A stretch of DNA of 64,000 nucleotides. Source: Candidatus Nitrosomarinus catalina (GTDB taxonomy: Archaea; Thermoproteota; Nitrososphaeria; Nitrososphaerales; Nitrosopumilaceae). The notes beneath the pieces were generated by a model. It was given only the letters and a program-made list of their open reading frames with translations, searched no databases and was not told the DNA's origin. Shown here one piece after another: positions 1 to 64,000 of the stretch; position 1 is the first letter of the stretch; every line of letters starts with the position of its first letter. Where the stretch lies: NCBI RefSeq assembly GCF_002156965.1, contig NZ_CP021324.1, forward strand, positions 694,681 through 758,680, read 5' to 3'. The translations under genes and the position numbers were made by a program.

Positions 1-38
1 AATTCAGATAATCATATAAGAATTTAAAAATAAAAAAT

Positions 39-302
39 ATGGATTGGGTAGAATTACTATTACAAAAGTCATGTGATAAAACACTTCAAAAAGGTGAAGT
101 ACTCCACAGTCTTTTTCATATGATTGAAGTAAATGAGAAAACACTAAACCACATTGAAACAGACAAAAGAGATTTTGGGCCAGAGTTAGAGGAATTAAAA
201 CAAACTGAAATTAAAGACATAAATTTTCATTTAAAATATTATCGTAGTTTAGTAAATTACATAAATTCAATTCCTGAAACTAAAATAATAAGAAATCAAT
301 AA
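39..302 (+). CDS. hypothetical 87-residue helical protein
   Basis: I do not recognise this family. The 87-residue product is charged and looks mostly alpha-helical, with no cysteine cluster, signal peptide or membrane segment; the middle is rich in Glu and Lys. The ATG start lies 38 bp from the window edge, so only a short upstream region is visible. It converges with the DUF922-like gene on the other strand, with 4 bp between the two stop codons. Codon use matches the neighbours, which supports a real gene. A small soluble helical protein is all that can be said. Confidence 0.6.
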   Translation: MDWVELLLQKSCDKTLQKGEVLHSLFHMIEVNEKTLNHIETDKRDFGPELEELKQTEIKDINFHLKYYRSLVNYINSIPETKIIRNQ

Positions 303-306
303 TTAA

Positions 307-843
307 TTATTTTCTTAATTTGCTAAAAATTTCATCATATTTTTTTTGTTCAGAAATATTTTTTCCAAAATCAGTCTCTTGATCATATTCATCTCGTTTT
401 TCTTTTAAATACAAATTCAATTTTTCAACTTTTAATGAAATCATTTTACCAGAATCTTCTTTTGCATATTGTTTTCTCTGAGCATCATTTTGACCTCTTG
501 TAGGAAAATGTTTATTATAAAATTCATTTTCAAATATTTTTTGATGTTTTCTTTTAACAATTTCAGCAAGATCAAAATGACCTTGTTCATGTTGTAATAA
601 GCCATCATTAAATTCAGACATTCTAATCCAAGATAAAAGTGGGTTAAATTCTACACTTAGTTGTATATTCTCAACAGAGAAAACAACCTGATCATCCAAT
701 TGTTCAGAGCTTACAATCCAAGTAAATCCATATTTTATAACACTGTGAGAATCTTCAAAAATACCAGGATTAGGTTCAGCCATAAAATTTGATACATTTA
801 GTTGAATATCATCAGACCAATGAATTACCTCTTTTTCAATCAT
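307..843 (-). CDS. DUF922-like putative zinc protease
   Basis: A 178-residue protein without a signal peptide. Residues 85-89 read HEQGH, a perfect HExxH zinc-protease motif, followed by FD and a helix continuing the active-site helix. HExxH plus a preceding beta-rich half is the pattern of DUF922, a family of predicted Zn-dependent proteases. The C-terminal third is charged and probably coiled-coil. The substrate is unknown. ATG start; the upstream region holds no coding sequence until the microprotein at 1120. The metalloprotease assignment rests on the motif and overall layout, so moderate confidence. Confidence 0.55.
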   Translation of the reverse strand: MIEKEVIHWSDDIQLNVSNFMAEPNPGIFEDSHSVIKYGFTWIVSSEQLDDQVVFSVENIQLSVEFNPLLSWIRMSEFNDGLLQHEQGHFDLAEIVKRKHQKIFENEFYNKHFPTRGQNDAQRKQYAKEDSGKMISLKVEKLNLYLKEKRDEYDQETDFGKNISEQKKYDEIFSKLRK

Positions 844-1002
844 ATTACAAACTAATCACATATACAATAAATTATTTGATTTGAAAAATTAAGAAATTAT
901 GCCTGAATTAAAAAAGGATAATTTTTTCAACCCATTTTGAGCAAATAACACGACACATTTTATTTTATGAATTTGTTGAAATCAAAGTCAATAGATTCAA
1001 GA

Positions 1003-1076
1003 GAACAGGATTTGTGCTGGTTAAATCATAATGTAACTCCCAAAGAGTCGATGATAGTGAGTTAACTTGCCTGTTT
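1003..1076. ncRNA. candidate structured RNA (nested long hairpin)
   Basis: In a 277-bp gap without ORFs the sequence can fold into one extended hairpin. The pairs are 1004-1009 AACAGG with 1070-1075 CCTGTT, 1019-1024 GGTTAA with 1062-1067 TTAACT (one G-U), 1025-1029 ATCAT with 1051-1055 ATGAT, and 1036-1039 ACTC with 1045-1048 GAGT around a CCAAA loop. Four nested helices in the right order are more than expected in AT-rich spacer. It does not have a tRNA T-loop. The strand cannot be decided from the fold alone. It could be a small RNA or a leader element for the microprotein at 1120. Confidence 0.35.
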
Positions 1077-1119
1077 TCATGATTCTAAACTATTAATTTT
1101 AGACATATTGTTACAATGT

Positions 1120-1197
1120 ATGAATAAAAAATTTTATGCGTGGATGGGAATATCATTAGCTGCTTCAGCAGTGGGTTTATTCTTGTTATTTTCTTAA
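1120..1197 (+). CDS. single-helix membrane microprotein, 25 residues
   Basis: ATG to TAA gives 25 residues: a short basic/aromatic start (MNKKFYAW) followed by about 17 hydrophobic residues (GISLAASAVGLFLLF). That is one transmembrane helix with the N-terminus probably cytoplasmic. The size and layout recur at 27225, 27403, 63582 and 63669 in this window, which argues that these are genuine small genes. No function is known to me. The main doubt is that 25 codons can occur by chance. Confidence 0.45.
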   Translation: MNKKFYAWMGISLAASAVGLFLLFS

Positions 1198-1296
1198 TAA
1201 TTACCTGTTTTTTTAAAACTGAATTTGTTCAGTAGTTGTCATTTAGATATTTTTAATAAATTTTATTTATTAGTTAAAAAATATCAGAAATTGAAA

Positions 1297-1503
1297 ATGA
1301 CATTGTGTCCAACATGTAAATTATCTATGGAATCACATTCAACCTCAGAATTAATGGAATGTTGTATGAAACAAGTAAATGATGGTTTAGTAGATAATCA
1401 AAAAGGTACATGTCCAAATTGTAAGCATCAAATTGAAAAACATTCAGATAAACAATTAGCTGAATGTACATTAGAATTTTTAAAATCAAACAATAGTAAT
1501 TAA
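1297..1503 (+). CDS. small protein with duplicated CPxC motif
   Basis: Sixty-eight residues from the ATG at 1297; an upstream in-frame start would add a Leu/Lys-rich tail with no motif. The protein is two similar halves, each with CP-x-CK, a His-Ser a few residues later, and a Leu-x-E-C near the end (CPTCK...LMECC and CPNCK...LAECT). Each half could bind one metal with three Cys and one His. It probably binds zinc and may be a small adaptor or nucleic-acid-binding protein; the partner is unknown. The next gene follows on the same strand after about 37 bp, suggesting co-transcription. Confidence 0.6.
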   Translation: MTLCPTCKLSMESHSTSELMECCMKQVNDGLVDNQKGTCPNCKHQIEKHSDKQLAECTLEFLKSNNSN

Positions 1504-1540
1504 AGATAAGATTAAACAAGAGAAAGAATTACAATCAACT

Positions 1541-2137
1541 ATGAATCAATTAACTAAAAAAATTATTAGTGATTTTTCACCAATGTGGACAAATAAGCAA
1601 GTATGGGAATTTGATCAAATTAATCCTGAATTAACTTTTGATTTAATTTATGTGGAACCTGGAAAATATGATGAAAAATTATGGGAATCAAAATCAGCTC
1701 ACTTGGATTCAGAAGTTAGGGATGTTATTGTTAGAACATTTGATAATTTGTTAGATGATGAAGAATTATGGATTTCCAATAAAAGTGAAAAATCTTTGAA
1801 TAGAAATAATATTGCATACTTAATGGCAGTAATTGTCGATACCATGATCGAAGAGGAAGTTTGTCTAAATTTTAGACTAGACAGAGACTTCTTAGTACTA
1901 TCCATAGATAGAGAGGCAGATGTAATTGATTGCAAAGAATTTTTTGAGGAGTTTTATCATTTGGCTACAGGTTTCAATTATGAAACAGATACAGGAATTC
2001 CAGATGATGAAACTGAAGCAGAAATGTATCTAACACGATTGCAAGAAGAATTTGATGAAAAAATGAATGGTTTTCTTGGAGACAAGTATTTGCCAGGAAA
2101 CAATGATCCAGATACCATTAATGCAGAAGAAGAATAA
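1541..2137 (+). CDS. acidic hypothetical protein, 198 residues
   Basis: Not recognised. The product is 198 residues, very acidic, soluble, with no cysteine pair or membrane segment. The central part (about 85-140) looks like an alpha/beta domain with hydrophobic stretches (NIAYLMAVIVDTMIEEE), and the C-terminus ends in a run of Glu. It sits between the duplicated CPxC protein and two tiny genes on the same strand with short gaps, so it probably belongs to a small operon running from 1297 to 2394. The ATG start is the first in frame. Confidence 0.7.
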   Translation: MNQLTKKIISDFSPMWTNKQVWEFDQINPELTFDLIYVEPGKYDEKLWESKSAHLDSEVRDVIVRTFDNLLDDEELWISNKSEKSLNRNNIAYLMAVIVDTMIEEEVCLNFRLDRDFLVLSIDREADVIDCKEFFEEFYHLATGFNYETDTGIPDDETEAEMYLTRLQEEFDEKMNGFLGDKYLPGNNDPDTINAEEE

Positions 2138-2146
2138 AAACTAAAA

Positions 2147-2242
2147 ATGAAATTGATAACAATGAATGATGAAAACTTACCAGCACAATGTCATCCAATA
2201 ATTAAACCTAAAAAGAAAAAATCCAAGGATAATAAAAAATGA
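2147..2242 (+). CDS. tiny Lys-rich hypothetical protein, 31 residues
   Basis: A 31-codon frame from ATG to TGA, ending with a stretch of lysines (KPKKKKSKDNKK). It starts 9 bp after the preceding stop, and its TGA overlaps the ATG of the next gene (ATGA), an arrangement typical of translational coupling. No domain is visible. The overlap is the best argument that it is translated. Confidence 0.4.
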   Translation: MKLITMNDENLPAQCHPIIKPKKKKSKDNKK

Positions 2243-2394
2243 AACAATGTAAATTATGTGGAAGTCCATTAGGAAAAGAACCTACTACAGAAGAATTAGA
2301 CAAACATTGGAAAAAACATCATAATTGGCATTGGGAATCAAATAAAGAAAAAACTCCAGAGCAAGCCCTATTGAAAAATAAACCAGTAAAATAA
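2239..2394 (+). CDS. small CxxC protein with His/Trp-rich helix
   Basis: Fifty-one residues. It begins MKQCKLCGSPLGKEP, a CxxCG knuckle, and continues with a helix rich in His and Trp (DKHWKKHHNWHWE). The CxxC and the HxxxHH pattern could together form one zinc site similar to a C2H2 finger. The start codon overlaps the stop of the preceding 31-codon gene. A small metal-binding protein is likely; its target is not evident. Confidence 0.5.
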   Translation: MKQCKLCGSPLGKEPTTEELDKHWKKHHNWHWESNKEKTPEQALLKNKPVK

Positions 2395-2507
2395 AAAATA
2401 TTTTCTAGTGCTAAAAACTAATTCGTAACAAATCAGACATTTATTTTCTCAAACTAGAATGAATCATACGATTATTTTTTATACTTCTAAAATTGTTTTT
2501 TGTTAAT

Positions 2508-3188
2508 TTGATTTCAGTAAAAATAACAGCATTACTTGTAATAATGGGATTAATTGCAACTGTAGGAATATCCCCATCTTATGCATATTGGGATAAAACA
2601 GAATATCCTGCAATTCAAGGTACAATTCCAGTTGAAACTGAAGAAGTCAATTCAAGTCTTGCTGAAATTACTTTAGTTGACGCAATGACAATTGCTGAAA
2701 ATGAAATTTCAGATAGTAAAAGTATGTACGGAAAACTAGTATCAATTAACGGGTATTTAGTGTACAAAATTGTAGTGTCAAATGATGATCATGACTACAA
2801 AAAAATATTAGTTGATGCAGGAAGTGGAGAAGTTCTTTACGTAACAGATTCAAAGAAACATGATTCTAACAAAAAGAAAAGGTATAATGAAAATAGACAT
2901 GATAAAAAAATGAAGGACTACTTTAAGGGAATGACCCCTGAACAAATAGCTGAAAAGAAAAAGCAATTTAAAGAAATGGGGGAAGCATGGAAATCACTAT
3001 CAATTCAAGATAAAGCATCAATGATTATGCATTTTATGCAAATGAAGTTGCAATGGGATATGATGTCAGAAGAAGATAAACAAAAACAAAAAGAAGAAAT
3101 GAAAGAAAAATGGAAAGGACTCCTAACACTTACACCAGAAGAGAAAAAGCAAAAACTTGAAGAGTATGCTCAATCAATTAAGTCATAA
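2508..3188 (+). CDS. secreted PepSY-domain protein
   Basis: About 226 residues from a TTG at 2508; a TTG at 2493 is the alternative. A TATA-like stretch near 2475-2481 places a leaderless start near 2504-2508. An N-terminal hydrophobic signal (about 5-27, ending SPSYAYW) is followed by a PepSY domain with the typical pattern of conserved helix, GYLVYKIVV strand and VDAGSGEVLYV hairpin (about 55-110). The C-terminal half is a highly charged, Lys/Glu/Met-rich helical region. PepSY domains are extracytoplasmic modules thought to bind ligands or restrain proteases. The gene converges with trpB. Confidence 0.75.
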   Translation: MISVKITALLVIMGLIATVGISPSYAYWDKTEYPAIQGTIPVETEEVNSSLAEITLVDAMTIAENEISDSKSMYGKLVSINGYLVYKIVVSNDDHDYKKILVDAGSGEVLYVTDSKKHDSNKKKRYNENRHDKKMKDYFKGMTPEQIAEKKKQFKEMGEAWKSLSIQDKASMIMHFMQMKLQWDMMSEEDKQKQKEEMKEKWKGLLTLTPEEKKQKLEEYAQSIKS

Positions 3189-3203
3189 AAAATATTTTAA
3201 TTA

Positions 3204-4394
3204 TTAATTATTTTTAGAAGCATCTAAATATTTTTGAACTTCTTCAACGTCCTTATCACCCCTACCTGAAAGGGTTACAACTATAGATTCAGAAGGTTTA
3301 GATTTTTTGGCAACTTTCATAGCTTCAGAAATGGCATGAGATGATTCCAATGCAGGGATAATTCCTTCAGTTTGAGTTAAAATCAAAAATGCATCCAAAA
3401 CTTCTTTGTCCGTAGATGAGTGATATTTTACGCGTTTTGTGTCTTTATAGTAGGCGTGTTCTGGACCAACACCAGGATAATCTAGTCCAGCAGAAATACT
3501 GTGAGTTTCTGTAATTTGACCCTCACTATCTTGAAGCAAATATGTCATCATTCCATGTAAAACACCCTTACTTCCTGCAGATAAGGTGGCTGAATGTAGT
3601 TTTGATTTTAATCCCATACCCGCAGCTTCAACACCGATAATTTCAGCACTTGTGTCAACAAGGGGATAAAAGGTTCCTATTGCGTTAGAACCACCACCAA
3701 CACATGCAATTACAGTATCAGGTTCTTTATTATTGATTTTTTTCATCTGAGATTTAATTTCATTTCCAATAACACTTTGAAAATCTCTAACCATGACAGG
3801 ATAAGGATGTGGACCAACAGCGGATCCTAATAGATAGTATGTGGATTCAACATTTGTAATCCAATCTCTTATTGCATCATTAATTGCATCCTTTAATGTC
3901 TTAGAACCAGATTTTACGGGATGAACTTTAGAACCCAACATATTCATTCTATAGACATTTTGTTTTTGTCTGATGGTATCTTTGTATCCCATATACACTT
4001 CAGCTTTCATTCCCAATGCAGCGCATGCCATTGCAGTTGCAACTCCATGTTGACCTGCACCAGTTTCAGCAATGATTCGTTTCTTATTCATTTTTTTTGC
4101 CAAAAGTGCCTGACCTAAAGTATTGTTAATTTTATGAGCTCCTCCATGTAAAAGATCTTCCCTTTTTAGATAGATTTTTCCACCACCTAATTTTTCAGAT
4201 AAATTTTTTGCATAGTATAGCGGAGTTGGTCTTCCAGCATATACTTTTAGATAATAATCTAATTCTTGTTTGAATTTTTTATCATTTTTAAATTTCAGAT
4301 AGTTTTCTTCTAATTCCTCTATTGCAGGTACCAAGGTTTCAGGTATATACTGACCACCAAATTCTCCAAATTTACCATTTTTAGGATATTTCAA
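3204..4394 (-). CDS. trpB: tryptophan synthase beta chain
   Basis: Catalyses the last step of tryptophan synthesis, joining indole and serine with pyridoxal phosphate. 396 residues, the normal length of a TrpB1. The N-terminal [10 protein letters not shown] block, the PLP lysine in GGAHKINN (Lys88) and the phosphate-binding GGGSNAIG loop (about 233-240) are all present. It is the last gene of the minus-strand trpE-G-D-C-B run; its ATG overlaps the trpC stop by 4 bp. Its partner trpA is not adjacent but lies at 27931 on the other strand. Confidence 0.97.
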
Positions 4395-5167
4395 TATGAG
4401 TTCACCAATTTTCTTACCTGCTCTACAATATTATCACTTTTCATTATACTTGAACCTATCAAAAATGCATCAGCTCCACACTTTTTTAAGTATTGAATGT
4501 CTTCAGAGGTGTTAATTCCACTTTCAGATAAAATTATTCGAGATTTTTCATATCCAGATAAAACTAATTCAGTAGTTTTAAGATCAATTTCCAAAGTATC
4601 CAAATTTCTATTATTGATTCCAATAATGTCAGCTTCAGTTTTTAATGCATTTTGAAATTCTTCTTTAGTATGAACTTCCAGCAATACATTCAAACCTTGT
4701 TTATGCCCATATGCAATAAAATCATCAATATCATTAAGAAATTTTTGATCAAAAAGAGACTGAATTACCAACATGTAATCAGCACCTATTTTTTTTGCAG
4801 TGTCAATTTGGATTTTATCAATCATAATATCTTTCATCAATAGTGGAACGTCAACGGATTGTCTTACTTGTACAAAATAATCTGGAGATCCATTAAACAA
4901 ATGCGGTTGAGTTAAAACAGATAATGCTTTAGAACCGCCTTCAATCATCTGTTTAGCAATACTACTAGGATCACCAATTGTTCTAATTTTTCCTAATGAA
5001 GGTGATGAAAATTTTACTTCAGTAAGCAATGTTGCGTGAGAATTTAATTTAATAATTTGTTGAAAATCTTGATTAGATTTTTGTAAATTTACATCAACAT
5101 CATAAACTCCATCATCAATTGCCATTTGAGAATTGTTAACTAATTTTTTTAAAATATTTTCAGCCAT
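4391..5167 (-). CDS. trpC: indole-3-glycerol-phosphate synthase
   Basis: Closes the indole ring from carboxyphenylamino-deoxyribulose phosphate. 258 residues forming a TIM barrel: the strand with KFSSPSLG, the lysine-bearing [10 protein letters not shown] loop, the [13 protein letters not shown] block and the terminal SGINTSEDI and [12 protein letters not shown] phosphate-binding loops are visible. It is mono-functional, with no TrpF domain attached. It overlaps trpD by 8 bp upstream and trpB by 4 bp downstream, consistent with tight translational coupling. Confidence 0.96.
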
Positions 5168-6206
5168 CTATAATCTCCTTTAATTTTTCAATATCTCCAG
5201 TATTACGCACAAATTTCTCCAATAAATTCATCGCTTTTCCATTTGAAATAGTGTTTAATGCAAGTTCAACACCATCCTCAAAACTATCGACAACATTTCC
5301 TACCAATAAACCACCAGCTGCATTTAATGCAGTAGTTTCAATCATAGATTGATTAGCAGAATTATTCAAGACGTTGACAAAGGATTGAATTGCATCTTCT
5401 TTTGTTTGAATTTTAATATCATTTAATGAAGATTTGTGTAGACCAAGAAATTCAGGATCAATTGAGTTAACAGTGACAACATTATTTTTTAAAATACATA
5501 CAGAATTTGTAGAACTAGTAGAAAATTCATCCATCCCATCATTTGATCTAACAGCCATTATATTTTCTACACCTTTTCTTTTCAGAATTTGAGGTAATCT
5601 AGTAAGAAAGGCATCTGAGAAAACACCAACTAACTGATTTTTAACATTGGCTGGATTTGATAATGGACCTAGTAAATTAAATGCAGTTCTAGTTCCCAAT
5701 TGTCTTCTAGCAGATGAAACATTTTTCATTGCAGGATGAAATTTTTGTGCAAACATAAAACAAATTTTGTAATCTTCAAGAATTTTTGCCACACCAGATG
5801 GTTCAGCATTTAGATCATATCCAAAATATTCAAAAATATCAGCACTGCCAGAAATTCCTGAACTGGATCTATTACCATGTTTTGCAACAATACCGCCAGC
5901 AGCAGCAACCACAAAAGAAGCAGTAGTAGAAATATTGAAAGTTTGTAAATTATCGCCTCCTGTTCCACACATATCAATAATAGTTCCATTGTTTTCAGGC
6001 GTAATTTTTAGTGATAATTCTTGCATTTTATCAAGCATTCCCAGTAATTCATCATCTGTTTCGCCTTTTTTAGACAGATTAGATAAGAATCCCATATTTT
6101 CATCATCGGTAGTTTTTCCAGATAATACTTCAGACATGATTTCATTCATTTGATCATATGTAAGATCAATTTTTTTCTCTAATTTTTTAATATAATCTGA
6201 AATCAT
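5160..6206 (-). CDS. trpD: anthranilate phosphoribosyltransferase
   Basis: Transfers the phosphoribosyl group of PRPP to anthranilate. 348 residues, standard length. The diagnostic glycine-rich loop DMCGTGGDNLQTFNIST (about 80-96), the KHGNRSSSG motif (about 114-122) and RRQLGTRTAFNLLGPLSNPA block (split over 167-187) are intact. It overlaps trpG by 4 bp and trpC by 8 bp. Confidence 0.97.
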   Translation of the reverse strand: MISDYIKKLEKKIDLTYDQMNEIMSEVLSGKTTDDENMGFLSNLSKKGETDDELLGMLDKMQELSLKITPENNGTIIDMCGTGGDNLQTFNISTTASFVVAAAGGIVAKHGNRSSSGISGSADIFEYFGYDLNAEPSGVAKILEDYKICFMFAQKFHPAMKNVSSARRQLGTRTAFNLLGPLSNPANVKNQLVGVFSDAFLTRLPQILKRKGVENIMAVRSNDGMDEFSTSSTNSVCILKNNVVTVNSIDPEFLGLHKSSLNDIKIQTKEDAIQSFVNVLNNSANQSMIETTALNAAGGLLVGNVVDSFEDGVELALNTISNGKAMNLLEKFVRNTGDIEKLKEIIDG

Positions 6207-6793
6207 TTTTCTTTAACCTGTCTGATAAAATTACCTAGAATTTTTTTACCGTCTTCAGTCATAATGGATTCAGGATGAAATTGTACTCCTTGAATTAAAA
6301 ATTCTTTATGTCTTATTGCCATTATCTCCCCATCATCATTTGCAGTTGCTGTAACTTCTAAAACATCAGGAATTATTGTTTTATCACCAACTAAACTATG
6401 ATATCTTGTAGCTCTGAAAGGGTTTTTCACATCTTTGAATAATTCTGAATCAGTGTGTTGTACTTGACTAGTTTTTCCATGTCGTACACAACCTGCGTTT
6501 GTAACTTTACCACCAAATGCATCTATGATTCCCTGATGACCAAGACAAACACCTAAAATTGGAATTTTTGGACCAATGTCTTTGATTACATCACTACATA
6601 TTCCAAAATATTTTTTATCTTCTGGAGTTCCAGGACCTGGAGAAATTATTATTCCATCATAATTATTTTGTTTAATTTGTGAAATAGTAATTTTATCATT
6701 TCTAAATACATCACAGTCAACACCCAATTCCCCAAGATATTGAGCAATATTGTAAACAAATGAATCATAATTATCAATAATTAAGAATTTCAA
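6203..6793 (-). CDS. trpG: anthranilate synthase glutaminase component
   Basis: Supplies ammonia from glutamine to TrpE. 196 residues, a class I glutamine amidotransferase. The nucleophile Cys83 lies in ILGVCLGHQGI, and the His-Glu pair in VQFHPESIMTEDG near the C-terminus. The oxyanion loop SPGPGTPED (about 51-59) is present. Genes for both anthranilate synthase subunits overlap by 4 bp, with trpE upstream. No fusion with trpD is seen. Confidence 0.97.
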   Translation of the reverse strand: MKFLIIDNYDSFVYNIAQYLGELGVDCDVFRNDKITISQIKQNNYDGIIISPGPGTPEDKKYFGICSDVIKDIGPKIPILGVCLGHQGIIDAFGGKVTNAGCVRHGKTSQVQHTDSELFKDVKNPFRATRYHSLVGDKTIIPDVLEVTATANDDGEIMAIRHKEFLIQGVQFHPESIMTEDGKKILGNFIRQVKEK

Positions 6794-8139
6794 TTTGAGG
6801 CCTCCTTTAATGCTTGAAGCATCGCACCTGCCTTATGTTCAGTTTCTTTAAATTCGTTTTCTGCAACAGAGTCTGAAACTATCCCAGCACCGGATTGTAC
6901 AAATCCTTTGTTGCCATCAATGAAAATACTTCGTATTGCAATTGCAAAATCACAGCATCCATTATATGAAAAATAACCTACTGCTCCAGCATATGGACCT
7001 CGTTCTTCTCCTTCTAATTCATCAATTATTTGCATTGCACGAACTTTTGGTGCTCCAGATACAGTTCCAGCAGGAAATACTGCCTGAAATGCATCAAACA
7101 TATCATTTCTTGAGCCCAAATTACCAACAACATGACTAACAATATGTTGGACATGACTGAATCGCTTAATTTGCATGAGAGATTCAGGATGAACAGTTCC
7201 ATATTTACAGACTCTTCCAATATCATTACGTCCTAAATCAACAAGCATGGTATGTTCTGCTAACTCCTTTTCATCATGAATTAATTCTTCAGATAATGCC
7301 TTATTCTTTTCTTCATTATCAGTAATTTTTCTAGTTCCAGCAATTGGAAAAGTTTCTACTTTATCATCTGTAATTCTAACTAACATTTCAGGAGAGGCAC
7401 CAATAATTGTTTTTGAATCTTGCTTTAGGTGATACATGTATGGAGACGGATTTAATTTTCTTAATGTTTTGTATAATGTTAGATTATCACCACTAGTGTC
7501 AAATGCAAATTTACGAGATAAAACTACTTGAAAAATATCACCATCATGAATATACTGTTTTGCTTTATTCACAATACTTGAAAATTTTTCTTTATTCATA
7601 TTGGGAGTAACTTCAGTAGAACTAAATTTATTAAATGAATCATCACTTACAATTAATTGATCAAATCTATTTACATCATGATAAAAATAAAATAATTTTT
7701 TTTCAACGTTATCATATAACAGACCGTCATCATATATTCCAAATTCCATTATTGGTTGAGATAAATTATTTTCTTTGGAAATATCTTCGACTAATCTAAT
7801 TGAGTCATAATTGACTACTCCAACTGCACCACCAAGATATCGATATTTTTGATCATCTGATTTACCCAATAACTTTTTTAATTCTACAAAAGGATCATTA
7901 GTTTCAATGGTAGTTGTTTCATTATTTTCAATGATTTCCACTTTATCATAATATCCTTTAAAAATAATTTTAGGATCAAATCCCATAACAGATGTTTCAG
8001 CTAAAACCTCTGGTCCAGAAAGAGATTCAAAGAGAAACGAATGAGAATAATTTCGAGATATTTTATTGTAAATTTGAAATTGGTTTTCAGATAAATCTAG
8101 AGGTATTACTTTTGCTTGTGCATTTCCAAAGGTGTCCAC
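6790..8139 (-). CDS. trpE: anthranilate synthase component I
   Basis: Converts chorismate to anthranilate with TrpG. 449 residues. The C-terminal chorismate-binding domain is clear: HDGDIFQVVLSR, PSPYMYHL, GASPEMLVR, PIAGTRKI, DEKELAEHTMLVDLGRND, FPAGTVSGAPKVRAM and GAGIVSDS blocks in order. The start is a GTG; a TATA-like AT stretch at 8161-8170, about 27 bp upstream, fits a leaderless transcript starting here. First gene of the trp operon. Confidence 0.96.
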   Translation of the reverse strand: MDTFGNAQAKVIPLDLSENQFQIYNKISRNYSHSFLFESLSGPEVLAETSVMGFDPKIIFKGYYDKVEIIENNETTTIETNDPFVELKKLLGKSDDQKYRYLGGAVGVVNYDSIRLVEDISKENNLSQPIMEFGIYDDGLLYDNVEKKLFYFYHDVNRFDQLIVSDDSFNKFSSTEVTPNMNKEKFSSIVNKAKQYIHDGDIFQVVLSRKFAFDTSGDNLTLYKTLRKLNPSPYMYHLKQDSKTIIGASPEMLVRITDDKVETFPIAGTRKITDNEEKNKALSEELIHDEKELAEHTMLVDLGRNDIGRVCKYGTVHPESLMQIKRFSHVQHIVSHVVGNLGSRNDMFDAFQAVFPAGTVSGAPKVRAMQIIDELEGEERGPYAGAVGYFSYNGCCDFAIAIRSIFIDGNKGFVQSGAGIVSDSVAENEFKETEHKAGAMLQALKEASN

Positions 8140-8160
8140 CCATAAACAAATTTTTCACTG

Positions 8161-8199
8161 TTTAATATTTAAAGCCTCTAGATCGAATTAGGCACAAAA
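8161..8199 (-). promoter_or_regulatory. trp operon promoter with TTAGGCACAAAA element
   Basis: On the minus strand a TATA-like tract (8161-8176 region, TTTAATATTTAAA) lies about 27 bp upstream of the trpE GTG, the spacing for a leaderless archaeal promoter. A further 12-18 bp upstream is TTAGGCACAAAA (8188-8199 as read on the plus strand). GC-bearing words like this stand out in the AT-rich spacers, and close variants recur at 10937, 11845, 34284, 37124 and 63507. It may be a regulator site or an extended BRE. Confidence 0.4.
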
Positions 8200-8287
8200 T
8201 ATCAAAAAAATTCACCAAAAATGAGAAATTATTACTAAATAATATGCCTAATTCCAATTGCAGTCATATCAGGAATTTGGCATAATT

Positions 8288-10657
8288 TTACCAACACCAA
8301 AACAAAAAGCAGAATTGAGGCTCATCAGTTTTAATTATTTTACAAATGCCATCTACTAATTTAGTTCCAACACCACATTGAGGCTTAGTTTCTTCTACAA
8401 CTGGTTCAGGAGTATATCCAATTGATTGTACTTGTAAGGTAACTGATTTTTCATCAGGAATTTGTTTTTTAGAGTCTATTGTAATTGGGTCTTTGATAGT
8501 TTGAACGATTTGTGTTACAGATGGTTCAGAGACAACGGTAGTTTGTTTAGATGTAACAGTTGGTAATTGTGTTCCTTGTTGTTCAGATGTATACCCTGTA
8601 TCCCCAGTGTATGATTTACTAATTGATTTGTCATGAATGTAAAATGTTTCAGTAAAGGAATTTCGTTTATTTTGAATTGATATGTTAAATTTTTCTTCTG
8701 ATTCATCAAGGAATCCCGAATAAATTGCAATTCTATCATCAAGTAATGGTTGATCTGTTGATAATCCCAAAATACTTTGTTGCATTGGTGTTGTCATTTT
8801 GGTTTGTATTGAACCACATGTGGAGTAGGCATGAACTTGAACTTCAAATGTATTGATATTATAATTTACTTGATAAACTCTTAGTGAATTATTTTGTCCA
8901 AATCCATTTGAATCACAATTATTCTTGCCGCCACTAGAACTAGAACTAGATGGAGTATCTGAAGAAGTAAAGAATTTTGTAAAGTGATACACATATGCAA
9001 TCAAATCATTTCCCACAGTCATTGAGCATTGACCACTTCCTCCAAGCATTGAAGTTACATTGCTAAAACTATCTTCAAGACAAGCAGTTTGTGTAGAATT
9101 AACTACTCCTGCAGAATTAACATATCCAAAAGTCTGATTTGCCATTCCATCTATCTTCATTCTCATAGGTTTTGAAAAGGTTAGATCAACATCATCAGAA
9201 CCAAACGATGTTGCCAAGTTAATTGTTTGACCTTCTACTGAAATTGTTGATTTATCTATGTTATTTGCCAGCTCTAATCCCCCATTCCAATTGGTACCAT
9301 TAATGCTAGTTCCTGCTTGAATAACTAGATCAATGTCTGTATCAGCAGTTGTTGCATTAACTACAATTCTGTTTGGCAGATGAATGTTTTTGTTTGTATT
9401 ATCAGCTGCAGTTTGATTCAAAACATTAGAAAATTCTAAACTTGCAGCTCCATTACTACTAGGAATTGTAATTTGACTCAATTGTGTACCTGTAAAATTT
9501 AAAATTTCATACTCATAGACAGTTGAGAAATCCAACGTGGTAGAACTTGCTGCAGCAGTACTATTTGATGAGGTGTAGACATTAACTGCATGGTTATATG
9601 CTACAAGTAATCGATTCAGATGATCAATTACTATGTCTTTAGGGTCAGATAAACCCGTAATTGCATATCTAAAATTAAAGGAATCATCAAAAACTTGGAT
9701 GTTGTTTCTTTCTCTATCTCCAACATAGACATAGTCTGAAGAATCAATTGTCATAAAATGTGGATTTTGGAATAGACCATCAGTTGTTCCATAACCTCCA
9801 AATGAGGTAAGATAATTTCCTGAAGAATCAAACTGTTGAATTCGTCTGTTATTATGATCAGCAACCCATAATTTTCCTGAAGAGTCAAAGTCTAAAGATA
9901 CTGGATTACAGAATTTTCCAAGATATTGTTCTCCAACAAGTCCAGGTCCACCTTCAATACGTCCACAACCTTCACTTCCAAATTTTAATAGAAAATTTCC
10001 TGAAGAATCAAACTTTTGAATTCTATTGTTGTTAGTGTCTGCTACCCAAATGTTACCTGATGGATCAATTGCAAAATCTTTTGGAGAATAAAATTGCCCA
10101 TCACCTGCAACTACAGCTCCTGAAGCTGAGGTATTACACAGGTCACCATTTACACTGCGTTCGGGTGCAGTACCTGCAATATTCATTACACAAGCAGTAC
10201 CAAATTTTGAAATGAATGTACCATGTTGATCAAATTTCTGTAGTCTGTTGTTTCCAACTTCTAAAACCCAAAAATTATCAGAACTATCAAATTCAATATC
10301 CATTGGTTGATTAAATTCACCATCATCTCCACAAGGATCACCTGCTTGAATATCCATAGTATTACGATAACAATTGTTTTCTCTAACTCCAGGATCCACA
10401 ATGTGTGATGAAAAATTATGAGATGTAGAATTATCAAACAATGAAATTCGGTGATTCCAATATTCAGCTACAAAAATCCATCCAGTACTGTTTACTCCCA
10501 ACCCCCAAGGGTGATCAAATTGCCCATTACCTGTTCCTTGACTTCCAATTGTAGCTTGTAGTCCTGCATATGCAGAATTACTTGCAAGTCCAATTAATCC
10601 CACACAAAGAACTGCAATTACAATAATGAATACAGGTTTCAATAATTTTTTTTTCAT
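8288..10657 (-). CDS. secreted NHL-repeat beta-propeller protein
   Basis: 789 residues with an N-terminal signal peptide (about 1-31, hydrophobic core ending NSAYA). Residues about 32-370 hold at least five NHL repeats, each with a GxFxxPxDxxxD pattern followed by an xVxDxxNxRIQxFD strand, which build a beta-propeller. The middle is a Thr/Ser/Asn-rich beta region, then a Ser run (about 568-575). The C-terminal part carries CGVGTKLVDGICK and ends FCFLFWCW, an unusual Cys/Trp/Phe tail. There is no clear membrane anchor. Likely a cell-surface or extracellular binding protein. ATG start. Confidence 0.85.
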   Translation of the reverse strand: MKKKLLKPVFIIVIAVLCVGLIGLASNSAYAGLQATIGSQGTGNGQFDHPWGLGVNSTGWIFVAEYWNHRISLFDNSTSHNFSSHIVDPGVRENNCYRNTMDIQAGDPCGDDGEFNQPMDIEFDSSDNFWVLEVGNNRLQKFDQHGTFISKFGTACVMNIAGTAPERSVNGDLCNTSASGAVVAGDGQFYSPKDFAIDPSGNIWVADTNNNRIQKFDSSGNFLLKFGSEGCGRIEGGPGLVGEQYLGKFCNPVSLDFDSSGKLWVADHNNRRIQQFDSSGNYLTSFGGYGTTDGLFQNPHFMTIDSSDYVYVGDRERNNIQVFDDSFNFRYAITGLSDPKDIVIDHLNRLLVAYNHAVNVYTSSNSTAAASSTTLDFSTVYEYEILNFTGTQLSQITIPSSNGAASLEFSNVLNQTAADNTNKNIHLPNRIVVNATTADTDIDLVIQAGTSINGTNWNGGLELANNIDKSTISVEGQTINLATSFGSDDVDLTFSKPMRMKIDGMANQTFGYVNSAGVVNSTQTACLEDSFSNVTSMLGGSGQCSMTVGNDLIAYVYHFTKFFTSSDTPSSSSSSGGKNNCDSNGFGQNNSLRVYQVNYNINTFEVQVHAYSTCGSIQTKMTTPMQQSILGLSTDQPLLDDRIAIYSGFLDESEEKFNISIQNKRNSFTETFYIHDKSISKSYTGDTGYTSEQQGTQLPTVTSKQTTVVSEPSVTQIVQTIKDPITIDSKKQIPDEKSVTLQVQSIGYTPEPVVEETKPQCGVGTKLVDGICKIIKTDEPQFCFLFWCW

Positions 10658-11000
10658 AATTCTAGAATTTAAGAATGCCGAAATACACTGTAATACAATT
10701 CAAAAAGAAGAAACAAATCCTGATCGTAGTTTTTCAATAGATTGATATTTTTTAAAAAAATCTTAGAAATATGGCAATAATTCTGAATTTTGCATTTTTC
10801 AAAAACTGTTAAAGTCTTAGGTACGGAAATATCGCATAATTAGCCTAAACTGTCCAATTTGTTAAAGTATCTTCAGGAAAATAGGCACAATATGTCGAGA
10901 TAATTGACTCAAAATGTGGAATTATAATCTAATAATTTAGGCATAAATGTATTACGGTATAGTACGGTACGTTTATAGCATAGTTGATCGCAGTATCGGT
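10658..11000. other. 343-bp intergenic region, promoters only
   Basis: No convincing gene. It separates the start of the NHL protein (minus) from the small CxxC gene at 11001 (plus). It contains TAGGCA-type words at about 10881 and 10937 and a reversed one near 10850, a short duplicated ACGGTA word (about 10955-10970), and a TATA box TTTATA at 10972-10977 correctly placed for a leaderless start at 11001. Confidence 0.5.
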
Positions 11001-11180
11001 ATGATGCAAAGTAGAACAATAATGCAAGAGACAAAAATTGAAAATAATATTCAATCCTCTGTTTCAAAAGTTGAATGTTATGTTTGTGGTAAAGGTTTGT
11101 CCGAAGGACACAGTATTTCAGCTAAAACATTATCAAATGGAATTGTATTATTTTGTGATGTTCATTATTCAATGCAGTAA
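11001..11180 (+). CDS. small CxxC protein, 59 residues
   Basis: Chosen start is the ATG at 11001 (another ATG follows at 11004) because a TATA box sits about 27 bp upstream; longer frames would start upstream of it. The core is VECYVCGKGLSEGHS and, 20 residues later, FCDVHYSMQ: CxxC plus C-x2-H, enough ligands for one zinc. The protein at 32332-32448 has a similar layout with CHVC and CGDC. Function unknown; probably a zinc-binding regulator or adaptor. Confidence 0.6.
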   Translation: MMQSRTIMQETKIENNIQSSVSKVECYVCGKGLSEGHSISAKTLSNGIVLFCDVHYSMQ

Positions 11181-11190
11181 AAAAATTATT

Positions 11191-11799
11191 TTAAATTTTT
11201 ATGCATCCGGGTTTTGGAATTCTATTATTTAAAATTCGTTGTAATACAATTCTTTCATTTGAACCTCTAAATTTCATTAGAATTTCATTTGATTCATCTA
11301 AAAATTCTTTAATTTGCTTAAATGAATTCTTTAATTCTTTTTTTAATTCTATATTTTTAGTATTTTCAACAGTAAGCATAATTGAAGAAGACAATTCCAA
11401 CATATTTGTTATACTGTTAATAAGTAAATCATAGTCTTTTAAAATTAATTTATTTAATTTTTGAGAATTAAGATCTTTTGAAATATCAATAAAGATTTTT
11501 TTGCTATCCAGTTTTTTTAATGATTTTGTAATCAACGATTCATTTGTAAAAATAACATTATTGATGAATCCAATATGATCTGCGGTATCTTGAAATTGTA
11601 ATTTTGTGTATGTAATTTCACTTTTGTATCCTTGTTTTTTTAGATATCCAAGTTTTTCCATTTTGTCTAAAACTAATGAGAATTTATTTCTGGCATATCT
11701 TTTTCTTTTTTCATCAAGACAATTCTCCCACATATCTGTAAGATATGCACTATCAGCACCCATAGAATCTAGAATAGAATTAATAGTAATATCTTTCAT
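11191..11799 (-). CDS. winged-helix-like protein with C-terminal coiled coil
   Basis: 202 residues, soluble. The first 70 residues look like a winged helix-turn-helix: NSILDSMGADSAYLTDMWEN, then RNKFSLVLDKMEKLGYLKKQ with a wing-like YKSEITYTK hairpin. The remainder is long amphipathic helices (Leu/Ile/Lys-rich) suited to dimerisation. This suggests a DNA-binding regulator of unknown target. The stop is close to the convergent small CxxC gene. A TTTATGCCTAA word lies 46 bp upstream of the ATG. Confidence 0.55.
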   Translation of the reverse strand: MKDITINSILDSMGADSAYLTDMWENCLDEKRKRYARNKFSLVLDKMEKLGYLKKQGYKSEITYTKLQFQDTADHIGFINNVIFTNESLITKSLKKLDSKKIFIDISKDLNSQKLNKLILKDYDLLINSITNMLELSSSIMLTVENTKNIELKKELKNSFKQIKEFLDESNEILMKFRGSNERIVLQRILNNRIPKPGCIKI

Positions 11800-11907
11800 A
11801 ATTTAATCTTAAAATTGCCCTATTTACGGTTTAATTAGAGATTTTTATGCCTAATATCAAAATAAGAATTCTAAAAATTAATTAAATAATTAATAGGTAT
11901 TTTTGAT

Positions 11908-12105
11908 ATGGATTCCCCAAAAGAGATTAATTCAGTATTTTGGGACAATAAGAAAAAATCGTGGGAATACAAAATGGTTGCAGTAGACGAATATCACGGT
12001 TGGACTGAATGTCAATATTGTAACAAACCAATGTCACATAATATCAAAAGTGAGGGGGAATTCAAAGTAGTATATGTTAAATGTGGATGTACAAGGACAG
12101 ATTAG
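11908..12105 (+). CDS. small Cys-rich protein, 65 residues
   Basis: 65 residues with an N-terminal SVFWDNKKKSWEYKMVAVDEY strand pair and then CQYCNKPMSH and VKCGCTRTD: CxxC and CxC separated by about 22 residues, a likely zinc ribbon. ATG start. It converges with the cupredoxin-containing exoprotein, overlapping it by 4 bp. Part of the large set of tiny zinc proteins in this genome; no specific role can be assigned. Confidence 0.65.
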   Translation: MDSPKEINSVFWDNKKKSWEYKMVAVDEYHGWTECQYCNKPMSHNIKSEGEFKVVYVKCGCTRTD

Positions 12106-13976
12106 TCATTTTTAATATTGATGACTCCATTAGACACTAGCCATTCAATACCTGTGATGAAAGAATTGTCATCAATTGTTCCGTCAGCCCACCAGCCAGC
12201 ATTATTTTTAATCCAGGATGGGATTTTTTCTTGAGAAGTCTCAGTTGTTTGAGAAGTAACATCTAAAATATTATTTTCAATTAGATATTGAATTCCTTGA
12301 ACAAATGAATTATCATCAATTGTTCCGTCAGCCCACCAGCCAGCATTATTTTTAATCCAGGATGGGATTGTAAAATCATCAACAGAAATTACTCCAAGCA
12401 TCCATGGATGTAATTCACAATAATAAGAAAACAATCCGGCAGTATCAAATTTTTGTGAGAAATTATCACCTGGTGCAATTATACCACTATCAAAATAATC
12501 AGATTTTCCTTCTGAAGGGTTTCCAGAACTAACTGTATGTGCAGCTGAATCAATATTGTTCCATAAAACCATTTCATCAACAGATAATTTTTGCTCATAA
12601 GGCAAATAGCAAGATTCGTTTAATTCACAACCAGGTAAGGAAGAATTCAAAGCGATATCAATAATTTTATCAGCAATCATTGGTTCTTTAGGCTCAGTTA
12701 CTTTAAATGAAAATTCACCAGACGTATCAAAATAATTTACATTGGAAATTCTTAGAATTACGGCACCAGTACTATCAAAAATTACAGGTAAGGAATCACG
12801 ACCGTCATACGATTCAACTCCACGAAATGATTCAATTTGATTACCATTTAGAAAAATATCCAGATCATATGTAATTTGAGGAATAACAATATTGGTTATA
12901 GGATCTCTAAATTCCAAATTAAGATTAATTTCATTGTTGGGATTTATTTTTCCTTCAGGGGTTAACGTTAAGTGGAATTTCCAATCCTCCTCAGTAGATA
13001 ATACAATAACTTTATCACCAGATTCTAACGAAGCATTTTGTTTTTGAATATCACGGAGTTTTCCCGATTCAAGTCCAAAAATTATTTTATCTTGTGTATC
13101 AGATGGAATTTCATCATATAGTTTCATTAATTTTTTTGTAGGAATTAAAAAATGCACAACAATTTCTTTGTCACCAGATCTATCAATAGTTCCCAAAACA
13201 GGAATAGAATTTACAGTCATTTTAATTTCATGTTCATGAAAAACTTTCATCGATTTTGGAATATAATATTCAGCATGTACGTAAGGAATTTTTTTTATAA
13301 ATTCAACATCCCAGTTAAATGGCATATCTGCAGTTAATTTTTGAGAATTTTCGTCATAATGAAATTTATCAATTTTATCAAAATATGTGGCAAACATTAA
13401 ATCATATTTTTTATCTGAATCAATTTCAAATGGAATGTATTCACCAATAGTTAACAATGTTTCAAATACAGGAGGTCGAGGTAGTGATTCAGAATTAATA
13501 GATAAAATCTTTATATCCACTTGTACTAAACCACCATTCGTAAACAAAGGGGCTTCAATTGCAAGAGGTTTGTTAGAACTTCCTATCCAAAAATCATCAG
13601 TTGTTTTATCACCTAAAAAATTTATTTCATTTTTTGGGATAATTTTTGCATTAAAAGATTCATCAGGACTATACCCATTGAAGGATAAAATAGATTCTCC
13701 AGTTTCAGGGTTAACAATATCTATCAAATATTCTATGTTGGAAACAATACGTTCTTCATCATGATTAATTGTTGAGATTTTAAACCCGATTTCAGATTCA
13801 TCTCCATGTAAAACATCAGGATTCGTTTCAACTTTTACTTTAAAGTAATTTTGATTAAAAAATTGTATATCACTTTCTACAGAACCCAATCCATGAGCAT
13901 ATGCAGATTGAACTGTTCCAAAAATTACTATTATTGATAATAAAACAAAAATTGAATGTGTCATTTTAGGATTCAT
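12102..13976 (-). CDS. secreted cupredoxin-containing protein with WIKNNAGWWA repeats
   Basis: 624 residues with a signal peptide (about 1-28, ending QSAYA). The N-terminal about 430 residues are beta-rich; one segment (YDLDIFLNGNQIESFRG ... GAVILRISNV) is clearly related to the neighbouring gene at 14013. A cupredoxin domain follows (about 455-530) with ligands visible as AAHTVSSGNP and YYCELHPWM, that is His, Cys, His and Met of a type 1 copper site. The C-terminus has two copies of an IPSWIKNNAGWWADGTIDD module. Probably an extracellular copper protein anchored or assembled through the repeats. An ATG four codons downstream is an equal start candidate. Confidence 0.8.
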   Translation of the reverse strand: MNPKMTHSIFVLLSIIVIFGTVQSAYAHGLGSVESDIQFFNQNYFKVKVETNPDVLHGDESEIGFKISTINHDEERIVSNIEYLIDIVNPETGESILSFNGYSPDESFNAKIIPKNEINFLGDKTTDDFWIGSSNKPLAIEAPLFTNGGLVQVDIKILSINSESLPRPPVFETLLTIGEYIPFEIDSDKKYDLMFATYFDKIDKFHYDENSQKLTADMPFNWDVEFIKKIPYVHAEYYIPKSMKVFHEHEIKMTVNSIPVLGTIDRSGDKEIVVHFLIPTKKLMKLYDEIPSDTQDKIIFGLESGKLRDIQKQNASLESGDKVIVLSTEEDWKFHLTLTPEGKINPNNEINLNLEFRDPITNIVIPQITYDLDIFLNGNQIESFRGVESYDGRDSLPVIFDSTGAVILRISNVNYFDTSGEFSFKVTEPKEPMIADKIIDIALNSSLPGCELNESCYLPYEQKLSVDEMVLWNNIDSAAHTVSSGNPSEGKSDYFDSGIIAPGDNFSQKFDTAGLFSYYCELHPWMLGVISVDDFTIPSWIKNNAGWWADGTIDDNSFVQGIQYLIENNILDVTSQTTETSQEKIPSWIKNNAGWWADGTIDDNSFITGIEWLVSNGVINIKND

Positions 13977-14012
13977 TAATAATTGAATTTCTTTTTAATA
14001 AAATAAAAATTG

Positions 14013-15536
14013 TCATTCACTTATGTTATCAACATAGCCTGTGACATGGTCAAAGACAAATGTTTGTGCAATAATTTCAACGTAATCTGCTGATGAATAT
14101 GGCCCTCCAAACAAACCATCATTGTCCTTTGGTAAAGTTCTGTCCTCGTATTCAATATAGATTGAATCTCCATCACTTACTCTGAGAGTATTTTTAGTAA
14201 AAGAGTGATCATCAAATGTTACATCAAAGGATCCTTCTAAAACATCAACATAATGTCCATGCATTCGTCCTTTCCAATCCTCTGGAATATTACCTTCAGT
14301 GAATGAAGCATGTTTTCCAACTACTTGCTTGACAATTGCTTCTGGAGCTACTTGGAAAGAAAAGTCTTGTTTAACATTTCCATCAAAGATATCAGTAATT
14401 ACAATTTTTGCGGTTCCCCTTTCATCAAATCTTATTGGTTCAACTGCATGACCATCATCTGCAAATCTGTCAGTTCTTTTTTCAATTAATTCACCATTAA
14501 GATAAATTTCCATGCCATAAGTTAACTTGCTTTCCATTACATCTGTAAGTCCATCATGAACCATCAAGTTGATGTTATACTCTTTATCAACACCAATCAC
14601 TCCACCTGGTTGCCACCAAAAGTATAACTTGTATTCACCATCAGGAGTGTATTTGATCAATGAAGATGATGCAGGTTCAGTTAATTGGATATTTTCAATT
14701 TCTCCACCACCTAATTTTTCACCATGATCATGATTTGGAATAAATTGAACTGGAACATAGATTCCTGCCAAATCTGAATCAGAATATGCATGAATATAGT
14801 AACTATGGAAATCCTCATGGTGTATCCATAAATCTGCATCATGAAGTTTGAATGTAATTGGTTCACCTGCAATAAATTGTTCCTTATCAAATGCAATTTC
14901 ACCCATTCTCCATTCCCAAGTAGCTGACTTTACAATATTGATATCTTCATTAGCTTCCCAATTGACAGTTACTGCGCCATCCTGTGTTCCAGTAGGTAAT
15001 TTAACGGCTACATCATGAGCACTCTTCATCCAATCATACGTAGTTACACCCATCATAGTCATAGGCATAATATTGTCCATATTCATTCCCATTGCTTTAA
15101 TTTCTACACCATTTTCATCATGAACAACAAAATCTTTTTCGCCAGTCATCTTAACAATTCCTAAAAATAAACCTGTATCAGGACCAGTTTCAGTAAAAGC
15201 TATTTCATCAGCAGTAGCATCTCTAGTGGTTACAGATATTTTTCCATAACCATTTTGTCCAAGTCCAATACTATCCATTTTTTCAGGATCTTCATTGTAA
15301 CCATTTGCATAAATTAGAACATAAATTCGATCAGTGTGAGTATATCCGCTATATTTTTCATCACAGTCTTGCATAGTTGTTGCAGCATTCATACAGAATT
15401 TCATAATAATTCCTGGTGCGGAATAAGTATTAGAATATGAATTAGGAGGAATTGCATCTGCAGGCATAGTTGAAAAAGGCACAGACAGAACAAATGCAGA
15501 TAATACAGCAAATGTAACAATCTGAGATTTATTCAT
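14013..15536 (-). CDS. secreted beta-rich exoprotein, 507 residues
   Basis: A signal peptide covers about 1-28 (ending MPADA). The rest is predicted extracytoplasmic and beta-rich. The segment with MEIYLNGELIEKRTD ... GTAKIVITDIFDG ... FSFQVAPEA is homologous to part of the adjacent gene at 12102, so the two arose by duplication or share a domain. There are several His-containing stretches (WIHHEDFHSYYIHAY; FIPNHDHGEKLGGG) that could bind metal. No cupredoxin or WIKNNAGWWA module here. ATG start; 36 bp upstream of the 12102 gene, so co-transcription is likely. Confidence 0.7.
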   Translation of the reverse strand: MNKSQIVTFAVLSAFVLSVPFSTMPADAIPPNSYSNTYSAPGIIMKFCMNAATTMQDCDEKYSGYTHTDRIYVLIYANGYNEDPEKMDSIGLGQNGYGKISVTTRDATADEIAFTETGPDTGLFLGIVKMTGEKDFVVHDENGVEIKAMGMNMDNIMPMTMMGVTTYDWMKSAHDVAVKLPTGTQDGAVTVNWEANEDINIVKSATWEWRMGEIAFDKEQFIAGEPITFKLHDADLWIHHEDFHSYYIHAYSDSDLAGIYVPVQFIPNHDHGEKLGGGEIENIQLTEPASSSLIKYTPDGEYKLYFWWQPGGVIGVDKEYNINLMVHDGLTDVMESKLTYGMEIYLNGELIEKRTDRFADDGHAVEPIRFDERGTAKIVITDIFDGNVKQDFSFQVAPEAIVKQVVGKHASFTEGNIPEDWKGRMHGHYVDVLEGSFDVTFDDHSFTKNTLRVSDGDSIYIEYEDRTLPKDNDGLFGGPYSSADYVEIIAQTFVFDHVTGYVDNISE

Positions 15537-15630
15537 TTGAGATTTTTATTAATTATTTTAATAAAAAGAAAATGGTTCATTCTATAGATGTACCAATTCA
15601 ATATTAATAATTAAAAAAATTTTAAAAAAT

Positions 15631-16764
15631 ATGAAAAATTTAATAATTTTCATAATTATTTTTAGTTTTATTGTTTTTACAACTAGTCCAAATGTTTTTG
15701 GAGAGTCAGAAATAGATAAAGAAAGAGAAAATGAAGTAAAAGATGCAGCTAATTCATTAAAACGAGAAAATGTTCAAACGGAAGAAAAAAACTCAGATGA
15801 AGAAATAGAAAATGAAGAGAAAATAATTAAGAAAAAACTTGGCACATTAAAGAAATTTTTACCAACAGAAAAGGATTTTGATGAAATAACATTAAGAACA
15901 GTTTGGAGATATGTTGATAAACAAACAAGTGAAAATGAAGAATTTGGAGTTAATAAAATCCAAGGGTTAGTAAGAGATGTAGGAAGAGTTTACGATCCCA
16001 TAGTAAATAAATACAAAGTAGCAACAATTCAGATTGAAATCATCAAATATGATAATTCAGTAAAATTAATGGATTATTGGTTACAAGAAAAAAATTCAAA
16101 TCTTGAAAAATTATGGGATAACGCATATTTAATTGGAACACCAAATCAAAATACAGAATGTATTTTTAATTATTCAGATTTTGGCGCAATGACAATTTGT
16201 AAAACAGATGAATTTGTAATTCAAAGTGTCATTTTTGACAAGTATCAAGAACATTTTGATTATGGAAAACCACAAACTGGAATAAAAAAATTAACAGTAA
16301 ATGAAAATGAAATCACAACAAGAGTTGTGGACCATATATTAAAAAAAGTACAAATAAATTCTGAATTAGATAGTAGCAATGAGTTATACAAGATTTTAGA
16401 ATCAAATGCAGATATTATAGAAAGTAAACAAAATAAATATTCAAGTTCAGAAAGAGAATTAACAATTAATAAAAATGATAAGCAATGGAAAGGATTTGAA
16501 AATGATAAAAAGTATGGAATTGAAAATTTTTCATGTATTAAAGACGAATTTGGTTTAATTACAATTTCAGGACAATATAACAACAATCAAATTAAAAAAG
16601 ATAGAGTAATCATGGAGATTGCATTTTTGGATAACAATCAGAATATAATTTTAAAAAATACTGCAAATCTTTTAGAACTTGAAGAGTATGAAACTAAAAG
16701 ATTCATTGGAAATTTAAAAATTGATAAGAAATTTTCAACATGTACAATTAATGTAAAGAATTAA
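15631..16764 (+). CDS. secreted protein with C-terminal FxLYD-like domain
   Basis: 377 residues. A signal peptide (about 1-24) is followed by a Glu/Lys-rich linker (about 25-75), a central alpha/beta domain, and a C-terminal domain of about 85 residues (IENFSCIKDEFGLITISGQ ... CTINVKN) whose strand order resembles FxLYD domains, extracytoplasmic beta sandwiches. Function unknown. It converges with the next gene, overlapping by 4 bp. ATG start. Confidence 0.65.
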   Translation: MKNLIIFIIIFSFIVFTTSPNVFGESEIDKERENEVKDAANSLKRENVQTEEKNSDEEIENEEKIIKKKLGTLKKFLPTEKDFDEITLRTVWRYVDKQTSENEEFGVNKIQGLVRDVGRVYDPIVNKYKVATIQIEIIKYDNSVKLMDYWLQEKNSNLEKLWDNAYLIGTPNQNTECIFNYSDFGAMTICKTDEFVIQSVIFDKYQEHFDYGKPQTGIKKLTVNENEITTRVVDHILKKVQINSELDSSNELYKILESNADIIESKQNKYSSSERELTINKNDKQWKGFENDKKYGIENFSCIKDEFGLITISGQYNNNQIKKDRVIMEIAFLDNNQNIILKNTANLLELEEYETKRFIGNLKIDKKFSTCTINVKN

Positions 16765-18077
16765 GAAATTGATTTTCTGAAAGTTTCCAAGGCAGTTATG
16801 AATTCTTTTTGTGTAGATTTATGCTTAACAAATTCAACTTGACCACATAATTGAAGCCATTGGTTGATTTCAGCATAGTTTGAAACACTTGATTCTTTAA
16901 GATTATTCATAATTTCAGTATGTGTCAAATCCAAATTAATTTCTAATTTATGAGAATAATAGTATCGTATAGCCTGGCTAAATTTTTCAAATGCATATTT
17001 AGGTAAATTATCTTCAAATAGATTTCTGGATGTTTGAATCATTTCAATAGTGTTTTCTACATAATTAACAGAAGGAGAAATAGTTACAATTTCTAAATTA
17101 TGTGTAGAAATGGATTTTCTATACATGAAATATCCAAAAACAATTAATCCAAAAATTATTGGAATCGAAAGTAACAATGTCAAATCATAGTTTTTAGGTA
17201 ATTCAATTGATTGTGGAGGTTTTTCTAAAGAATCAATGACATGTCTTGTATTTTCAAAGTTAGTATTTACAAATTGAAAATCATCAAATAAATTTGAAGA
17301 AATATTGTTTACTAAATCCGGAGACTGTTTGACAGATATTTCTAATTGACGAGAAGAAATAGATTCATAAACATTAGAAGTTTCTGAACTTAGTTGTCTT
17401 ATCATGTCTTCTTTCATTGTTTGTGAATTAGGTTTAACGTAATTTGGTAGTAATTCTCTTAAGTCAATATTTTCATCACCGTCATTTGCCATCTGTGATG
17501 CTTTGAGTCTAACATCATCATATTTTGTAGGTGAAAATGCATCATTAGGAATAGATTCTAAATCATCTAAGTCATAACCACGTTCAACCAAAAAATTTTC
17601 TAAATTAGAATCAACGTAGTACTCTGTTGAAATTCCAGAAGAAAGATACTTTTGTGTTTTTACAGGATCCAGTAACGCTTCAGCAAGTTCAACATAACCA
17701 TCAGAATACCTATCCAAGTATTTTATCATATGAAAAAAATTTTCTTTATTAATTTTTTTTTGCTCTATTAACATTTTATTTAGAATTTTTCCCTCTTCAG
17801 ATTCAATAGTTATTATTTTATCACCTATAGTATAACCACTACCAGTGATAAAATCTTCTTGAGACTCCTGTTCAATGACAATGTTTAAAGATTCATTCTT
17901 ATTTTTTTTTACTTCAACATTACCCATATCTTCTTCAGACTCAATGTCAGGAGAAACTATAAGTGATTTAGATTGACCCTCAATAATCCAATCAATTTCT
18001 ACATCAACAGGTTCAGCAAAAGCAGGATTTATGAAAACAATTGACATTGAAAATAATAAAATCCAGAATGGTGTCAA
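16761..18077 (-). CDS. membrane protein with DUF4129-like C-terminal domain
   Basis: 438 residues from a TTG start: signal peptide (about 1-22), a long extracytoplasmic region, one membrane helix (about 305-325, LLLSIPIIFGLIVFGYFMY), and a cytoplasmic C-terminal helical domain of about 90 residues. That last part resembles the DUF4129 tail found beside MoxR/DUF58 genes. It is divergent from the moxR gene 98 bp away, which supports a shared role. Function in the MoxR complex is inferred from context. Confidence 0.6.
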   Translation of the reverse strand: MTPFWILLFSMSIVFINPAFAEPVDVEIDWIIEGQSKSLIVSPDIESEEDMGNVEVKKNKNESLNIVIEQESQEDFITGSGYTIGDKIITIESEEGKILNKMLIEQKKINKENFFHMIKYLDRYSDGYVELAEALLDPVKTQKYLSSGISTEYYVDSNLENFLVERGYDLDDLESIPNDAFSPTKYDDVRLKASQMANDGDENIDLRELLPNYVKPNSQTMKEDMIRQLSSETSNVYESISSRQLEISVKQSPDLVNNISSNLFDDFQFVNTNFENTRHVIDSLEKPPQSIELPKNYDLTLLLSIPIIFGLIVFGYFMYRKSISTHNLEIVTISPSVNYVENTIEMIQTSRNLFEDNLPKYAFEKFSQAIRYYYSHKLEINLDLTHTEIMNNLKESSVSNYAEINQWLQLCGQVEFVKHKSTQKEFITALETFRKSIS

Positions 18078-18175
18078 TATTTAATTTCTATAAAATAATC
18101 ATTAGTAAAATAAAAATTGGTACAATCGTCGAACATACCACATACTATTAATCATGATTTTAAAAATTAAAATTA

Positions 18176-19198
18176 ATGGTTTTAGACACGAATAATGAAA
18201 AATTTGCAACATCAGATGAGAAAATTCAAGAATTAACGGAAATATCGCAAAAGTATTCAAAAATCATCTCAAGGGCCATATTAGAAACAGAGAAAAATAT
18301 TATTGGTCAAGAAGACGTGGTTAAGAAAATTCTAATTTCAATTATTTCAGATGGGCATGTACTACTAGAAAGTGTCCCAGGATTGGCTAAAACATTGTTG
18401 ATCAAAACAATGGCAGATATCTTTAGCGTAAGGAATGTTAGAATACAATTTACACCTGACTTACTCCCAGCCGATATTTTAGGAACAAAAATTTATAAAA
18501 ATAATTCCAATTCATTTGAAATTCAAAAAGGGCCAATTTTTCATAATTTTGTTTTAGCAGATGAAATAAACCGTGCACCGCCAAAAGTTCAATCAGCCCT
18601 ACTAGAATCAATGCAAGAAAAGCAAGTTAGTATACATGGAGAAACATTTCAATTAGAAAAACCATTTTTAGTTCTTGCAACTCAAAATCCAATTGAAAAT
18701 GAAGGAACCTACAAGCTACCTGAAGCTCAGGTGGATAGATTTGCATTAAAAATTTTAATTGACTATCCTACAAAAGAAAATGAAATTAAAATTATTGAAA
18801 ACAATACAATTGAAACAGAAATTAAAGCAGAATCAATTTTAAAACCAACTCAAATTTTAGAAATGCAAGAATTTAACTCAAAAATTTATGCCGATAAAAT
18901 AATTTTAAAATATGTTGCAAGTATAGTGGATTCTACAAGAAATCCAGACAATTATGAATTAGACTTGGAAAATATTATTGAATTCGGTGCATCTCCAAGA
19001 GCCTCAATTTGGCTAATTAAAACAGCAAAAGCTAATGCCCTGATAAATGGTAGAGGCTATGTCATTTCTGAAGATATTAAAGAAGTTGCACATGATGTAT
19101 TACGTCACAGATTAATCCTTACTTTTGAAGCAGAAGCAGATGAGATAACTACCGATAAAGTAATCGATATGATCCTAGATAAGATACCATCACCATAA
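18176..19198 (+). CDS. MoxR-family AAA+ ATPase
   Basis: 340 residues. Walker A is ESVPGLAKT (about 65-73), Walker B is VLADEINRAPPK followed by the sensor-1 region LATQNPIENEGTY and arginine-finger region PEAQVDRF. This is a complete MoxR ATPase. MoxR proteins act with vWA-domain partners in metal insertion or complex assembly; here DUF58 and vWA genes follow directly (2 bp gap, then an overlap), forming the classic three-gene module. Confidence 0.93.
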   Translation: MVLDTNNEKFATSDEKIQELTEISQKYSKIISRAILETEKNIIGQEDVVKKILISIISDGHVLLESVPGLAKTLLIKTMADIFSVRNVRIQFTPDLLPADILGTKIYKNNSNSFEIQKGPIFHNFVLADEINRAPPKVQSALLESMQEKQVSIHGETFQLEKPFLVLATQNPIENEGTYKLPEAQVDRFALKILIDYPTKENEIKIIENNTIETEIKAESILKPTQILEMQEFNSKIYADKIILKYVASIVDSTRNPDNYELDLENIIEFGASPRASIWLIKTAKANALINGRGYVISEDIKEVAHDVLRHRLILTFEAEADEITTDKVIDMILDKIPSP

Positions 19199-19200
19199 AA

Positions 19201-20079
19201 ATGAGCAAAATTTCAGAATTATTAGGGCAAATTAAAAATTTACAAATTCAGACAAAGAATTTAGTAGAAGGAATAGAGTCCGGGGCTTATAATTCCAAAT
19301 TCAGAGGCGGAGGAATCGAATTTTCAGAAGTTAGAGAATATATTCCAGGAGACGACGTAAAACGAATCGATTGGAACGTTTCTGCTAGGCACAATTCACT
19401 GTTTGTAAAAGAATTTGTGGAAGAAAATGAACTGAATATCTACCTAATTGTAGATTTATCAGCAAGTAATAATTTCGGGTTTAAGAAATCAAAATTAGAC
19501 TTAAGTTTTGAAGTTGTAGTATCACTCGTGTTTTTAGCACTAAAAAATAATGACAGATTAGGTTTAGGTATTTTTACAGATCAATTAGAAAAATTTATTC
19601 CGTCAAAAAAAGGTAAAAGACAACTTCTAAGAATAATTAAAGAATTAATAGAATATCAACCAAAGAGTAAGGAAACCAATATTTTAAAATCATTATCAAC
19701 ATTAAAAAATAAATTAAAAAGAAAAAGTGTAATTTACATCATTTCTGATTTTATTTCAGACTCGTATGAAAAACCATTAAAAATTTTAAAATTACATCAT
19801 GAAGTTATTTTAATTAATATTTCAGACATTAATGAAATGAAAATTCCTGATATTGGATATGCGTATATTGAAGATTCAGAAACAGAAGAACAAATACTAG
19901 TTAATACTTCAAGCAAAATTTTTCAAAAACAATATAGTAAAATTATGAATCAAAAAATTATTGAAAATCAAAATAGTATGAAGAAAATTGGAGTAGATAT
20001 TATCAATCTAAACAATGAAGAATCATTTGATATTACAATTAACAAGTACTTTAGAAATAAGTGGAGAATGAAAAACTAA
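19201..20079 (+). CDS. DUF58 domain protein
   Basis: 292 residues. The DUF58 signature REYIPGDDVKRIDWNVSARH (about 43-62) is present, followed by a vWA-like fold with a degenerate metal site (IVDLSASNNFG). DUF58 proteins are partners of MoxR ATPases. It starts 2 bp after the moxR stop and its TAA overlaps the ATG of the next gene (TAATG), so the three genes are translated as a unit. Confidence 0.9.
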   Translation: MSKISELLGQIKNLQIQTKNLVEGIESGAYNSKFRGGGIEFSEVREYIPGDDVKRIDWNVSARHNSLFVKEFVEENELNIYLIVDLSASNNFGFKKSKLDLSFEVVVSLVFLALKNNDRLGLGIFTDQLEKFIPSKKGKRQLLRIIKELIEYQPKSKETNILKSLSTLKNKLKRKSVIYIISDFISDSYEKPLKILKLHHEVILINISDINEMKIPDIGYAYIEDSETEEQILVNTSSKIFQKQYSKIMNQKIIENQNSMKKIGVDIINLNNEESFDITINKYFRNKWRMKN

Positions 20080-21023
20080 TGGAGTTTGGATTTATCAATG
20101 CACTATTTCTTTTTCTTTTAATTCCTGTTTTAATTTTTGTATATTACAAATACAATACAGGAAAAAAAGAATCAATTTTAAAATTCAGTACATTAAAAGT
20201 TATCAAACAAACAAACACCAAAAATAACGGAATCAGAAAACATAGTCCATTTGTATTAATCATACTTGTATTATCACTCATCATAATTGCCCTTGCAAAT
20301 CCTCAAATTGTAACTATGGGTGCTGAAAAAGGAATCAACATAGGCATAGTTTTAGATGGTTCAGAAAGTATGGCTGCATCAGACTACAACCCTACAAGAT
20401 TAGAAGCAGCAAAAAAGGCAATTAATTCACTCATAGAAAAGACTCCAAATACTAACAATGTAGGAGTCGTGGTCTTTGAAACAGGTGCAGGAACAATTTC
20501 CTATCTAACCCCCGTAAAAGAAAAAACAATTAATTCAATTTCGTCAATTCAACAAGGGACAGGAGCAACTGCAATTGGAGATGGCTTATCATTAGGAATT
20601 GATATGGTATCATCAATTTTAGATAAAAAGCGAGTTATCATTCTTCTTAGTGATGGCATACACAATTCAGGATTAGTTACACCTGAACAGGCAACACAAT
20701 ATGCAATTTTAAACAATGTCCAGGTTCATACTATTGGAATTGGGTCAGAAAATCCAGTTTATCTCCGTGATGACATATACGGTGAACCTCAATATGCCGA
20801 ATTAGACGAACTGGCACTTCAGGAAATTGCTAATAGTACGGGCGGAATGTATTTCAAATCATTGGACGATAAGACGTTGAATGAAATATTATTGGAATTG
20901 AATGCAAATCTAGAATATGAAAAAGAATTATCAACAATTCGAGATTGGTTTATTGGGTCAGCGATCATTATTCTTTTAATAGACATTTACATAATTTACG
21001 GAAGATTCAGAATAGCTGCATAA
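20079..21023 (+). CDS. membrane-anchored vWA protein (BatA-like)
   Basis: 314 residues from the ATG at 20079; a GTG 18 bp upstream is possible but lies inside the DUF58 gene. N-terminal membrane helices (about 5-22 and 57-75), then a von Willebrand A domain with an intact MIDAS motif (DGSESM, about 93-98; TGAT region; LLSDGIHNSG), and a C-terminal membrane helix (about 292-312). This is the BatA/BatB layout of MoxR-associated proteins. It probably docks the MoxR-DUF58 pair at the membrane. Confidence 0.9.
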   Translation: MEFGFINALFLFLLIPVLIFVYYKYNTGKKESILKFSTLKVIKQTNTKNNGIRKHSPFVLIILVLSLIIIALANPQIVTMGAEKGINIGIVLDGSESMAASDYNPTRLEAAKKAINSLIEKTPNTNNVGVVVFETGAGTISYLTPVKEKTINSISSIQQGTGATAIGDGLSLGIDMVSSILDKKRVIILLSDGIHNSGLVTPEQATQYAILNNVQVHTIGIGSENPVYLRDDIYGEPQYAELDELALQEIANSTGGMYFKSLDDKTLNEILLELNANLEYEKELSTIRDWFIGSAIIILLIDIYIIYGRFRIAA

Positions 21024-21127
21024 TAATTATAAAAAAAATTTAAAAATAAAAAATAGCGATCTTATTGATGTGAAAAAGTTAAACACTCAAGTAATTTTTT
21101 TTAAATTTAATTTTTAACAAAAAGATA

Positions 21128-21244
21128 ATTCTATAGGGTTTAGAGTCAGAGACATCTCGCGGTGTTAGCTGGAAGAGCCCAATGCTCACATAAACTAGTT
21201 AATGCATTACAGAGTCTCCAAAATACGGAGACTGACTTTTTTTT
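21128..21244 (+). ncRNA. candidate non-coding RNA ending in hairpin plus T-run
   Basis: The 286-bp gap after the vWA gene holds a GC-richer stretch without an ORF. It contains a small hairpin GAGC (21175-21178) / GCTC (21184-21187) with a CCAAT loop, and ends with a strong 7-bp hairpin and eight T residues. An alternative pairing of GAGAC (21149-21153) with GTCTC (21214-21218) competes with that terminal hairpin. It is either an independent small RNA or the leader of the gene at 21310. It has no tRNA T-loop. The 5' end is a guess. Confidence 0.45.
21213..21244 (+). terminator. hairpin plus T8, terminator-like
   Basis: AGTCTCC (21213-21219) pairs perfectly with GGAGACT (21227-21233) around a 7-nt loop and is followed 3 bases later by TTTTTTTT (21237-21244). 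The T-run alone would end archaeal transcription; the perfect hairpin makes this the clearest such site in the window. Confidence 0.6.
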
Positions 21245-21309
21245 CAGGGCAATATCAAAAAATAGCAGAAATTATGAAAATTAATTAATTAAATTTCAAT
21301 TAACATAAT

Positions 21310-21726
21310 ATGCCATTAGATAAAATTAAAGAAGTTGAAGAATATGCAGAAACCCATAAATCTTCAGTCCTACATATTCAGAACAATCCAGTTGGATGTA
21401 TCATAGAGAATAATTCTGAAAACAGATTAAAATTTGAATCAGTAGAAAATCAATCACAAATTAAGGCAAGTTTAAGAGGATTTCTAAACAAACATGAAGA
21501 AATAGGATTAGTAATGGGATGTAAATTTAAAATTGAAATCAATCAAGAATTGCTAGAATATACAGTGTATCCATCCACGGATTTTATTGAATCAATAATT
21601 TTCAACGAGACAATATTTCTTATTGATAATAAAATGAACCAAATTTTTTCTTGCAAAATTTTAACTGATCAATTTGTAAAAACTAAATCAGAATTTGAAA
21701 AATTCAAAAAATTATCCAAAAATTAA
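21310..21726 (+). CDS. hypothetical protein, 138 residues
   Basis: Not recognised. A soluble alpha/beta protein with alternating strands (SVLHIQNNPVGCIIEN, LVMGCKFKIEI, FSCKILTDQF) and no metal or nucleotide motif. ATG start, directly after the candidate RNA and terminator at 21128-21244. It converges with the SHOCT-domain gene, overlapping by 4 bp. Confidence 0.65.
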   Translation: MPLDKIKEVEEYAETHKSSVLHIQNNPVGCIIENNSENRLKFESVENQSQIKASLRGFLNKHEEIGLVMGCKFKIEINQELLEYTVYPSTDFIESIIFNETIFLIDNKMNQIFSCKILTDQFVKTKSEFEKFKKLSKN

Positions 21727-22250
21727 ATTGTTGAAAGGAGTTTCTTTTTCTTTTCTTGAAATTCTTTAGCAGTAATTACTCCAGCATCCTTTAGTCTTGC
21801 TAAACTTTCTAAGAGTTCAAGATTTTCTTTTTTAGAAACTTTTAAGGACTTGCCAACTTTCACGGTTTTTTGAATTTTAGATTTAGCTGTAGTTTTAAGT
21901 TTTGAACCTAAAACATGACGCTTGTCAGAAATTTTTTCAGTAATTTGGAATCCCTTTTTTTTAGCCTGACTTACAATTTCTTGAGATTTCTGTTTAGTTA
22001 CATCATCAATTAACTTATGTTTTTTAGCCATTTGGCTAATTTCCAGAGTCTTTTTTTTGGCTAGTCGAGTTTGATACTTTAGATCCTTTATAATTTCATT
22101 TTTACTTTTTTGTTCAAATCGTCTAGTATATTCCTGGATAAGTAAGATAGGAAATGGAGAATACTCTACATCAGAATAGTATCTAATTATTGTCTCATCA
22201 GATAATTTTTTAAGATATTCTTTAAAGGATGCTTCAGATTTAAGTGCCAT
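21723..22250 (-). CDS. SHOCT-domain protein, 175 residues
   Basis: The last 30 residues (LARLKDAGVITAKEFQEKKKKLL) are a SHOCT domain, a short helical oligomerisation or targeting motif. The upstream part is very basic and Lys-rich with predicted long helices, and the first 45 residues form a separate small helical unit (KEYLKKLSDETIIRYYSD). No membrane segment. A scaffolding or nucleic-acid-associated role is possible but unproven. ATG start. Confidence 0.7.
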   Translation of the reverse strand: MALKSEASFKEYLKKLSDETIIRYYSDVEYSPFPILLIQEYTRRFEQKSKNEIIKDLKYQTRLAKKKTLEISQMAKKHKLIDDVTKQKSQEIVSQAKKKGFQITEKISDKRHVLGSKLKTTAKSKIQKTVKVGKSLKVSKKENLELLESLARLKDAGVITAKEFQEKKKKLLSTI

Positions 22251-22317
22251 ATTTTAAATCAAATTAATCATCATAAAAAGATTATACTTGATTGATTAAA
22301 TATCAAAAATTAAGAAT

Positions 22318-22668
22318 TCAACTGGACCAAATAGGTTGGGATTTTAGCCAATTGATTAAATCCACGTATAGACTACTTTTTTGCATGTTTAATACACCAA
22401 TTTCTAAGTTAGTTGAAGATTTTACAGTCTTTGAATAATTTTCACATTTTGCAAAAATCACTTTATCTAAAAACATTTCATTATTCATTTCTTTTTTAGC
22501 CAGTTCCTCAGATTCAGTCATTGCAAAACTTGCAAACAATACACCATCTACCCAATAGGCATTTGCAGATTCTAATGAAGACATCATACCAATAAGATCA
22601 TCAAGACTGAGTTGTATCATGTCACGAACATAGATTTTATCATAGGGTTTGTGAACGAATTCAGTCAT
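22318..22668 (-). CDS. hypothetical protein, 116 residues
   Basis: Not recognised. A soluble protein with a MIQLSLDDLIGMMSSLE helix, then strands (AYWVDGVLFASFAMTES), one cysteine (FAKCENYSK), and a C-terminal LINWLKSQPIW helix. Possibly a small sensor-like alpha/beta fold. ATG start; a separate unit with about 70 bp to each neighbour. Confidence 0.6.
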   Translation of the reverse strand: MTEFVHKPYDKIYVRDMIQLSLDDLIGMMSSLESANAYWVDGVLFASFAMTESEELAKKEMNNEMFLDKVIFAKCENYSKTVKSSTNLEIGVLNMQKSSLYVDLINWLKSQPIWSS

Positions 22669-22737
22669 AAAATTATCTAATTTTAGAGATTAATGAATAT
22701 TTGTAAATTTTATAATGGTATTTTTTAAATAAAGTGT

Positions 22738-22974
22738 ATGTCAGAATCATCAAGCGAACCTACAGATCATGAATTATTTGTAACAGAATTTCCAAAAGGT
22801 AATTTTGGAATTGTAGATTATCTACAAGGTCGTGTGCATTTTGCATTAATGGACCAAATGAAATTAATGCATAAATCAGGAATGAACCAAGAGCAGATCA
22901 AAGAAGCAATAATAAAAACAGTGACAGAGATTGTAGAGAATTTTGAGCCAAAAAAAGAATCAGAAAGTGCTTGA
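22738..22974 (+). CDS. hypothetical protein, 78 residues
   Basis: Not recognised. The middle (NFGIVDYLQGRVHFALMDQMKL) and the following helix (NQEQIKEAIIKTVTEIVENF) suggest a small helical protein. ATG start; an AT-rich TATA-like tract lies about 20-25 bp upstream. Its 3' end overlaps by 15 bp the tiny minus-strand gene at 22960. Confidence 0.6.
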   Translation: MSESSSEPTDHELFVTEFPKGNFGIVDYLQGRVHFALMDQMKLMHKSGMNQEQIKEAIIKTVTEIVENFEPKKESESA

Positions 22975-23100
22975 TTCTAATTTACTAGATTCCATCATCA
23001 AAATTTTATGACATTTGCAGTAACAATTTGTATGCGGTAAATCATTATCATTTCTATACCTGCATTCTTTTGTATGTTCAATATCCATTGGATTTTGCAT
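22960..23100 (-). CDS. small Cys-rich protein, 46 residues
   Basis: Translating the minus strand from the ATG at 23100 gives 46 residues with HTKECRY and HTNCYCKCHK: cysteines 13, 26, 28, 30 and nearby histidines 9, 23 and 31. That density of ligands fits a small zinc protein. It runs tail-to-tail into the 22738 gene with a 15-bp overlap. Short, but the Cys/His pattern makes a chance ORF less likely. Confidence 0.5.
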   Translation of the reverse strand: MQNPMDIEHTKECRYRNDNDLPHTNCYCKCHKILMMESSKLESSTF

Positions 23101-23133
23101 CTACATTCATTAAAAAATCAATAAAATAAAGTT

Positions 23134-23274
23134 ATGAAAACAAGAATTCATTTCAGAATAAGTAATCAAAAAGATTACTCATCTGAAATTAACCAGGATG
23201 AGCCTATAGCATCTTCCCAATTAGTTGAGGTGGTGTTATCATTCATGAATACAGTAAATCAAATTTGCATTTAA
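23134..23274 (+). CDS. hypothetical protein, 46 residues
   Basis: ATG to TAA, 46 residues: a basic start (MKTRIHFRIS), an acidic middle and a hydrophobic helix (SQLVEVVLSFMNTVNQI). Divergent from the Cys-rich gene at 22960 with 33 bp between starts. No motif. Coding is plausible from composition only. Confidence 0.35.
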   Translation: MKTRIHFRISNQKDYSSEINQDEPIASSQLVEVVLSFMNTVNQICI

Positions 23275-23384
23275 AAGAGATGAACGATTGATCAGTAGCA
23301 ATGTTATGAATGATTTGATAGTGATTCTTTATATGGATTTCAAACGATTATCGGCAATTGTCCATAAGTAATGAATAAGATATT

Positions 23385-23864
23385 TTAGATTTCATTATTT
23401 TTTTTGTTATGGGCAGTTCTTTCAAAATAATATTCTTGTTTTTTCAAATCTTTTTCAGAAATAATTCTGCATTTTCTCATTGGTACAAGTCGAGATATTT
23501 GCTCATAAGTAGTCATATCTCTAACATCAGAAGCATATGCAATTTGCAATAAAGGAGGTTTTTCTTCAATCATAGGTTTTGCTTGCTCGTAACCCCCACT
23601 TTGTATCATACCAGTTCTAAATAGGCCAATATGTTCAGAACTTTTAGAGATTTGAGGATCCTCATAGCAACAAATTGAAAATTCACCATTATCTTTTTCA
23701 ATAATTGTTAATCGAGTAAACTTGTCACTCCATTCTTCTATTTCTTGTGCAATAGTTGTTGCTTCTTTTTTATCTTCAAAAACAGTAGAGACTACAAGTC
23801 TATCTTTTTCATAAGCCCATGATATTCCATAAAAATTATCATGCCAATCAATTTCAAATGACAT
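23385..23864 (-). CDS. hypothetical protein, 159 residues
   Basis: Not recognised. A soluble alpha/beta protein starting MSFEIDWHDNFYGISWAYEKD; the middle contains a CCYED stretch and the C-terminus is basic with a RLVPMRKCRIIS segment. No signal peptide or membrane helix. ATG start. The downstream gap to the next gene upstream holds the candidate RNA at 23922. Confidence 0.6.
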   Translation of the reverse strand: MSFEIDWHDNFYGISWAYEKDRLVVSTVFEDKKEATTIAQEIEEWSDKFTRLTIIEKDNGEFSICCYEDPQISKSSEHIGLFRTGMIQSGGYEQAKPMIEEKPPLLQIAYASDVRDMTTYEQISRLVPMRKCRIISEKDLKKQEYYFERTAHNKKNNEI

Positions 23865-23921
23865 AACTTAGATCAAAAATATCACAAATTAATGCTTTGC
23901 ATTTAAAAATAATTAAAAGAT

Positions 23922-23995
23922 GAATAAGCCCAGAGCAAAATCCCGGTTAGTTTCCTTTAGAGCATTACACTCAGGGGGTTAAGGTGGACTTATTC
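23922..23995. ncRNA. candidate structured RNA closed by 7-bp helix
   Basis: GAATAAG (23922-23928) pairs perfectly with CTTATTC (23989-23995). Inside, CCA (23930-23932) can pair with TGG (23985-23987), and AATCCC (23939-23944) with GGGGTT (23975-23980, one G-U). This GC-rich island of 74 nt lies in an AT-rich 277-bp gap between two minus-strand genes. The size and end pairing resemble a tRNA, but no T-loop or D-arm fits. The strand is undetermined. Function unknown. Confidence 0.4.
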
Positions 23996-24141
23996 CTAAT
24001 ACTAACAATAGGAAGTTATCATAAATAAGTATAATTTTTTTTATGTAATTTTTACAAATTATTATAAAATAATTACAGATCAAAATAAAAAAATTACAAC
24101 TTTTTGTCTGAATTTCATAAATTGAATCACATTAAAAATAA

Positions 24142-25110
24142 TTACAAAACAGAATATTCTTTTTTTGATTCAACTAGATCTAACAATAAGTTTTTTGGAA
24201 AAGGATCAAATAGGGATTGTTCTAGAATAATTTTTACATCATATCTTAATGCCCAAGAATAGAGTAGTGTAGATATTTCTGATTGTAAAATTAAATCATT
24301 TTCAAACTCATCAATTAATGATTGATAATGAGATTTTTCAGATTCAGATAATTTTGATTTTACAAAATTAAACATGTATTCAAATGTGTTAATCATAGGG
24401 GTTTTTTTTACAGGGGAGGACAATACATCATATGCAATTTTTTGAAATTTCTTTGAAATAATTTCAAAGTCATCCTCAATTTTAAAAATCAAACCAAGTT
24501 CAGCTGTTAATGTTTCATCATGACATAAAAATAAAAGCATATTTTTTGAATAGAATTCAAATAATTTTGCAATAGACTGGGATTCTAAAGATTCTCGTAA
24601 ATTTGCTAAAACAAAAATCCTCGTTAGAAAATGCTCCCTAATTGCAATATTTTCAAGTCTTTTTTCATCTTCCTTAACCATATTGGGGAATTCTGCAGAT
24701 ACACCTTCAGAAAACATTCCAGAAGTTTTTTGATATCCAGAATCTGTACCTAATTTATGATATAATCTAACATTAGATATTCCACATGTAGGGGAATCTC
24801 GTTTAAAGATAAAACCATCAAGAATATCCACAGAGCTAACAAATTTTTTTGTAAAATTATGCATTTCTTCAGTTAGATTTTTTTCTGATGAAGGTTGATA
24901 GAGATTTTTTATTCCATCAATTTTAACAAGTCTAATAGGTTTTCTAGGAGTACCCAATCCAATTCCAACCTCAGGGCAAACTTGAACAAAATCCACATAT
25001 TTTTTCATATTTCTAACAAAATTGTTATTGATTCTACTACCATCATATCTACACATTTCAAATTCGAGGCATTTACTGATACCAATTATTGGTCGTGAAA
25101 AATCACTCAT
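24142..25110 (-). CDS. DUF523 (TudS-like) - DUF1722 (YbgA) fusion protein
   Basis: 322 residues from the ATG at 25110; a TTG four codons upstream is less likely since the TATA box lies about 25 bp from 25110. The N-terminal half is DUF523: GISKCLEFEMCRYDG, VCPEVGIGLGTPR and RDSPTCG supply the cysteines that hold an Fe-S cluster in thiouracil desulfidase TudS. The C-terminal half matches DUF1722/YbgA, though divergent. In Escherichia coli ybgA is next to the photolyase gene phrB. The promoter carries the same TTAGCACTA element as the 50-61 kb cluster. Likely role: repair or detoxification of modified nucleobases; inferred. Confidence 0.8.
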   Translation of the reverse strand: MSDFSRPIIGISKCLEFEMCRYDGSRINNNFVRNMKKYVDFVQVCPEVGIGLGTPRKPIRLVKIDGIKNLYQPSSEKNLTEEMHNFTKKFVSSVDILDGFIFKRDSPTCGISNVRLYHKLGTDSGYQKTSGMFSEGVSAEFPNMVKEDEKRLENIAIREHFLTRIFVLANLRESLESQSIAKLFEFYSKNMLLFLCHDETLTAELGLIFKIEDDFEIISKKFQKIAYDVLSSPVKKTPMINTFEYMFNFVKSKLSESEKSHYQSLIDEFENDLILQSEISTLLYSWALRYDVKIILEQSLFDPFPKNLLLDLVESKKEYSVL

Positions 25111-25158
25111 ATGAAAATTCAAACTTCAGTGAATATAACTGGAAATAAAATATTTAGA

Positions 25159-25167
25159 TAGTGCTAA
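25159..25167 (-). promoter_or_regulatory. TTAGCACTA element upstream of DUF523-DUF1722 gene
   Basis: Plus strand reads TAGTGCTAA, which is TTAGCACTA on the coding strand. It lies 49 bp upstream of the ATG at 25110 and about 21 bp upstream of a TATA-like TATATTC (25132-25138 region). Spacing and orientation match the copies in the 51-61 kb cluster. Confidence 0.65.
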
Positions 25168-25222
25168 CGATAACCACAATAAAAATAATTGAATTAAAAA
25201 AAATAATTCAAATGCAACTATT

Positions 25223-25432
25223 CTAGTGCCTATTTTTCATTGAGTCATATTTTTTTCTAGATTTACTATTTCTAGGATGTGTTCTTAACATATATCCACA
25301 ACAAGGACACCATATTCCATCCCATTGGATAAAAATTTCACATGTTTGACATCTTTTTTGCCCAGCAGCATACCGACTTCCAGTAATAGTTTTTTTTACA
25401 CTAAACTGAATACAAATTTTTTTACAAACCAT
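25223..25432 (-). CDS. small zinc-ribbon protein of the GQKRC family
   Basis: Start chosen at the ATG at 25432 (MVCKKICIQF), because this aligns with the paralogue at 59338. 69 residues: N-terminal C-x3-C, then YAAGQKRCQTCEIFIQWDG, WCPCCGYMLRTHPR and a basic tail. Two CxxC pairs form a zinc ribbon. The same blocks (GQKRC..C.IF, C.CC...LRT.PR) appear at 59338. It overlaps the tiny upstream gene by 11 bp, so both are probably one transcript. Confidence 0.75.
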   Translation of the reverse strand: MVCKKICIQFSVKKTITGSRYAAGQKRCQTCEIFIQWDGIWCPCCGYMLRTHPRNSKSRKKYDSMKNRH

Positions 25433-25574
25433 TGAAATCAGCATGAATATGAGTTTGAACATCTACAACGTTCTTACAACAATTACAGATGGTAGTTGTG
25501 ATTAAACGACATTTTAAACATAAATCTAATTCTTTAATTTCACATCCGCACAATCTACATAATTTATTATTCAT
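25422..25574 (-). CDS. small Cys-rich protein, 50 residues
   Basis: Fifty residues: KLCRLCGCE, LCLKCRL and ICNCCKNVVD give seven or more cysteines in CxxC-like pairs, followed by THIHAD. Likely binds one or two zinc ions. The stop overlaps the start of the zinc-ribbon gene at 25432 by 11 bp, which suggests coupled translation. Confidence 0.6.
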   Translation of the reverse strand: MNNKLCRLCGCEIKELDLCLKCRLITTTICNCCKNVVDVQTHIHADFNGL

Positions 25575-25600
25575 TTTAAAAAAAAGAAAAACTCACCTAC

Positions 25601-25906
25601 CTAATTATTAGATAAGACAGATAAGATAGGCATTGCATCCCATTCATACATGGAATAATTTAAAATTCCAGAACAAATTTGATCATATTTTTTGAAAAAA
25701 TCATCTGCTTCCTTTTTTGTAGCCTCAAAAACAGCCATGCCTGTAACATCATCATTAAATGGACCAGACCACATAATTTTGCCTGCACTTTGCCAATCAT
25801 CGGTTAGACTTTGGATTTGAGGAGCAATTCTTTCAATATCCGAGGGATTTACTTCATCTTTAAACACTGTAATAATGACCCAAGGCTTTGTTTCAATTTG
25901 ACTCAT
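25601..25906 (-). CDS. YCII-like dimeric alpha/beta-barrel protein
   Basis: 101 residues. The pattern (WVIITVFKDE strand, long helix ERIAPQIQSLTDDWQSAG, IMWSGPFND strand-turn, MAVFEATKKEADDFFKKY, then YEWDAMPI) fits the ferredoxin-like dimeric alpha/beta-barrel fold of YCII-related proteins. Catalytic residues cannot be assigned. ATG start; 27 bp downstream of it, toward lower coordinates, lies the small Cys-rich gene at 25422. Confidence 0.6.
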   Translation of the reverse strand: MSQIETKPWVIITVFKDEVNPSDIERIAPQIQSLTDDWQSAGKIMWSGPFNDDVTGMAVFEATKKEADDFFKKYDQICSGILNYSMYEWDAMPILSVLSNN

Positions 25907-25993
25907 AAAGAAAAATTCTCAAATATCCTTTTAAAACTAAATAACAATCTTGCATCATAAAATAATTGCATGAAACAAATTAATGAAGAAAAA

Positions 25994-26581
25994 TTAATTT
26001 AAAAAATTCAATATTTTTTCTTCAATTAATCCAGATTCATAATCATCAGATGTGAATAAAATAGTCTCCATATCAAATAATTTTGCAACATCCAAATTTT
26101 CTTGTTTATCATCAATGAATAAGATATTTTGAGAAGATATTTGGTCACAAACATGTTCATAAATTTCAGGGTTGGGTTTGGACATTTGTAACAAATTTGA
26201 ATAAAAGTGATAGTCAAACTCCTTTAACAGATGTTTTTGGACATTAGTAGAAGTTTCAGGAGTTAAATTTGACAGTATACCTATTGAATGACCATGGTTC
26301 TGAAGAGATTTTGCAAATGTTAAGAATTTAGTATTAATGCTGGATTTTTTTAAAAAAGTTTTACTAATAATTTTTTTATCAATATCATTATTTGAGCCAA
26401 GAACTATGTCCCAAAATTCACTTTCATTAATTTTAGACTCAAATAAACTGCAAAGATTATCATTAAATTTTGATTTTATTTCATTAAACGGTTTACCCAT
26501 TTGTGATGAGATTTCATCATATAACCAATCATCATTCCAATTTATTAAAACACCCCCAAGATCAAATAAAACAGTCTTCAC
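25994..26581 (-). CDS. HAD-family hydrolase
   Basis: 195 residues from a GTG start. Motif I is LFDLGGVLIN (nucleophile Asp7 with DxGG, typical of HAD-IA), motif II is GILSNLTPE, motif III Lys in SKPNPEIY and motif IV IDDKQENL. A complete haloacid-dehalogenase-type phosphatase; substrate not predictable. The region upstream of the start carries a TTAGCACTA word (26632). Confidence 0.88.
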   Translation of the reverse strand: MKTVLFDLGGVLINWNDDWLYDEISSQMGKPFNEIKSKFNDNLCSLFESKINESEFWDIVLGSNNDIDKKIISKTFLKKSSINTKFLTFAKSLQNHGHSIGILSNLTPETSTNVQKHLLKEFDYHFYSNLLQMSKPNPEIYEHVCDQISSQNILFIDDKQENLDVAKLFDMETILFTSDDYESGLIEEKILNFLN

Positions 26582-26631
26582 AAAAATTTTTAAATTTATT
26601 ATTAATTAAAGAATTTAAAAAAAATAATTAT

Positions 26632-26640
26632 TTAGCACTA
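26632..26640. promoter_or_regulatory. TTAGCACTA element upstream of HAD gene
   Basis: TTAGCACTA on the plus strand, 51 bp upstream of the minus-strand GTG start at 26581. The spacing matches the other copies, but the orientation relative to the gene is reversed. The arms TAG..CTA are palindromic, so orientation may matter little. Confidence 0.4.
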
Positions 26641-26650
26641 TGAATTAAGA

Positions 26651-27148
26651 TTATTTTTCAGTTAATTTTTGTAATAACTTGTCAATCTCATGTAAAGCTA
26701 GCTTATCTCTACCAATAACATCAAATTTCTGCAAAATAGATTCAAACAAATCCTCTTCCTCAATTTGTTCATGAACAAACCATTCAAGGAAAATACTAGT
26801 TCTATGATCATTTTCATTTTGAGCAGTATCGATAATTTTATCAATAGATTTCGTTACTTTTTGCTCATTTTGTAATGATGTCTTAAACACTTGCTCCAAA
26901 GATTTCATATTTTGTTTAGGTTTCTCAATTGAAGGTATTACAGTATGAATTTTAAGATCATTAAGGTATTGAATGATCTTAAGCATATGATCTCGCTCTT
27001 CTGTTGAGTGATGTTGAAAAAAGGATGATGCACCATCATATCCATTGACTTTACACCAAGATGATATGTACAGATAATAATTTGATGCATTTGCTTCCAT
27101 GGCTATTTGATCATGAAGTAAATTCAATATTTTTTTAGAAATTTTCAT
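26651..27148 (-). CDS. ferritin
   Basis: Iron-storage four-helix bundle protein, 165 residues, cytoplasmic. Ferroxidase ligands are visible: Glu18 (AMEANAS), Glu51 and His54 (TEERDHM), and the later FVHEQIEEEDLF helix with further Glu/Gln ligands. It is similar in length to FtnA. ATG start. It follows the microprotein region with about 75 bp; probably its own transcript. Role: iron storage and protection from Fenton chemistry. Confidence 0.95.
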   Translation of the reverse strand: MKISKKILNLLHDQIAMEANASNYYLYISSWCKVNGYDGASSFFQHHSTEERDHMLKIIQYLNDLKIHTVIPSIEKPKQNMKSLEQVFKTSLQNEQKVTKSIDKIIDTAQNENDHRTSIFLEWFVHEQIEEEDLFESILQKFDVIGRDKLALHEIDKLLQKLTEK

Positions 27149-27224
27149 ACTTCATCTTAAATTTAATTGAATTTAAGGAATTCGAAATGAAAATAAAAAA
27201 ATAAAATGAACATTTAGTAAAAGT

Positions 27225-27317
27225 ATGGAACTAATGGAAATAGCAATACCTGCATTAATCATTTCAGCTGTAGGAATTATGGTAGGTACAAGAATTTGGA
27301 TTATGTTTAGAAAATGA
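27225..27317 (+). CDS. single-helix membrane microprotein, 30 residues
   Basis: ATG to TGA, 30 residues: MELMEIAIPALIISAVGIMV then GTRIWIMFRK. One hydrophobic helix followed by a basic tail, so probably an inserted protein with the C-terminus inside. It lies in the 400-bp gap between the ferritin start and the gene at 27545, next to a second such frame at 27403. Confidence 0.45.
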   Translation: MELMEIAIPALIISAVGIMVGTRIWIMFRK

Positions 27318-27402
27318 CTAAAAAGTAATTATATCAAATTACCACTATGTCATTTTACAAAAACAAGTAAAATATAACAAAAAATGTACTATATGATACA
27401 GA

Positions 27403-27480
27403 ATGGATAATGCAAAAATTGCTTTGATTTCAGGATTTGTTACAGTAGTGGTATTGTCTATTTCATTACTGTTTATCTAA
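27403..27480 (+). CDS. single-helix membrane microprotein, 25 residues
   Basis: ATG to TAA, 25 residues: MDNAKIAL, then ISGFVTVVVLSISLLFI. A single transmembrane helix, same size and layout as the frame at 1120. Situated 85 bp after the microprotein at 27225. Function unknown. Confidence 0.45.
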   Translation: MDNAKIALISGFVTVVVLSISLLFI

Positions 27481-27544
27481 GAATTTTTAAAAAACAAATA
27501 AAAAATTCCAGTACATTTGTTTACTAGTAATTAATGGAAATATT

Positions 27545-27865
27545 ATGAGAAAGACATTAGGGGATTATAATATTGAAAAATCATCTTCTTCTGATGTAAA
27601 TAATATCAATTGGTCACAAAAAAAATCTAGTGAAGATAAAAAACCTAAAAAGAAAAAAATTGTTAAAAAAAGTCAAATTCCTTCAGGAACAAACATTATT
27701 TATAAAAAAACAGAGGATGAGAAAGCAGTTTCTAAAAAAATAGTAAAAATAACTAACGAGCAAAATTCTGATAAATCTAAAGAAACAACTGGTAAAAGAT
27801 TTGAAAATAAAGATTCATCGTTAGGACAAGTTAAAGAAAGATCATATAAGAGACCTGGAAGGTAG
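27545..27865 (+). CDS. Lys/Ser-rich disordered protein, 106 residues
   Basis: A highly basic, low-complexity protein (many KKK and SS runs) with no recognisable domain, predicted disordered. It lies 65 bp upstream of trpA. ATG start. May bind nucleic acid by charge; that is only composition-based. Confidence 0.5.
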   Translation: MRKTLGDYNIEKSSSSDVNNINWSQKKSSEDKKPKKKKIVKKSQIPSGTNIIYKKTEDEKAVSKKIVKITNEQNSDKSKETTGKRFENKDSSLGQVKERSYKRPGR

Positions 27866-27930
27866 ACATCAAAAACAAGGTAACACTGAAACAGTTTTAA
27901 TAAATAAAAAAAATTGAAGAATCAAAGAAA

Positions 27931-28734
27931 ATGTCAAGAATCAAAGAAAAATTTGAAGAGTTAGAAAAACGAAATGAAAAAGCATTGATTTCATATATTA
28001 TGTTAGGATTTCCAAATGAAAAATCTACAATGTCCACCATCAGAGGATTAGTTAAAGGTGGAGTGGACATAATAGAGATAGGATTCCCATTTTCAGATCC
28101 TTTAGCTGATGGCCCAGTAATTCAAAATGCAAGTACAATTTCACTTCAAAAAGGCACAAACGTTTCAAAATTTTTTAGCACCGTAAAAAAAATTCGTAAA
28201 GAAACAGAAATTCCACTTGTATTAATGACATATACCAATATCTTACATCGTATGGGATATGAAAAATTCATCAAAGATGCAAAGAATGCAGGCATAGATG
28301 GATTTATCCTTCCAGATATGTCATTTGAAGAATCAAAGGATTACATAGATGCGGCAAAGAATAATGCAGATACAATATTTTTAATTTCACCAAATACAAC
28401 TAAAACTAGAATTGATAAAATTTCTAAGATTTCTACAGGGTTTCTGTACCTAGTAGCAGTATTTGGAACTACAGGGGTGAAAACAAGTATCAAAAATTAC
28501 ACATTAAAATCAATCAAAAATGTAAAAAAACAAACCAAAGGTAAAATTCCTGTTGGGATTGGGTTTGGAGTTTCAACTCCTGAGGATGTAAAAAAATACA
28601 TCAAAGCTGGCGCAGATGCAGTAATTGTAGGAAGTGCATATCTGAAATTAATTGAGAAAACAAAACCTACACAACTAGAATCAAAAATTGCATCATTTAC
28701 AAAGAGTCTAAAAAAACAAACGGTCATTGAATAA
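27931..28734 (+). CDS. trpA: tryptophan synthase alpha chain
   Basis: Cleaves indole-3-glycerol phosphate to indole. 267 residues, TIM barrel. Catalytic Glu49 (IIEIGFPFSDP) and Asp60 (PLADGP) are at the same numbers as in the Salmonella enzyme; the GFGVSTPEDV and GADAVIVGSA phosphate loops are present. The gene is about 20 kb from the rest of the trp genes and lies 57 bp upstream of pyrG on the same strand. Confidence 0.96.
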   Translation: MSRIKEKFEELEKRNEKALISYIMLGFPNEKSTMSTIRGLVKGGVDIIEIGFPFSDPLADGPVIQNASTISLQKGTNVSKFFSTVKKIRKETEIPLVLMTYTNILHRMGYEKFIKDAKNAGIDGFILPDMSFEESKDYIDAAKNNADTIFLISPNTTKTRIDKISKISTGFLYLVAVFGTTGVKTSIKNYTLKSIKNVKKQTKGKIPVGIGFGVSTPEDVKKYIKAGADAVIVGSAYLKLIEKTKPTQLESKIASFTKSLKKQTVIE

Positions 28735-28791
28735 TTAGTTACTAGTCACATCATACAAAACATACAAAAACTAGATGTTTATTTCAATAAT

Positions 28792-30390
28792 GTGCAGACG
28801 AAGTTTATTTTTGTCACTGGAGGAGTTATGTCTGGCCTTGGAAAAGGAGTAACAACTTCATCGATTGCCAAATTATTACAATTATCAGATCAAAAAGTAT
28901 CATGTATCAAAATTGATCCGTATCTAAATTATGATGCAGGGACCATGAATCCTGTAGCACATGGGGAAGTTTTCGTTACTGATGATGGAGGAGAATGTGA
29001 CATGGATATTGGAAATTATGAAAGATTTCTCAATCAAGACATATCAAAAGATCACAACATTACCACTGCTCAAGTTTATTCATCAGTAATAGAGGCTGAA
29101 CGCAAAGGAGAATATCTAGGAGCATGTGTACAAATAATTCCACATGTAACAGATGAAATCAAAAACAGGATTAGAAAAGTTGCCGAAGATGAAAAATTAG
29201 ACTTCTTAATTGTGGAATGTGGGGGAACAGTAGGAGACATTGAATCGCTTCCATTTTTAGAGGCATTAAGACAAATGAGAGTAGAAGAAGGCCCACAAGG
29301 AGTTATTTTTGTTCATGTTACATTAGCACCTTCATTAGACGTAGTAGGGGAGCAAAAAACAAAACCAACACAACATAGCGTTCAGGAATTAAGAAGAATA
29401 GGAATTCAAGCAGACTTTTTGGCAGTAAGATGTACAAAGCAATTAGAGGAAAAAACTAAGAAAAAAATTGCCATGTTTACCAATGTAACAACTAGTGATG
29501 TATTGTCCTGTCATGATGCAAAATCAATTTTTGAAGTTCCTCAGATGCTTTATGATCAAGGAATAATGGATTCAATATTTACAAAATTTGGAATAGTTGG
29601 AATGGTTAATGCATCAGCAAACTGGGACAAATGGAACGAAATAGCACAAAACATGGTAAATCATGAAGAACAACAAGTCAGAATTGCAATGGTTGGAAAA
29701 TACGTTACATTAGCAGACAGCTATGTTAGTGTGAATCACGCATTGAAACATGCAGGGGCATCAATTGGAAAATCAATCAAAATTGATTGGATAGATTCAG
29801 AATCAATCACAGATTATAATCAACTATCAGATTATGATGGAATTTTAGTTCCAGGAGGATTTGGAACAAGGGGATCAGAAGGAATTATTCAAACTGCAAA
29901 TTATGCAAGAGAAAAAAACATACCATATCTAGGAATATGTTTTGGATTTCAATTAGCCGCAATAGCATTTGGTAGAAGTGTTCTAAGTTTAGAAGATGCG
30001 AATTCCACAGAAATTAATGCAAATACAAAAAATCCAATTGTAGACTTACTACCTGAACAAAAAGATGTATCAGATATGGGCGGTTCACTAAGATTAGGTG
30101 CAAATGAAGTAATCATAAAATCAAATACAAACGCTCATAGAATTTACAATTCAGAGTCAATCAGTAAGCGTCATAGACATAGATATGAAATCAATAAAGA
30201 GTACATTCCAGAGTTTGAGAAAAACGGATTGATATTTTCAGCAGATAGTGACAACGGTAAAAGAATGGAAATGTTAGAAATTCCAGATCATAAATTCTAC
30301 TTAGGAGTACAATTCCATCCTGAGTTTAACAGCAGACCGGGATTCCCTGAAGAAGCATTTTCAGCATTTATCAAAGCAGCATCAAATTAA
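28792..30390 (+). CDS. pyrG: CTP synthase
   Basis: Makes CTP from UTP, ATP and glutamine. 532 residues from a GTG start. N-terminal synthase domain with FVTGGVMSGLGKGVTTSSIA and the CDMDIGNYERF block; C-terminal glutaminase domain with YLGICFGFQLA (Cys nucleophile) and QFHPEFNSRP (His-Glu). Complete. It converges with the NAD kinase gene, 3 bp between stops. Confidence 0.97.
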   Translation: MQTKFIFVTGGVMSGLGKGVTTSSIAKLLQLSDQKVSCIKIDPYLNYDAGTMNPVAHGEVFVTDDGGECDMDIGNYERFLNQDISKDHNITTAQVYSSVIEAERKGEYLGACVQIIPHVTDEIKNRIRKVAEDEKLDFLIVECGGTVGDIESLPFLEALRQMRVEEGPQGVIFVHVTLAPSLDVVGEQKTKPTQHSVQELRRIGIQADFLAVRCTKQLEEKTKKKIAMFTNVTTSDVLSCHDAKSIFEVPQMLYDQGIMDSIFTKFGIVGMVNASANWDKWNEIAQNMVNHEEQQVRIAMVGKYVTLADSYVSVNHALKHAGASIGKSIKIDWIDSESITDYNQLSDYDGILVPGGFGTRGSEGIIQTANYAREKNIPYLGICFGFQLAAIAFGRSVLSLEDANSTEINANTKNPIVDLLPEQKDVSDMGGSLRLGANEVIIKSNTNAHRIYNSESISKRHRHRYEINKEYIPEFEKNGLIFSADSDNGKRMEMLEIPDHKFYLGVQFHPEFNSRPGFPEEAFSAFIKAASN

Positions 30391-30393
30391 GAA

Positions 30394-31392
30394 TCATTCA
30401 ATTTTTGAAATTTCATAAATTTTTTGCCGTGCATCTCTAATCGAGACTTTCTTTTTTACATAACCCTTCTTGAGTAAGTGGCTCAATGCCAATCTAACAG
30501 TTCTATCAGGAAGTAGTGTTTTGTTTGCCAAGTCCTTTTGTGTTAATTCACCCTCATACTCTAACGTTTTTAGTAATAATTTGGAGCTAGGTGGCATGCT
30601 CAATAGATCTTCAGCAAGATGAACTTTTTTTGCCAGTGCAGAGATTCCAGTAGTATCTTTTTTTAATCGAATAATCTTTGCAGGAGGAATAAATTTGGAG
30701 CACTCAACTGTCTTTTTCACTTTGTATCTATCCAACCCATCCAAGACAACTTCACAATGCAATCTAGCAGAGATATCATCAATTTCAATAAAACTTGAAT
30801 TTGAAACAATTATCGGTCTTCTTGTTACATCAAGTGAATTTACTGAAATAATTTCAAAGACAGCAGAATCTTGAAACAATACAGGTCCTCCAACAGACAT
30901 CGAATATGCAGAAGAACCAATAGGAGTAGAAACAATTATTCCATCACCATTATCATGCCATACCTCATCACCATTAACACGCAAAGTATGTTCCATCAAC
31001 ATTGCACTTTTAGAAGAAAATACTGCAACATCATTTAAAACTGGATAAACATTTTTTCCATCAATTTTAACACCAAGTCTTGGAACTTCTTCAATACTGA
31101 AATTTTGTTTTTTTAAAATTTCAACATAAGAAGAAAACTCTTTTAATTCTATTTGAGCTAAAAATCCACTTGATTCACCTTCATTAATTCCCAATACAGG
31201 AGATGTTGCATCAAAAGTTCTATGGAAATAATTTCGAACTCCCTTATCCCCGCCTAAAACAATAATACAATCAGCATGTTTATTTTTAGATTTTGTAATA
31301 GTAAATGAATCAATATCACATGAATTCAATATTTTTTTGATGGTTTTAGAAGCAACTTCTGAAGTTCCAGAACCATAAATACCAATTTGCAT
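30394..31392 (-). CDS. NAD kinase with C-terminal winged helix
   Basis: 332 residues. The first about 260 are an ATP/NAD kinase: VLGGDKGVRNYF (GGD), LGINEGESSGFL, and SPIGSSAYSMSVGGP, the last two being signature blocks of NadK. Residues about 265-332 (LLLKTLEYEGELTQKDLANKTLL ... LSHLLKKGYVKKK) form a helix-turn-helix with wing. NadK normally ends before this point, so it is a fusion with a DNA-binding-type domain. ATG start. It makes NADP and may sense or regulate; the latter is inference. Confidence 0.88.
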   Translation of the reverse strand: MQIGIYGSGTSEVASKTIKKILNSCDIDSFTITKSKNKHADCIIVLGGDKGVRNYFHRTFDATSPVLGINEGESSGFLAQIELKEFSSYVEILKKQNFSIEEVPRLGVKIDGKNVYPVLNDVAVFSSKSAMLMEHTLRVNGDEVWHDNGDGIIVSTPIGSSAYSMSVGGPVLFQDSAVFEIISVNSLDVTRRPIIVSNSSFIEIDDISARLHCEVVLDGLDRYKVKKTVECSKFIPPAKIIRLKKDTTGISALAKKVHLAEDLLSMPPSSKLLLKTLEYEGELTQKDLANKTLLPDRTVRLALSHLLKKGYVKKKVSIRDARQKIYEISKIE

Positions 31393-31432
31393 TAGTGTAC
31401 AAATCCTACATAAAGAATAAAAGAATGATGCA

Positions 31433-32305
31433 TCATAAATCTCGAAAATCCACTAGATTATAAAAATAGGATGCATTGTTTTCTACATCACCTTTTTTAG
31501 GAATTTTTTGCAATCCCACATTATTTGATTCAAGTGCTGCCTGTGCAGAGCCTGCAGCAAAACAAAATGCCCACAAAAAATCCTTTTCTTTAATCATGGT
31601 ACAAGTAAATGTAGAACAAAAAATATCTCCAATTCCAGTAGTATCATGAACATGTTTATTTGGTAATTTTAAAGAGTAAACTCTATTTTTTATTAAAATT
31701 GAGACATCGGTTTTGTTAGTCAATATCACATGCTCAATTCCTTTTTTTTGTAACGCTAACATCATTTCATCATGGGAACCGTCGACAATATTTTGTCCCT
31801 CCTCAGGATTTATTTTAATTGCATCTACGTTTGCTAAATCAAGATTAGTTTTTTGAAGAAAAACATTGTTTTCAGAATCCTTTTGTCTCAAAAATCCCTG
31901 AGGATCAACAAATAAAAAATTAGAATTTTGTTTAATTTTCTTAAAGACATCTTGAGAAATTTCATGAAAGATTGGACTAACAATATGTGCATCTGCATTA
32001 ACATCAGAATATTCTATTGGTTCACATTCATTGGCAATTTTTAGAGTTCTATCACTACCAGTAATGGAGATAGAAAACTTGGTAGTATTTTTAGCAGAAT
32101 CAGGATTGATTAAATTAATTTTTTTCTCAACCAAATATTGTTTTGCAAAATCAGCACCATATTTTGTAAAAAGATCAACATCAAATTTTAACTCGCGAGC
32201 CATCAATCCACAGTAAGATGCAGCTCCTCCAATTTGCTCATATGAATTTCCTGCAATCGAAATAGTATCTAACGCACAATGTGAATAAATTGCTAATTTT
32301 TTCAT
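31433..32305 (-). CDS. PfkB-family carbohydrate/nucleoside kinase
   Basis: 290 residues. The N-terminal QIGGAASYCGLMARELKFDV block replaces the usual GG-x-A-N motif, and the C-terminal HDTTGIGDIFCSTF carries the catalytic Asp in the DTTGxGD signature. A ribokinase-like fold kinase; substrate unknown. ATG start; next to the NAD kinase gene with a 40-bp gap and the same strand, so perhaps co-transcribed. Confidence 0.88.
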   Translation of the reverse strand: MKKLAIYSHCALDTISIAGNSYEQIGGAASYCGLMARELKFDVDLFTKYGADFAKQYLVEKKINLINPDSAKNTTKFSISITGSDRTLKIANECEPIEYSDVNADAHIVSPIFHEISQDVFKKIKQNSNFLFVDPQGFLRQKDSENNVFLQKTNLDLANVDAIKINPEEGQNIVDGSHDEMMLALQKKGIEHVILTNKTDVSILIKNRVYSLKLPNKHVHDTTGIGDIFCSTFTCTMIKEKDFLWAFCFAAGSAQAALESNNVGLQKIPKKGDVENNASYFYNLVDFRDL

Positions 32306-32331
32306 TTTTTTAGTTTTTAGATATAGTAGAT

Positions 32332-32448
32332 TTAGTTTTTTGCATTTTCTTTGTCAAAACAATCACCACATAGAATAACTCCTTTAGAAAGACGCAATTT
32401 TACACCAGAACTGAAACAGACATGACATAACCCCTCCAACTTAACCAC
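32332..32448 (-). CDS. small CxxC-CxxC protein, 38 residues
   Basis: From a GTG at 32448: 38 residues with GLCHVCFSSG and, 16 residues after the first pair, ILCGDCFDKEN. Two CxxC pairs form a classic minimal zinc ribbon. It lies 26 bp upstream of the PfkB gene on the same strand. Its layout resembles the protein at 11001. Start codon uncertain (a TTG three codons later is possible). Confidence 0.6.
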   Translation of the reverse strand: MVKLEGLCHVCFSSGVKLRLSKGVILCGDCFDKENAKN

Positions 32449-32566
32449 AGATCGTAAGTCAAACTAGAATTAAAGGATGAAGTAAATATTATCAAAAATC
32501 TAGGTATAAAATTAGGATTTTTAGTAAATTCTACAAGATTATAAGTAGGCTAAATGGCTGGAATTC

Positions 32567-32854
32567 ATGCCACTTAAGCGTGCAAGTAGAGGTCGTACAA
32601 AAGGAGGAAAAGGCTCTTCAGGAACAGTTCAATGTACAAACTGTGGACAAACAGTTCCAAAAGATAAAGCCAAAAAAGTCACTTCCAAATTGAACCTCGT
32701 CGAACACACATTAGCAAAAGAATTGAGAGCACAAGGCGCATACATTGCATCACCAACAGTTTTGAAACATTACTGTATTTCATGTGCAATTCATTTTAAA
32801 ATTCTTAAAATTAGATCTGAAGACAACAGAAGAAAACGCGGTAAACTCCGATAG
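32567..32854 (+). CDS. rps26e: ribosomal protein S26e
   Basis: 95 residues. The basic RTKGGKGSSGTVQCTNCGQ start, the CxxC (CTNC) and the later HYCISCAIHFKILKIRS block with a second CxxC are those of S26e, a small-subunit protein shared by eukaryotes and some archaea. ATG start preceded by AT-rich promoter DNA. Presence of S26e supports the thaumarchaeal/crenarchaeal affiliation. Confidence 0.95.
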   Translation: MPLKRASRGRTKGGKGSSGTVQCTNCGQTVPKDKAKKVTSKLNLVEHTLAKELRAQGAYIASPTVLKHYCISCAIHFKILKIRSEDNRRKRGKLR

Positions 32855-32856
32855 TA

Positions 32857-33450
32857 TTATTCAGAAATATTTTTTGCAGTGTAAATCATTCTTTGTATCA
32901 ATGTAATGCCAGCTATTATCACTACAATAACAACTGCATAATCCATAAAACCAATAATTCCAACTATTGCAATTACTAATAGTCTTTCAGCTCTTTCACC
33001 AATTCCAATTCCTTGAAGTTTGATGTTAATTAAATCGGATTTTGCTCTAGCGTAACTAACTAACAAAGACAAAGTTATTGCAAGTAATACAAGATAGGGT
33101 TCTGCATATCCACCAACTAAAATTCCTAAAAAGATTGCAACTTCAGAAATTTTATCAAACATTGAATCAAGATATTCACCTTTTTTAGAAGTCTTGCCAG
33201 TTACTCTTGCAACCTGACCATCAACCATGTCAAAGAATCCTGAAACAAGTAACAAGATACCTCCAATAATTAATCCAAATTCCATACCCATTCCGTAAAC
33301 TACAGCAGAAGCTAATGCAATTACAAGTCCTACAACAGTCCAAAAGTTTGGAGACAATCCAGTTGCAGCAAATCCTTTTCCTACCTTTTCAAGGGCGGGA
33401 CGAAGAGATTCACGTAAATTATTTAACACAAAATACACCCAAAATACCAT
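32857..33450 (-). CDS. CDP-alcohol phosphatidyltransferase
   Basis: 197 residues, several membrane helices. The family motif D-G-x2-A-R-x8-G-x3-D-x3-D is intact: Asp74, Asp77-Gly78, Ala81-Arg82, Gly91, Asp95 and Asp99. Length and motif fit an enzyme attaching a polar head group (for example inositol phosphate) to CDP-archaeol. Specific head group not predictable. Convergent with rps26e, 2 bp between stops. Confidence 0.92.
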   Translation of the reverse strand: MVFWVYFVLNNLRESLRPALEKVGKGFAATGLSPNFWTVVGLVIALASAVVYGMGMEFGLIIGGILLLVSGFFDMVDGQVARVTGKTSKKGEYLDSMFDKISEVAIFLGILVGGYAEPYLVLLAITLSLLVSYARAKSDLINIKLQGIGIGERAERLLVIAIVGIIGFMDYAVVIVVIIAGITLIQRMIYTAKNISE

Positions 33451-33553
33451 CTAATAAAGTAGATTGTAGTAAACGAACCCATCTAACGACCAAATTAAGC
33501 AGAAAGTTTTAGAAATTCTTTTTCTGATTATCTTCATCACTAGTTAATTCTTG

Positions 33554-34216
33554 TTATTTGTTTCCAAGTTTATCAAGGCCGTCTTTGTCATATCCCTCTT
33601 CATTAAATGGGGTTCCAGTTGCCTTGTGATTTCCTTCTTTGTTGAATCCAGCAGTGTTAAACAAAGTATGAGTTACCAGGTGAGTGCCATCTTTATCAAA
33701 ATTATTTTTATCATATCCATTTTTATCATATCCATTTTTATCATATCCATTTTTGTTGAAGCCGTCTTTGTTGAAGCCGTCTTTGTTGAATGCAGTCCCA
33801 GTTTCATAATTTCCATCTTTGTTTAATCCAGCAGTGTTAAACAAAGTGCCAGTTGCTATGTGAATACCATCTTGATTATATCCACTCTTATCATATCCAT
33901 TTTTGTTGAAGCCATCTTTATCATATCCATTTTTGTTGAAGCCATCTTTGTTGAAACCATCCTCGTCAAATTCTGTTCCAGTTGATTTGTGATTTCCTTC
34001 TTTGTTGAATGCAGTCCCAGTTGCTTCATAATTTCCATCTTTGTTTAATCCAGCAGTATTAACCAAAGTGCCAGTTGCTATGTGAATACCCTTTTTATCA
34101 TAACCATTTCGATCATAACCATTTCTACTAAAACCATCTTTGTCATATCCCTCTTTGTCAAATTTTGTTCCAGTTGATTTGTGATATCCTTCTTTGTTGA
34201 AGCCATCTTTGCTCAT
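33554..34216 (-). CDS. tandem-repeat protein (DG-Asn/Tyr pentapeptide repeats)
   Basis: 220 residues made almost entirely of repeats. The basic unit is 5 residues, [DN]KDG[FY] or [DN]KNG[FY]. Larger blocks contain HIATGTL[FV]NTAGLNKDGN and AFNKEGNHKSTGT, and this composite pattern occurs three times. No signal peptide, membrane helix or cysteine. The repeated Asp-Lys-Asp-Gly resembles calcium-loop composition, but no true EF-hand is present. Likely a flexible or beta-solenoid-like protein; function unknown. ATG start; low complexity but a full-length frame. Confidence 0.75.
   Translation of the reverse strand: MSKDGFNKEGYHKSTGTKFDKEGYDKDGFSRNGYDRNGYDKKGIHIATGTLVNTAGLNKDGNYEATGTAFNKEGNHKSTGTEFDEDGFNKDGFNKNGYDKDGFNKNGYDKSGYNQDGIHIATGTLFNTAGLNKDGNYETGTAFNKDGFNKDGFNKNGYDKNGYDKNGYDKNNFDKDGTHLVTHTLFNTAGFNKEGNHKATGTPFNEEGYDKDGLDKLGNK
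33560..34205. repeat. coding tandem repeats of about 15 bp and longer
   Basis: The DNA of this gene carries many near-identical 15-bp units (for example TTTGTTGAAGCCATC and TATCATATCCATTTT) and longer composite units containing GTTAAACAAAGT. They encode the pentapeptide repeats. Such arrays expand and contract by slippage and recombination, so the copy number is probably variable between strains. Confidence 0.8.
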
Positions 34217-34319
34217 AACAGAATTTCATAAATTGGATTTAGTTAATGTAACTAATTACAAAATAATATAAAATATTTAAGATCTAGGCATAAAATAATG
34301 ATAATTATTGAAAAATAAA

Positions 34320-35192
34320 TTATTGCTGAGCCACATTTATGGCAATCATTGTGGAGATAATCTTTGCAGCTAATGAAGCAGTTGCGCCATTATCATGATA
34401 AGGATTTAATTCTACAATATCAACTCCAGTTACTTTTGTATCTTCAAAGGAATGAATCATATCAAATAATTCTCTAGATGTAATGCCAACAGCTTCGGGG
34501 TTTCCAACTCCAGGAGCGTATGCAGGGTCTAAAACATCAAGATCAAAACTAGAGTATACAGTGTCAAAAGTAGATATGTGATCTTTAACTAATTGGGGGC
34601 CTTTACCATCTCTAATTTCTTTGTCAGAAATTATTTTGATTTTATTTTCAGTAAGAAATTCTAACTCCTCTTTTACAAATGCTCTTGCACCAACATGCAA
34701 AATATTTTCAGAGCCACGTTCTTCCACAATTCTTCTCAAGTATGATGCATGACTTAATCGAATATCTGCAAATTCATCACGTAAATCATAATGGGCATCA
34801 AATACAACATACCCAGTTTCTTTAGGGAAACTAGTATAAGTTCCATAAGTAATAGAGTGTTCACCACCTAAAATGAAAAGTTGTTTTTGTTTAGAAACAA
34901 GTTCAGTAGTAATTTTTTTCAGCATATCAATCAGTTCAGATGCAACAACAGTATGACGAGTGTTACCTAAATCTTCAATATTTACGGTTTCTAAATCAAC
35001 ACCAAGTTCAGGATGAAAAATTTCAATATTATTAAAGGAATCACGAATTGCGTCAGCCCCAAATCTGCAACCAGGTTTGTAAGAATGCGTAGCATCAAAA
35101 GGAACTCCAAAAATTGTAGCAACGGGTTCACCACCTTCATCAGAACCAGTAATTAGCGGATTCCTATTCATGTATAAATCAAGAAAACTCAT
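34320..35192 (-). CDS. agmatinase / arginase family ureohydrolase
   Basis: 290 residues. Metal-binding motifs are complete: GGEHSITYG (His), DAHYDLRDEF (Asp-His-Asp) and SFDLDVLDPAYAPGVG (Asp-x-Asp). This is the SpeB-like branch, probably agmatinase in polyamine synthesis, though substrate within the family (agmatine, guanidinobutyrate and others) cannot be fixed by eye. It lies 6 bp downstream of thrS on the same strand. Confidence 0.9.
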   Translation of the reverse strand: MSFLDLYMNRNPLITGSDEGGEPVATIFGVPFDATHSYKPGCRFGADAIRDSFNNIEIFHPELGVDLETVNIEDLGNTRHTVVASELIDMLKKITTELVSKQKQLFILGGEHSITYGTYTSFPKETGYVVFDAHYDLRDEFADIRLSHASYLRRIVEERGSENILHVGARAFVKEELEFLTENKIKIISDKEIRDGKGPQLVKDHISTFDTVYSSFDLDVLDPAYAPGVGNPEAVGITSRELFDMIHSFEDTKVTGVDIVELNPYHDNGATASLAAKIISTMIAINVAQQ

Positions 35193-35198
35193 TTGTAT

Positions 35199-37067
35199 CT
35201 ACACCATAAGATTTGGACGTTTGGAAATATGTTTTGGAAAGTTCAAACCTGTAAATGGTTTACCCTGCGTTTGCTCATTAATTTCAGTAATGAATTCATC
35301 AAAAGATAATTCTCTAACTGCCCCAGTTGTCCTGTCACGAATACTCAGATTTTCAGAGTTTGCTTCTTTTTCACCAATTACAAGAATATATCTAATCCAT
35401 TCTTTTTCAGCTTCACGAATTCTCTTTCCAATACTCTCATTTCGATCATCAATGTCGACACGTACAGAGTTTGTAGAAATTTTATCAGTTAATTTTTCAC
35501 AAAAATCATAAAATTCTTCTTTTAATGGAATTATTCTAACTTGGGTAGGAGATAACCATAATGGCAATTGTGGTTTTCTGCCTTCATGTGAATCAGTAGC
35601 AGCTTTTTCTAATAGGGCGTAAATGATTCTTTCAATAGCACCACTTGGGGAATTGTGTAAAATTATTGGGTGTTTTTTATTATTATTTTCATCAACGAAT
35701 TCAATTCCATATCTATCCCCGTTTTCAACATCAATTTGATCAGTAGAAAGAGCAGATGCTTTTCCAAGATTATCAATAAAATTGAATTCCCATTTTAAAA
35801 CAAAATAAAAGAATTTTTCAGTCCACATTTCAACTAATACAGGTTTTCCATTCTTTTTGACTAATTCTTCAATTGTAGATTTATTCTCATTATAGAAATC
35901 TTCAGTAAATCTAATTGCCATATCGTAATCAGATTTCTGGATTCCAAGATTTTCAAGAACACTTTGAGATAAATCAAATCTTACCTTTATTTCGTCAATG
36001 GCTTGTGTCATGTCACCACAAAATGCATGACAGTCAGGCATGGTGAATGCTCTAAGTCGTCTTAATCCAACTAATTCACCAGATTGTTCACGCCTAAAAC
36101 TATACCTTGTAAGTTCATAAAGTTTGTAAGGTAAATTTTTGAAAGACATTTGAAAATGATTTGCCATAAGGAATTGTCCAAAACAAGCAGCAAATCTTAG
36201 AAATAATTTTTTTCCATCAGAATCAATATTGTATTGACGTGCAGGGAATCGATTGAAGTAACTAACCATACTTGGATGTTCAGAATCATACATGATTGGA
36301 GTTTCCACTTCATAACCACCATATTCTTTCACTCTATCAGTTACGTATCGCTCAATTAGAGATTTTATTAGTCGACCATTTGGGAAAAATCTCATATTAC
36401 CTGAATCAGATGCAGTTTCATAATCAGCAATACCCATTTTTTTCATTAGTGCAACATGTGGAGGAGGTTGATCAACATGACGTTGTTTTGCAGCTTCATA
36501 TTTTGCCAAAATTTCTAATTTTGGATGTTTTGAAAAATCAAAATCAGCAATATTAGACATTGTTCCGTCCGGAGACATAATTTTCCAAATTGATCGAATT
36601 TTAGATTCACCCTTTAATGCTTCAGAAGTTAATTCAGAGTCAGGTTTTGCAGATGGGGAATCTTTTGTTATAACCTTTGAACTTTCAGCTAAGGGGTGTC
36701 CTTTAACTTGTAATTTGTATGATTTTGTCCAACCAAATGGAGAATGAGAAACTTCCAAATCAGAAGCAGAAGATTCCATTTCTTTTAGTAATGAAATTGC
36801 AACAGATGGTTTTGCAAGATTAGAGCTTAAATGAGCATAAGGGTATAAGAGTAATTTTTTGCAGCCAATTTTTTGCATAGATTCTTTAATTTGAGATATA
36901 GCATTTTGTGCAACACTAGAATCATCACCGTCCTCGATGGCAACAAAAACAACAACTAGTTCTTCAAGTCTTTGAGTTTGAGGATTTTCAATATCTTCTG
37001 CACTTTTAATCTCTTTTTTTGTAGGAGTATACTCTATGCTATCACAATGTAATTGTAAAATTCGCAT
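35199..37067 (-). CDS. thrS: threonyl-tRNA synthetase (archaeal type)
   Basis: 622 residues. The N-terminal about 140 residues (RILQLHCDSIEYTPTKKEI ... LLLYPYAHLSS) are the archaea-specific editing domain related to D-aminoacyl-tRNA deacylase. The class II catalytic core has motif 2 (ELTRYSFRREQSGELVGLRR), the zinc ligands near CFGQF and DCHAF, and motif 3 (GAIERIIYALLE); a C-terminal anticodon-binding domain follows. ATG start. Confidence 0.96.
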   Translation of the reverse strand: MRILQLHCDSIEYTPTKKEIKSAEDIENPQTQRLEELVVVFVAIEDGDDSSVAQNAISQIKESMQKIGCKKLLLYPYAHLSSNLAKPSVAISLLKEMESSASDLEVSHSPFGWTKSYKLQVKGHPLAESSKVITKDSPSAKPDSELTSEALKGESKIRSIWKIMSPDGTMSNIADFDFSKHPKLEILAKYEAAKQRHVDQPPPHVALMKKMGIADYETASDSGNMRFFPNGRLIKSLIERYVTDRVKEYGGYEVETPIMYDSEHPSMVSYFNRFPARQYNIDSDGKKLFLRFAACFGQFLMANHFQMSFKNLPYKLYELTRYSFRREQSGELVGLRRLRAFTMPDCHAFCGDMTQAIDEIKVRFDLSQSVLENLGIQKSDYDMAIRFTEDFYNENKSTIEELVKKNGKPVLVEMWTEKFFYFVLKWEFNFIDNLGKASALSTDQIDVENGDRYGIEFVDENNNKKHPIILHNSPSGAIERIIYALLEKAATDSHEGRKPQLPLWLSPTQVRIIPLKEEFYDFCEKLTDKISTNSVRVDIDDRNESIGKRIREAEKEWIRYILVIGEKEANSENLSIRDRTTGAVRELSFDEFITEINEQTQGKPFTGLNFPKHISKRPNLMV

Positions 37068-37136
37068 GACTGAAATTAATTATAGTCAGTTTAAAATCGT
37101 TAGTATTGACTAAAAATTCAAAAATTTGTGCCTAGA

Positions 37137-37739
37137 TCATACAAATTGAAAATTTTTTACACCTTTCCAAATGTACCATGTCCCAATTGTTCTATAAGGA
37201 ATCCATTTGTTTGTAATTTCTAAGATTTCTTTGTTTGTTGGATTTTCCAAACCATATAATTTTTTCATGCCATTTATCAATCCTAGATCCCCTAATGGAA
37301 ATACATCCAATCTACCCAATCCAAATATCAAATACATTTCAGCAGTCCATTTACCTATTCCACGAATTTTTGTCAATTCAAAAATAACTTCATCATCAGA
37401 CATGTCATTAAAAATTTTAAAATTTAATTTTTTATCTACAATCATTTTTGAAATATCAAAAATATATTCTGCTTTCATTCTAGACAAACCAATAGATTTG
37501 ATTTCATTTTTAGATAATTTGACAATATCATTTGCAGTAGGATATTTTGTACCAAACAAATTTTTAAATCTTAAAGATATTGATTTACCGGCACTGTCAG
37601 ATATTTGTTGAGTAATAATTGCTTCAATCAATGCTTCAAAAGGATTAGAAATAGTACGGATTTTACATTCACCAACAGATGAAATAATTTTTTTTAGTTT
37701 TTTGTCTTTGTTTAAAATGATTAAAGCATCTTCATACAT
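37137..37739 (-). CDS. HhH-GPD DNA glycosylase (AlkA/3-methyladenine type)
   Basis: 200 residues. The helix-hairpin-helix LTKIRGIGKWTAEMYLIFGLG is followed by VFPLGDLGLINGM, whose Asp is the catalytic acid of AlkA-type glycosylases. No Fe-S cluster cysteines at the C-terminus. Likely removes alkylated bases. ATG start; separate from thrS by 70 bp. Confidence 0.88.
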   Translation of the reverse strand: MYEDALIILNKDKKLKKIISSVGECKIRTISNPFEALIEAIITQQISDSAGKSISLRFKNLFGTKYPTANDIVKLSKNEIKSIGLSRMKAEYIFDISKMIVDKKLNFKIFNDMSDDEVIFELTKIRGIGKWTAEMYLIFGLGRLDVFPLGDLGLINGMKKLYGLENPTNKEILEITNKWIPYRTIGTWYIWKGVKNFQFV

Positions 37740-37782
37740 AATTAATTTAAAAATAAATCATATTTCAAGGATTATCAAAAGA

Positions 37783-38121
37783 TTAATCTGAAATTTTTTG
37801 ACGAATTGAAATTATTGATCTTAAAACCAATCCAGACAAACCCAAATTTGTTGTAAGAAAAGTAAATGCTCGGGATAATGCATCTTCGCCCAGAAAGCCT
37901 TCATCATAAATCATTTCAATTGTTCCTTTGTTTGTTCTAACAAAAGAAGTGATCAATGAGTAAGTACCCAATTTTTGATCTATTCTTTCCAAGTATAGCC
38001 GTAATTCAATATCAGATATTTCAAATTCATCTTGGATAAAATTTCCATTTTCAAGTAAAAATTTAACCTCATCAGGAGTTTTAGTTACTCTGGCAGGATC
38101 ATGTAAGTCAATTATTTCCAT
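37783..38121 (-). CDS. hypothetical protein, 112 residues
   Basis: Not recognised. A soluble alpha/beta protein (FEISDIELRLYLERIDQ; YSLITSFVRTNKGTIEMIYDEGF; LGLSGLVLRSIISIRQK). It may be a small globular domain of unknown role. ATG start; same strand as the glycosylase upstream-downstream neighbour with a 43-bp gap. Confidence 0.6.
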   Translation of the reverse strand: MEIIDLHDPARVTKTPDEVKFLLENGNFIQDEFEISDIELRLYLERIDQKLGTYSLITSFVRTNKGTIEMIYDEGFLGEDALSRAFTFLTTNLGLSGLVLRSIISIRQKISD

Positions 38122-38234
38122 ATAATCAATTATGAAATTATCGATAGATAAGTAAATTTATTTTTAAACCAAGTCTCAAATTCAATTTTAGGTACAACAC
38201 AAGTATTATTTACAGTTAAGAAAACCAAGTAAAA

Positions 38235-39305
38235 ATGGATCCACACAAATTTCATGGAAAAGATATTCCTCATATCAAATTAGATCCAAAAATGAATATC
38301 GAAGATTTAGTTGAAGTATTTGCAAATTCAGGCTTTAATGGAAGGCAATTAGGAGAGGCTGCAAAATTATATGCAAAAATGATTGAAGAGGATGCAACAA
38401 TTTGTCTCACAATATCTGGTGCAATGACCCCTGTTGGTTTTGGTGGAATAATTAAAACATTAATTGAAAGAGGATTTGTAGATTGGATTGTCACAACAGG
38501 TGCCAACGTATATCATGAGGATCATTTTGCATTAGGATTACCAGTCAAACAAGGAAGTTTTGATGTTGATGATATGAAATTATATGAAAATGAAATTGTA
38601 AGAATTAGAGATGTTTACATTAAATTTGAAGAAACATTGGAAGCTGAAGATCAAACAATTCAAAAAATGTTTGCAGATGATTTTCAAGACAAATCTTTTA
38701 CAACAGCAGAATTTTGCAATTTGTTAGGTAAAAGAAGTAAGAAAATTGCAAAACATCCAGAAAAAAGTTTCATTACCACAGCATATGATTATGATGTGCC
38801 AGTATACATTTCAACAATGAAAGACTCATCGTTGGCGTTAAATTTAGCAGTACATAGATTAGAAGATAAAAAATTTGATTTAGATTTTGTCAGAGAAATT
38901 ATTGAACAAGCTGCAATTGTATATGATTCAAAAAAATCAGGGATTTTAGAATTAGGAGGAGGAGTACCAAAAAATACTGCTCAACAAACAGGTCCACTTT
39001 TAGATCAAATTTTAAGAAGAAATGACGGAGGACAAGAATACATCATACAAATTACTGATGCACGTCCAGATACTGGAGGGTTGTCAGGTGCAACATTACA
39101 AGAAGGTAAAAGTTGGGGCAAAATTCAAGATTCTCACGAAGGCATAATTACGGTTTATGCTGATGCAACAATTGCATTTCCAATTTTAGCATTATATGTT
39201 CTCAGCAATCAAAAAGAGAGAAAACCAAAAAGGCTCTATAAAAAAATTGATCAATTATACGATAAATTAAGCAAAGATTACTTCAACAATCCTAAAGGAG
39301 GTTAA
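38235..39305 (+). CDS. dys: deoxyhypusine synthase family protein
   Basis: 356 residues. Makes deoxyhypusine on aIF5A from spermidine using NAD. The GAMTPVGFGGIIKTLI block, the DWIVTTGANVYHED block, LELGGGVPKNTAQQTG and TGGLSGATLQEGKSWGKI are visible; the lysine in SWGKI corresponds to the catalytic Lys of human DHS. ATG start with an AT-rich promoter. The 3' end overlaps the small gene at 39302 by 4 bp, convergently. Confidence 0.9.
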   Translation: MDPHKFHGKDIPHIKLDPKMNIEDLVEVFANSGFNGRQLGEAAKLYAKMIEEDATICLTISGAMTPVGFGGIIKTLIERGFVDWIVTTGANVYHEDHFALGLPVKQGSFDVDDMKLYENEIVRIRDVYIKFEETLEAEDQTIQKMFADDFQDKSFTTAEFCNLLGKRSKKIAKHPEKSFITTAYDYDVPVYISTMKDSSLALNLAVHRLEDKKFDLDFVREIIEQAAIVYDSKKSGILELGGGVPKNTAQQTGPLLDQILRRNDGGQEYIIQITDARPDTGGLSGATLQEGKSWGKIQDSHEGIITVYADATIAFPILALYVLSNQKERKPKRLYKKIDQLYDKLSKDYFNNPKGG

Positions 39306-39514
39306 AATTTGTTGAATCTAGCACGTTCAAGTTCACGATCATCTTTGGATTCTTTTTTCCACTCTTTGTAGTGGTCTTTACAAAGAATTGTTTTTTTACC
39401 CTTAGAATTAACTCGCAAACCTGCATTTTCAACTTTAGTGGTATTTAATGAACGAGCGCCATCTTGATCACATCCTTCAACGTTACACTTAGCACCTTTT
39501 GCAACAATGCCCAT
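39302..39514 (-). CDS. small basic zinc protein, 70 residues
   Basis: 70 residues: KCNVEGCDQDGARSLN and, further on, ILCKDHYKEWKK, giving C-x4-C and C-x2-H. It likely binds zinc; the charged C-terminus suggests nucleic-acid or ribosome contact, an inference from composition. ATG start. Convergent overlap of 4 bp with dys. Confidence 0.7.
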   Translation of the reverse strand: MGIVAKGAKCNVEGCDQDGARSLNTTKVENAGLRVNSKGKKTILCKDHYKEWKKESKDDRELERARFNKF

Positions 39515-39658
39515 AACTTACTATAATCAAGATGTTATTTATACTTGAAAAAATTTGAACAAGTTAATTTATTTTAAAAATATTTAAAAAAAATACTTTT
39601 TGACAACTTAAAATCGACCGATTAATCGTTTATAATAGGAATATTTTTTTCTAACTTT

Positions 39659-39946
39659 ATGGCTGGAACAAACAAACCAAGCGGTTCTAAAGATTCAAAG
39701 AAAGGTAAAAAGGACAAAGGGGAAGGCGGTCCAAAAAAAGCAGAAATTACAGTCATGTTAAATGAGCAACAAGCTATGAAAGTAATTCAAAATTCAAAAG
39801 TTGTAACTGTCCAAGATCTTGCAAGACAAACAGGTGTTAAAATTTCAGCTGCAAATGCATTCTTAAAAGAATCCACTGCAAAAGGTACAGTAAAGAAAGT
39901 AGGCGGATATGCAGGACACCATTTGTATCAAGTTGTCTCTTCATAG
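39659..39946 (+). CDS. rps25e: ribosomal protein S25e
   Basis: 95 residues. Lys/Gly-rich basic N-terminal tail, then a winged-helix domain (VVTVQDLARQTGVKISAANAFLKE ... KVGGYAGHHLYQ) characteristic of S25e. ATG start. Its last 19 bp overlap the convergent cyclophilin-like gene. Confidence 0.93.
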   Translation: MAGTNKPSGSKDSKKGKKDKGEGGPKKAEITVMLNEQQAMKVIQNSKVVTVQDLARQTGVKISAANAFLKESTAKGTVKKVGGYAGHHLYQVVSS

Positions 39947-40314
39947 AGACGAATAACATCTCCAGATTTAACATTCTTCAATACATTTTCATCATCAGTA
40001 AATTTACCAATCGGGGTCATTTTTTTAGCAGATTCGACATTTCCAACAAAAAAACAAAAACTACCAGTAGAAGGTAAAAATGCTACATCACCTTTTTTAA
40101 ATTCAGATCTGGCACGTTCAATTCCCGAGTCAACACTAGTTTCAAAATAAACAATACTTTTACCCAATAAATGAGAATTACCCTCTAAAGGCAATGATCT
40201 CATAATAGTACCTACAGTTCTAGGAGACAAATGTCGTTTCAAATCACAAGTTAATTTTCTCTTTCCATCAATTTCTAAAATCAATTGTTTTCTGGAGACT
40301 GAAGCATTAGACAA
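39928..40314 (-). CDS. cyclophilin-like fold protein (TM1367/DUF3830 type)
   Basis: 128 residues from a TTG at 40314; longer frames would overlap the divergent rpoK gene. The pattern TCDLKRHLSPRTVGTIMRSLPLEG, KGDVAFLPSTGSFCFFVG and MTPIGKF...VKSGDVIRLYE matches the compact beta-barrel of TM1367/DUF369-type cyclophilin-like proteins, which lack the classical isomerase residues. Function unknown. Start uncertain. Confidence 0.7.
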   Translation of the reverse strand: MSNASVSRKQLILEIDGKRKLTCDLKRHLSPRTVGTIMRSLPLEGNSHLLGKSIVYFETSVDSGIERARSEFKKGDVAFLPSTGSFCFFVGNVESAKKMTPIGKFTDDENVLKNVKSGDVIRLYEETT

Positions 40315-40327
40315 TTTTAATTTAAAA

Positions 40328-40858
40328 ATGATTAGATTATATAACGTTTTAAGAGAATTTTTGTACTTGTCCAGTGCTGAAGAACCAAAAGTAATTACAC
40401 CAGAATCTGAAACATTAGAAACAGAAGCAGATCCCAATTTAGGATTAAACAAAGCATTAGACACTTATCGAAAATTAATTGAAAAAAATACAGACAATCC
40501 AACAGAACCATTAACAGATAAAGAACAATCAAATCTTGAAAATAGAATTAAAGAAATCGAAGAAAGAGAAGTTGTAGAAAAAATTGAAGATCATGATCCA
40601 GTTGAAATTCCTTGTGAAAAGGGCAAAATCACTATTGGACCTCCAACATTAACAAGATTTGAGCAAGCCAGAATCATGGGAGCAAGAGCATTACAATTAT
40701 CATTAGGAGCACCACCATTTATCGAAATTCCAAAAAATGCAAGAATTTCTTTAGATATTTCAATGGAAGAATTAGAAAAGAAAGTAATTCCAATTACCAT
40801 TAGAAGAGTTTTGCCAAATGGCGATTATCAAAACATCCCAATTGATTATTTCATATAA
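40328..40858 (+). CDS. rpoK: RNA polymerase subunit K (Rpb6 homologue)
   Basis: 176 residues, longer than a typical archaeal RpoK (about 60-100) because of a charged N-terminal extension of about 100 residues. The C-terminal part is unmistakable: PTLTRFEQARIMGARALQLS then ITIRRVLPNGDYQNIPIDYF. It supports assembly of the polymerase core. ATG start, only 13 bp from the start of the divergent cyclophilin-like gene, so their promoters must overlap the opposing gene or the true start is farther inside. Confidence 0.88.
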   Translation: MIRLYNVLREFLYLSSAEEPKVITPESETLETEADPNLGLNKALDTYRKLIEKNTDNPTEPLTDKEQSNLENRIKEIEEREVVEKIEDHDPVEIPCEKGKITIGPPTLTRFEQARIMGARALQLSLGAPPFIEIPKNARISLDISMEELEKKVIPITIRRVLPNGDYQNIPIDYFI

Positions 40859-40918
40859 AGAACCAATCGTCGATAAAACTTAAAAGAACAAAAAATTTCT
40901 GAATGTTGTATAATGCTC

Positions 40919-41209
40919 ATGGAAGACGCAAATGAACCGAAAGGTCAAGAGCAGACCGAAATAAACATTGGAAACGATCCAGTAATGCTCACTGCTGTAG
41001 ATGTAGTATCAAAACTCATGAATCAAAATAATATTATTTTGAAAGCAAGAGGAAATTCAATTCCAAATGCAGTAGCAGTGGCAAACATAATTACAGAAAA
41101 AATGTTAAGAGGCGTTACCAAAATCGAAAAAATTAATTTAGACACATTAGAAAAAGCTGGAATTGGAAAAATGACATCCACAGTTGAAATAATAATTAAT
41201 AAAATTTAG
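40919..41209 (+). CDS. albA: Alba-family chromatin/RNA-binding protein
   Basis: 96 residues from the second ATG (40919). The Alba fold is clear: VVSKLMNQNNIILKARGNSIPNA (split as in family), AVANIITEKMLRGV and the ST-EI-I-I C-terminal hairpin. Basic loop KARG. Acts as a nucleic-acid binder. It lies 60 bp downstream of rpoK. Its stop overlaps the convergent regulator gene by 4 bp. Confidence 0.88.
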   Translation: MEDANEPKGQEQTEINIGNDPVMLTAVDVVSKLMNQNNIILKARGNSIPNAVAVANIITEKMLRGVTKIEKINLDTLEKAGIGKMTSTVEIIINKI

Positions 41210-41622
41210 TAAACGCTACCAGGACCTTTTAGAAGCATGTTTTCACATTCTTTACAAACTTGTTCATCGATATTAGATTCCAAATTGTGATGGATTTCAC
41301 AAATCAATAAACTGGATTTGATATAATTACACAATCCAATAAATTTTGAAAGACTAGAAGGAGTGTAAGCTAAATCAGAAGCAAGATTTTCACATAATTC
41401 ATCAATTAATTGTGCAACCTGTTTTTCAGATAATAACTTTGCAATTAAAGATGGATCACCACGAGTTCCTCTAATGTAATTACTAATAGCAGCTTGAGTT
41501 ACTCCGAGCATTTTAGATATTTCATCTTCTCTAATATCATGTTCTTCAGCCAATTTTTTTGCTAAAATTGCCCTTAATGCAGGAATCAATGTTTTAGATT
41601 CAATTTCAGCAGGAAGTAACAT
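41206..41622 (-). CDS. XRE-like helix-turn-helix regulator with CxxC tail
   Basis: 138 residues. The HTH is IREDEISKMLGVTQAAISNY followed by IRGTRGDPSLI, the pattern of archaeal transcriptional regulators related to the N-terminal domain of ThiDN-type proteins. The C-terminal half has CEIHH and VCKECENML, possible metal ligands. Probable autogenous or local regulator. ATG start; divergent from the asparagine-synthase-like gene 104 bp away. Confidence 0.8.
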   Translation of the reverse strand: MLLPAEIESKTLIPALRAILAKKLAEEHDIREDEISKMLGVTQAAISNYIRGTRGDPSLIAKLLSEKQVAQLIDELCENLASDLAYTPSSLSKFIGLCNYIKSSLLICEIHHNLESNIDEQVCKECENMLLKGPGSVY

Positions 41623-41725
41623 TGTTTTTCAACAATGAAGATGTGAATTTAAAGTTTCCAGTAAAAATAAAGAACTTAGAATAGATTAGGCATATCTATT
41701 TTAATTTCAAATCATATCCAAATTA

Positions 41726-42670
41726 TTGGAAGATTATTCTAGTAAAATATATCAGATTTTAGAAAAATCTTGTGATTCATCAAAATCCCAACTAATTGCA
41801 TTATCAGGAGGTTTAGACAGTTCAATTTTGGCAAATTTTATTAAAAAAAGAAAGACACATGGAATTGCAATTATTTCAAAAGATTTTGTTTCTACAGATC
41901 TAACATATTGTCAAATAATTTCAAAGGAAACAAACATTCCATTAACAATTTACAATGCAACAACGTCAGAAATTCTGGATGCAGTTGAAAAGACTATTAA
42001 AATTTTAAAAAATTTCAATGATATTGAAATTAGAAATAATGTTGTCATGTATTTAGCAATAAAGTGGGCCAAAGAAAATAACTACGAATCAATCATAACA
42101 GGAGATGGAGCTGATGAATTATTTGCAGGATACAACTTTCTTGTTAACAAACCTGAAAACGAATTAGATGCAGAAATAAAAAGAGTATGTTCAATAATGC
42201 ATTTCCCAAGCCAGAAAATAGGCGAACAATTAGGAATAAAAATTGAGTCACCGTTTCTTACAGAAGAATTAATCAAAATTGCAAATGAAATTCCGTCAAA
42301 TTTGAAAATCAAACAAGAAAAAGAAACAAGGTACGGTAAATGGATTTTACGAAAAACATTTGAAAATCACATACCTTTGCAAATAGTATGGAGAAAAAAA
42401 TCACCTATGCAAGACGGAGCAGGTACTGTTGGATTAACCAATTTATTTGAATCTATAATTAATGAAGAAAAATTTGTTGAAAAAAAATTAACAGTGAAAA
42501 AAGAAGACAACGTAGTGATTAGAAGCAAAGAATCCATGTACTATTATGAAATTTATAAAAAATTATACGGTATTCCAGTAAATGATAAAGCAAGTACTCA
42601 GTGTCCTTATTGTAAGCATGAAGTTATGAGTTCAAAATTTTGTAGAATGTGCGGAGCTTTTCCAATCTAA
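41726..42670 (+). CDS. stand-alone asparagine synthetase-like ATP pyrophosphatase with zinc ribbon
   Basis: 314 residues from a TTG start. The PP-loop SGGLDSS is at residues 27-33, with ITGDGADELFAGYN and WILRKTFENHIP following, the synthetase half of AsnB. The glutaminase half is absent, and the C-terminus has CPYCKH...FCRMCGAF, a zinc ribbon. This differs from normal asparagine synthetase and may act on another amide acceptor, possibly using free ammonia. Its stop overlaps the tiny YHS gene by 4 bp, convergently. Confidence 0.82.
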   Translation: MEDYSSKIYQILEKSCDSSKSQLIALSGGLDSSILANFIKKRKTHGIAIISKDFVSTDLTYCQIISKETNIPLTIYNATTSEILDAVEKTIKILKNFNDIEIRNNVVMYLAIKWAKENNYESIITGDGADELFAGYNFLVNKPENELDAEIKRVCSIMHFPSQKIGEQLGIKIESPFLTEELIKIANEIPSNLKIKQEKETRYGKWILRKTFENHIPLQIVWRKKSPMQDGAGTVGLTNLFESIINEEKFVEKKLTVKKEDNVVIRSKESMYYYEIYKKLYGIPVNDKASTQCPYCKHEVMSSKFCRMCGAFPI

Positions 42671-42813
42671 ACATTATTTTTGTACTTTCGTGGTTTTTTT
42701 ATGAATATTTTTCTACATCCATTACAACAAAAGTAGAAATTTTTTCCATTATGATCATGGATTAAAGCTATATCTTCATCTAATTCAATTCCACATACAG
42801 GATCAACTGGCAC
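42667..42813 (-). CDS. YHS-domain protein, 48 residues
   Basis: From a GTG at 42813: MPVDPVCGIELDED...IHDHNGKNFYFCCNGCRKIF then a basic tail. VDPVCG and FCCNGC are the two halves of a YHS domain, a small metal-binding (often copper or heavy metal) module. Ends by overlapping the previous gene's stop. No ATG occurs in this frame after the upstream stop. Confidence 0.7.
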   Translation of the reverse strand: MPVDPVCGIELDEDIALIHDHNGKNFYFCCNGCRKIFIKKPRKYKNNV

Positions 42814-42926
42814 AAATTTTTTAATTTTTAATTTCTATTTATAGATTCAGTAATGCAAATCAACAATGTTTGAATTATGAATTCATAGATAAAACAAATT
42901 TTAGAAAAATATAGTAATGAAGACTG

Positions 42927-44027
42927 TCAAGAAGTTAATTTTTTAACCAACGCTACAAAATCTTCATTGGATAAAGGAGGAATTTTCATTATTTCTAAAT
43001 TTTCTGAAACATGTTCTGCAGATTTTTGACCTACTAGTGGAGCCAATACCCCAGGGGATGACCGAATAAATTGTAAGGCACGAAGTGATGATTTCAAATC
43101 ACTAAACTCGGGCATTACGCCAGGAGATAATAATCGACCTTGCATAAATGGAACACTTGTAAAAACTCCAATTCCAAGAGTTACTGCAGACTCCAAAATC
43201 GAGACAGGTTTATTTCCAATTATTTGATTTTTCCCTAAGAGAGCTTGATCATAATTCATGTTGTAAGGTAATTGGATAAATTTGAATCCATGATTATCCC
43301 CACCGATTTTTTTGGCCATTTGTACAATATCTTCTAAAGAAAGATGTTGGGGATCATTATCTTGAACTCTAAAGCACTCCCACGTAGCCATTCCATAAAA
43401 TTTGATTTTTCCTTCATCACGTTTTTGCTCATATAATTCAAAAACAGATTTTAATTTTTCCAAAAATTCATCTTTAGAAATATCTTTTATTTGTCCCTCG
43501 ATGCCATTATGCAAATACATTAAATCAATACATTCGAGATCTAAATTTTTCAAGCTTCTATCTAATTGATCAGATAAGTATGCAGTAGTCATACAGTGAT
43601 AACCAGAAGTTATGTCACCCTCTTTTACAATGCCAGGTTTTCCGAGTTCACGCATTACATACTGCATAAAATCTTCTTGAATGTCTGCATCATTTGTCAC
43701 ATATCCATTTTTACTACTTACAAAAACTTGATTTCGAGTGATTTTTTCTTCTTGAATTAGTTCAGATATTGCCTTACCAACAGAGCGTTCTGCTTTTTGG
43801 GCACGATAATTAATTGCAGTATCAATAACATTTACACCTGATAAAACAGTCTGTTTTACTGCATTTTTTACCAATTCATCAGTTTGACTATCAGGATTTC
43901 CCAAATAGGTTCCAATTCCCACATTTGAGAGATGTAAGTTCTCAAAAATTTTAAAATTATCTAGATTGACTTGAGAATTTTTTGAAAAGTTCTTTGTTCC
44001 CTCTGATGTAGCATATCCAGAAATCAT
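42927..44027 (-). CDS. aldo/keto reductase
   Basis: 366 residues, TIM-barrel NADPH oxidoreductase. VIDTAINYRAQKAERSVGKAI gives the catalytic Asp and Tyr; FVSSKNGY supplies the lysine; DLMYLHNGIE the His. The insert after GIGVFTSVPFMQGRL is typical of the larger archaeal group. Substrate unknown. ATG start. Confidence 0.92.
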   Translation of the reverse strand: MISGYATSEGTKNFSKNSQVNLDNFKIFENLHLSNVGIGTYLGNPDSQTDELVKNAVKQTVLSGVNVIDTAINYRAQKAERSVGKAISELIQEEKITRNQVFVSSKNGYVTNDADIQEDFMQYVMRELGKPGIVKEGDITSGYHCMTTAYLSDQLDRSLKNLDLECIDLMYLHNGIEGQIKDISKDEFLEKLKSVFELYEQKRDEGKIKFYGMATWECFRVQDNDPQHLSLEDIVQMAKKIGGDNHGFKFIQLPYNMNYDQALLGKNQIIGNKPVSILESAVTLGIGVFTSVPFMQGRLLSPGVMPEFSDLKSSLRALQFIRSSPGVLAPLVGQKSAEHVSENLEIMKIPPLSNEDFVALVKKLTS

Positions 44028-44126
44028 GAATTAATTAGAAATTAACTAAATTTATGTTTGTAGTAGAAATCCACCGACTAAACAACCATGAGAAATCAAT
44101 ATCTAGAGTAAGTTACAGTGAAAAGT

Positions 44127-44339
44127 ATGAAAATTATAATAAAAAATAATGAATCAGTAGAAACATATCATAATGCAGGTGATGTAGTTGTTCTTCCAAA
44201 AAGCAAACTAGTTAGAAGATTTAATGAATATGGTTCTTTGATTGAAGAATACAAACTTGTGGATAAAAAAATCACACTAGAGGATGATCTTGAAAATGAT
44301 CAAACTGAAATTGTTGTGACTTTACTTGTTGAAAAATAA
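44127..44339 (+). CDS. hypothetical protein, 70 residues
   Basis: Start taken at the ATG at 44127, three codons after an alternative GTG. A small beta-rich charged protein (MKIIIKNNESVETYHNAGDVVVLPKS at the beginning, IVVTLLVEK at the end). No motif recognised. Near the membrane Cys-rich gene at 44411 on the same strand. Confidence 0.6.
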   Translation: MKIIIKNNESVETYHNAGDVVVLPKSKLVRRFNEYGSLIEEYKLVDKKITLEDDLENDQTEIVVTLLVEK

Positions 44340-44410
44340 TATTGTAAATAACAAACAAACTAGAAAGAATAATGAGAAAATCATATCAAGAACAATGTAC
44401 TTGATAAATC

Positions 44411-44674
44411 ATGAATCCAAAAAAAATAATCATATTTCCAGTAATCATATTTTTAATTCTCTTCACTGTTGGGATGTTACTAAGTACTATAATAGAAATA
44501 GATAATCCAAAATCAACTCTACCTGTAATTGGACTTGATAACTGCTCGGTGTGGTATGACGGATGTAACACATGCACGATTATAACAAATCCGGAAGGCA
44601 CAGAGGATTTTGCATGTACAAAAATGGCTTGTTCAGAATATGAAATGCCAATATGTTTGGAGCCAATTCCTTAA
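44411..44674 (+). CDS. membrane-anchored Cys-rich protein (WYDGCNTC domain)
   Basis: 87 residues: an N-terminal membrane helix (about 5-28, IIIFPVIIFLILFTVGMLLS) and an extracytoplasmic domain with six cysteines: NCSVWYDGCNTCTII, FACTKMACSEYEMPIC. The spacing resembles a small disulfide-bonded domain seen in secreted bacterial proteins. Function unknown. ATG start. Confidence 0.75.
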   Translation: MNPKKIIIFPVIIFLILFTVGMLLSTIIEIDNPKSTLPVIGLDNCSVWYDGCNTCTIITNPEGTEDFACTKMACSEYEMPICLEPIP

Positions 44675-44767
44675 TCAAATATCTACTCTAATCACATAAC
44701 CAAAGAATTTCAAGGTAAAATATCGAATAAGTTAGTAAAGAAATTGTTGCAGTATAGATAGATGGGG

Positions 44768-45652
44768 TTAAAGAGGAATTAAGAAACCAATGACAAATAA
44801 TATTCCAGTAAGACGACTAAATTTTAAAGTTGAACTCATGTAAGGAACTAGTTCATCAACAGAATCATAATTTTTTTGCAAGCCAATTCCAGATTTGATT
44901 ATCAATGGAAAACTCATCAAACTAATCAAAGTCAAAATAGGCAAATAATTCAACAAAACCCCAATTACAATAACAGCATAAGCAAATAATGGGAAAATCC
45001 AAAATAATTTTCGTGCTTTGGCTTTTCCAACTGCAATCACTAATGTTTTTCTGCCTTTTGATTTATCAGCATCATGATCAGGAAATGATGCAATAAACAA
45101 TACTAAAGATGATAAAGTTCCAATGACAATTCCAGCTAGAATGGATTCAATATTGACTTCACCAGATTGAATGTAGAAAGTTCCAATGACAATCATGGAT
45201 CCCTTTACAGCAACAAAAAATTCACCTAAACCAGAATCAACAATCTTAGTAGAGTAAAAATAGATTGAAAGAATTGCAAAACCCAAAATTATTGCAATCA
45301 AAATACCATATGTAATAACAAAATAACTACCAATCAATGCTCCAAGTACTAAGAAAAATACACCAGCACGATAAACAGAAGAAGGTTTGAGTAATCCTTC
45401 AGGCAATACACCTGTTCCACCACTCATTTTAGTTCTAGTGGTTTTAGTATCAATTCCTCGTTTGAAATCCCAGTAATCATTAAGCAAATCAACACTTGCA
45501 TGCAATGCCATCACACCTGCAAATGTCAAAAGAGCATCGAAATATTCTATCGAACCACTTTGATACCAATTTAGTGCCAATCCAGTCATTACTGCAATTA
45601 CAGAAGCTAAAAGAAAACGAACTCGAATTACACGTAACCAAACTGAAATCAT
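44768..45652 (-). CDS. UbiA/MenA-family prenyltransferase
   Basis: 294 residues, multiple membrane helices. The two Asp-rich motifs are DLLNDYWDFKRGID (about 57-70) and DHDADKSKGRKTL (about 193-205), as in 1,4-dihydroxy-2-naphthoate prenyltransferase MenA; the latter makes a quinone precursor. Likely quinone or related prenyl lipid synthesis. ATG start. Confidence 0.9.
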   Translation of the reverse strand: MISVWLRVIRVRFLLASVIAVMTGLALNWYQSGSIEYFDALLTFAGVMALHASVDLLNDYWDFKRGIDTKTTRTKMSGGTGVLPEGLLKPSSVYRAGVFFLVLGALIGSYFVITYGILIAIILGFAILSIYFYSTKIVDSGLGEFFVAVKGSMIVIGTFYIQSGEVNIESILAGIVIGTLSSLVLFIASFPDHDADKSKGRKTLVIAVGKAKARKLFWIFPLFAYAVIVIGVLLNYLPILTLISLMSFPLIIKSGIGLQKNYDSVDELVPYMSSTLKFSRLTGILFVIGFLIPL

Positions 45653-45736
45653 AAGTGATTATGCCATTTTTTAGTATAAAATTCGTTAGTTTCTATTTTA
45701 ACTAAATTATATACGAAAATATTTCAAAAGGTAGTC

Positions 45737-45943
45737 ATGAGGTTTGGAAAAATTGAAGAAAATGAGAAAATTATCAAATTTAATTTAGAATTAAAATGTA
45801 ATAATTGTGAAAAAAAAGTTCCAGGAGGAATGAAAACAGGTGAAAAATATTTTCAAACAGAGGAATATTTTGCACAATTAAATGAATTCAAAAAAACATA
45901 TCTTTGCGGAGTTTGTAGAGATAAAAAGAGAACAGATAATTAG
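45737..45943 (+). CDS. small CxxC protein, 68 residues
   Basis: 68 residues with LKCNNCEKKVPGG and, later, YLCGVCRDKKRTDN: two CxxC pairs separated by about 42 residues. Likely one zinc. ATG start, about 85 bp from the divergent MenA-like gene. Another of the tiny zinc proteins. Confidence 0.7.
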   Translation: MRFGKIEENEKIIKFNLELKCNNCEKKVPGGMKTGEKYFQTEEYFAQLNEFKKTYLCGVCRDKKRTDN

Positions 45944-45948
45944 ATTTT

Positions 45949-46350
45949 TTAAACTAAAGACTCATCATTAACTTCAATAGGTTTTCTACCCATAAATCCA
46001 GATTCTTTATCATGCCAAAATTTAATTTCAGTTTCGCCATGTTTCCAACATAAGCAAACTTCATCATCAAACCTTTTTGAAGGAAAATCAAGTAATCCCT
46101 GATCTATACTTTTTATCATGACTCCAGTACTCTCTAAAATTTCAATTGATTGATAAAATTTAGTAATTGCAGTATTGAGTTTTTGTTTTAATTCCATGTA
46201 TTTTTCAAAAGAATTTGTAGTAGATACAGTTAGTTGGAGTTCTTTTTCAATTTTTGTTATATCATTTTTTTTAGCCAATGAATATTCAAATTTTTTAATC
46301 ACATCAGGTAATGCATCATTAGCTTCTTTTGCAGTGAAAAAGGAAAACAT
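45949..46350 (-). CDS. DUF2203 protein
   Basis: 133 residues from the ATG at 46350. FTAKEANDALPDVIKKF at the start, a helical middle, and a C-terminus with LLDFPSKRFDDEVCLCWKHGE and EIKFWHDKESGFMGRKPI. These are the hallmarks of DUF2203, a family of unknown function conserved in archaea and bacteria. Convergent with the 45737 gene. Confidence 0.88.
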   Translation of the reverse strand: MFSFFTAKEANDALPDVIKKFEYSLAKKNDITKIEKELQLTVSTTNSFEKYMELKQKLNTAITKFYQSIEILESTGVMIKSIDQGLLDFPSKRFDDEVCLCWKHGETEIKFWHDKESGFMGRKPIEVNDESLV

Positions 46351-46421
46351 GAGTCTTTTCAAAAACCCTTAATTAAAAATCTTAGGTGCAAATTTATTAA
46401 TCATAGATTTTATTTCATAAT

Positions 46422-46700
46422 ATGAGTGAAGATCCATTAGAAGCAATAATTTTACAAACAATTAATGGTGCAATAGCTACTATTCCAGGCTATCTTGAAG
46501 AAATTAAGGCAAGTAATGACACCCTAAAAGTAAAAAATCCTGAAGAATTTGTTTATGGAATCGTGATGGGCATGGCATTAGGAATGAGTGGAGCAATATT
46601 GAGTGCACAAGAAAAACCACCCACTCCAGAGGATCAAATGAGAGTCAGAGACATAATATACAAACACATTCCAGAAATCCGTGAAAGAATTTTCAATTGA
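46422..46700 (+). CDS. hypothetical helical protein, 92 residues
   Basis: Not recognised. A soluble helical protein with small-residue-rich GIVMGMALGMSGAILSAQ helix that could be membrane-associated. ATG start. Its stop overlaps the start of the split-barrel gene (TTGA), suggesting an operon. Confidence 0.65.
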   Translation: MSEDPLEAIILQTINGAIATIPGYLEEIKASNDTLKVKNPEEFVYGIVMGMALGMSGAILSAQEKPPTPEDQMRVRDIIYKHIPEIRERIFN

Positions 46701-47095
46701 CAAAATTCAAGGAATCAGAAATTAGTTTTCTAAAATCAATAGAGGAAGCAAGAATTGCGACATCAAATAACAACATACCACATGTTAAACCAGTTTCTTT
46801 CATATTTTATAAAAATACAATAATTATTGCCACAGATTATCAAACAAAATCATTTCAAAACATCAAAGTCAATCCTCACACAAGCATTGTAATTGACAGA
46901 TATGTTCCAGGAAATCACAAAGCAGTATGTATTCAAGGACAAGTAAAAATTATTGAATCAGGAAAAGAGTTTGCAGAATATTATGAAATGTTTTATGAAA
47001 AATTTCAATGGGTAAAAAATGACCCATGGAAGGAAAATGAGGCACCATTTTTACAAATTATTCCAAAAAACCATACAAGTTGGGGATTAAATTAA
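46697..47095 (+). CDS. PPOX/F420-type split-barrel flavin-binding protein
   Basis: 132 residues from a TTG start that overlaps the previous stop. RIATSNNNIPHVKPVSFIFY, IIIATDYQTKSFQNIK and SIVIDRYVP with AVCIQGQVKII match the pyridoxamine-5'-phosphate-oxidase-like barrel; such proteins bind FMN or F420. Substrate unknown. Confidence 0.85.
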   Translation: MTKFKESEISFLKSIEEARIATSNNNIPHVKPVSFIFYKNTIIIATDYQTKSFQNIKVNPHTSIVIDRYVPGNHKAVCIQGQVKIIESGKEFAEYYEMFYEKFQWVKNDPWKENEAPFLQIIPKNHTSWGLN

Positions 47096-47099
47096 AAAA

Positions 47100-48155
47100 T
47101 TATTCAATTTTATATCTTAAAATTGCTAAAACAGAGTCATCAATTTCAAGTTTTTGAATAATCTTTGGAGACATGGCAAACTCAATTCTACATGAAGTAT
47201 TTTTTGCCTCTTCTAACATTTTAAGAATATTTTTGAATTGAGGTTTGGTATGAAACAGTGTAGAAACAATTAGGGTTTCCACACTTCCCATTTTTAGCGC
47301 ACGATTAATTATATTATTTCTTTTAGCAGTTAGTCCTTCCTTAACTAATTTCTCATATTTTTGCATCAATTCTTCCATGTGTTTTTTTCTATACTCATAA
47401 AGATGATGAATGATTATCTTATGGATGTCCTTAATAGGAGTTGTAAAAGACAAACCTTCAACAAATCTGCATTTAGAAGTTAATTCAGAATTTAATTCAT
47501 CGTAGAATTCCGTTTTGCCATTACCACTACCTCCCAAAAGAATTAATTCAGAATTATCAGACATCAGTCTAACTTTATTTGCAACTTTTTTGAAAAAGAC
47601 ATGAATTTTTGTTTGTCTTGCTCTCAAAAATCTTCCCTGACTTTGTCCACCTTTTTTATGCCTTCCTTGTAAATCAATTTTTAATTTAGATTCTTGAATA
47701 ATTTGACTGCCAATGAATTTTTGTATTCTGGCAGTTTTTTGATCAACTGTTACTATCAAAATAGTATAATTGGTTTTAAGAATATCAGAAAAAGGTTTGA
47801 CATATGGTTTTTTGTTTACGATGTAAAGATAAGGTAATTTTTTTGAAGTGCCAATTACTTTGAGATGAATTTTACCATCAACAATCCAACCAAAAAGACA
47901 TAATGTTTTAGTAAATTTACCAACAGATACAGGATTTTTTTTTAATTCTAAAATCTTATTTTCAATTTTCTTTTTAATTTTTTCAACAGAATCCGATCTT
48001 TTAGTTTCTTGTAATAATTGAATTGTGTTTTCACCTTTACCATAAGGATAGTAAACAGAAACACATTGACCTTTGACTTCCTTTAATTCAAATACAAATT
48101 GATTAATGGACAGCCACTCAGAAGGGTCAATTTCAGAAAATTGGGATACAGACAC
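47100..48155 (-). CDS. aRF1/eRF1-like GGQ protein without NIKS motif
   Basis: 351 residues. The middle domain carries GRHKKGGQSQGRF (GGQ at 169-171), the catalytic loop for peptidyl-tRNA hydrolysis, and the C-terminus resembles the aRF1 C-domain (about 240-351). The N-terminal 110 residues lack the NIKS stop-codon-reading motif found in true aRF1. It fits the Vms1/VLRF1-like group, which releases nascent chains from stalled ribosomes. Role in ribosome rescue is inferred. ATG start. Confidence 0.8.
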   Translation of the reverse strand: MSVSQFSEIDPSEWLSINQFVFELKEVKGQCVSVYYPYGKGENTIQLLQETKRSDSVEKIKKKIENKILELKKNPVSVGKFTKTLCLFGWIVDGKIHLKVIGTSKKLPYLYIVNKKPYVKPFSDILKTNYTILIVTVDQKTARIQKFIGSQIIQESKLKIDLQGRHKKGGQSQGRFLRARQTKIHVFFKKVANKVRLMSDNSELILLGGSGNGKTEFYDELNSELTSKCRFVEGLSFTTPIKDIHKIIIHHLYEYRKKHMEELMQKYEKLVKEGLTAKRNNIINRALKMGSVETLIVSTLFHTKPQFKNILKMLEEAKNTSCRIEFAMSPKIIQKLEIDDSVLAILRYKIE

Positions 48156-48295
48156 AGAATTCGAAGAAATTACTTTTTTAATAAGAGTTTGAAATGGAGG
48201 TTAAAAAGGCCAAATTCATTGAGTGATGTTTAGTAAATGGCACAAAAAAGTGATAATTTGTCCTAAAAAGTCGTTTTTTTTGAATAAATTTGAAA

Positions 48296-48310
48296 TAGCT
48301 TATATACTAA
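48296..48310 (+). promoter_or_regulatory. promoter of the TFB-TBP operon
   Basis: The tract GCTTATATACTAA carries a TATA box at about 48301-48306, preceded by a purine-rich stretch (TTTGAAATA) like a BRE. Transcription would start near 48327, giving a leader of about 30 nt to the ATG at 48357. This excludes the upstream GTG at 48318 as the start. Confidence 0.6.
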
Positions 48311-48356
48311 TAGCGTTGTGAAATACTGTATTATTTTGGTTCAAGAAGTTTCGAAT

Positions 48357-49256
48357 ATGGATACACTTTGTGGTCGTTGTGGAAAACACGGAATTACCAC
48401 AGATACTGTAACTGGAGAAAGATTTTGTGGCAAATGTGGATATGTAATTACTGAAACCCTACAGGACGCAGGACCTGAATGGAGATCATTTTCAAAAGAT
48501 GGAGGAGCAGATCCAACACGAACTGGTGCACCAACATCATTGACAATGCACGACAGAGGACTTGCAACAATCATCAATCCGCTAAACAAAGATGCATCTG
48601 GAAAACCATTATCAACTTCAATGAAAAGTACAATCGAACGTCTTAGAACTTGGGACAGCAGAAGTAAAGTAAATGCATCATCAGATAAAAATCTCAGACA
48701 AGCACTAAGTGAGCTTGCTACATTAAAAGACAAACTTTCACTTTCAGATTCAGTTATAGAAAAAGCAGCTTACATTTACAGAAAAGCTTTAGAAAAAGGA
48801 TTAGTTAAAGGACGTTCCATTTCTGCATTAATTGCATCAGCATTGTATGCAGCATGTAGAGATACCGAAACTCCAAGAACGCTAAAAGATGTTGCAGATG
48901 CAGGAAACATTAAGAAAAAAGACATCGCAAGATGTTATAGACTATTACATAGAGAATTAGAATTAAAAATGCCAGTAGTTGATCCAACACAATGTGTTGC
49001 AAAAATTGCAAGTAAGTTACAAATTTCTGAAAAAACAAAACGTTACGGAATTAAAGTTTTAAGAGAAGCACAAGAACATGAAGAATCTGCAGGTAAAGAC
49101 CCAATGGGACTTGCAGCAGCAGCATTGTATTTGTCATGTGTCAAAAATGGAGAAGACAGAACTCAAAGAGACATCGCAGAAGCTGCTAACGTAACAGAAG
49201 TAACAATTAGAAATAGATACAAAGGACTGAGATTAGATCAGAGTATTGAGAGGTAG
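48357..49256 (+). CDS. tfb: transcription factor B (TFB)
   Basis: 299 residues from the ATG at 48357. N-terminal zinc ribbon CGRCGKHG...FCGKCGYV (CxxC, CxxC), the B-finger region around WRSF, and two cyclin-like repeats (about 105-195 and 200-290). Recruits RNA polymerase to TBP-TATA. Located 9 bp upstream of TBP, so both are expressed together. A second TFB is at 58434. Confidence 0.95.
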   Translation: MDTLCGRCGKHGITTDTVTGERFCGKCGYVITETLQDAGPEWRSFSKDGGADPTRTGAPTSLTMHDRGLATIINPLNKDASGKPLSTSMKSTIERLRTWDSRSKVNASSDKNLRQALSELATLKDKLSLSDSVIEKAAYIYRKALEKGLVKGRSISALIASALYAACRDTETPRTLKDVADAGNIKKKDIARCYRLLHRELELKMPVVDPTQCVAKIASKLQISEKTKRYGIKVLREAQEHEESAGKDPMGLAAAALYLSCVKNGEDRTQRDIAEAANVTEVTIRNRYKGLRLDQSIER

Positions 49257-49265
49257 AATGAGATA

Positions 49266-49826
49266 ATGCCACAAACAAAACCAGTAATTGCAATTGTAAA
49301 CGTTGTTGCATCTGCAACAATTGATCAGAAATTAGATTTAGTTGATATTACAAAAAAATTCCCAGATGTAGAATATCATCCAGAACAATTCCCAGGAGCA
49401 GTATTTAGATTAAAGAATCCAAAGACTGCAACGTTGCTATTTAGTTCAGGTAAAATGGTATGTACCGGTGCCAAATCTCAAGAATTAGCAGAAACAGCTG
49501 TTTCCAACGTTGTTAAAATTTTAAGAAAAGGTAAAATTAAAATCAAAAAAGACGCCGTAGTTTCAATTCAAAATATCGTATCATCAATCAACCTTGGAGG
49601 CAAAGTCAACTTGGAGCAAGCAGCAAGAACACTTCCAAGAAGTATGTACGAACCGGAACAATTCCCAGGTCTTATTCACAGAATGCTTGACCCAAAGACA
49701 GTCATCTTGATTTTTGCATCAGGAAAACTTGTTTGTGTTGGAGCTAAACTTGAGAAAGAGATTCATCGCTCAGTACACCAAATTCATAGTCTATTAGAAG
49801 AAAAAGACTTGATGGTTTACGATTAA
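49266..49826 (+). CDS. tbp: TATA-binding protein
   Basis: 186 residues, two direct repeats of about 90 residues. Each has the FPG...R...PKT...LFSSGKMVCTGAKS-type block (first repeat FSSGKMVCTGAK, second FASGKLVCVGAK). Conserved TATA-contact residues are intact. Follows tfb directly and precedes the convergent secreted protein at 49834. Confidence 0.96.
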   Translation: MPQTKPVIAIVNVVASATIDQKLDLVDITKKFPDVEYHPEQFPGAVFRLKNPKTATLLFSSGKMVCTGAKSQELAETAVSNVVKILRKGKIKIKKDAVVSIQNIVSSINLGGKVNLEQAARTLPRSMYEPEQFPGLIHRMLDPKTVILIFASGKLVCVGAKLEKEIHRSVHQIHSLLEEKDLMVYD

Positions 49827-49833
49827 TTAAAAA

Positions 49834-51117
49834 TTATTCATTAATTTTTAATGGAATTTCAATGCTTCCAAAGTTTTCATTAACTCTAAAACTATAACTC
49901 TTTGAAGAATCATATTCAAATTGATTTCCACCATATCCAATATTTGGACCAAACATCATGTTAAAAATAACAGAGGTTCCAGGATTTATTGGAATTTGGC
50001 CAGATACGAAATCCATGCCAGCATATTTGAATGCCTTTGAACCATCCCAAACATCATAACTACAGATAGACGGACCTGTGCACTTTAATGAAATTACTTC
50101 ATTGCCAGTATTTTCAGCTAAAATTCTTAATCTTAGCATTGCTTGACCAGAAGAACTGATTTCAAATTCATTTCCAAAATTTCCAATTCCAGGATAATAG
50201 TAAGTGATTGGACCTACACCATATTCATTTGAAGATTTTTTAAATTCTATAAATTCAAGATTTTGTTTTATTTCCTTTTCACAATTTAGTCGCTTGTATG
50301 TAGACTTGATCGATTGACATTCAGTTAGCAAAGGATCGACATTATCAGAAACTAATTCAACAGAGTCATCACTAACGGATATGATTCCAGTTTTTACAAG
50401 ATGTGTAATCCCACTAAGAAAATCAGATTCAGTGATTTGGCCTTCTGCCCACCAGCCAGCATTATTTTTTACCCAAGCAGGAATTTTATCACTTTTTTCT
50501 GCAGATGAGGTTTCATTTATTTCAAGAATCTTTTCTTTGATTAAAAATTGAATACCTTGAATGAAAGCATCATCATCAATGTCATCATTTGCCCACCAGC
50601 CTGCATTATTTTTAATCCATGATGGAACTTGTTCAACAGATAAAGACATACGGTATTTTGAATCTATATTGTCAAGTAATGGCTGCATATTTTGACCAGA
50701 TATTTTTACAATTGCAGCTGAGAATATTTCAGATGTTGAGCCATCTGGCATTGTAAAATCAACATATTTTGCATATACAGTATCACCAGGCATTGAAACT
50801 AGTCTATTTTTTACAGTATCACCAGAGTCAGCAACAAACACACGACCTTTGAAAATACCACTGTAAACTCCTGTTTCTACAACTTGGATTTCAAGGCCAG
50901 CTGGAGAAGAATCAGACCACACAGATATCATAAATTTATCAGCAAAATTTGGATATTCTTTTTTATTCATATCATTATCATGTACATAGATATCAACAAA
51001 CGAATTTGTTGAAATGATTTCTTGTTTCCAATACATAGTACCAACATTAGAGGATTCAGCAAAGGCTATTGGAATTGAAAAAACAAGTAATGGAATGATC
51101 AAAAATAAAAGATTCAT
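49834..51117 (-). CDS. secreted protein with two WIKNNAGWWA repeats
   Basis: 427 residues. Signal peptide (about 1-20), an N-terminal beta domain of about 150 residues, two repeat modules (VPSWIKNNAGWWANDDID and IPAWVKNNAGWWAEGQI), a linker and a C-terminal beta domain (YYPGIGNFGNEFEISSSG ... GPNIGYGGNQFEY). The C-terminal domain is clearly homologous to that of the next gene at 51213. Likely extracellular or surface attached. A TTAGCACTA element lies 50 bp upstream of the ATG. Confidence 0.8.
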   Translation of the reverse strand: MNLLFLIIPLLVFSIPIAFAESSNVGTMYWKQEIISTNSFVDIYVHDNDMNKKEYPNFADKFMISVWSDSSPAGLEIQVVETGVYSGIFKGRVFVADSGDTVKNRLVSMPGDTVYAKYVDFTMPDGSTSEIFSAAIVKISGQNMQPLLDNIDSKYRMSLSVEQVPSWIKNNAGWWANDDIDDDAFIQGIQFLIKEKILEINETSSAEKSDKIPAWVKNNAGWWAEGQITESDFLSGITHLVKTGIISVSDDSVELVSDNVDPLLTECQSIKSTYKRLNCEKEIKQNLEFIEFKKSSNEYGVGPITYYYPGIGNFGNEFEISSSGQAMLRLRILAENTGNEVISLKCTGPSICSYDVWDGSKAFKYAGMDFVSGQIPINPGTSVIFNMMFGPNIGYGGNQFEYDSSKSYSFRVNENFGSIEIPLKINE

Positions 51118-51166
51118 GAAATTTTTTACTTTTTTTAATTATATAAAAAGTGGAACTAGTAAGCAA

Positions 51167-51175
51167 TAGTGCTAA
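51167..51175 (-). promoter_or_regulatory. TTAGCACTA element, 49834 gene
   Basis: Coding strand TTAGCACTA, 50 bp upstream of the ATG at 51117 and about 19-20 bp upstream of the TATA-like tract at 51140-51148. Confidence 0.65.
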
Positions 51176-51212
51176 ATAAATAAAAATAAAATAAAAATAA
51201 GAAAAAGAAGTC

Positions 51213-52160
51213 TTATTCTAGGTCTAGGTGAACATCCAAACTACCAAATGGTTCATTGATTCTGAATGTGTATGTCTTTGAAGGATCATATTCAAATTCA
51301 GTTCCACCATATCCAATATTTGGACCAAATAGAATGTTGAACTCCTTGGCTGTTCCAGGATTTAGGTTGATTTGTCCACTAGTGAAATCCATGCCAGAAT
51401 ATTTGAAAGATTTTGAACCGTCCCAAACATCATAGTTACAAATTGAAGGACTTGTACAATTCAAACTAACAATGTCTGAAGAAATGTTATCGGCCAACAT
51501 TCTGATATTCAAAATTGGTTGTCCTGTAGGACTAATTTCAAAGGTGTTACCCTCAGAATTTACACCAAACCAATAATAATTGATTGGTCCTACTTGCATT
51601 AATTCAGCACCAGTTTTGTATGTATGAACAAGAATTTCTTGTTTAATTGGCTTTTCACAATCAAGTCTTTTGTAGGCCTTGACTATTTCTGAACATTTCT
51701 CTAATTCAGCTTCAAGAGAAGCAATTACAGGGTCATCGCTTGATGATGTAGATTTTTGTTCCTTTTTAGCAGATGCCATTTCAGTAGCAGCCTTTGCTAC
51801 ATCACTAGCTTGTTCAGGTAATACTTTCATGATTCCTTCTTTGATCAAGAATTGAATTCCTTGAACAAATGAATCGTCATCTATGGTACCATCAGCCCAC
51901 CAGCCTGCGTTGTTTTTAATCCAGGATGGGATTTCATTACTAGAACTTACTCCTTGTGTGGTTGGAGGAATTTCCATGATTCCTTCTTTGATCAAGAATT
52001 GAATTCCTTGAACAAATGAATCGTCGTCAATTGTTCCTTCTGCCCACCAGCCTGCGTTGTTTTTTACCCAAGATGGTACTTCTGCATATACAGACGAAAC
52101 ACTTGAGCCAACAAGCAGCAATACGGCAATTGTTGAAATTGCTGTTATGAGAGTTTTCAT
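51213..52160 (-). CDS. secreted paralogue with two WIKNNAGWWA repeats
   Basis: 315 residues. Signal peptide (about 1-26), then two repeats (VPSWVKNNAGWWAEGTIDD and IPSWIKNNAGWWADGTIDD, each followed by DSFVQGIQFLIKEGI), a Ser/Lys linker and a C-terminal beta domain shared with the neighbouring 49834 gene. The two genes probably arose by tandem duplication, with the N-terminal beta domain lost or gained. ATG start. Confidence 0.8.
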   Translation of the reverse strand: MKTLITAISTIAVLLLVGSSVSSVYAEVPSWVKNNAGWWAEGTIDDDSFVQGIQFLIKEGIMEIPPTTQGVSSSNEIPSWIKNNAGWWADGTIDDDSFVQGIQFLIKEGIMKVLPEQASDVAKAATEMASAKKEQKSTSSSDDPVIASLEAELEKCSEIVKAYKRLDCEKPIKQEILVHTYKTGAELMQVGPINYYWFGVNSEGNTFEISPTGQPILNIRMLADNISSDIVSLNCTSPSICNYDVWDGSKSFKYSGMDFTSGQINLNPGTAKEFNILFGPNIGYGGTEFEYDPSKTYTFRINEPFGSLDVHLDLE

Positions 52161-52209
52161 TACAGAGAAATTTGGTTAATTATATTTAAAATGGTGCCAA
52201 ATCATTTTC

Positions 52210-52243
52210 TAGTGCTAATTGTTTTCAAAAAATATAGTGCTAA
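52210..52243. promoter_or_regulatory. two TAGTGCTAA elements in a divergent promoter
   Basis: TAGTGCTAA at 52210-52218 and again at 52235-52243. The first is 50 bp upstream of the minus-strand start at 52160 (TATA-like tract 52180-52188, about 22 bp away) and 52 bp upstream of the plus-strand ATG at 52270. The second lies closer to the plus-strand gene, where a TATA box is less clear. The pair may allow joint control of both genes. Confidence 0.6.
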
Positions 52244-52269
52244 CCACTAATTGGTTAGGAGTTGTTTAT

Positions 52270-52851
52270 ATGCAAATTGTAATCGATCATCGTGTATGTC
52301 AAGTTACGGAATTAAAAAAGGATGAAACCATGATGCAAAACTATCACAAAGTGTTAACTCAAAAAGAAATCAAAGAATTTGTTCTAGATAAATTTCAAAA
52401 TGTAAAAAAAAGTAACAAAGTAAAAGAATTAGTTGAATTTCAAGCAATGAACAAGTTTTTGATAATGGCCCACAATCAAGAGGAGCTCAAGGTATTAGGC
52501 AGAATTGTTGCCAGCAACAAAAAAGTAAAATTTTCAGAAATGTTAGAAGAGTATGAAAAAAATCTCGGTTTATGTTTACAGTTTAAACCTACAATCAAAA
52601 CACACAGCAATGTAATAATGCATATTTTTGGTTTTTTTTCCAAGGAGTTTTCTCATCTAGAAAGAGACAAATTTTTTGATTTATTAAAAAATTATAAAAA
52701 TGAAACAATCACAATAGGAGACATACTTGCAGAAATTCATCCAATAGTATTCAGATTTAATAAAACATACCTTGCTGGACAAACATATTTTCTACTATAT
52801 TCTAATCCAGCAAATGGAAATATATTCAAAATTTTAGAAAATCAAAAATAA
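52270..52851 (+). CDS. DUF1722 (YbgA-like) protein
   Basis: 193 residues from the ATG at 52270. FLIMAHNQEELKVLGRIV, THSNVIMHIFGFFSKEF, and the IHPIVFRFNKTYLAGQTYFL ending match DUF1722/YbgA. In bacteria ybgA occurs next to or fused with photolyase genes or DUF523. A related domain is fused to DUF523 at 24142. Function unknown; context suggests photo- or nucleic-acid-damage response, inferred. Confidence 0.82.
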   Translation: MQIVIDHRVCQVTELKKDETMMQNYHKVLTQKEIKEFVLDKFQNVKKSNKVKELVEFQAMNKFLIMAHNQEELKVLGRIVASNKKVKFSEMLEEYEKNLGLCLQFKPTIKTHSNVIMHIFGFFSKEFSHLERDKFFDLLKNYKNETITIGDILAEIHPIVFRFNKTYLAGQTYFLLYSNPANGNIFKILENQK

Positions 52852-52950
52852 ACACATCATTTTAGAAATATTAATAGAAAAATACACAGTTAGAACAAAA
52901 ACTTAGAATCAAACTTATGCTTATAATTAATTCAATAAATTAAATTTCAT

Positions 52951-53052
52951 ATGTTCAGTGTAATTATGTTACAATGTAAAAATTGTCATAAAATTTGGAC
53001 ATGCAACATAATCAAAAATAACAAATTATGTATTGAGTGTAGGAATAATTAA
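52951..53052 (+). CDS. small CxxC-CxxC protein, 33 residues
   Basis: ATG at 52951 (a second ATG five codons later): LQCKNCHKIWTC...LCIECRNN. Two CxxC pairs and a CHK segment indicate a zinc ribbon. Immediately 100 bp downstream of the DUF1722 gene, same strand, and possibly its operon partner. Converges with the SDR gene. Confidence 0.5.
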   Translation: MFSVIMLQCKNCHKIWTCNIIKNNKLCIECRNN

Positions 53053-53066
53053 AAAATCACTTAAAA

Positions 53067-54494
53067 TTATGAAAAGTCAGTATTATAAACCGGTCTGGCA
53101 CCTTGAGGTACCTCTGCAGAAGCAGATTCAGATACAGGTTTTCCTCGGACTTGATAAACTCGTACTTTATGAAATACATTGTGGGAGGAGAATATAGCCA
53201 ATCCAGCAATTGCCGCACCAATGAAATTTCTAATTGTAATTTCCAAGCTAGGCTCAGATGCGACCAATGAGAGTTCAAATACAACATAAAAGTTATCAAA
53301 TAGCCAAAATGCCAGAGTAACCCAAGCAAGAATTCCACCTATCAAATAACCCAAACGAGCCTTCTGTTTGACAAAAGATATTGCAAACAAAATAGCAGCA
53401 TACCAAATCAATGAACCAATTAACCAAGGAATTTCCCAAACATCAGTTCTATCATCTAACCAATAGTAGGTGGTACCAATGAAAGCCATTGCACATAAAG
53501 TAATTAAGAGAATTTTTTGATTCATTTTATACGAAGTTTTTTCTCCTTCAGATTTAGAAATAGAGTTGAAAGATTTTGCTTCTTCCCTAGCAGTCTGAAT
53601 TGCTTGAGTCATATGTTCTAATTGAACGGGTATCATTTTTTGTCCAGTTTTATCTTTAACAACAGAATCATGCACCAAACTATCAACAAGAGGTCTTGCC
53701 AAAGATGCTTTAACTGGAGTTACTAAATCAATCCAATATGAAGAAAGTCTAGGAGTTAAGAAAGGGATTTGAATAATCATTAAATTTCTATTAAGGATAG
53801 AAGAATACAATCTCATTAATTGTTCATATGTCATTGTATCAGGTCCACCAATTTCTAAAATTTTTCCTGCAGTTTCAGAATTTTTCATTGCACCAATTAA
53901 GTAATCAACAACATTTTCAACTGCAATAGGCTGTGTTTGGGATTTAACCCATTTTGGACAAACCATGAAAGGTAATCTTTCAACTAAATATCTCAGCATA
54001 GCATAAGAACCACCTTCAGCACCAACAATTACAGATGCTCGTAATTCAGTTACAGGAATAGATCCACTTGCCAGAATTTTTCCAACATCATGTCTACTTC
54101 TCATATGTTTTGATAATTCTAAACCTTCATTGACTAAGCCACCGAGATATATGATTCTCTTTACACCAGAATCAGTTGCAGCCTTTAAGAAATTTTGAGC
54201 CTGCTGTTTTTCACGATTAGCAAATTCAGCCCATTCTTTTTTTGAGCCTTCCATGGAATGTAGTAAATAAAATGCTGTTTCAATGCCTGTTGTAGCCTGG
54301 GTTAAAGAGTCAACATCAAATGCATCTGCCTGAACACGTTTAACAGTTTCAGTATCAGGGTATTTTGATCTAGACATTGCCGTGACTGTAAATCCAGAAT
54401 CAGTTAATTTATTCAAGAGTTTTTTTCCAATAAAACCACTAGCACCAGTTACCAAAATATCGTATGGCTTAGTTTGCGTAACAATCTCAGACAA
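53067..54494 (-). CDS. SDR oxidoreductase with four-helix membrane tail
   Basis: 475 residues. Residues about 12-230 are an atypical short-chain dehydrogenase: TGASGFIGKKLL (Rossmann), the YLLHSM and LGGLVNEG segments, and LRASVIVG. The C-terminal about 150 residues contain four hydrophobic helices (ITLCAMAFIGTTYYW, WLIGSLIWYAAILFAISF, YLIGGILAWVTLAFW, IRNFIGAAIAGLAIF), so it is membrane-bound. Such SDRs occur beside FAD-oxidoreductase and light-regulated genes in bacteria. Ends a three-gene minus-strand run with 54497 and 54877. Confidence 0.85.
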   Translation of the reverse strand: MSEIVTQTKPYDILVTGASGFIGKKLLNKLTDSGFTVTAMSRSKYPDTETVKRVQADAFDVDSLTQATTGIETAFYLLHSMEGSKKEWAEFANREKQQAQNFLKAATDSGVKRIIYLGGLVNEGLELSKHMRSRHDVGKILASGSIPVTELRASVIVGAEGGSYAMLRYLVERLPFMVCPKWVKSQTQPIAVENVVDYLIGAMKNSETAGKILEIGGPDTMTYEQLMRLYSSILNRNLMIIQIPFLTPRLSSYWIDLVTPVKASLARPLVDSLVHDSVVKDKTGQKMIPVQLEHMTQAIQTAREEAKSFNSISKSEGEKTSYKMNQKILLITLCAMAFIGTTYYWLDDRTDVWEIPWLIGSLIWYAAILFAISFVKQKARLGYLIGGILAWVTLAFWLFDNFYVVFELSLVASEPSLEITIRNFIGAAIAGLAIFSSHNVFHKVRVYQVRGKPVSESASAEVPQGARPVYNTDFS

Positions 54495-54496
54495 TC

Positions 54497-54868
54497 TTAA
54501 AACACATCACTTAATTTTTTTAATTTTCTTATGTCAGTGATTTCAATATCACTACTTCGTGTGACAATTTTTGCAAGTTTAGGATTTGCTTTTTCTCCTA
54601 ATTTTAACACAGGTTCACCTTTAAAATGAACTTCAATTGTAGTTTTTTTCTTTGCTAAATCTTTTGCAAGTTCTTTTGCTTCAGAAAGTTGTTTTAGAAA
54701 TCCAGGCATTTTTGTAATTTCAATTGGAATATCAATTACATCAATAATTTTTGTGCTGCCATCAACACGAAAATTTATCGTAGGTTCACCGTCACATGTC
54801 ACGGTTAGTTTGCCATTATCTAAATAAGATAAAAAATTAGCGGGTAGATCAAAGTTTTTCATTCTCAT
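54497..54868 (-). CDS. hypothetical protein, 123 residues
   Basis: Not recognised. A soluble alpha/beta protein (MKNFDLPANFLSYLDNGKLTVTC start; helix FLKQLSEAKELAKDLAKK; C-terminal strand pairs). It begins 8 bp after the 54877 gene and ends 2 bp before the SDR, so the three are one operon under the 55121 element. No catalytic motif seen. Confidence 0.65.
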   Translation of the reverse strand: MRMKNFDLPANFLSYLDNGKLTVTCDGEPTINFRVDGSTKIIDVIDIPIEITKMPGFLKQLSEAKELAKDLAKKKTTIEVHFKGEPVLKLGEKANPKLAKIVTRSSDIEITDIRKLKKLSDVF

Positions 54869-54876
54869 ACCACACT

Positions 54877-55071
54877 CTATTTTTTTGCTGTAATGGTAAG
54901 TTTTCCACTTAGGGAGACTGTACCAGTTGGGACAACTTGCTTGTCTTTCATAATCTTACCTGCCATCTCAAGATTGTCAAAATCGTAAGTGATTGCGGCG
55001 TGTTTTTGTGTAAGTTTGTCAAAGATTTCTGCAAGAAGGTTTGCCCATTCTTGTTCTTCTGTACCTGCCAT
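54877..55071 (-). CDS. hypothetical protein, 64 residues
   Basis: Start at the ATG at 55071 (MAGTEEQEWANLLAEIF); an upstream in-frame start at 55110 would overlap the TATA region. 64 residues, half helical then a beta hairpin (VVPTGTVSLSGKLTITAKK). First gene of the minus-strand operon with 54497 and the SDR. Function unknown. Confidence 0.6.
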   Translation of the reverse strand: MAGTEEQEWANLLAEIFDKLTQKHAAITYDFDNLEMAGKIMKDKQVVPTGTVSLSGKLTITAKK

Positions 55072-55120
55072 GATAATGTTTTTTGATTTATGATATTTAA
55101 CCGAAAACATAACTCTACAC

Positions 55121-55129
55121 TAGTGCTAA
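55121..55129 (-). promoter_or_regulatory. TTAGCACTA element, SDR operon
   Basis: Coding strand TTAGCACTA, 50 bp upstream of the ATG at 55071 and about 20 bp upstream of a TATA-like GATATTTAA tract (55092-55100). Confidence 0.65.
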
Positions 55130-55149
55130 TAAATTAAATTTATAAAATA

Positions 55150-55158
55150 TTGGCACTA
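55150..55158 (+). promoter_or_regulatory. TTGGCACTA element (one mismatch), B12-sensor gene
   Basis: TTGGCACTA, one mismatch from TTAGCACTA, ending 49 bp upstream of the ATG at 55207 and 22 bp upstream of the TATATAT box (55180-55186). A further partial copy (CTAGCACTG, 55156-55164) overlaps it. It is back to back with the element of the divergent SDR operon, 20 bp apart. Confidence 0.6.
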
Positions 55159-55206
55159 GCACTGATGGTTACCATTAGTTATATATCGAAAAAATCAATA
55201 ATTGTA

Positions 55207-56061
55207 ATGGTCTACATTAGGGCTAAAAAAGTCAAATCAGATCAATATCTCTATTTAGTAAAAAGTGTCTGGGACTCAAAAAAGAGTACATCAAAACAGG
55301 AGATTGTAAAATATCTAGGAAAAGCCTCAGAAGTAATAAAAGATGACATTCCCGAGGAATTCAGAAATGATCCCAAAATATTATCAGTTTTGGCATCATA
55401 TAACCCTGAAGACATAAAAAAAAGAGAAGATGCGACAAAAAAATCAAAACAGCAATTATTTAAAAAATTGACAGATGGTAACCTGGAGGAATGTATTAAA
55501 ATTTATAAAAATTACGTGGACATATTTAACGTACCAGACTTTTTTGACAAGATTCTAAGACCCGTAATGAGCAAAATAGGTTCAGACTGGGCAAATGGCA
55601 AATTAGCAATCGCAACAGAACATGTTGCCAGTAATGTAGCACAAACTTTAGTAAAAATCATTATGGAACAAGTATCAGGTGCAGGAAATAAAAAGAAAGT
55701 AATGTTATGCGTACCCGTGGGGGAAGAGCACCACATGGGATGTGATGTGTTGGAAACATATCTTACAATAAAAGGATTCAAAGTTTTCAATATGGGCACA
55801 TCAATTCCGACAGACTCAATTATGGAATTTATCAGTATGAAAAAACCAGATGTTATTTTAATTTCAATAACAATTGAAGATAACGTATCTGCAGGACAAA
55901 GACTAGCAAAAAAAATTAGAGAATATTGTAAAACACCAATTTTAATCGGAGGATATGCATTACAACAGGACAACCCTCCAAAATTTGAAGGTAATGTGGT
56001 AGGCGATATGAGTTTAGAAGAGATTCCAAAAATTATTAGAAAAATACCATTAACTAATTAA
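55207..56061 (+). CDS. B12-binding CarH/LitR-like putative photosensor
   Basis: 284 residues from the ATG at 55207, placed about 24 bp after a TATATAT box. N-terminal about 45 residues (YLYLVKSVWDSKKST...IVKYLGK) resemble the N-terminus of IS4/IS1634-type transposases, not MerR. Then a helical cap (about 75-155) with W128-x9-E138-H139, the motif that contacts the adenosyl group in CarH, and a Rossmann B12 domain with E173-x-H175-x-x-G178 (cobalt ligand), SITIEDN and GGYAL. In CarH light breaks the Co-C bond. Sensor role inferred; DNA binding uncertain. Confidence 0.8.
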   Translation: MVYIRAKKVKSDQYLYLVKSVWDSKKSTSKQEIVKYLGKASEVIKDDIPEEFRNDPKILSVLASYNPEDIKKREDATKKSKQQLFKKLTDGNLEECIKIYKNYVDIFNVPDFFDKILRPVMSKIGSDWANGKLAIATEHVASNVAQTLVKIIMEQVSGAGNKKKVMLCVPVGEEHHMGCDVLETYLTIKGFKVFNMGTSIPTDSIMEFISMKKPDVILISITIEDNVSAGQRLAKKIREYCKTPILIGGYALQQDNPPKFEGNVVGDMSLEEIPKIIRKIPLTN

Positions 56062-57404
56062 GAATTTAAAAAAGATTCGATTTTTGGAGCACATAAAATT
56101 GAGCTGTGTGCAGCAGAATCAGTTCCAATTCCATAACTCACAGTAGAGTCACCGACAAAAAACAAGCCATCTATTCCAGGAATTTGATGAGGCATTTTTG
56201 ATTTCCAAACTTTTCCAGGTTCTTTTACAACAGACTCCACTAGTTTCCAGGCCATTGGACGTTCCCATAATAATGAAGAGTCAAATGTTGGGTAAATTGA
56301 TGATATCTCTTGCTTCATTTTGCTGACAATACTTTTAATTTTTTCAGGGTCCTCAGTTTCAGAAGGTAATACAGGAGTTCCTGCAATTATCAAATGCTCA
56401 CCTTTAGGAGATACAGAAGGAGTAATGTTTGATATGAAAAAAATGCCCTTTGTGACATAATTATCACCTACGGGAAATACAACTTGTCGTGTGTCAATTT
56501 GAGAATTTAATGCAAAATGAACTTCAACTACAGAAGTTGTTTTGTTTAATTTATCAATTTTTTGAACAAATTTTTTATCAATTACATTTTCATCAAATAA
56601 TTGATTCAATGCAGTGTATGCAGGATAAGAAATAACAACAGAGTTTGTTTCAATAAACTTTTCAGAATTAGGTGAATCACTTACAACAACTCCAGTAACT
56701 TTAGAGTTCTCAACAATCACTTTTTTTACAGATTGCTTTGTATGGATTTCACCTTTCTTTTCTAAAATAAATTCACCTAGAACCTTGCAGATAGAATCAT
56801 ATCCACCACCATCAGGATATGCAAATTCGCTAGTACCGCCCTTAAACGGATTTGCTCTAATAATGGTTCTAGCAAATTCACCTAAAGATATATGATCTGC
56901 AGTGTCGGCAAAAGCTAACATGCATACGGCTTCAAAGAATGCATTTGTATCAGCATCCAGATCACTAGTAATTTTTGTTAAAGGTATTTCATCCCATAAT
57001 TCAGTTTTTTCTATAGAAGAAAAAGCCAAGGGCAATAATAATTTCAAAAGTCTAACTCTACTTTTGAATGGAATTAAGGATAATTTTAGTAAATCAACCA
57101 TCCCTTTTGGATAGATATGAAAACCGGTTTCTGCATAAAATGCAATATCATCAACTTTTGCCAATTTTAATCGAGATTCTATTCCCAAATTTTTTAAAAT
57201 AGTAAAGATAGCAGATTTTTTGTAAAATGGCATTATGTGAAAACCGTTATCCAAAATGTGATTTTTGTATTCCATAGCAGCGGTCCTCCCACCCAATTTT
57301 GAAGATTTTTCTAAGATCATTACGTTATGACCGTTGTTTGCCAACATTGCACCCGTAGTTAATCCACCAACACCAGCACCAATTACAATTGTCGGTAAAG
57401 ACAT
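56058..57404 (-). CDS. phytoene-desaturase-like FAD oxidoreductase
   Basis: 448 residues from the ATG at 57404. N-terminal FAD Rossmann: TIVIGAGVGGLTTGAMLANNG then LEKSSKLGGRT; C-terminal FVGDSTVSYGIGTDSAAHS. This is the carotenoid-desaturase/protoporphyrinogen-oxidase-type amine-oxidase fold. Substrate unknown (carotenoid or other isoprenoid is plausible). Overlaps the B12 gene stop by 4 bp, convergently. A TTAGCACTA element is 49 bp upstream. Confidence 0.88.
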   Translation of the reverse strand: MSLPTIVIGAGVGGLTTGAMLANNGHNVMILEKSSKLGGRTAAMEYKNHILDNGFHIMPFYKKSAIFTILKNLGIESRLKLAKVDDIAFYAETGFHIYPKGMVDLLKLSLIPFKSRVRLLKLLLPLAFSSIEKTELWDEIPLTKITSDLDADTNAFFEAVCMLAFADTADHISLGEFARTIIRANPFKGGTSEFAYPDGGGYDSICKVLGEFILEKKGEIHTKQSVKKVIVENSKVTGVVVSDSPNSEKFIETNSVVISYPAYTALNQLFDENVIDKKFVQKIDKLNKTTSVVEVHFALNSQIDTRQVVFPVGDNYVTKGIFFISNITPSVSPKGEHLIIAGTPVLPSETEDPEKIKSIVSKMKQEISSIYPTFDSSLLWERPMAWKLVESVVKEPGKVWKSKMPHQIPGIDGLFFVGDSTVSYGIGTDSAAHSSILCAPKIESFLNS

Positions 57405-57452
57405 GCCTAAATTCAATAATTTTTGTATTTAACAGAGGCTAACTTAATTTTA

Positions 57453-57461
57453 TAGTGCTAA
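57453..57461 (-). promoter_or_regulatory. TTAGCACTA element, FAD oxidoreductase gene
   Basis: Coding strand TTAGCACTA, 49 bp upstream of the ATG at 57404 and about 22 bp upstream of the TATA-like tract around 57425-57431. Confidence 0.65.
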
Positions 57462-57467
57462 CTAATC

Positions 57468-57908
57468 TTACATGGATTTTGCATATAATTCTGCACAAAT
57501 AATGAATTCAGACATTACTGAATCCATCTTTTTTAATAAAAGAATTTTTAAAAAAGGAACAAATTTTAAAATTCCATTTAATTGTAAATTAACTTCAATA
57601 GAAATGTCAGTGCCAGATGAATTAGAATCATAGGTTTCAACAAATGATGTCCCCTTTGCAGGGCCAGTCAAAATAAGCACTTTATGTAAATTAGGCTGGA
57701 TTATCACATGTTTTGTTTTAATTTCAATTTGCCTACCAAGGAAATCCAGATATTCTAAAACAATTTTTTCATTTGAAGAATCACTTATAATTTTTAAAGA
57801 TTTAAAATAATCCGGCATTACCTTATGAAAATTTTCAACATCGGTACTAATTTTAAAAATTAAATCCCTGTTTAATTTACTTTTTTGGATAAGAGTAAAA
57901 CTACTCAT
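57468..57908 (-). CDS. SRPBCC (START-like) protein
   Basis: 146 residues from the ATG at 57908. ISTDVENFHKVMPDYFKSLKI and the EYLDFLGRQIEIKTKHVI strand series, ending in a long helix (LLLKKMDSVMSEFIICAELY), form the hydrophobic-ligand-binding START fold. It overlaps the upstream gene by 8 bp. SRPBCC genes commonly accompany SDR/FAD oxidoreductase genes in bacterial light-response clusters. Ligand unknown. Confidence 0.8.
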   Translation of the reverse strand: MSSFTLIQKSKLNRDLIFKISTDVENFHKVMPDYFKSLKIISDSSNEKIVLEYLDFLGRQIEIKTKHVIIQPNLHKVLILTGPAKGTSFVETYDSNSSGTDISIEVNLQLNGILKFVPFLKILLLKKMDSVMSEFIICAELYAKSM

Positions 57909-58263
57909 TTGCAATAGGAGTTTTTAGAAAGTCCCATAAATTTGATTTTATGATGTTCATATCAGGATAACATTTTTGAATTTCTAAACATAAATTTGCC
58001 AATGACTGTTTAACAGCATCAGTTTTTTCAGGGTCAGTTGCAGGCAATAGTCTAATTGTAGTTCTGTCCTTACCAGTCATTACTTGAATAAAATAATCAT
58101 GATGAGAATTATCAATTACAACTGTTGAAAATAAGGCATTTTTGCCTTGAACATCGGTATACATCTCATGAATTTTGATCAGCGGAGATTTTTGAAAAAG
58201 AGGTTTAAACAATATTGCAAAATCAAAAAGATTGATTTTTTGATCCAGTACAATATGAGGCAT
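57901..58263 (-). CDS. hypothetical protein, 120 residues
   Basis: Not recognised. Alpha/beta, with KINLFDFAILFKPLFQ helix, NALFSTVVIDNSHHDYFIQVM strands, and a C-terminal helix. First gene of a two-gene operon with the SRPBCC protein (8-bp overlap). ATG start; TTAGCACTA 49 bp upstream. Confidence 0.65.
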   Translation of the reverse strand: MPHIVLDQKINLFDFAILFKPLFQKSPLIKIHEMYTDVQGKNALFSTVVIDNSHHDYFIQVMTGKDRTTIRLLPATDPEKTDAVKQSLANLCLEIQKCYPDMNIIKSNLWDFLKTPIANE

Positions 58264-58311
58264 AAATTTCTGTCCGATTCATTGTATTAAAATACAAAAA
58301 TAATATGTAAA

Positions 58312-58320
58312 TAGTGCTAA
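58312..58320 (-). promoter_or_regulatory. TTAGCACTA element, 57901 operon
   Basis: Coding strand TTAGCACTA, 49 bp upstream of the ATG at 58263 and about 20 bp upstream of the TATA-like tract 58284-58292. Confidence 0.65.
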
Positions 58321-58376
58321 CTAAAACTCAATTTCCTAGTGGTAAATGAAGAAAATAATTTTTACGAGTAGAAATA

Positions 58377-58385
58377 TTAGCACTA
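58377..58385 (+). promoter_or_regulatory. TTAGCACTA element, second TFB gene
   Basis: TTAGCACTA ending 49 bp upstream of the ATG at 58434 and 21 bp upstream of TTATATAAA (58406-58414). A weaker TAGTGGTAA lies at 58337-58345, in the middle of the divergent promoter. Confidence 0.7.
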
Positions 58386-58433
58386 GAGAAAATTTCTTTG
58401 ATTTGTTATATAAAATGAAAGCATAAAGTGTTC

Positions 58434-59345
58434 ATGTTAACTGAATTAGTACATCAAGAAAATTGTAAGAAACATGAAATAGTTACAGACATGCATACTG
58501 GGGAGATTGCATGTAGTAACTGCGGAATAGTATCATCAGAACCAATTGTTGATCTAGGAGCTGAAATGCCAGGAGGAAGTTCAGCAGATTACCAAAATAA
58601 TTCAAGAGTTGGAGCAAAAAGATCTTTAAAGATGATAGACATGGGACTGTCTACATTAATTGAAGCTAAAGATAAGGACGTAACAGGTAAATCACTGTCA
58701 GTAGAAAACAGACGAATGTTTTACAGATTAAGAATGTGGGACAGAAACAGTCGCTCAGCTGTCACATCAAAATCGTTTCAAAAGGCATTCACTTTACTTG
58801 ATGCAATAAGTTCAAAGCTAGGTCTGCCTGAATCAGTAGTCGAAGAAAGTGCATATTTGTTTAGAAAAATTGCAGCAAGAAAGATTCTTGCAGGAAGATC
58901 AACAGCAGCTATGTTATCTGCCACAATTTATGCAACATGCAGAATTACAGATACGCCTAGAACACTACAAGACATTTCTGATGCAGCAAACATTAAGAAA
59001 AAAGTTCTACAAAGAACATACAGATTCCTTGCAAAAGAGATGGACATATCACCTGAGTCATACACACCATCAGAATTTGTCACCAGAATTGCAAAGGGGT
59101 TAACTTTGTCAGAAAAAACACAAAGACTTAGCTTCAAAATACTTGATTTGTGCGCAAAAAAGCACGTTTCTACAAGTAAAAATCCAATGGCCATGGCAGC
59201 AGCTGCAATACACCTAGCAGCAACAACCAATGGTGAAAAAGTATCACAGCTAAAAATATCCAAAATGTCAGGAATTAGTGCTGTTACCATAAGAGAAAGA
59301 AGAAAAGAAATTGTCAATAAGATAGGAGATGTAAAAGTTGGGTAG
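58434..59345 (+). CDS. second transcription factor B (TFB paralogue)
   Basis: 303 residues from the ATG at 58434. The zinc ribbon reads C11-x2-H14 ... C27-SN-C30, so His replaces the second Cys of the usual CxxC. B-finger and two cyclin repeats follow as in the TFB at 48357. It lies among promoters carrying TTAGCACTA and has the element itself. A dedicated initiation factor for this cluster, with autoregulation, is an inference. The 3' end overlaps the zinc-ribbon gene by 8 bp. Confidence 0.92.
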   Translation: MLTELVHQENCKKHEIVTDMHTGEIACSNCGIVSSEPIVDLGAEMPGGSSADYQNNSRVGAKRSLKMIDMGLSTLIEAKDKDVTGKSLSVENRRMFYRLRMWDRNSRSAVTSKSFQKAFTLLDAISSKLGLPESVVEESAYLFRKIAARKILAGRSTAAMLSATIYATCRITDTPRTLQDISDAANIKKKVLQRTYRFLAKEMDISPESYTPSEFVTRIAKGLTLSEKTQRLSFKILDLCAKKHVSTSKNPMAMAAAAIHLAATTNGEKVSQLKISKMSGISAVTIRERRKEIVNKIGDVKVG

Positions 59346-59520
59346 AACTTGTAGAAACATCTGCAAAAGACATCAAGCTGAATCAGTACCTAATAAAATT
59401 AGGTATGAGATAGGACAGAAACGTTGCACATTTTGTGGTATTTTTCTTGAATCCGAAGATGTTAGATGCATTTGTTGCAAAGCAGTGTTAAGAACAAAAC
59501 CTAGAAGTAAGAAAAAGTAG
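59338..59520 (+). CDS. small zinc-ribbon protein of the GQKRC family
   Basis: 60 residues from a TTG inside the TFB 3' end. CRNICKRH, EIGQKRCTFCGIFLE, VRCICCKAVLRTKPRSKKK: same blocks as the gene at 25223. Likely one or two zinc ions and a basic tail. Coupled to the second TFB by overlap, so may work with it (for example as a cofactor); inferred. Confidence 0.7.
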   Translation: MGRTCRNICKRHQAESVPNKIRYEIGQKRCTFCGIFLESEDVRCICCKAVLRTKPRSKKK

Positions 59521-59546
59521 AATATTTTAAAATATTTTATTATTTT

Positions 59547-60227
59547 CTATCTTCTAAATATTTTATTTCTCAAAATTATTAATGATAACATGACAGGAAT
59601 TCCAACAAGTATGGAAATTCCAATAGCAAGTCCAGCGTAATCATTTACAAAAATTCTTGTATCAAACCAAGCTTTAGGTAGTATAGTAAAAAAATCAGCA
59701 CCAGAGAAATCCTCAATAGTACCAATAGCTAAACTATATTTTCCACTTTGATTTTTCTCATCTAATACTAAAATAAAATATTGTCCATCTTCAGGAATAA
59801 TTGTATTAACCTCCTGTCTCTCCCAATAAGTTACCTGACCAAAAGGTTCGTAAAATTCATTTCCAGGATAATCTCCTTCATAAAGAAATTTTTGAACACT
59901 GGATTCTATATTTGCAGAAGGTCCATCTCCTTTATACAAATCATCATTCATTAGAATTAATGAAGGAGAATATTTTTCCAATCCTTCAAGATTTGGAATT
60001 ACAATACTTGCATAAAATGAATCACCTTTTTTTGCATCAAAAGTATAAAATTTGGATTCTTCCACGCCTAGATTCTCATAAATTGCCCATGAAATTTTAT
60101 GATCCGGTATTACTAATGCAGAATCAAAATCACGATGAGAGTCATCATGACTAATTAATTTATGGCCATATGCAGGAGATATAGAAATTAACATCATAAC
60201 AAAAACTAATAAAAATAATTTTTTCAT
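59547..60227 (-). CDS. secreted/membrane protein, 226 residues
   Basis: Signal peptide (about 1-21, ending PAYG), a His/Asp-rich start (HKLISHDDSHRDFD), a beta-sandwich-like ectodomain (about 45-175), and a C-terminal membrane helix (about 197-219, AIGISILVGIPVMLSLIIL) with a basic tail, as in sortase-like or PEF-anchored archaeal surface proteins. Function unknown. A motif copy lies 52 bp upstream. Confidence 0.7.
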   Translation of the reverse strand: MKKLFLLVFVMMLISISPAYGHKLISHDDSHRDFDSALVIPDHKISWAIYENLGVEESKFYTFDAKKGDSFYASIVIPNLEGLEKYSPSLILMNDDLYKGDGPSANIESSVQKFLYEGDYPGNEFYEPFGQVTYWERQEVNTIIPEDGQYFILVLDEKNQSGKYSLAIGTIEDFSGADFFTILPKAWFDTRIFVNDYAGLAIGISILVGIPVMLSLIILRNKIFRR

Positions 60228-60278
60228 ACCATTTTCTCAAAAAATTAGTATTTTAACAAAAGCATGAAATCAAGATTG

Positions 60279-60287
60279 TTAGCACTA
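60279..60287. promoter_or_regulatory. TTAGCACTA element shared by divergent genes
   Basis: TTAGCACTA on the plus strand, 52 bp upstream of the minus start at 60227, and 21 bp upstream of the CATATAC TATA box (about 60309) of the plus gene at 60357, whose leader is about 20 nt. It is in forward orientation for the plus-strand gene. Confidence 0.6.
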
Positions 60288-60356
60288 TAGAAAATTCCAA
60301 AAATTATTCATATACAAAAAAAAATTAAAGTGTCTGTTGTTTAGTGAGGAAATTAA

Positions 60357-60788
60357 ATGCAATACATAGAAAGAGAGTTAGCCCCAGATACAAAGATACC
60401 AATTAGAATTGGATTCATCAAACCCAATGGGGCTCCATCAATTATTTCATTATGGTATATCGATATAAATGGAAAAATCTATTGTGCAACACAAAAAACT
60501 GCAAAAATTATTCATTACTTGGAAAATAAACCCACATGTGGATTTGAAATAGCAGCAGATCAACCCCCATACAAAGGCTCACGAGGTGAAGGAATTGTTA
60601 AAATTATACCATCTAAAGGTCCAGAAATTTTGAAAATTTTAATTAAAAAATATCTAGGAGATAAAGAATCCACATTATCAAAATTCCTATTAAGTCATTC
60701 AAAAAATGAAATTGCAATTGAAATTACACCAAAAAAAATATTTCATTATGACTATTCAAAGCGCATGAAAGGAATTAGTTATGAATGA
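60357..60788 (+). CDS. split-barrel flavin-binding protein (PPOX type)
   Basis: 143 residues. IPIRIGFIKPNGAPSIISLWY, IYCATQKTAKIIHYLENKP and CGFEIAADQPPYKGSRGEG match the pyridoxamine-phosphate-oxidase-like barrel that binds FMN or F420. A GTGAGG Shine-Dalgarno-like stretch lies about 11 bp before the ATG, consistent with a leadered transcript. Overlaps the next small gene by 8 bp. Confidence 0.82.
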   Translation: MQYIERELAPDTKIPIRIGFIKPNGAPSIISLWYIDINGKIYCATQKTAKIIHYLENKPTCGFEIAADQPPYKGSRGEGIVKIIPSKGPEILKILIKKYLGDKESTLSKFLLSHSKNEIAIEITPKKIFHYDYSKRMKGISYE

Positions 60789-60918
60789 CGACGGATGTCC
60801 CACATGTGGTTCAAAAAATTTTGGCACAATAGAAATGAAAAAAGATGTCAAAGGATTAGTGAATTGGAAAAAACAATGTTACAATTGTAAAAAATTTTGG
60901 AACGGTTCAGATTATTAG
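60781..60918 (+). CDS. small CxxC-CxxC protein, 45 residues
   Basis: 45 residues: DGCPTCGSKNFGTIE and KQCYNCKKFWNG, two CxxC pairs forming a zinc ribbon. Starts 8 bp inside the split-barrel gene. The next TTAGCACTA element overlaps its final codons. Confidence 0.65.
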   Translation: MNDDGCPTCGSKNFGTIEMKKDVKGLVNWKKQCYNCKKFWNGSDY

Positions 60919-60923
60919 CACTA
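60915..60923 (+). promoter_or_regulatory. TTAGCACTA element, 60980 gene
   Basis: TTAGCACTA, 57 bp upstream of the ATG at 60980 (48 bp from an in-frame TTG at 60971) and 20 bp upstream of TTTTAAATA (60943). A weaker TTACCACTA lies at 60935-60943. It overlaps the stop codon of the preceding gene. Confidence 0.6.
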
Positions 60924-60979
60924 TAACTAATAATTACCACTATTTTAAATAAAAAGAACTACTAGTAAGATTGAATACA

Positions 60980-61294
60980 ATGCAACAGACAACACAACAA
61001 AAACCACCAGTATTGAAATTTTTAGCAATAATTTCAATCGCTACGGCAGTAATCTTGGTGCTTACAATTACACCATGGAACATTATGCCAACATCTGTAA
61101 CTGAGGATGTTCAAGTCATTGCAACAACTGAGATTGGATGTATAGGAGAATCAGCACTAGGACATTCAGTGGTCGTAGAAAACTGCCAAGCCAAAGTGGG
61201 TGACATAATATCTGCCACATTCTACGTTCCAGCACTAGAGCAAAATGGATATTATGACAAAATCCAGGAGAAATTAGAGAAGGTCACCCCTTAA
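60980..61294 (+). CDS. membrane-anchored hypothetical protein, 104 residues
   Basis: A membrane helix (about 12-32, VLKFLAIISIATAVILVLTI) then an extracytoplasmic domain with two cysteines (GCIGESALGHSV, ENCQAKVG) that may form a disulfide. No known family. Start either the ATG at 60980 or a TTG at 60971, the latter fitting a leaderless transcript from the TATA at 60943. Confidence 0.65.
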   Translation: MQQTTQQKPPVLKFLAIISIATAVILVLTITPWNIMPTSVTEDVQVIATTEIGCIGESALGHSVVVENCQAKVGDIISATFYVPALEQNGYYDKIQEKLEKVTP

Positions 61295-61355
61295 CTCTAT
61301 TTTTTATTGATAACATCATCAAAACAAATAAGAACTGAAAAAATATTTGAAAATT

Positions 61356-61631
61356 ATGTCAAATAAAGTCAAATGTTCACACATACTAGTTGAAAAACAA
61401 AGTCAAGCACTAGAAATTTTAGAAGAAATCAAAAATGGTAAAAAATTTGGTGCCGCAGCCAAAGAAATTTCCACATGTCCCAGTAGCAAAAAAGAAGGAG
61501 ACCTAGGATACTTTACAAAAGGAATGATGGTAAAAGAATTTGAAGATGTTGCATTCACATTAAACATCGGAGAAGTATCCCAACCAGTAAAAACAGAATT
61601 CGGATACCACATCATTAAAAGACTAGGCTAA
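61356..61631 (+). CDS. parvulin-type peptidyl-prolyl isomerase
   Basis: 91 residues from the ATG at 61356. [18 protein letters not shown], the [19 protein letters not shown] core, and [14 protein letters not shown] are a complete stand-alone parvulin domain, like NmPin of Nitrosopumilus maritimus. Catalyses prolyl cis-trans isomerisation. An in-frame TTG upstream is unlikely to be used. Confidence 0.95.
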
Positions 61632-61645
61632 AAAAGTCAATTGTA

Positions 61646-61918
61646 ATGACAGTTTTAAACGAACAAACATTAAATGATATTTTACAATATTTAGAAAAGT
61701 CAATTAATAATTTGATGTCAGACGGATTAGATAATTTAGAAATTAATGGTGGAGAAGAAATGAAAAAATTTCTAGAAAATCAATTTGACATACGCTTAGA
61801 AAATTTACTAATTTCAAAGAGTAGCAGCATACATCACCTAGAATCAGGCATGAAAAATTTAGTAATACAAAAAAAACAAGAAATCATATCAAAAATTTCA
61901 AAACAAATGAATAATTAG
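61646..61918 (+). CDS. hypothetical helical protein, 90 residues
   Basis: Not recognised. Helical, acidic (LNDILQYLEKSINNLMSDGLDNLEI and a C-terminal coiled-coil). ATG start 14 bp after the parvulin. Convergent with the helicase, 4-bp overlap. Possible oligomeric protein. Confidence 0.6.
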   Translation: MTVLNEQTLNDILQYLEKSINNLMSDGLDNLEINGGEEMKKFLENQFDIRLENLLISKSSSIHHLESGMKNLVIQKKQEIISKISKQMNN

Positions 61919-63420
61919 ATAAACGCATCCAGTCCTGTTTTGACTGAAGGATCTTTATTTTTTTCTAAAACTTTAGTCATTTTAGACCCCATAGACCTTG
62001 CAGCAGAAATTTTTCTCTTACCAATCCAATAGTAAGTTTCATCAATTGTATCTTTAGCGATTAATACAACTAATTTTCCAGTATCTTTTCTTCCAGTTCT
62101 TCCCCTTCTTTGGATAAATCTAATTGAACTTGGGACATTGTCATAAAAAATTACTTGATTTACTTCAGCAATATCCAATCCTTCTTCGCCAACGCGAGTT
62201 GCCACTAAAACCTGAAATTCACCGTCTCTAAATTTCTGTACAACTTCAATTTGCTTTTTTTGTTTTAATCCAGTATCACCTGCTTTTCCAATTAGTATAC
62301 CTGCAGGAATTCCAAGTTTGTTAAGTTCAGTATGAATCATATCTACAGAATCACGATAACTAGTAAAGATCAATGCTTTTCCAGGAACTGAATTTAAAAT
62401 TTCTTTTAATTTAGGAATTTTAGAATGTTCAATACCGTTAGATTTTGCCTCCTTAGCTAAAGACAGTGCTTTTGTAAAATTAGGATCAAGTTCAAACAAG
62501 TCCTTTACCCCAACACCCTTTTTTGCCTGAGCACGCTTACAGAATTGTAAAAATGGAGTAATTCCATGAGCCTCAAGAATATTTAGTGCATAGTGAATTC
62601 GAATTCCAGAAAACAAGGGTTTAGCAGATTTTCGATTTTTAGATAAAACAAACGGTCGCAGTCTTAGCAGCGAAGAAAGAGATTGTTGATCATTTAATGG
62701 CAGGCCATTTTTTTTGAGTAAATCATAGCGTTCGTCTAATGCAGATTTTAATAATTTCTGAATGGATTTAAGCTCCATAGGAAGTTCTACGTTTATCCAT
62801 TCAGTATTAGTTTCCTGAATGTAAGGTTTCACGTCAGGACTAGTTTCATTTCGTTCTGCAACGACAGATATTTGTAATCTTTTCAAAATTTCAGTAGCTT
62901 TTTCTTGTTCACTAGGTAATGTAGCAGTCATTCCCAAAATCCGAGTGGATGAATTTTCAAAATGCTCAGCAATACTAGAATAAGCATAGTCACCAGTAGT
63001 TCTATGAACTTCGTCAAAAATTACTAAATTGAATTGAGTGGATTTAACAACATTATGATTCATATCATTTCTTGCAACTTCAGGAGTTGCACAGATTATA
63101 CGATGGTTCCAAAGATCTGTACGTTTTTCAACAGAATCCTCACCTGTAATTAAGACGGTATCATCAATAGTTAGATTTTTTTTTAAGAAATCAAAATGCT
63201 GATTAACTAAAACCCTAGTAGGAGCTAAAAATAAAATTGTTCCAGATTTTTTTACCAAATATTCTGAAATTACATGTAATGCAACAGTTGTTTTTCCAAG
63301 ACCAGTGGGTAAGACAACAATACAATTTTCATTGATTGCCTGACTAGCAAGATTGATTTGATAATCTCGTTTTTCAACAGAATTTTTTTGGATGAATTCT
63401 TTTTCAACATATTCAGTCAA
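61915..63420 (-). CDS. Hef/FANCM-type SF2 helicase without nuclease domain
   Basis: 501 residues. Walker A PTGLGKT, DEVH box (FDEVHRTTGD), motif III MTATLPS, an insert of about 130 residues between the two RecA domains (typical of Hef/FANCM), motif VI RRGRTGR. The XPF-type nuclease of euryarchaeal Hef is missing. The C-terminus ends with KTGLDAFI, faintly like a PCNA-interaction tail. Likely fork repair. ATG start. Confidence 0.92.
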   Translation of the reverse strand: MTEYVEKEFIQKNSVEKRDYQINLASQAINENCIVVLPTGLGKTTVALHVISEYLVKKSGTILFLAPTRVLVNQHFDFLKKNLTIDDTVLITGEDSVEKRTDLWNHRIICATPEVARNDMNHNVVKSTQFNLVIFDEVHRTTGDYAYSSIAEHFENSSTRILGMTATLPSEQEKATEILKRLQISVVAERNETSPDVKPYIQETNTEWINVELPMELKSIQKLLKSALDERYDLLKKNGLPLNDQQSLSSLLRLRPFVLSKNRKSAKPLFSGIRIHYALNILEAHGITPFLQFCKRAQAKKGVGVKDLFELDPNFTKALSLAKEAKSNGIEHSKIPKLKEILNSVPGKALIFTSYRDSVDMIHTELNKLGIPAGILIGKAGDTGLKQKKQIEVVQKFRDGEFQVLVATRVGEEGLDIAEVNQVIFYDNVPSSIRFIQRRGRTGRKDTGKLVVLIAKDTIDETYYWIGKRKISAARSMGSKMTKVLEKNKDPSVKTGLDAFI

Positions 63421-63581
63421 AGTATAAACAAAAATTAGAATTTAGGAATTTTATGTTTACTGTGTGATAATTATTATGAATGGATCAATAAATAATTCAC
63501 ATTCAATTAGGCACAAAAAATATAATTTGGATCACACGGCTAACAAGATAAGTTTAGATTATTACTGATTTTAAAGAATTC

Positions 63582-63656
63582 ATGATTTCTAGAGGACTTA
63601 TTGTAGGAATTATCGTAATCATAATAGGTGCAGGTATGCTCATAATCACTAGCTAA
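63582..63656 (+). CDS. single-helix membrane microprotein, 24 residues
   Basis: ATG to TAA: MISRGLIVGIIVIIIGAGML then IITS. A basic residue followed by one transmembrane helix; same plan as those at 1120 and 27403. It lies between the helicase start and a minus-strand microprotein. Confidence 0.45.
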   Translation: MISRGLIVGIIVIIIGAGMLIITS

Positions 63657-63668
63657 AATAAGAATTTC

Positions 63669-63773
63669 TTATCGCAATACCATCAAAATGCCACCAGCTA
63701 TTGTTCCACATATTACAATGATTATCATGCTTTTTCCAGAAAAAACAGAACCAGAATGTTTAGACCATGACAT
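63669..63773 (-). CDS. single-helix membrane microprotein, 34 residues
   Basis: From the ATG at 63773: MSWSKHSGSVFSGKSM, then IIIVICGTIAGGILMVLR. A soluble basic start, one membrane helix and a final Arg. Convergent with the microprotein at 63582 (12 bp between stops). Confidence 0.45.
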   Translation of the reverse strand: MSWSKHSGSVFSGKSMIIIVICGTIAGGILMVLR

Positions 63774-63960
63774 GTTAATTTACTCCAAAAGTGTTACAAT
63801 ATGTAGAATTAGTCTTTTGAGAAAATACTAATGACATACATAGAATCCAAACACTTACCATATTTTACCATAAATTCTTTAATTCATTAAGTTTTTGAAT
63901 TGTGTCAAATTATCAGATTCAGATACTGTGATACAAATAGAAGTAGAAATACAGAAAATT

Positions 63961-64000
63961 ATGCCATTATTATGTAAAGATTGTAACGGAAGAAGATTTC
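63961..64000 (+). CDS. partial small CxxC protein (runs off the window)
   Basis: An ATG at 63961 begins MPLLCKDCNGRRF and continues beyond the end of the window. The CxxC at residues 5-8 suggests another small zinc protein. Only 13 codons are visible. Confidence 0.5.
   Translation, partial: MPLLCKDCNGRRF

Follow-up and report, generated by a model that had tools for sequence, protein, structure and literature searches.

A 284-aa protein encoded within the window (the whole 64,000-nucleotide stretch of Candidatus Nitrosomarinus catalina DNA analysed here) is likely to be a B12-based photoreceptor-regulator in which an adenosylcobalamin (AdoCbl) domain of the CarH/photocobilin type is carried on a non-MerR, transposase-like beta-sheet domain that putatively binds DNA. 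The signature and predicted fold of its cobalamin domain, its gene neighbourhood, its co-occurrence with photolyase and a shared promoter element support a light-responsive B12 regulator over a methyltransferase corrinoid carrier.

Architecture and light-type signature

The gene and its domains were delimited by translation, Pfam and alignment as follows.

55207-56061, +, B12-domain regulator gene, 284 aa
55207-55326, +, N-terminal domain (aa 1-40), IS1634-transposase-like, putative DNA-binding
55450-55662, +, B12-binding_2 helical cap (aa 82-152), G125-x2-W128-x9-E138-H139
55699-55965, +, B12-binding Rossmann domain (aa 165-253)

A CarH/LitR-type B12 light-sensor signature had been proposed in the sequence-only reading, and translation of the forward strand places W128, E138, H139, E173, H175 and G178 exactly where that reading had them, as part of a complete set. 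Pfam matches B12-binding_2 at residues 82-152 (6.7e-10) and B12-binding at 165-253 (8e-11), the Rossmann residues being G172-E173-x-H175-x2-G178, G197-x3-P201, S220-x-T222 and G248-G249. The published signature of light-responsive cobalamin domains, GxxW, EH, GxxH and GxxxP (PMC11796333), is met as GSDW, EH, GEEH and GTSIP; the string that defines LitR/CarH, Wx9EH plus ExHx2G-x41-SxT-x22-27-GG (PMC9304148), is met as Wx9EH plus ExHx2G-x41-SxT-x25-GG. Across 38 thaumarchaeal sequences (the 284-aa protein and 37 orthologues 33-88% identical to it), G125, W128, E138, H139, G172, H175, P201, G248 and G249 are invariant and E173, S220 and T222 are conserved in at least 90%, a degree of conservation that rules out a chance resemblance. 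The same genome provides an internal negative control in a MetH-type domain, where F and VL replace W and EH and DxHxxG is kept; the expectation that corrinoid methyltransferase proteins lack W-x9-EH holds for those seen here. The position of CarH His132 is occupied by Ala129 and varies among orthologues, so the bis-His photoproduct cannot form; His132 is likewise absent from CtMerR and the photocobilins, which retain a light response (PMC11796333). Cobalamin is made by Thaumarchaeota (PMC7490402) and a cobalamin adenosyltransferase is encoded in this genome; AdoCbl binding and photolysis by the protein itself are inferred.

An AlphaFold2 model built from the 38 sequences (pLDDT 89) was compared with the PDB using Foldseek, and the best 50 matches were all CarH/LitR, photocobilin or CtMerR photoreceptors, with TM scores of up to 0.86 by target length. 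A methyltransferase-type B12 site in the structure, which would have refuted the proposal, was therefore not what the prediction returned. A sequence-profile search ranked photocobilins and CtMerR first, followed by trimethylamine corrinoid protein, methionine synthase and CarH, so that by profile and fold together CtMerR (PDB 8JBS) and the photocobilins (8J2W/8J2Y) are the closest solved cobalamin domains. The best NCBIfam match is the CarH equivalog NF052513 (2e-14, 53.5 bits, far below its 400-bit cut-off) and neither Pfam nor NCBIfam finds a MerR domain in the protein; because of both the missing MerR domain and the sub-threshold score we do not class it as CarH. A search for viral relatives found none.

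The N-terminus, already suspected not to be MerR, is instead predicted by AlphaFold2 to form a three-stranded beta-sheet followed by helices, and its first 40 residues contain 10 K/R against 3 D/E. Its short YLV...YLG segment aligns with the N-termini of IS1634 transposases (hhalign probability 96.8, E 2e-10), although these transposases were gathered with a hand-made, motif-biased consensus. The 284-aa protein has no transposase catalytic domain, and transposase identity was rejected. The domain gave no meaningful sequence match in Pfam, NCBIfam or the PDB, its structure matched nothing in the PDB below E 0.5, none was found in plasmid records, and other genomes of the phylum yielded no convincing match outside the class. 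In the absence of a solved or confident structural relative, DNA binding by this domain is merely inferred. Within its own genome it is confined to two B12 proteins, the 284-aa protein and a paralogue. Within the family, a Fic-like protein (by appearance) of a related genus (L175:2434-3321) has a weakly similar YLE...YLG N-terminal segment.

A promoter element that tracks the gene

Around the B12 gene, the following genes and operator-like sites were identified.

52219-52851, +, DUF1722 gene, co-occurring with the B12 gene
53067-54494, -, NAD(P)-binding SDR/NmrA-type gene with a hydrophobic C-terminal region, conserved neighbour
54877-55110, -, divergent small gene, 77-aa ORF
56058-57416, -, FAD amine-oxidase/carotenoid-desaturase-like (CrtI-like) gene
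57468-58263, -, SRPBCC-like gene and 120-aa gene, conserved neighbours
58428-59345, +, transcription initiation factor TFB paralogue, putative regulon member
55150-55159, +, operator repeat 1 TTGGCACTAG, ending 19 bp before the TATA box
55169-55178, +, operator repeat 2 TTACCATTAG, abutting the TATA box; 19-bp direct repeat
55179-55185, +, TATA box TTATATA of the B12 gene
55120-55129, -, operator TTAGCACTAG for the divergent genes, 19 bp before TTAAATA
52209-52243, -, operators TTAGCACTAG and TTAGCACTAT, between the g315 gene and DUF1722
57452-57461, -, operator TTAGCACTAT, 19 bp before TTAAATA of the CrtI-like gene
58311-58345, -, operators TTAGCACTAT and TTACCACTAG, before the 120-aa gene
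58377-58386, +, operator TTAGCACTAG, 19 bp before TTATATA of the TFB gene
25158-25167, -, operator TTAGCACTAT, before the DUF523-DUF1722 gene (24142-25122)

The TATA box of the B12 gene ends 21 bp before the ATG at 55207, which fits a leaderless transcript, and promoter geometry likewise suggests that the 77-aa divergent ORF starts at MAGTEEQ near 55070. No riboswitch was found by an Rfam search of 54500-58500. Upstream of about 60 orthologues lies a direct repeat, TTRGCACTAK ... TTRGCATTAG, spaced by 18-19 bp, the second of its copies lying directly against the TATA box. Across 121 loci there are 453 occurrences of TTRGCACTAK, where scrambled controls give 4-11. The distance from this motif to a TATA-like box is narrowly fixed, with 155 sites at 19 and 59 at 20 (214 together) and about three at most other offsets; the start codon usually follows 21-22 bp after the TATA, as in leaderless archaeal transcripts. 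TTRGCAYTAK lies near the starts of B12 genes (105/119), DUF1722 (49/56), desaturase-like, that is CrtI-like, genes (40/48), TFB (31/69) and SDR (30/76), compared with 83/1197 other genes and about 1% or less overall for scrambled controls. Photolyase itself is near the motif in just 3 of 17 loci. The 1.36-Mb genome analysed here has 13 exact motif sites against one for the control, nearly all of them immediately upstream of genes, including one 57 bp upstream (L073:6345) of the photolyase operon, which lies 41 kb from the B12 gene and has photolyase as the second gene behind the motif.

The element tracks the gene across genomes. The composite GCACTAK-N19/20-TTWWATA occurs 4.59 times per genome in members of the genus that have the B12 gene (n=46) and 0.19 times, the control level, in those without (n=26; p 4e-12); elsewhere in the family the values are 2.90 and 0.22. 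Part of this motif loss is target loss, since targets vanish together with the regulator.

These data bear on the possibility that another protein, such as a TFB paralogue or an unknown regulator, reads the motif and that the B12 protein is a co-regulator, comparable to AerR for CrtJ. Such an arrangement would fit the constant spacing from TATA and the occurrence of the motif ahead of a TFB gene, and DNA binding by the N-domain is unproven. Yet the motif stands before the B12 gene in distant-family loci with no adjacent TFB, the motif-TATA unit falls to control level where the B12 gene is missing, and a 10-bp site whose end is 19 bp away from TATA lies out of reach of TFB-BRE contact; we regard this explanation as unlikely, though still to be reckoned with.

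Several further genes were seen behind the same operator. The DUF523-DUF1722 gene, 30 kb from the B12 gene, has it 19 bp before a TATA-like box. Two secreted/membrane proteins with repeated PSWIKNNAGWWA segments (window 49834-52160) each have an operator upstream, and in 17 of 40 loci homologues of theirs are found next to the B12 gene. Two genes at window 60357-61294, one of 143 aa (pyridoxamine-oxidase-like by eye) and the other of 107 aa, have an operator each, at a distance from a TATA-like box matching that of other sites. A family of 186-187 aa proteins occurs on both sides of photolyase (L073:6402-6962 and L073:8382-8945), and a similar protein lies behind the operator elsewhere in the genome (G000:C1:254339).

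Co-occurrence with photolyase and putative targets

The sequence-only reading had recommended a search for this architecture in other archaea; of 300 genomes sampled from the class, about 111 have the family, whose distribution within the genus is patchy. Photolyase is present in 39 of the 300 genomes and the B12 gene in 37 of these 39 (p 5e-16), as it is in all 17 photolyase genomes within the genus (p 1e-4), and 22 of 40 photolyase matches are no more than 12 kb from a family member. DUF1722 exceeds its cut-off in 64 genomes, and 60 of them carry the B12 gene. Shared ancestry is not accounted for in the p-values given here, and the genome counts are not phylogenetically independent. Of the 26 genomes of the genus without the B12 gene, 25 are also without the desaturase-like gene and all 26 without the g143 gene, indicating that the gene set moves as a unit. 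SDR, FAD amine-oxidase/desaturase-like, DUF1722, SRPBCC-like and TFB genes recur around the family, with photolyase in several lineages; in Pseudomonas, a light-regulated LitR gene is flanked by a similar set of photolyase, short-chain dehydrogenase and FAD oxidoreductase (PMC9758184).

Might the regulator sense cobalamin level or redox state, with AdoCbl as an ordinary ligand, instead of light? Because Thaumarchaeota produce cobalamin (PMC7490402), the domain could report AdoCbl supply. However, the regulon goes with photolyase and DUF1722, none of the motif-bearing genes read was recognised as acting in cobalamin synthesis, and the signature is that of light-responsive domains, which makes this alternative quite unlikely.

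A paralogue that has lost W and EH

Outside the window, the genome encodes a paralogue (G000:C1:795434-796264; L073:10402-11265) with 34% identity that has lost W and EH but kept GEQH. It shares the N-domain, is divergent from a gene that by eye is MEDS-domain-like, and lies about 2 kb from photolyase; its promoter carries another element, ACTCATC-AGGTGCGTAAT and relatives, which is partly palindromic. An intact Wx9EH is the criterion that divides B12-dependent CarH from B12-independent CarA (PMC9304148). The paralogue, without W and EH much as CarA is without the Trp, is comparable to CarA and class II LitR but differs from them in having no MerR domain, and by analogy the 284-aa protein and its paralogue recall the myxobacterial CarH/CarA pair.

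It could be argued that the 284-aa protein is itself a stress regulator that works without B12 and whose cobalamin domain is a relict, given that such derivatives are known (PMC9304148, PMC9758184) and that the paralogue looks like one. In the 284-aa protein, however, the whole signature, the very criterion that splits CarH from CarA, is intact and nearly invariant, and we consider this very unlikely. A methyltransferase corrinoid carrier (MtaC/MtbC-like) or MetH fragment is scarcely credible: the B12-binding_2/B12-binding architecture is common to both and TIGR02370 (corrinoid carrier) reaches 47.7 bits, but its cut-off is 215 and the protein falls far under the cut-offs of all corrinoid carrier families in NCBIfam, W-x9-EH is invariant, the top 50 folds are photoreceptors without exception, an N-domain is present, the promoter context is operator-like and, as had been noted at the outset, no methyltransferase gene occurs among the neighbours examined.

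Proposed mechanism

For the B12-based photoreceptor-regulator that we favour, we envisage that in the dark AdoCbl-bound oligomers would occupy the direct-repeat element (TTRGCACTAK, located 19-20 bp upstream of TATA), with the second repeat, abutting TATA, also part of the bound element at the B12 gene's own promoter. Blue or green light would break the Co-C bond and alter the oligomer, and with it DNA occupancy, so that photolyase, DUF1722, SDR, FAD desaturase-like, TFB and other genes would be induced and the B12 gene would regulate itself. The targets are identified by sequence; the oligomer change and the induction by light are inferred. We favour dark repression as the sign, given that at the gene's own promoter BRE/TATA would be covered by the proximal repeat. 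The sign nevertheless remains open, and a light-switched activator is not excluded, since the strict distal spacing also suits an activator touching the basal machinery.

Comparison with known systems and significance

The best reading is that the archaeal protein is a counterpart of CarH with another putative DNA-binding domain. With CarH/LitR of Thermus, Bacillus and Myxococcus it has in common a light-type AdoCbl domain bearing W-x9-EH and ExHx2G, a direct-repeat operator at the promoter and a link to light-protection genes. It differs in having a beta-sheet N-domain where those have a MerR helix-turn-helix, a 19-bp repeat spacing where theirs are tandem 11-bp repeats, and Ala in place of His132. 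CtMerR and the photocobilins resemble it in the absence of His132, whereas their partner domains are MerR, bilin-binding and GGDEF. MtaC, MtbC, MtgC and MetH share the overall cobalamin-binding fold, but those seen here have no W-x9-EH and their partners are methyltransferases.

Our literature search, the scope of which excluded preprints and most subscription papers, found no archaeal B12 photoreceptor and no light regulation in ammonia oxidisers. Published signature mining has reported diverse partner domains for light-responsive cobalamin domains, and some archaeal sequences may already be listed, uncommented, in its supplementary network. On balance, we think that we have identified the first archaeal B12 photoreceptor regulon, spread across ammonia-oxidising archaea, with an undescribed DNA-binding domain, its own operator (TTRGCACTAK-N19/20-TATA), photolyase and photoprotection targets and, in some genomes, a CarH/CarA-like pairing with a B12-independent-looking paralogue.

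Ammonia-oxidising archaea are nitrifiers that occur in abundance, and the level of light is known to influence where they are found. A B12 light sensor could explain how these light-sensitive organisms detect daylight, and the result supplies a named gene, a putative binding site and a target list. The gene is also a marker that divides genomes with the photoprotection regulon from those without it, and a short archaeal B12 light switch may be of interest for optogenetics. More broadly, the light-type cobalamin domain appears to have been re-used in Archaea with a new putative DNA-binding end.
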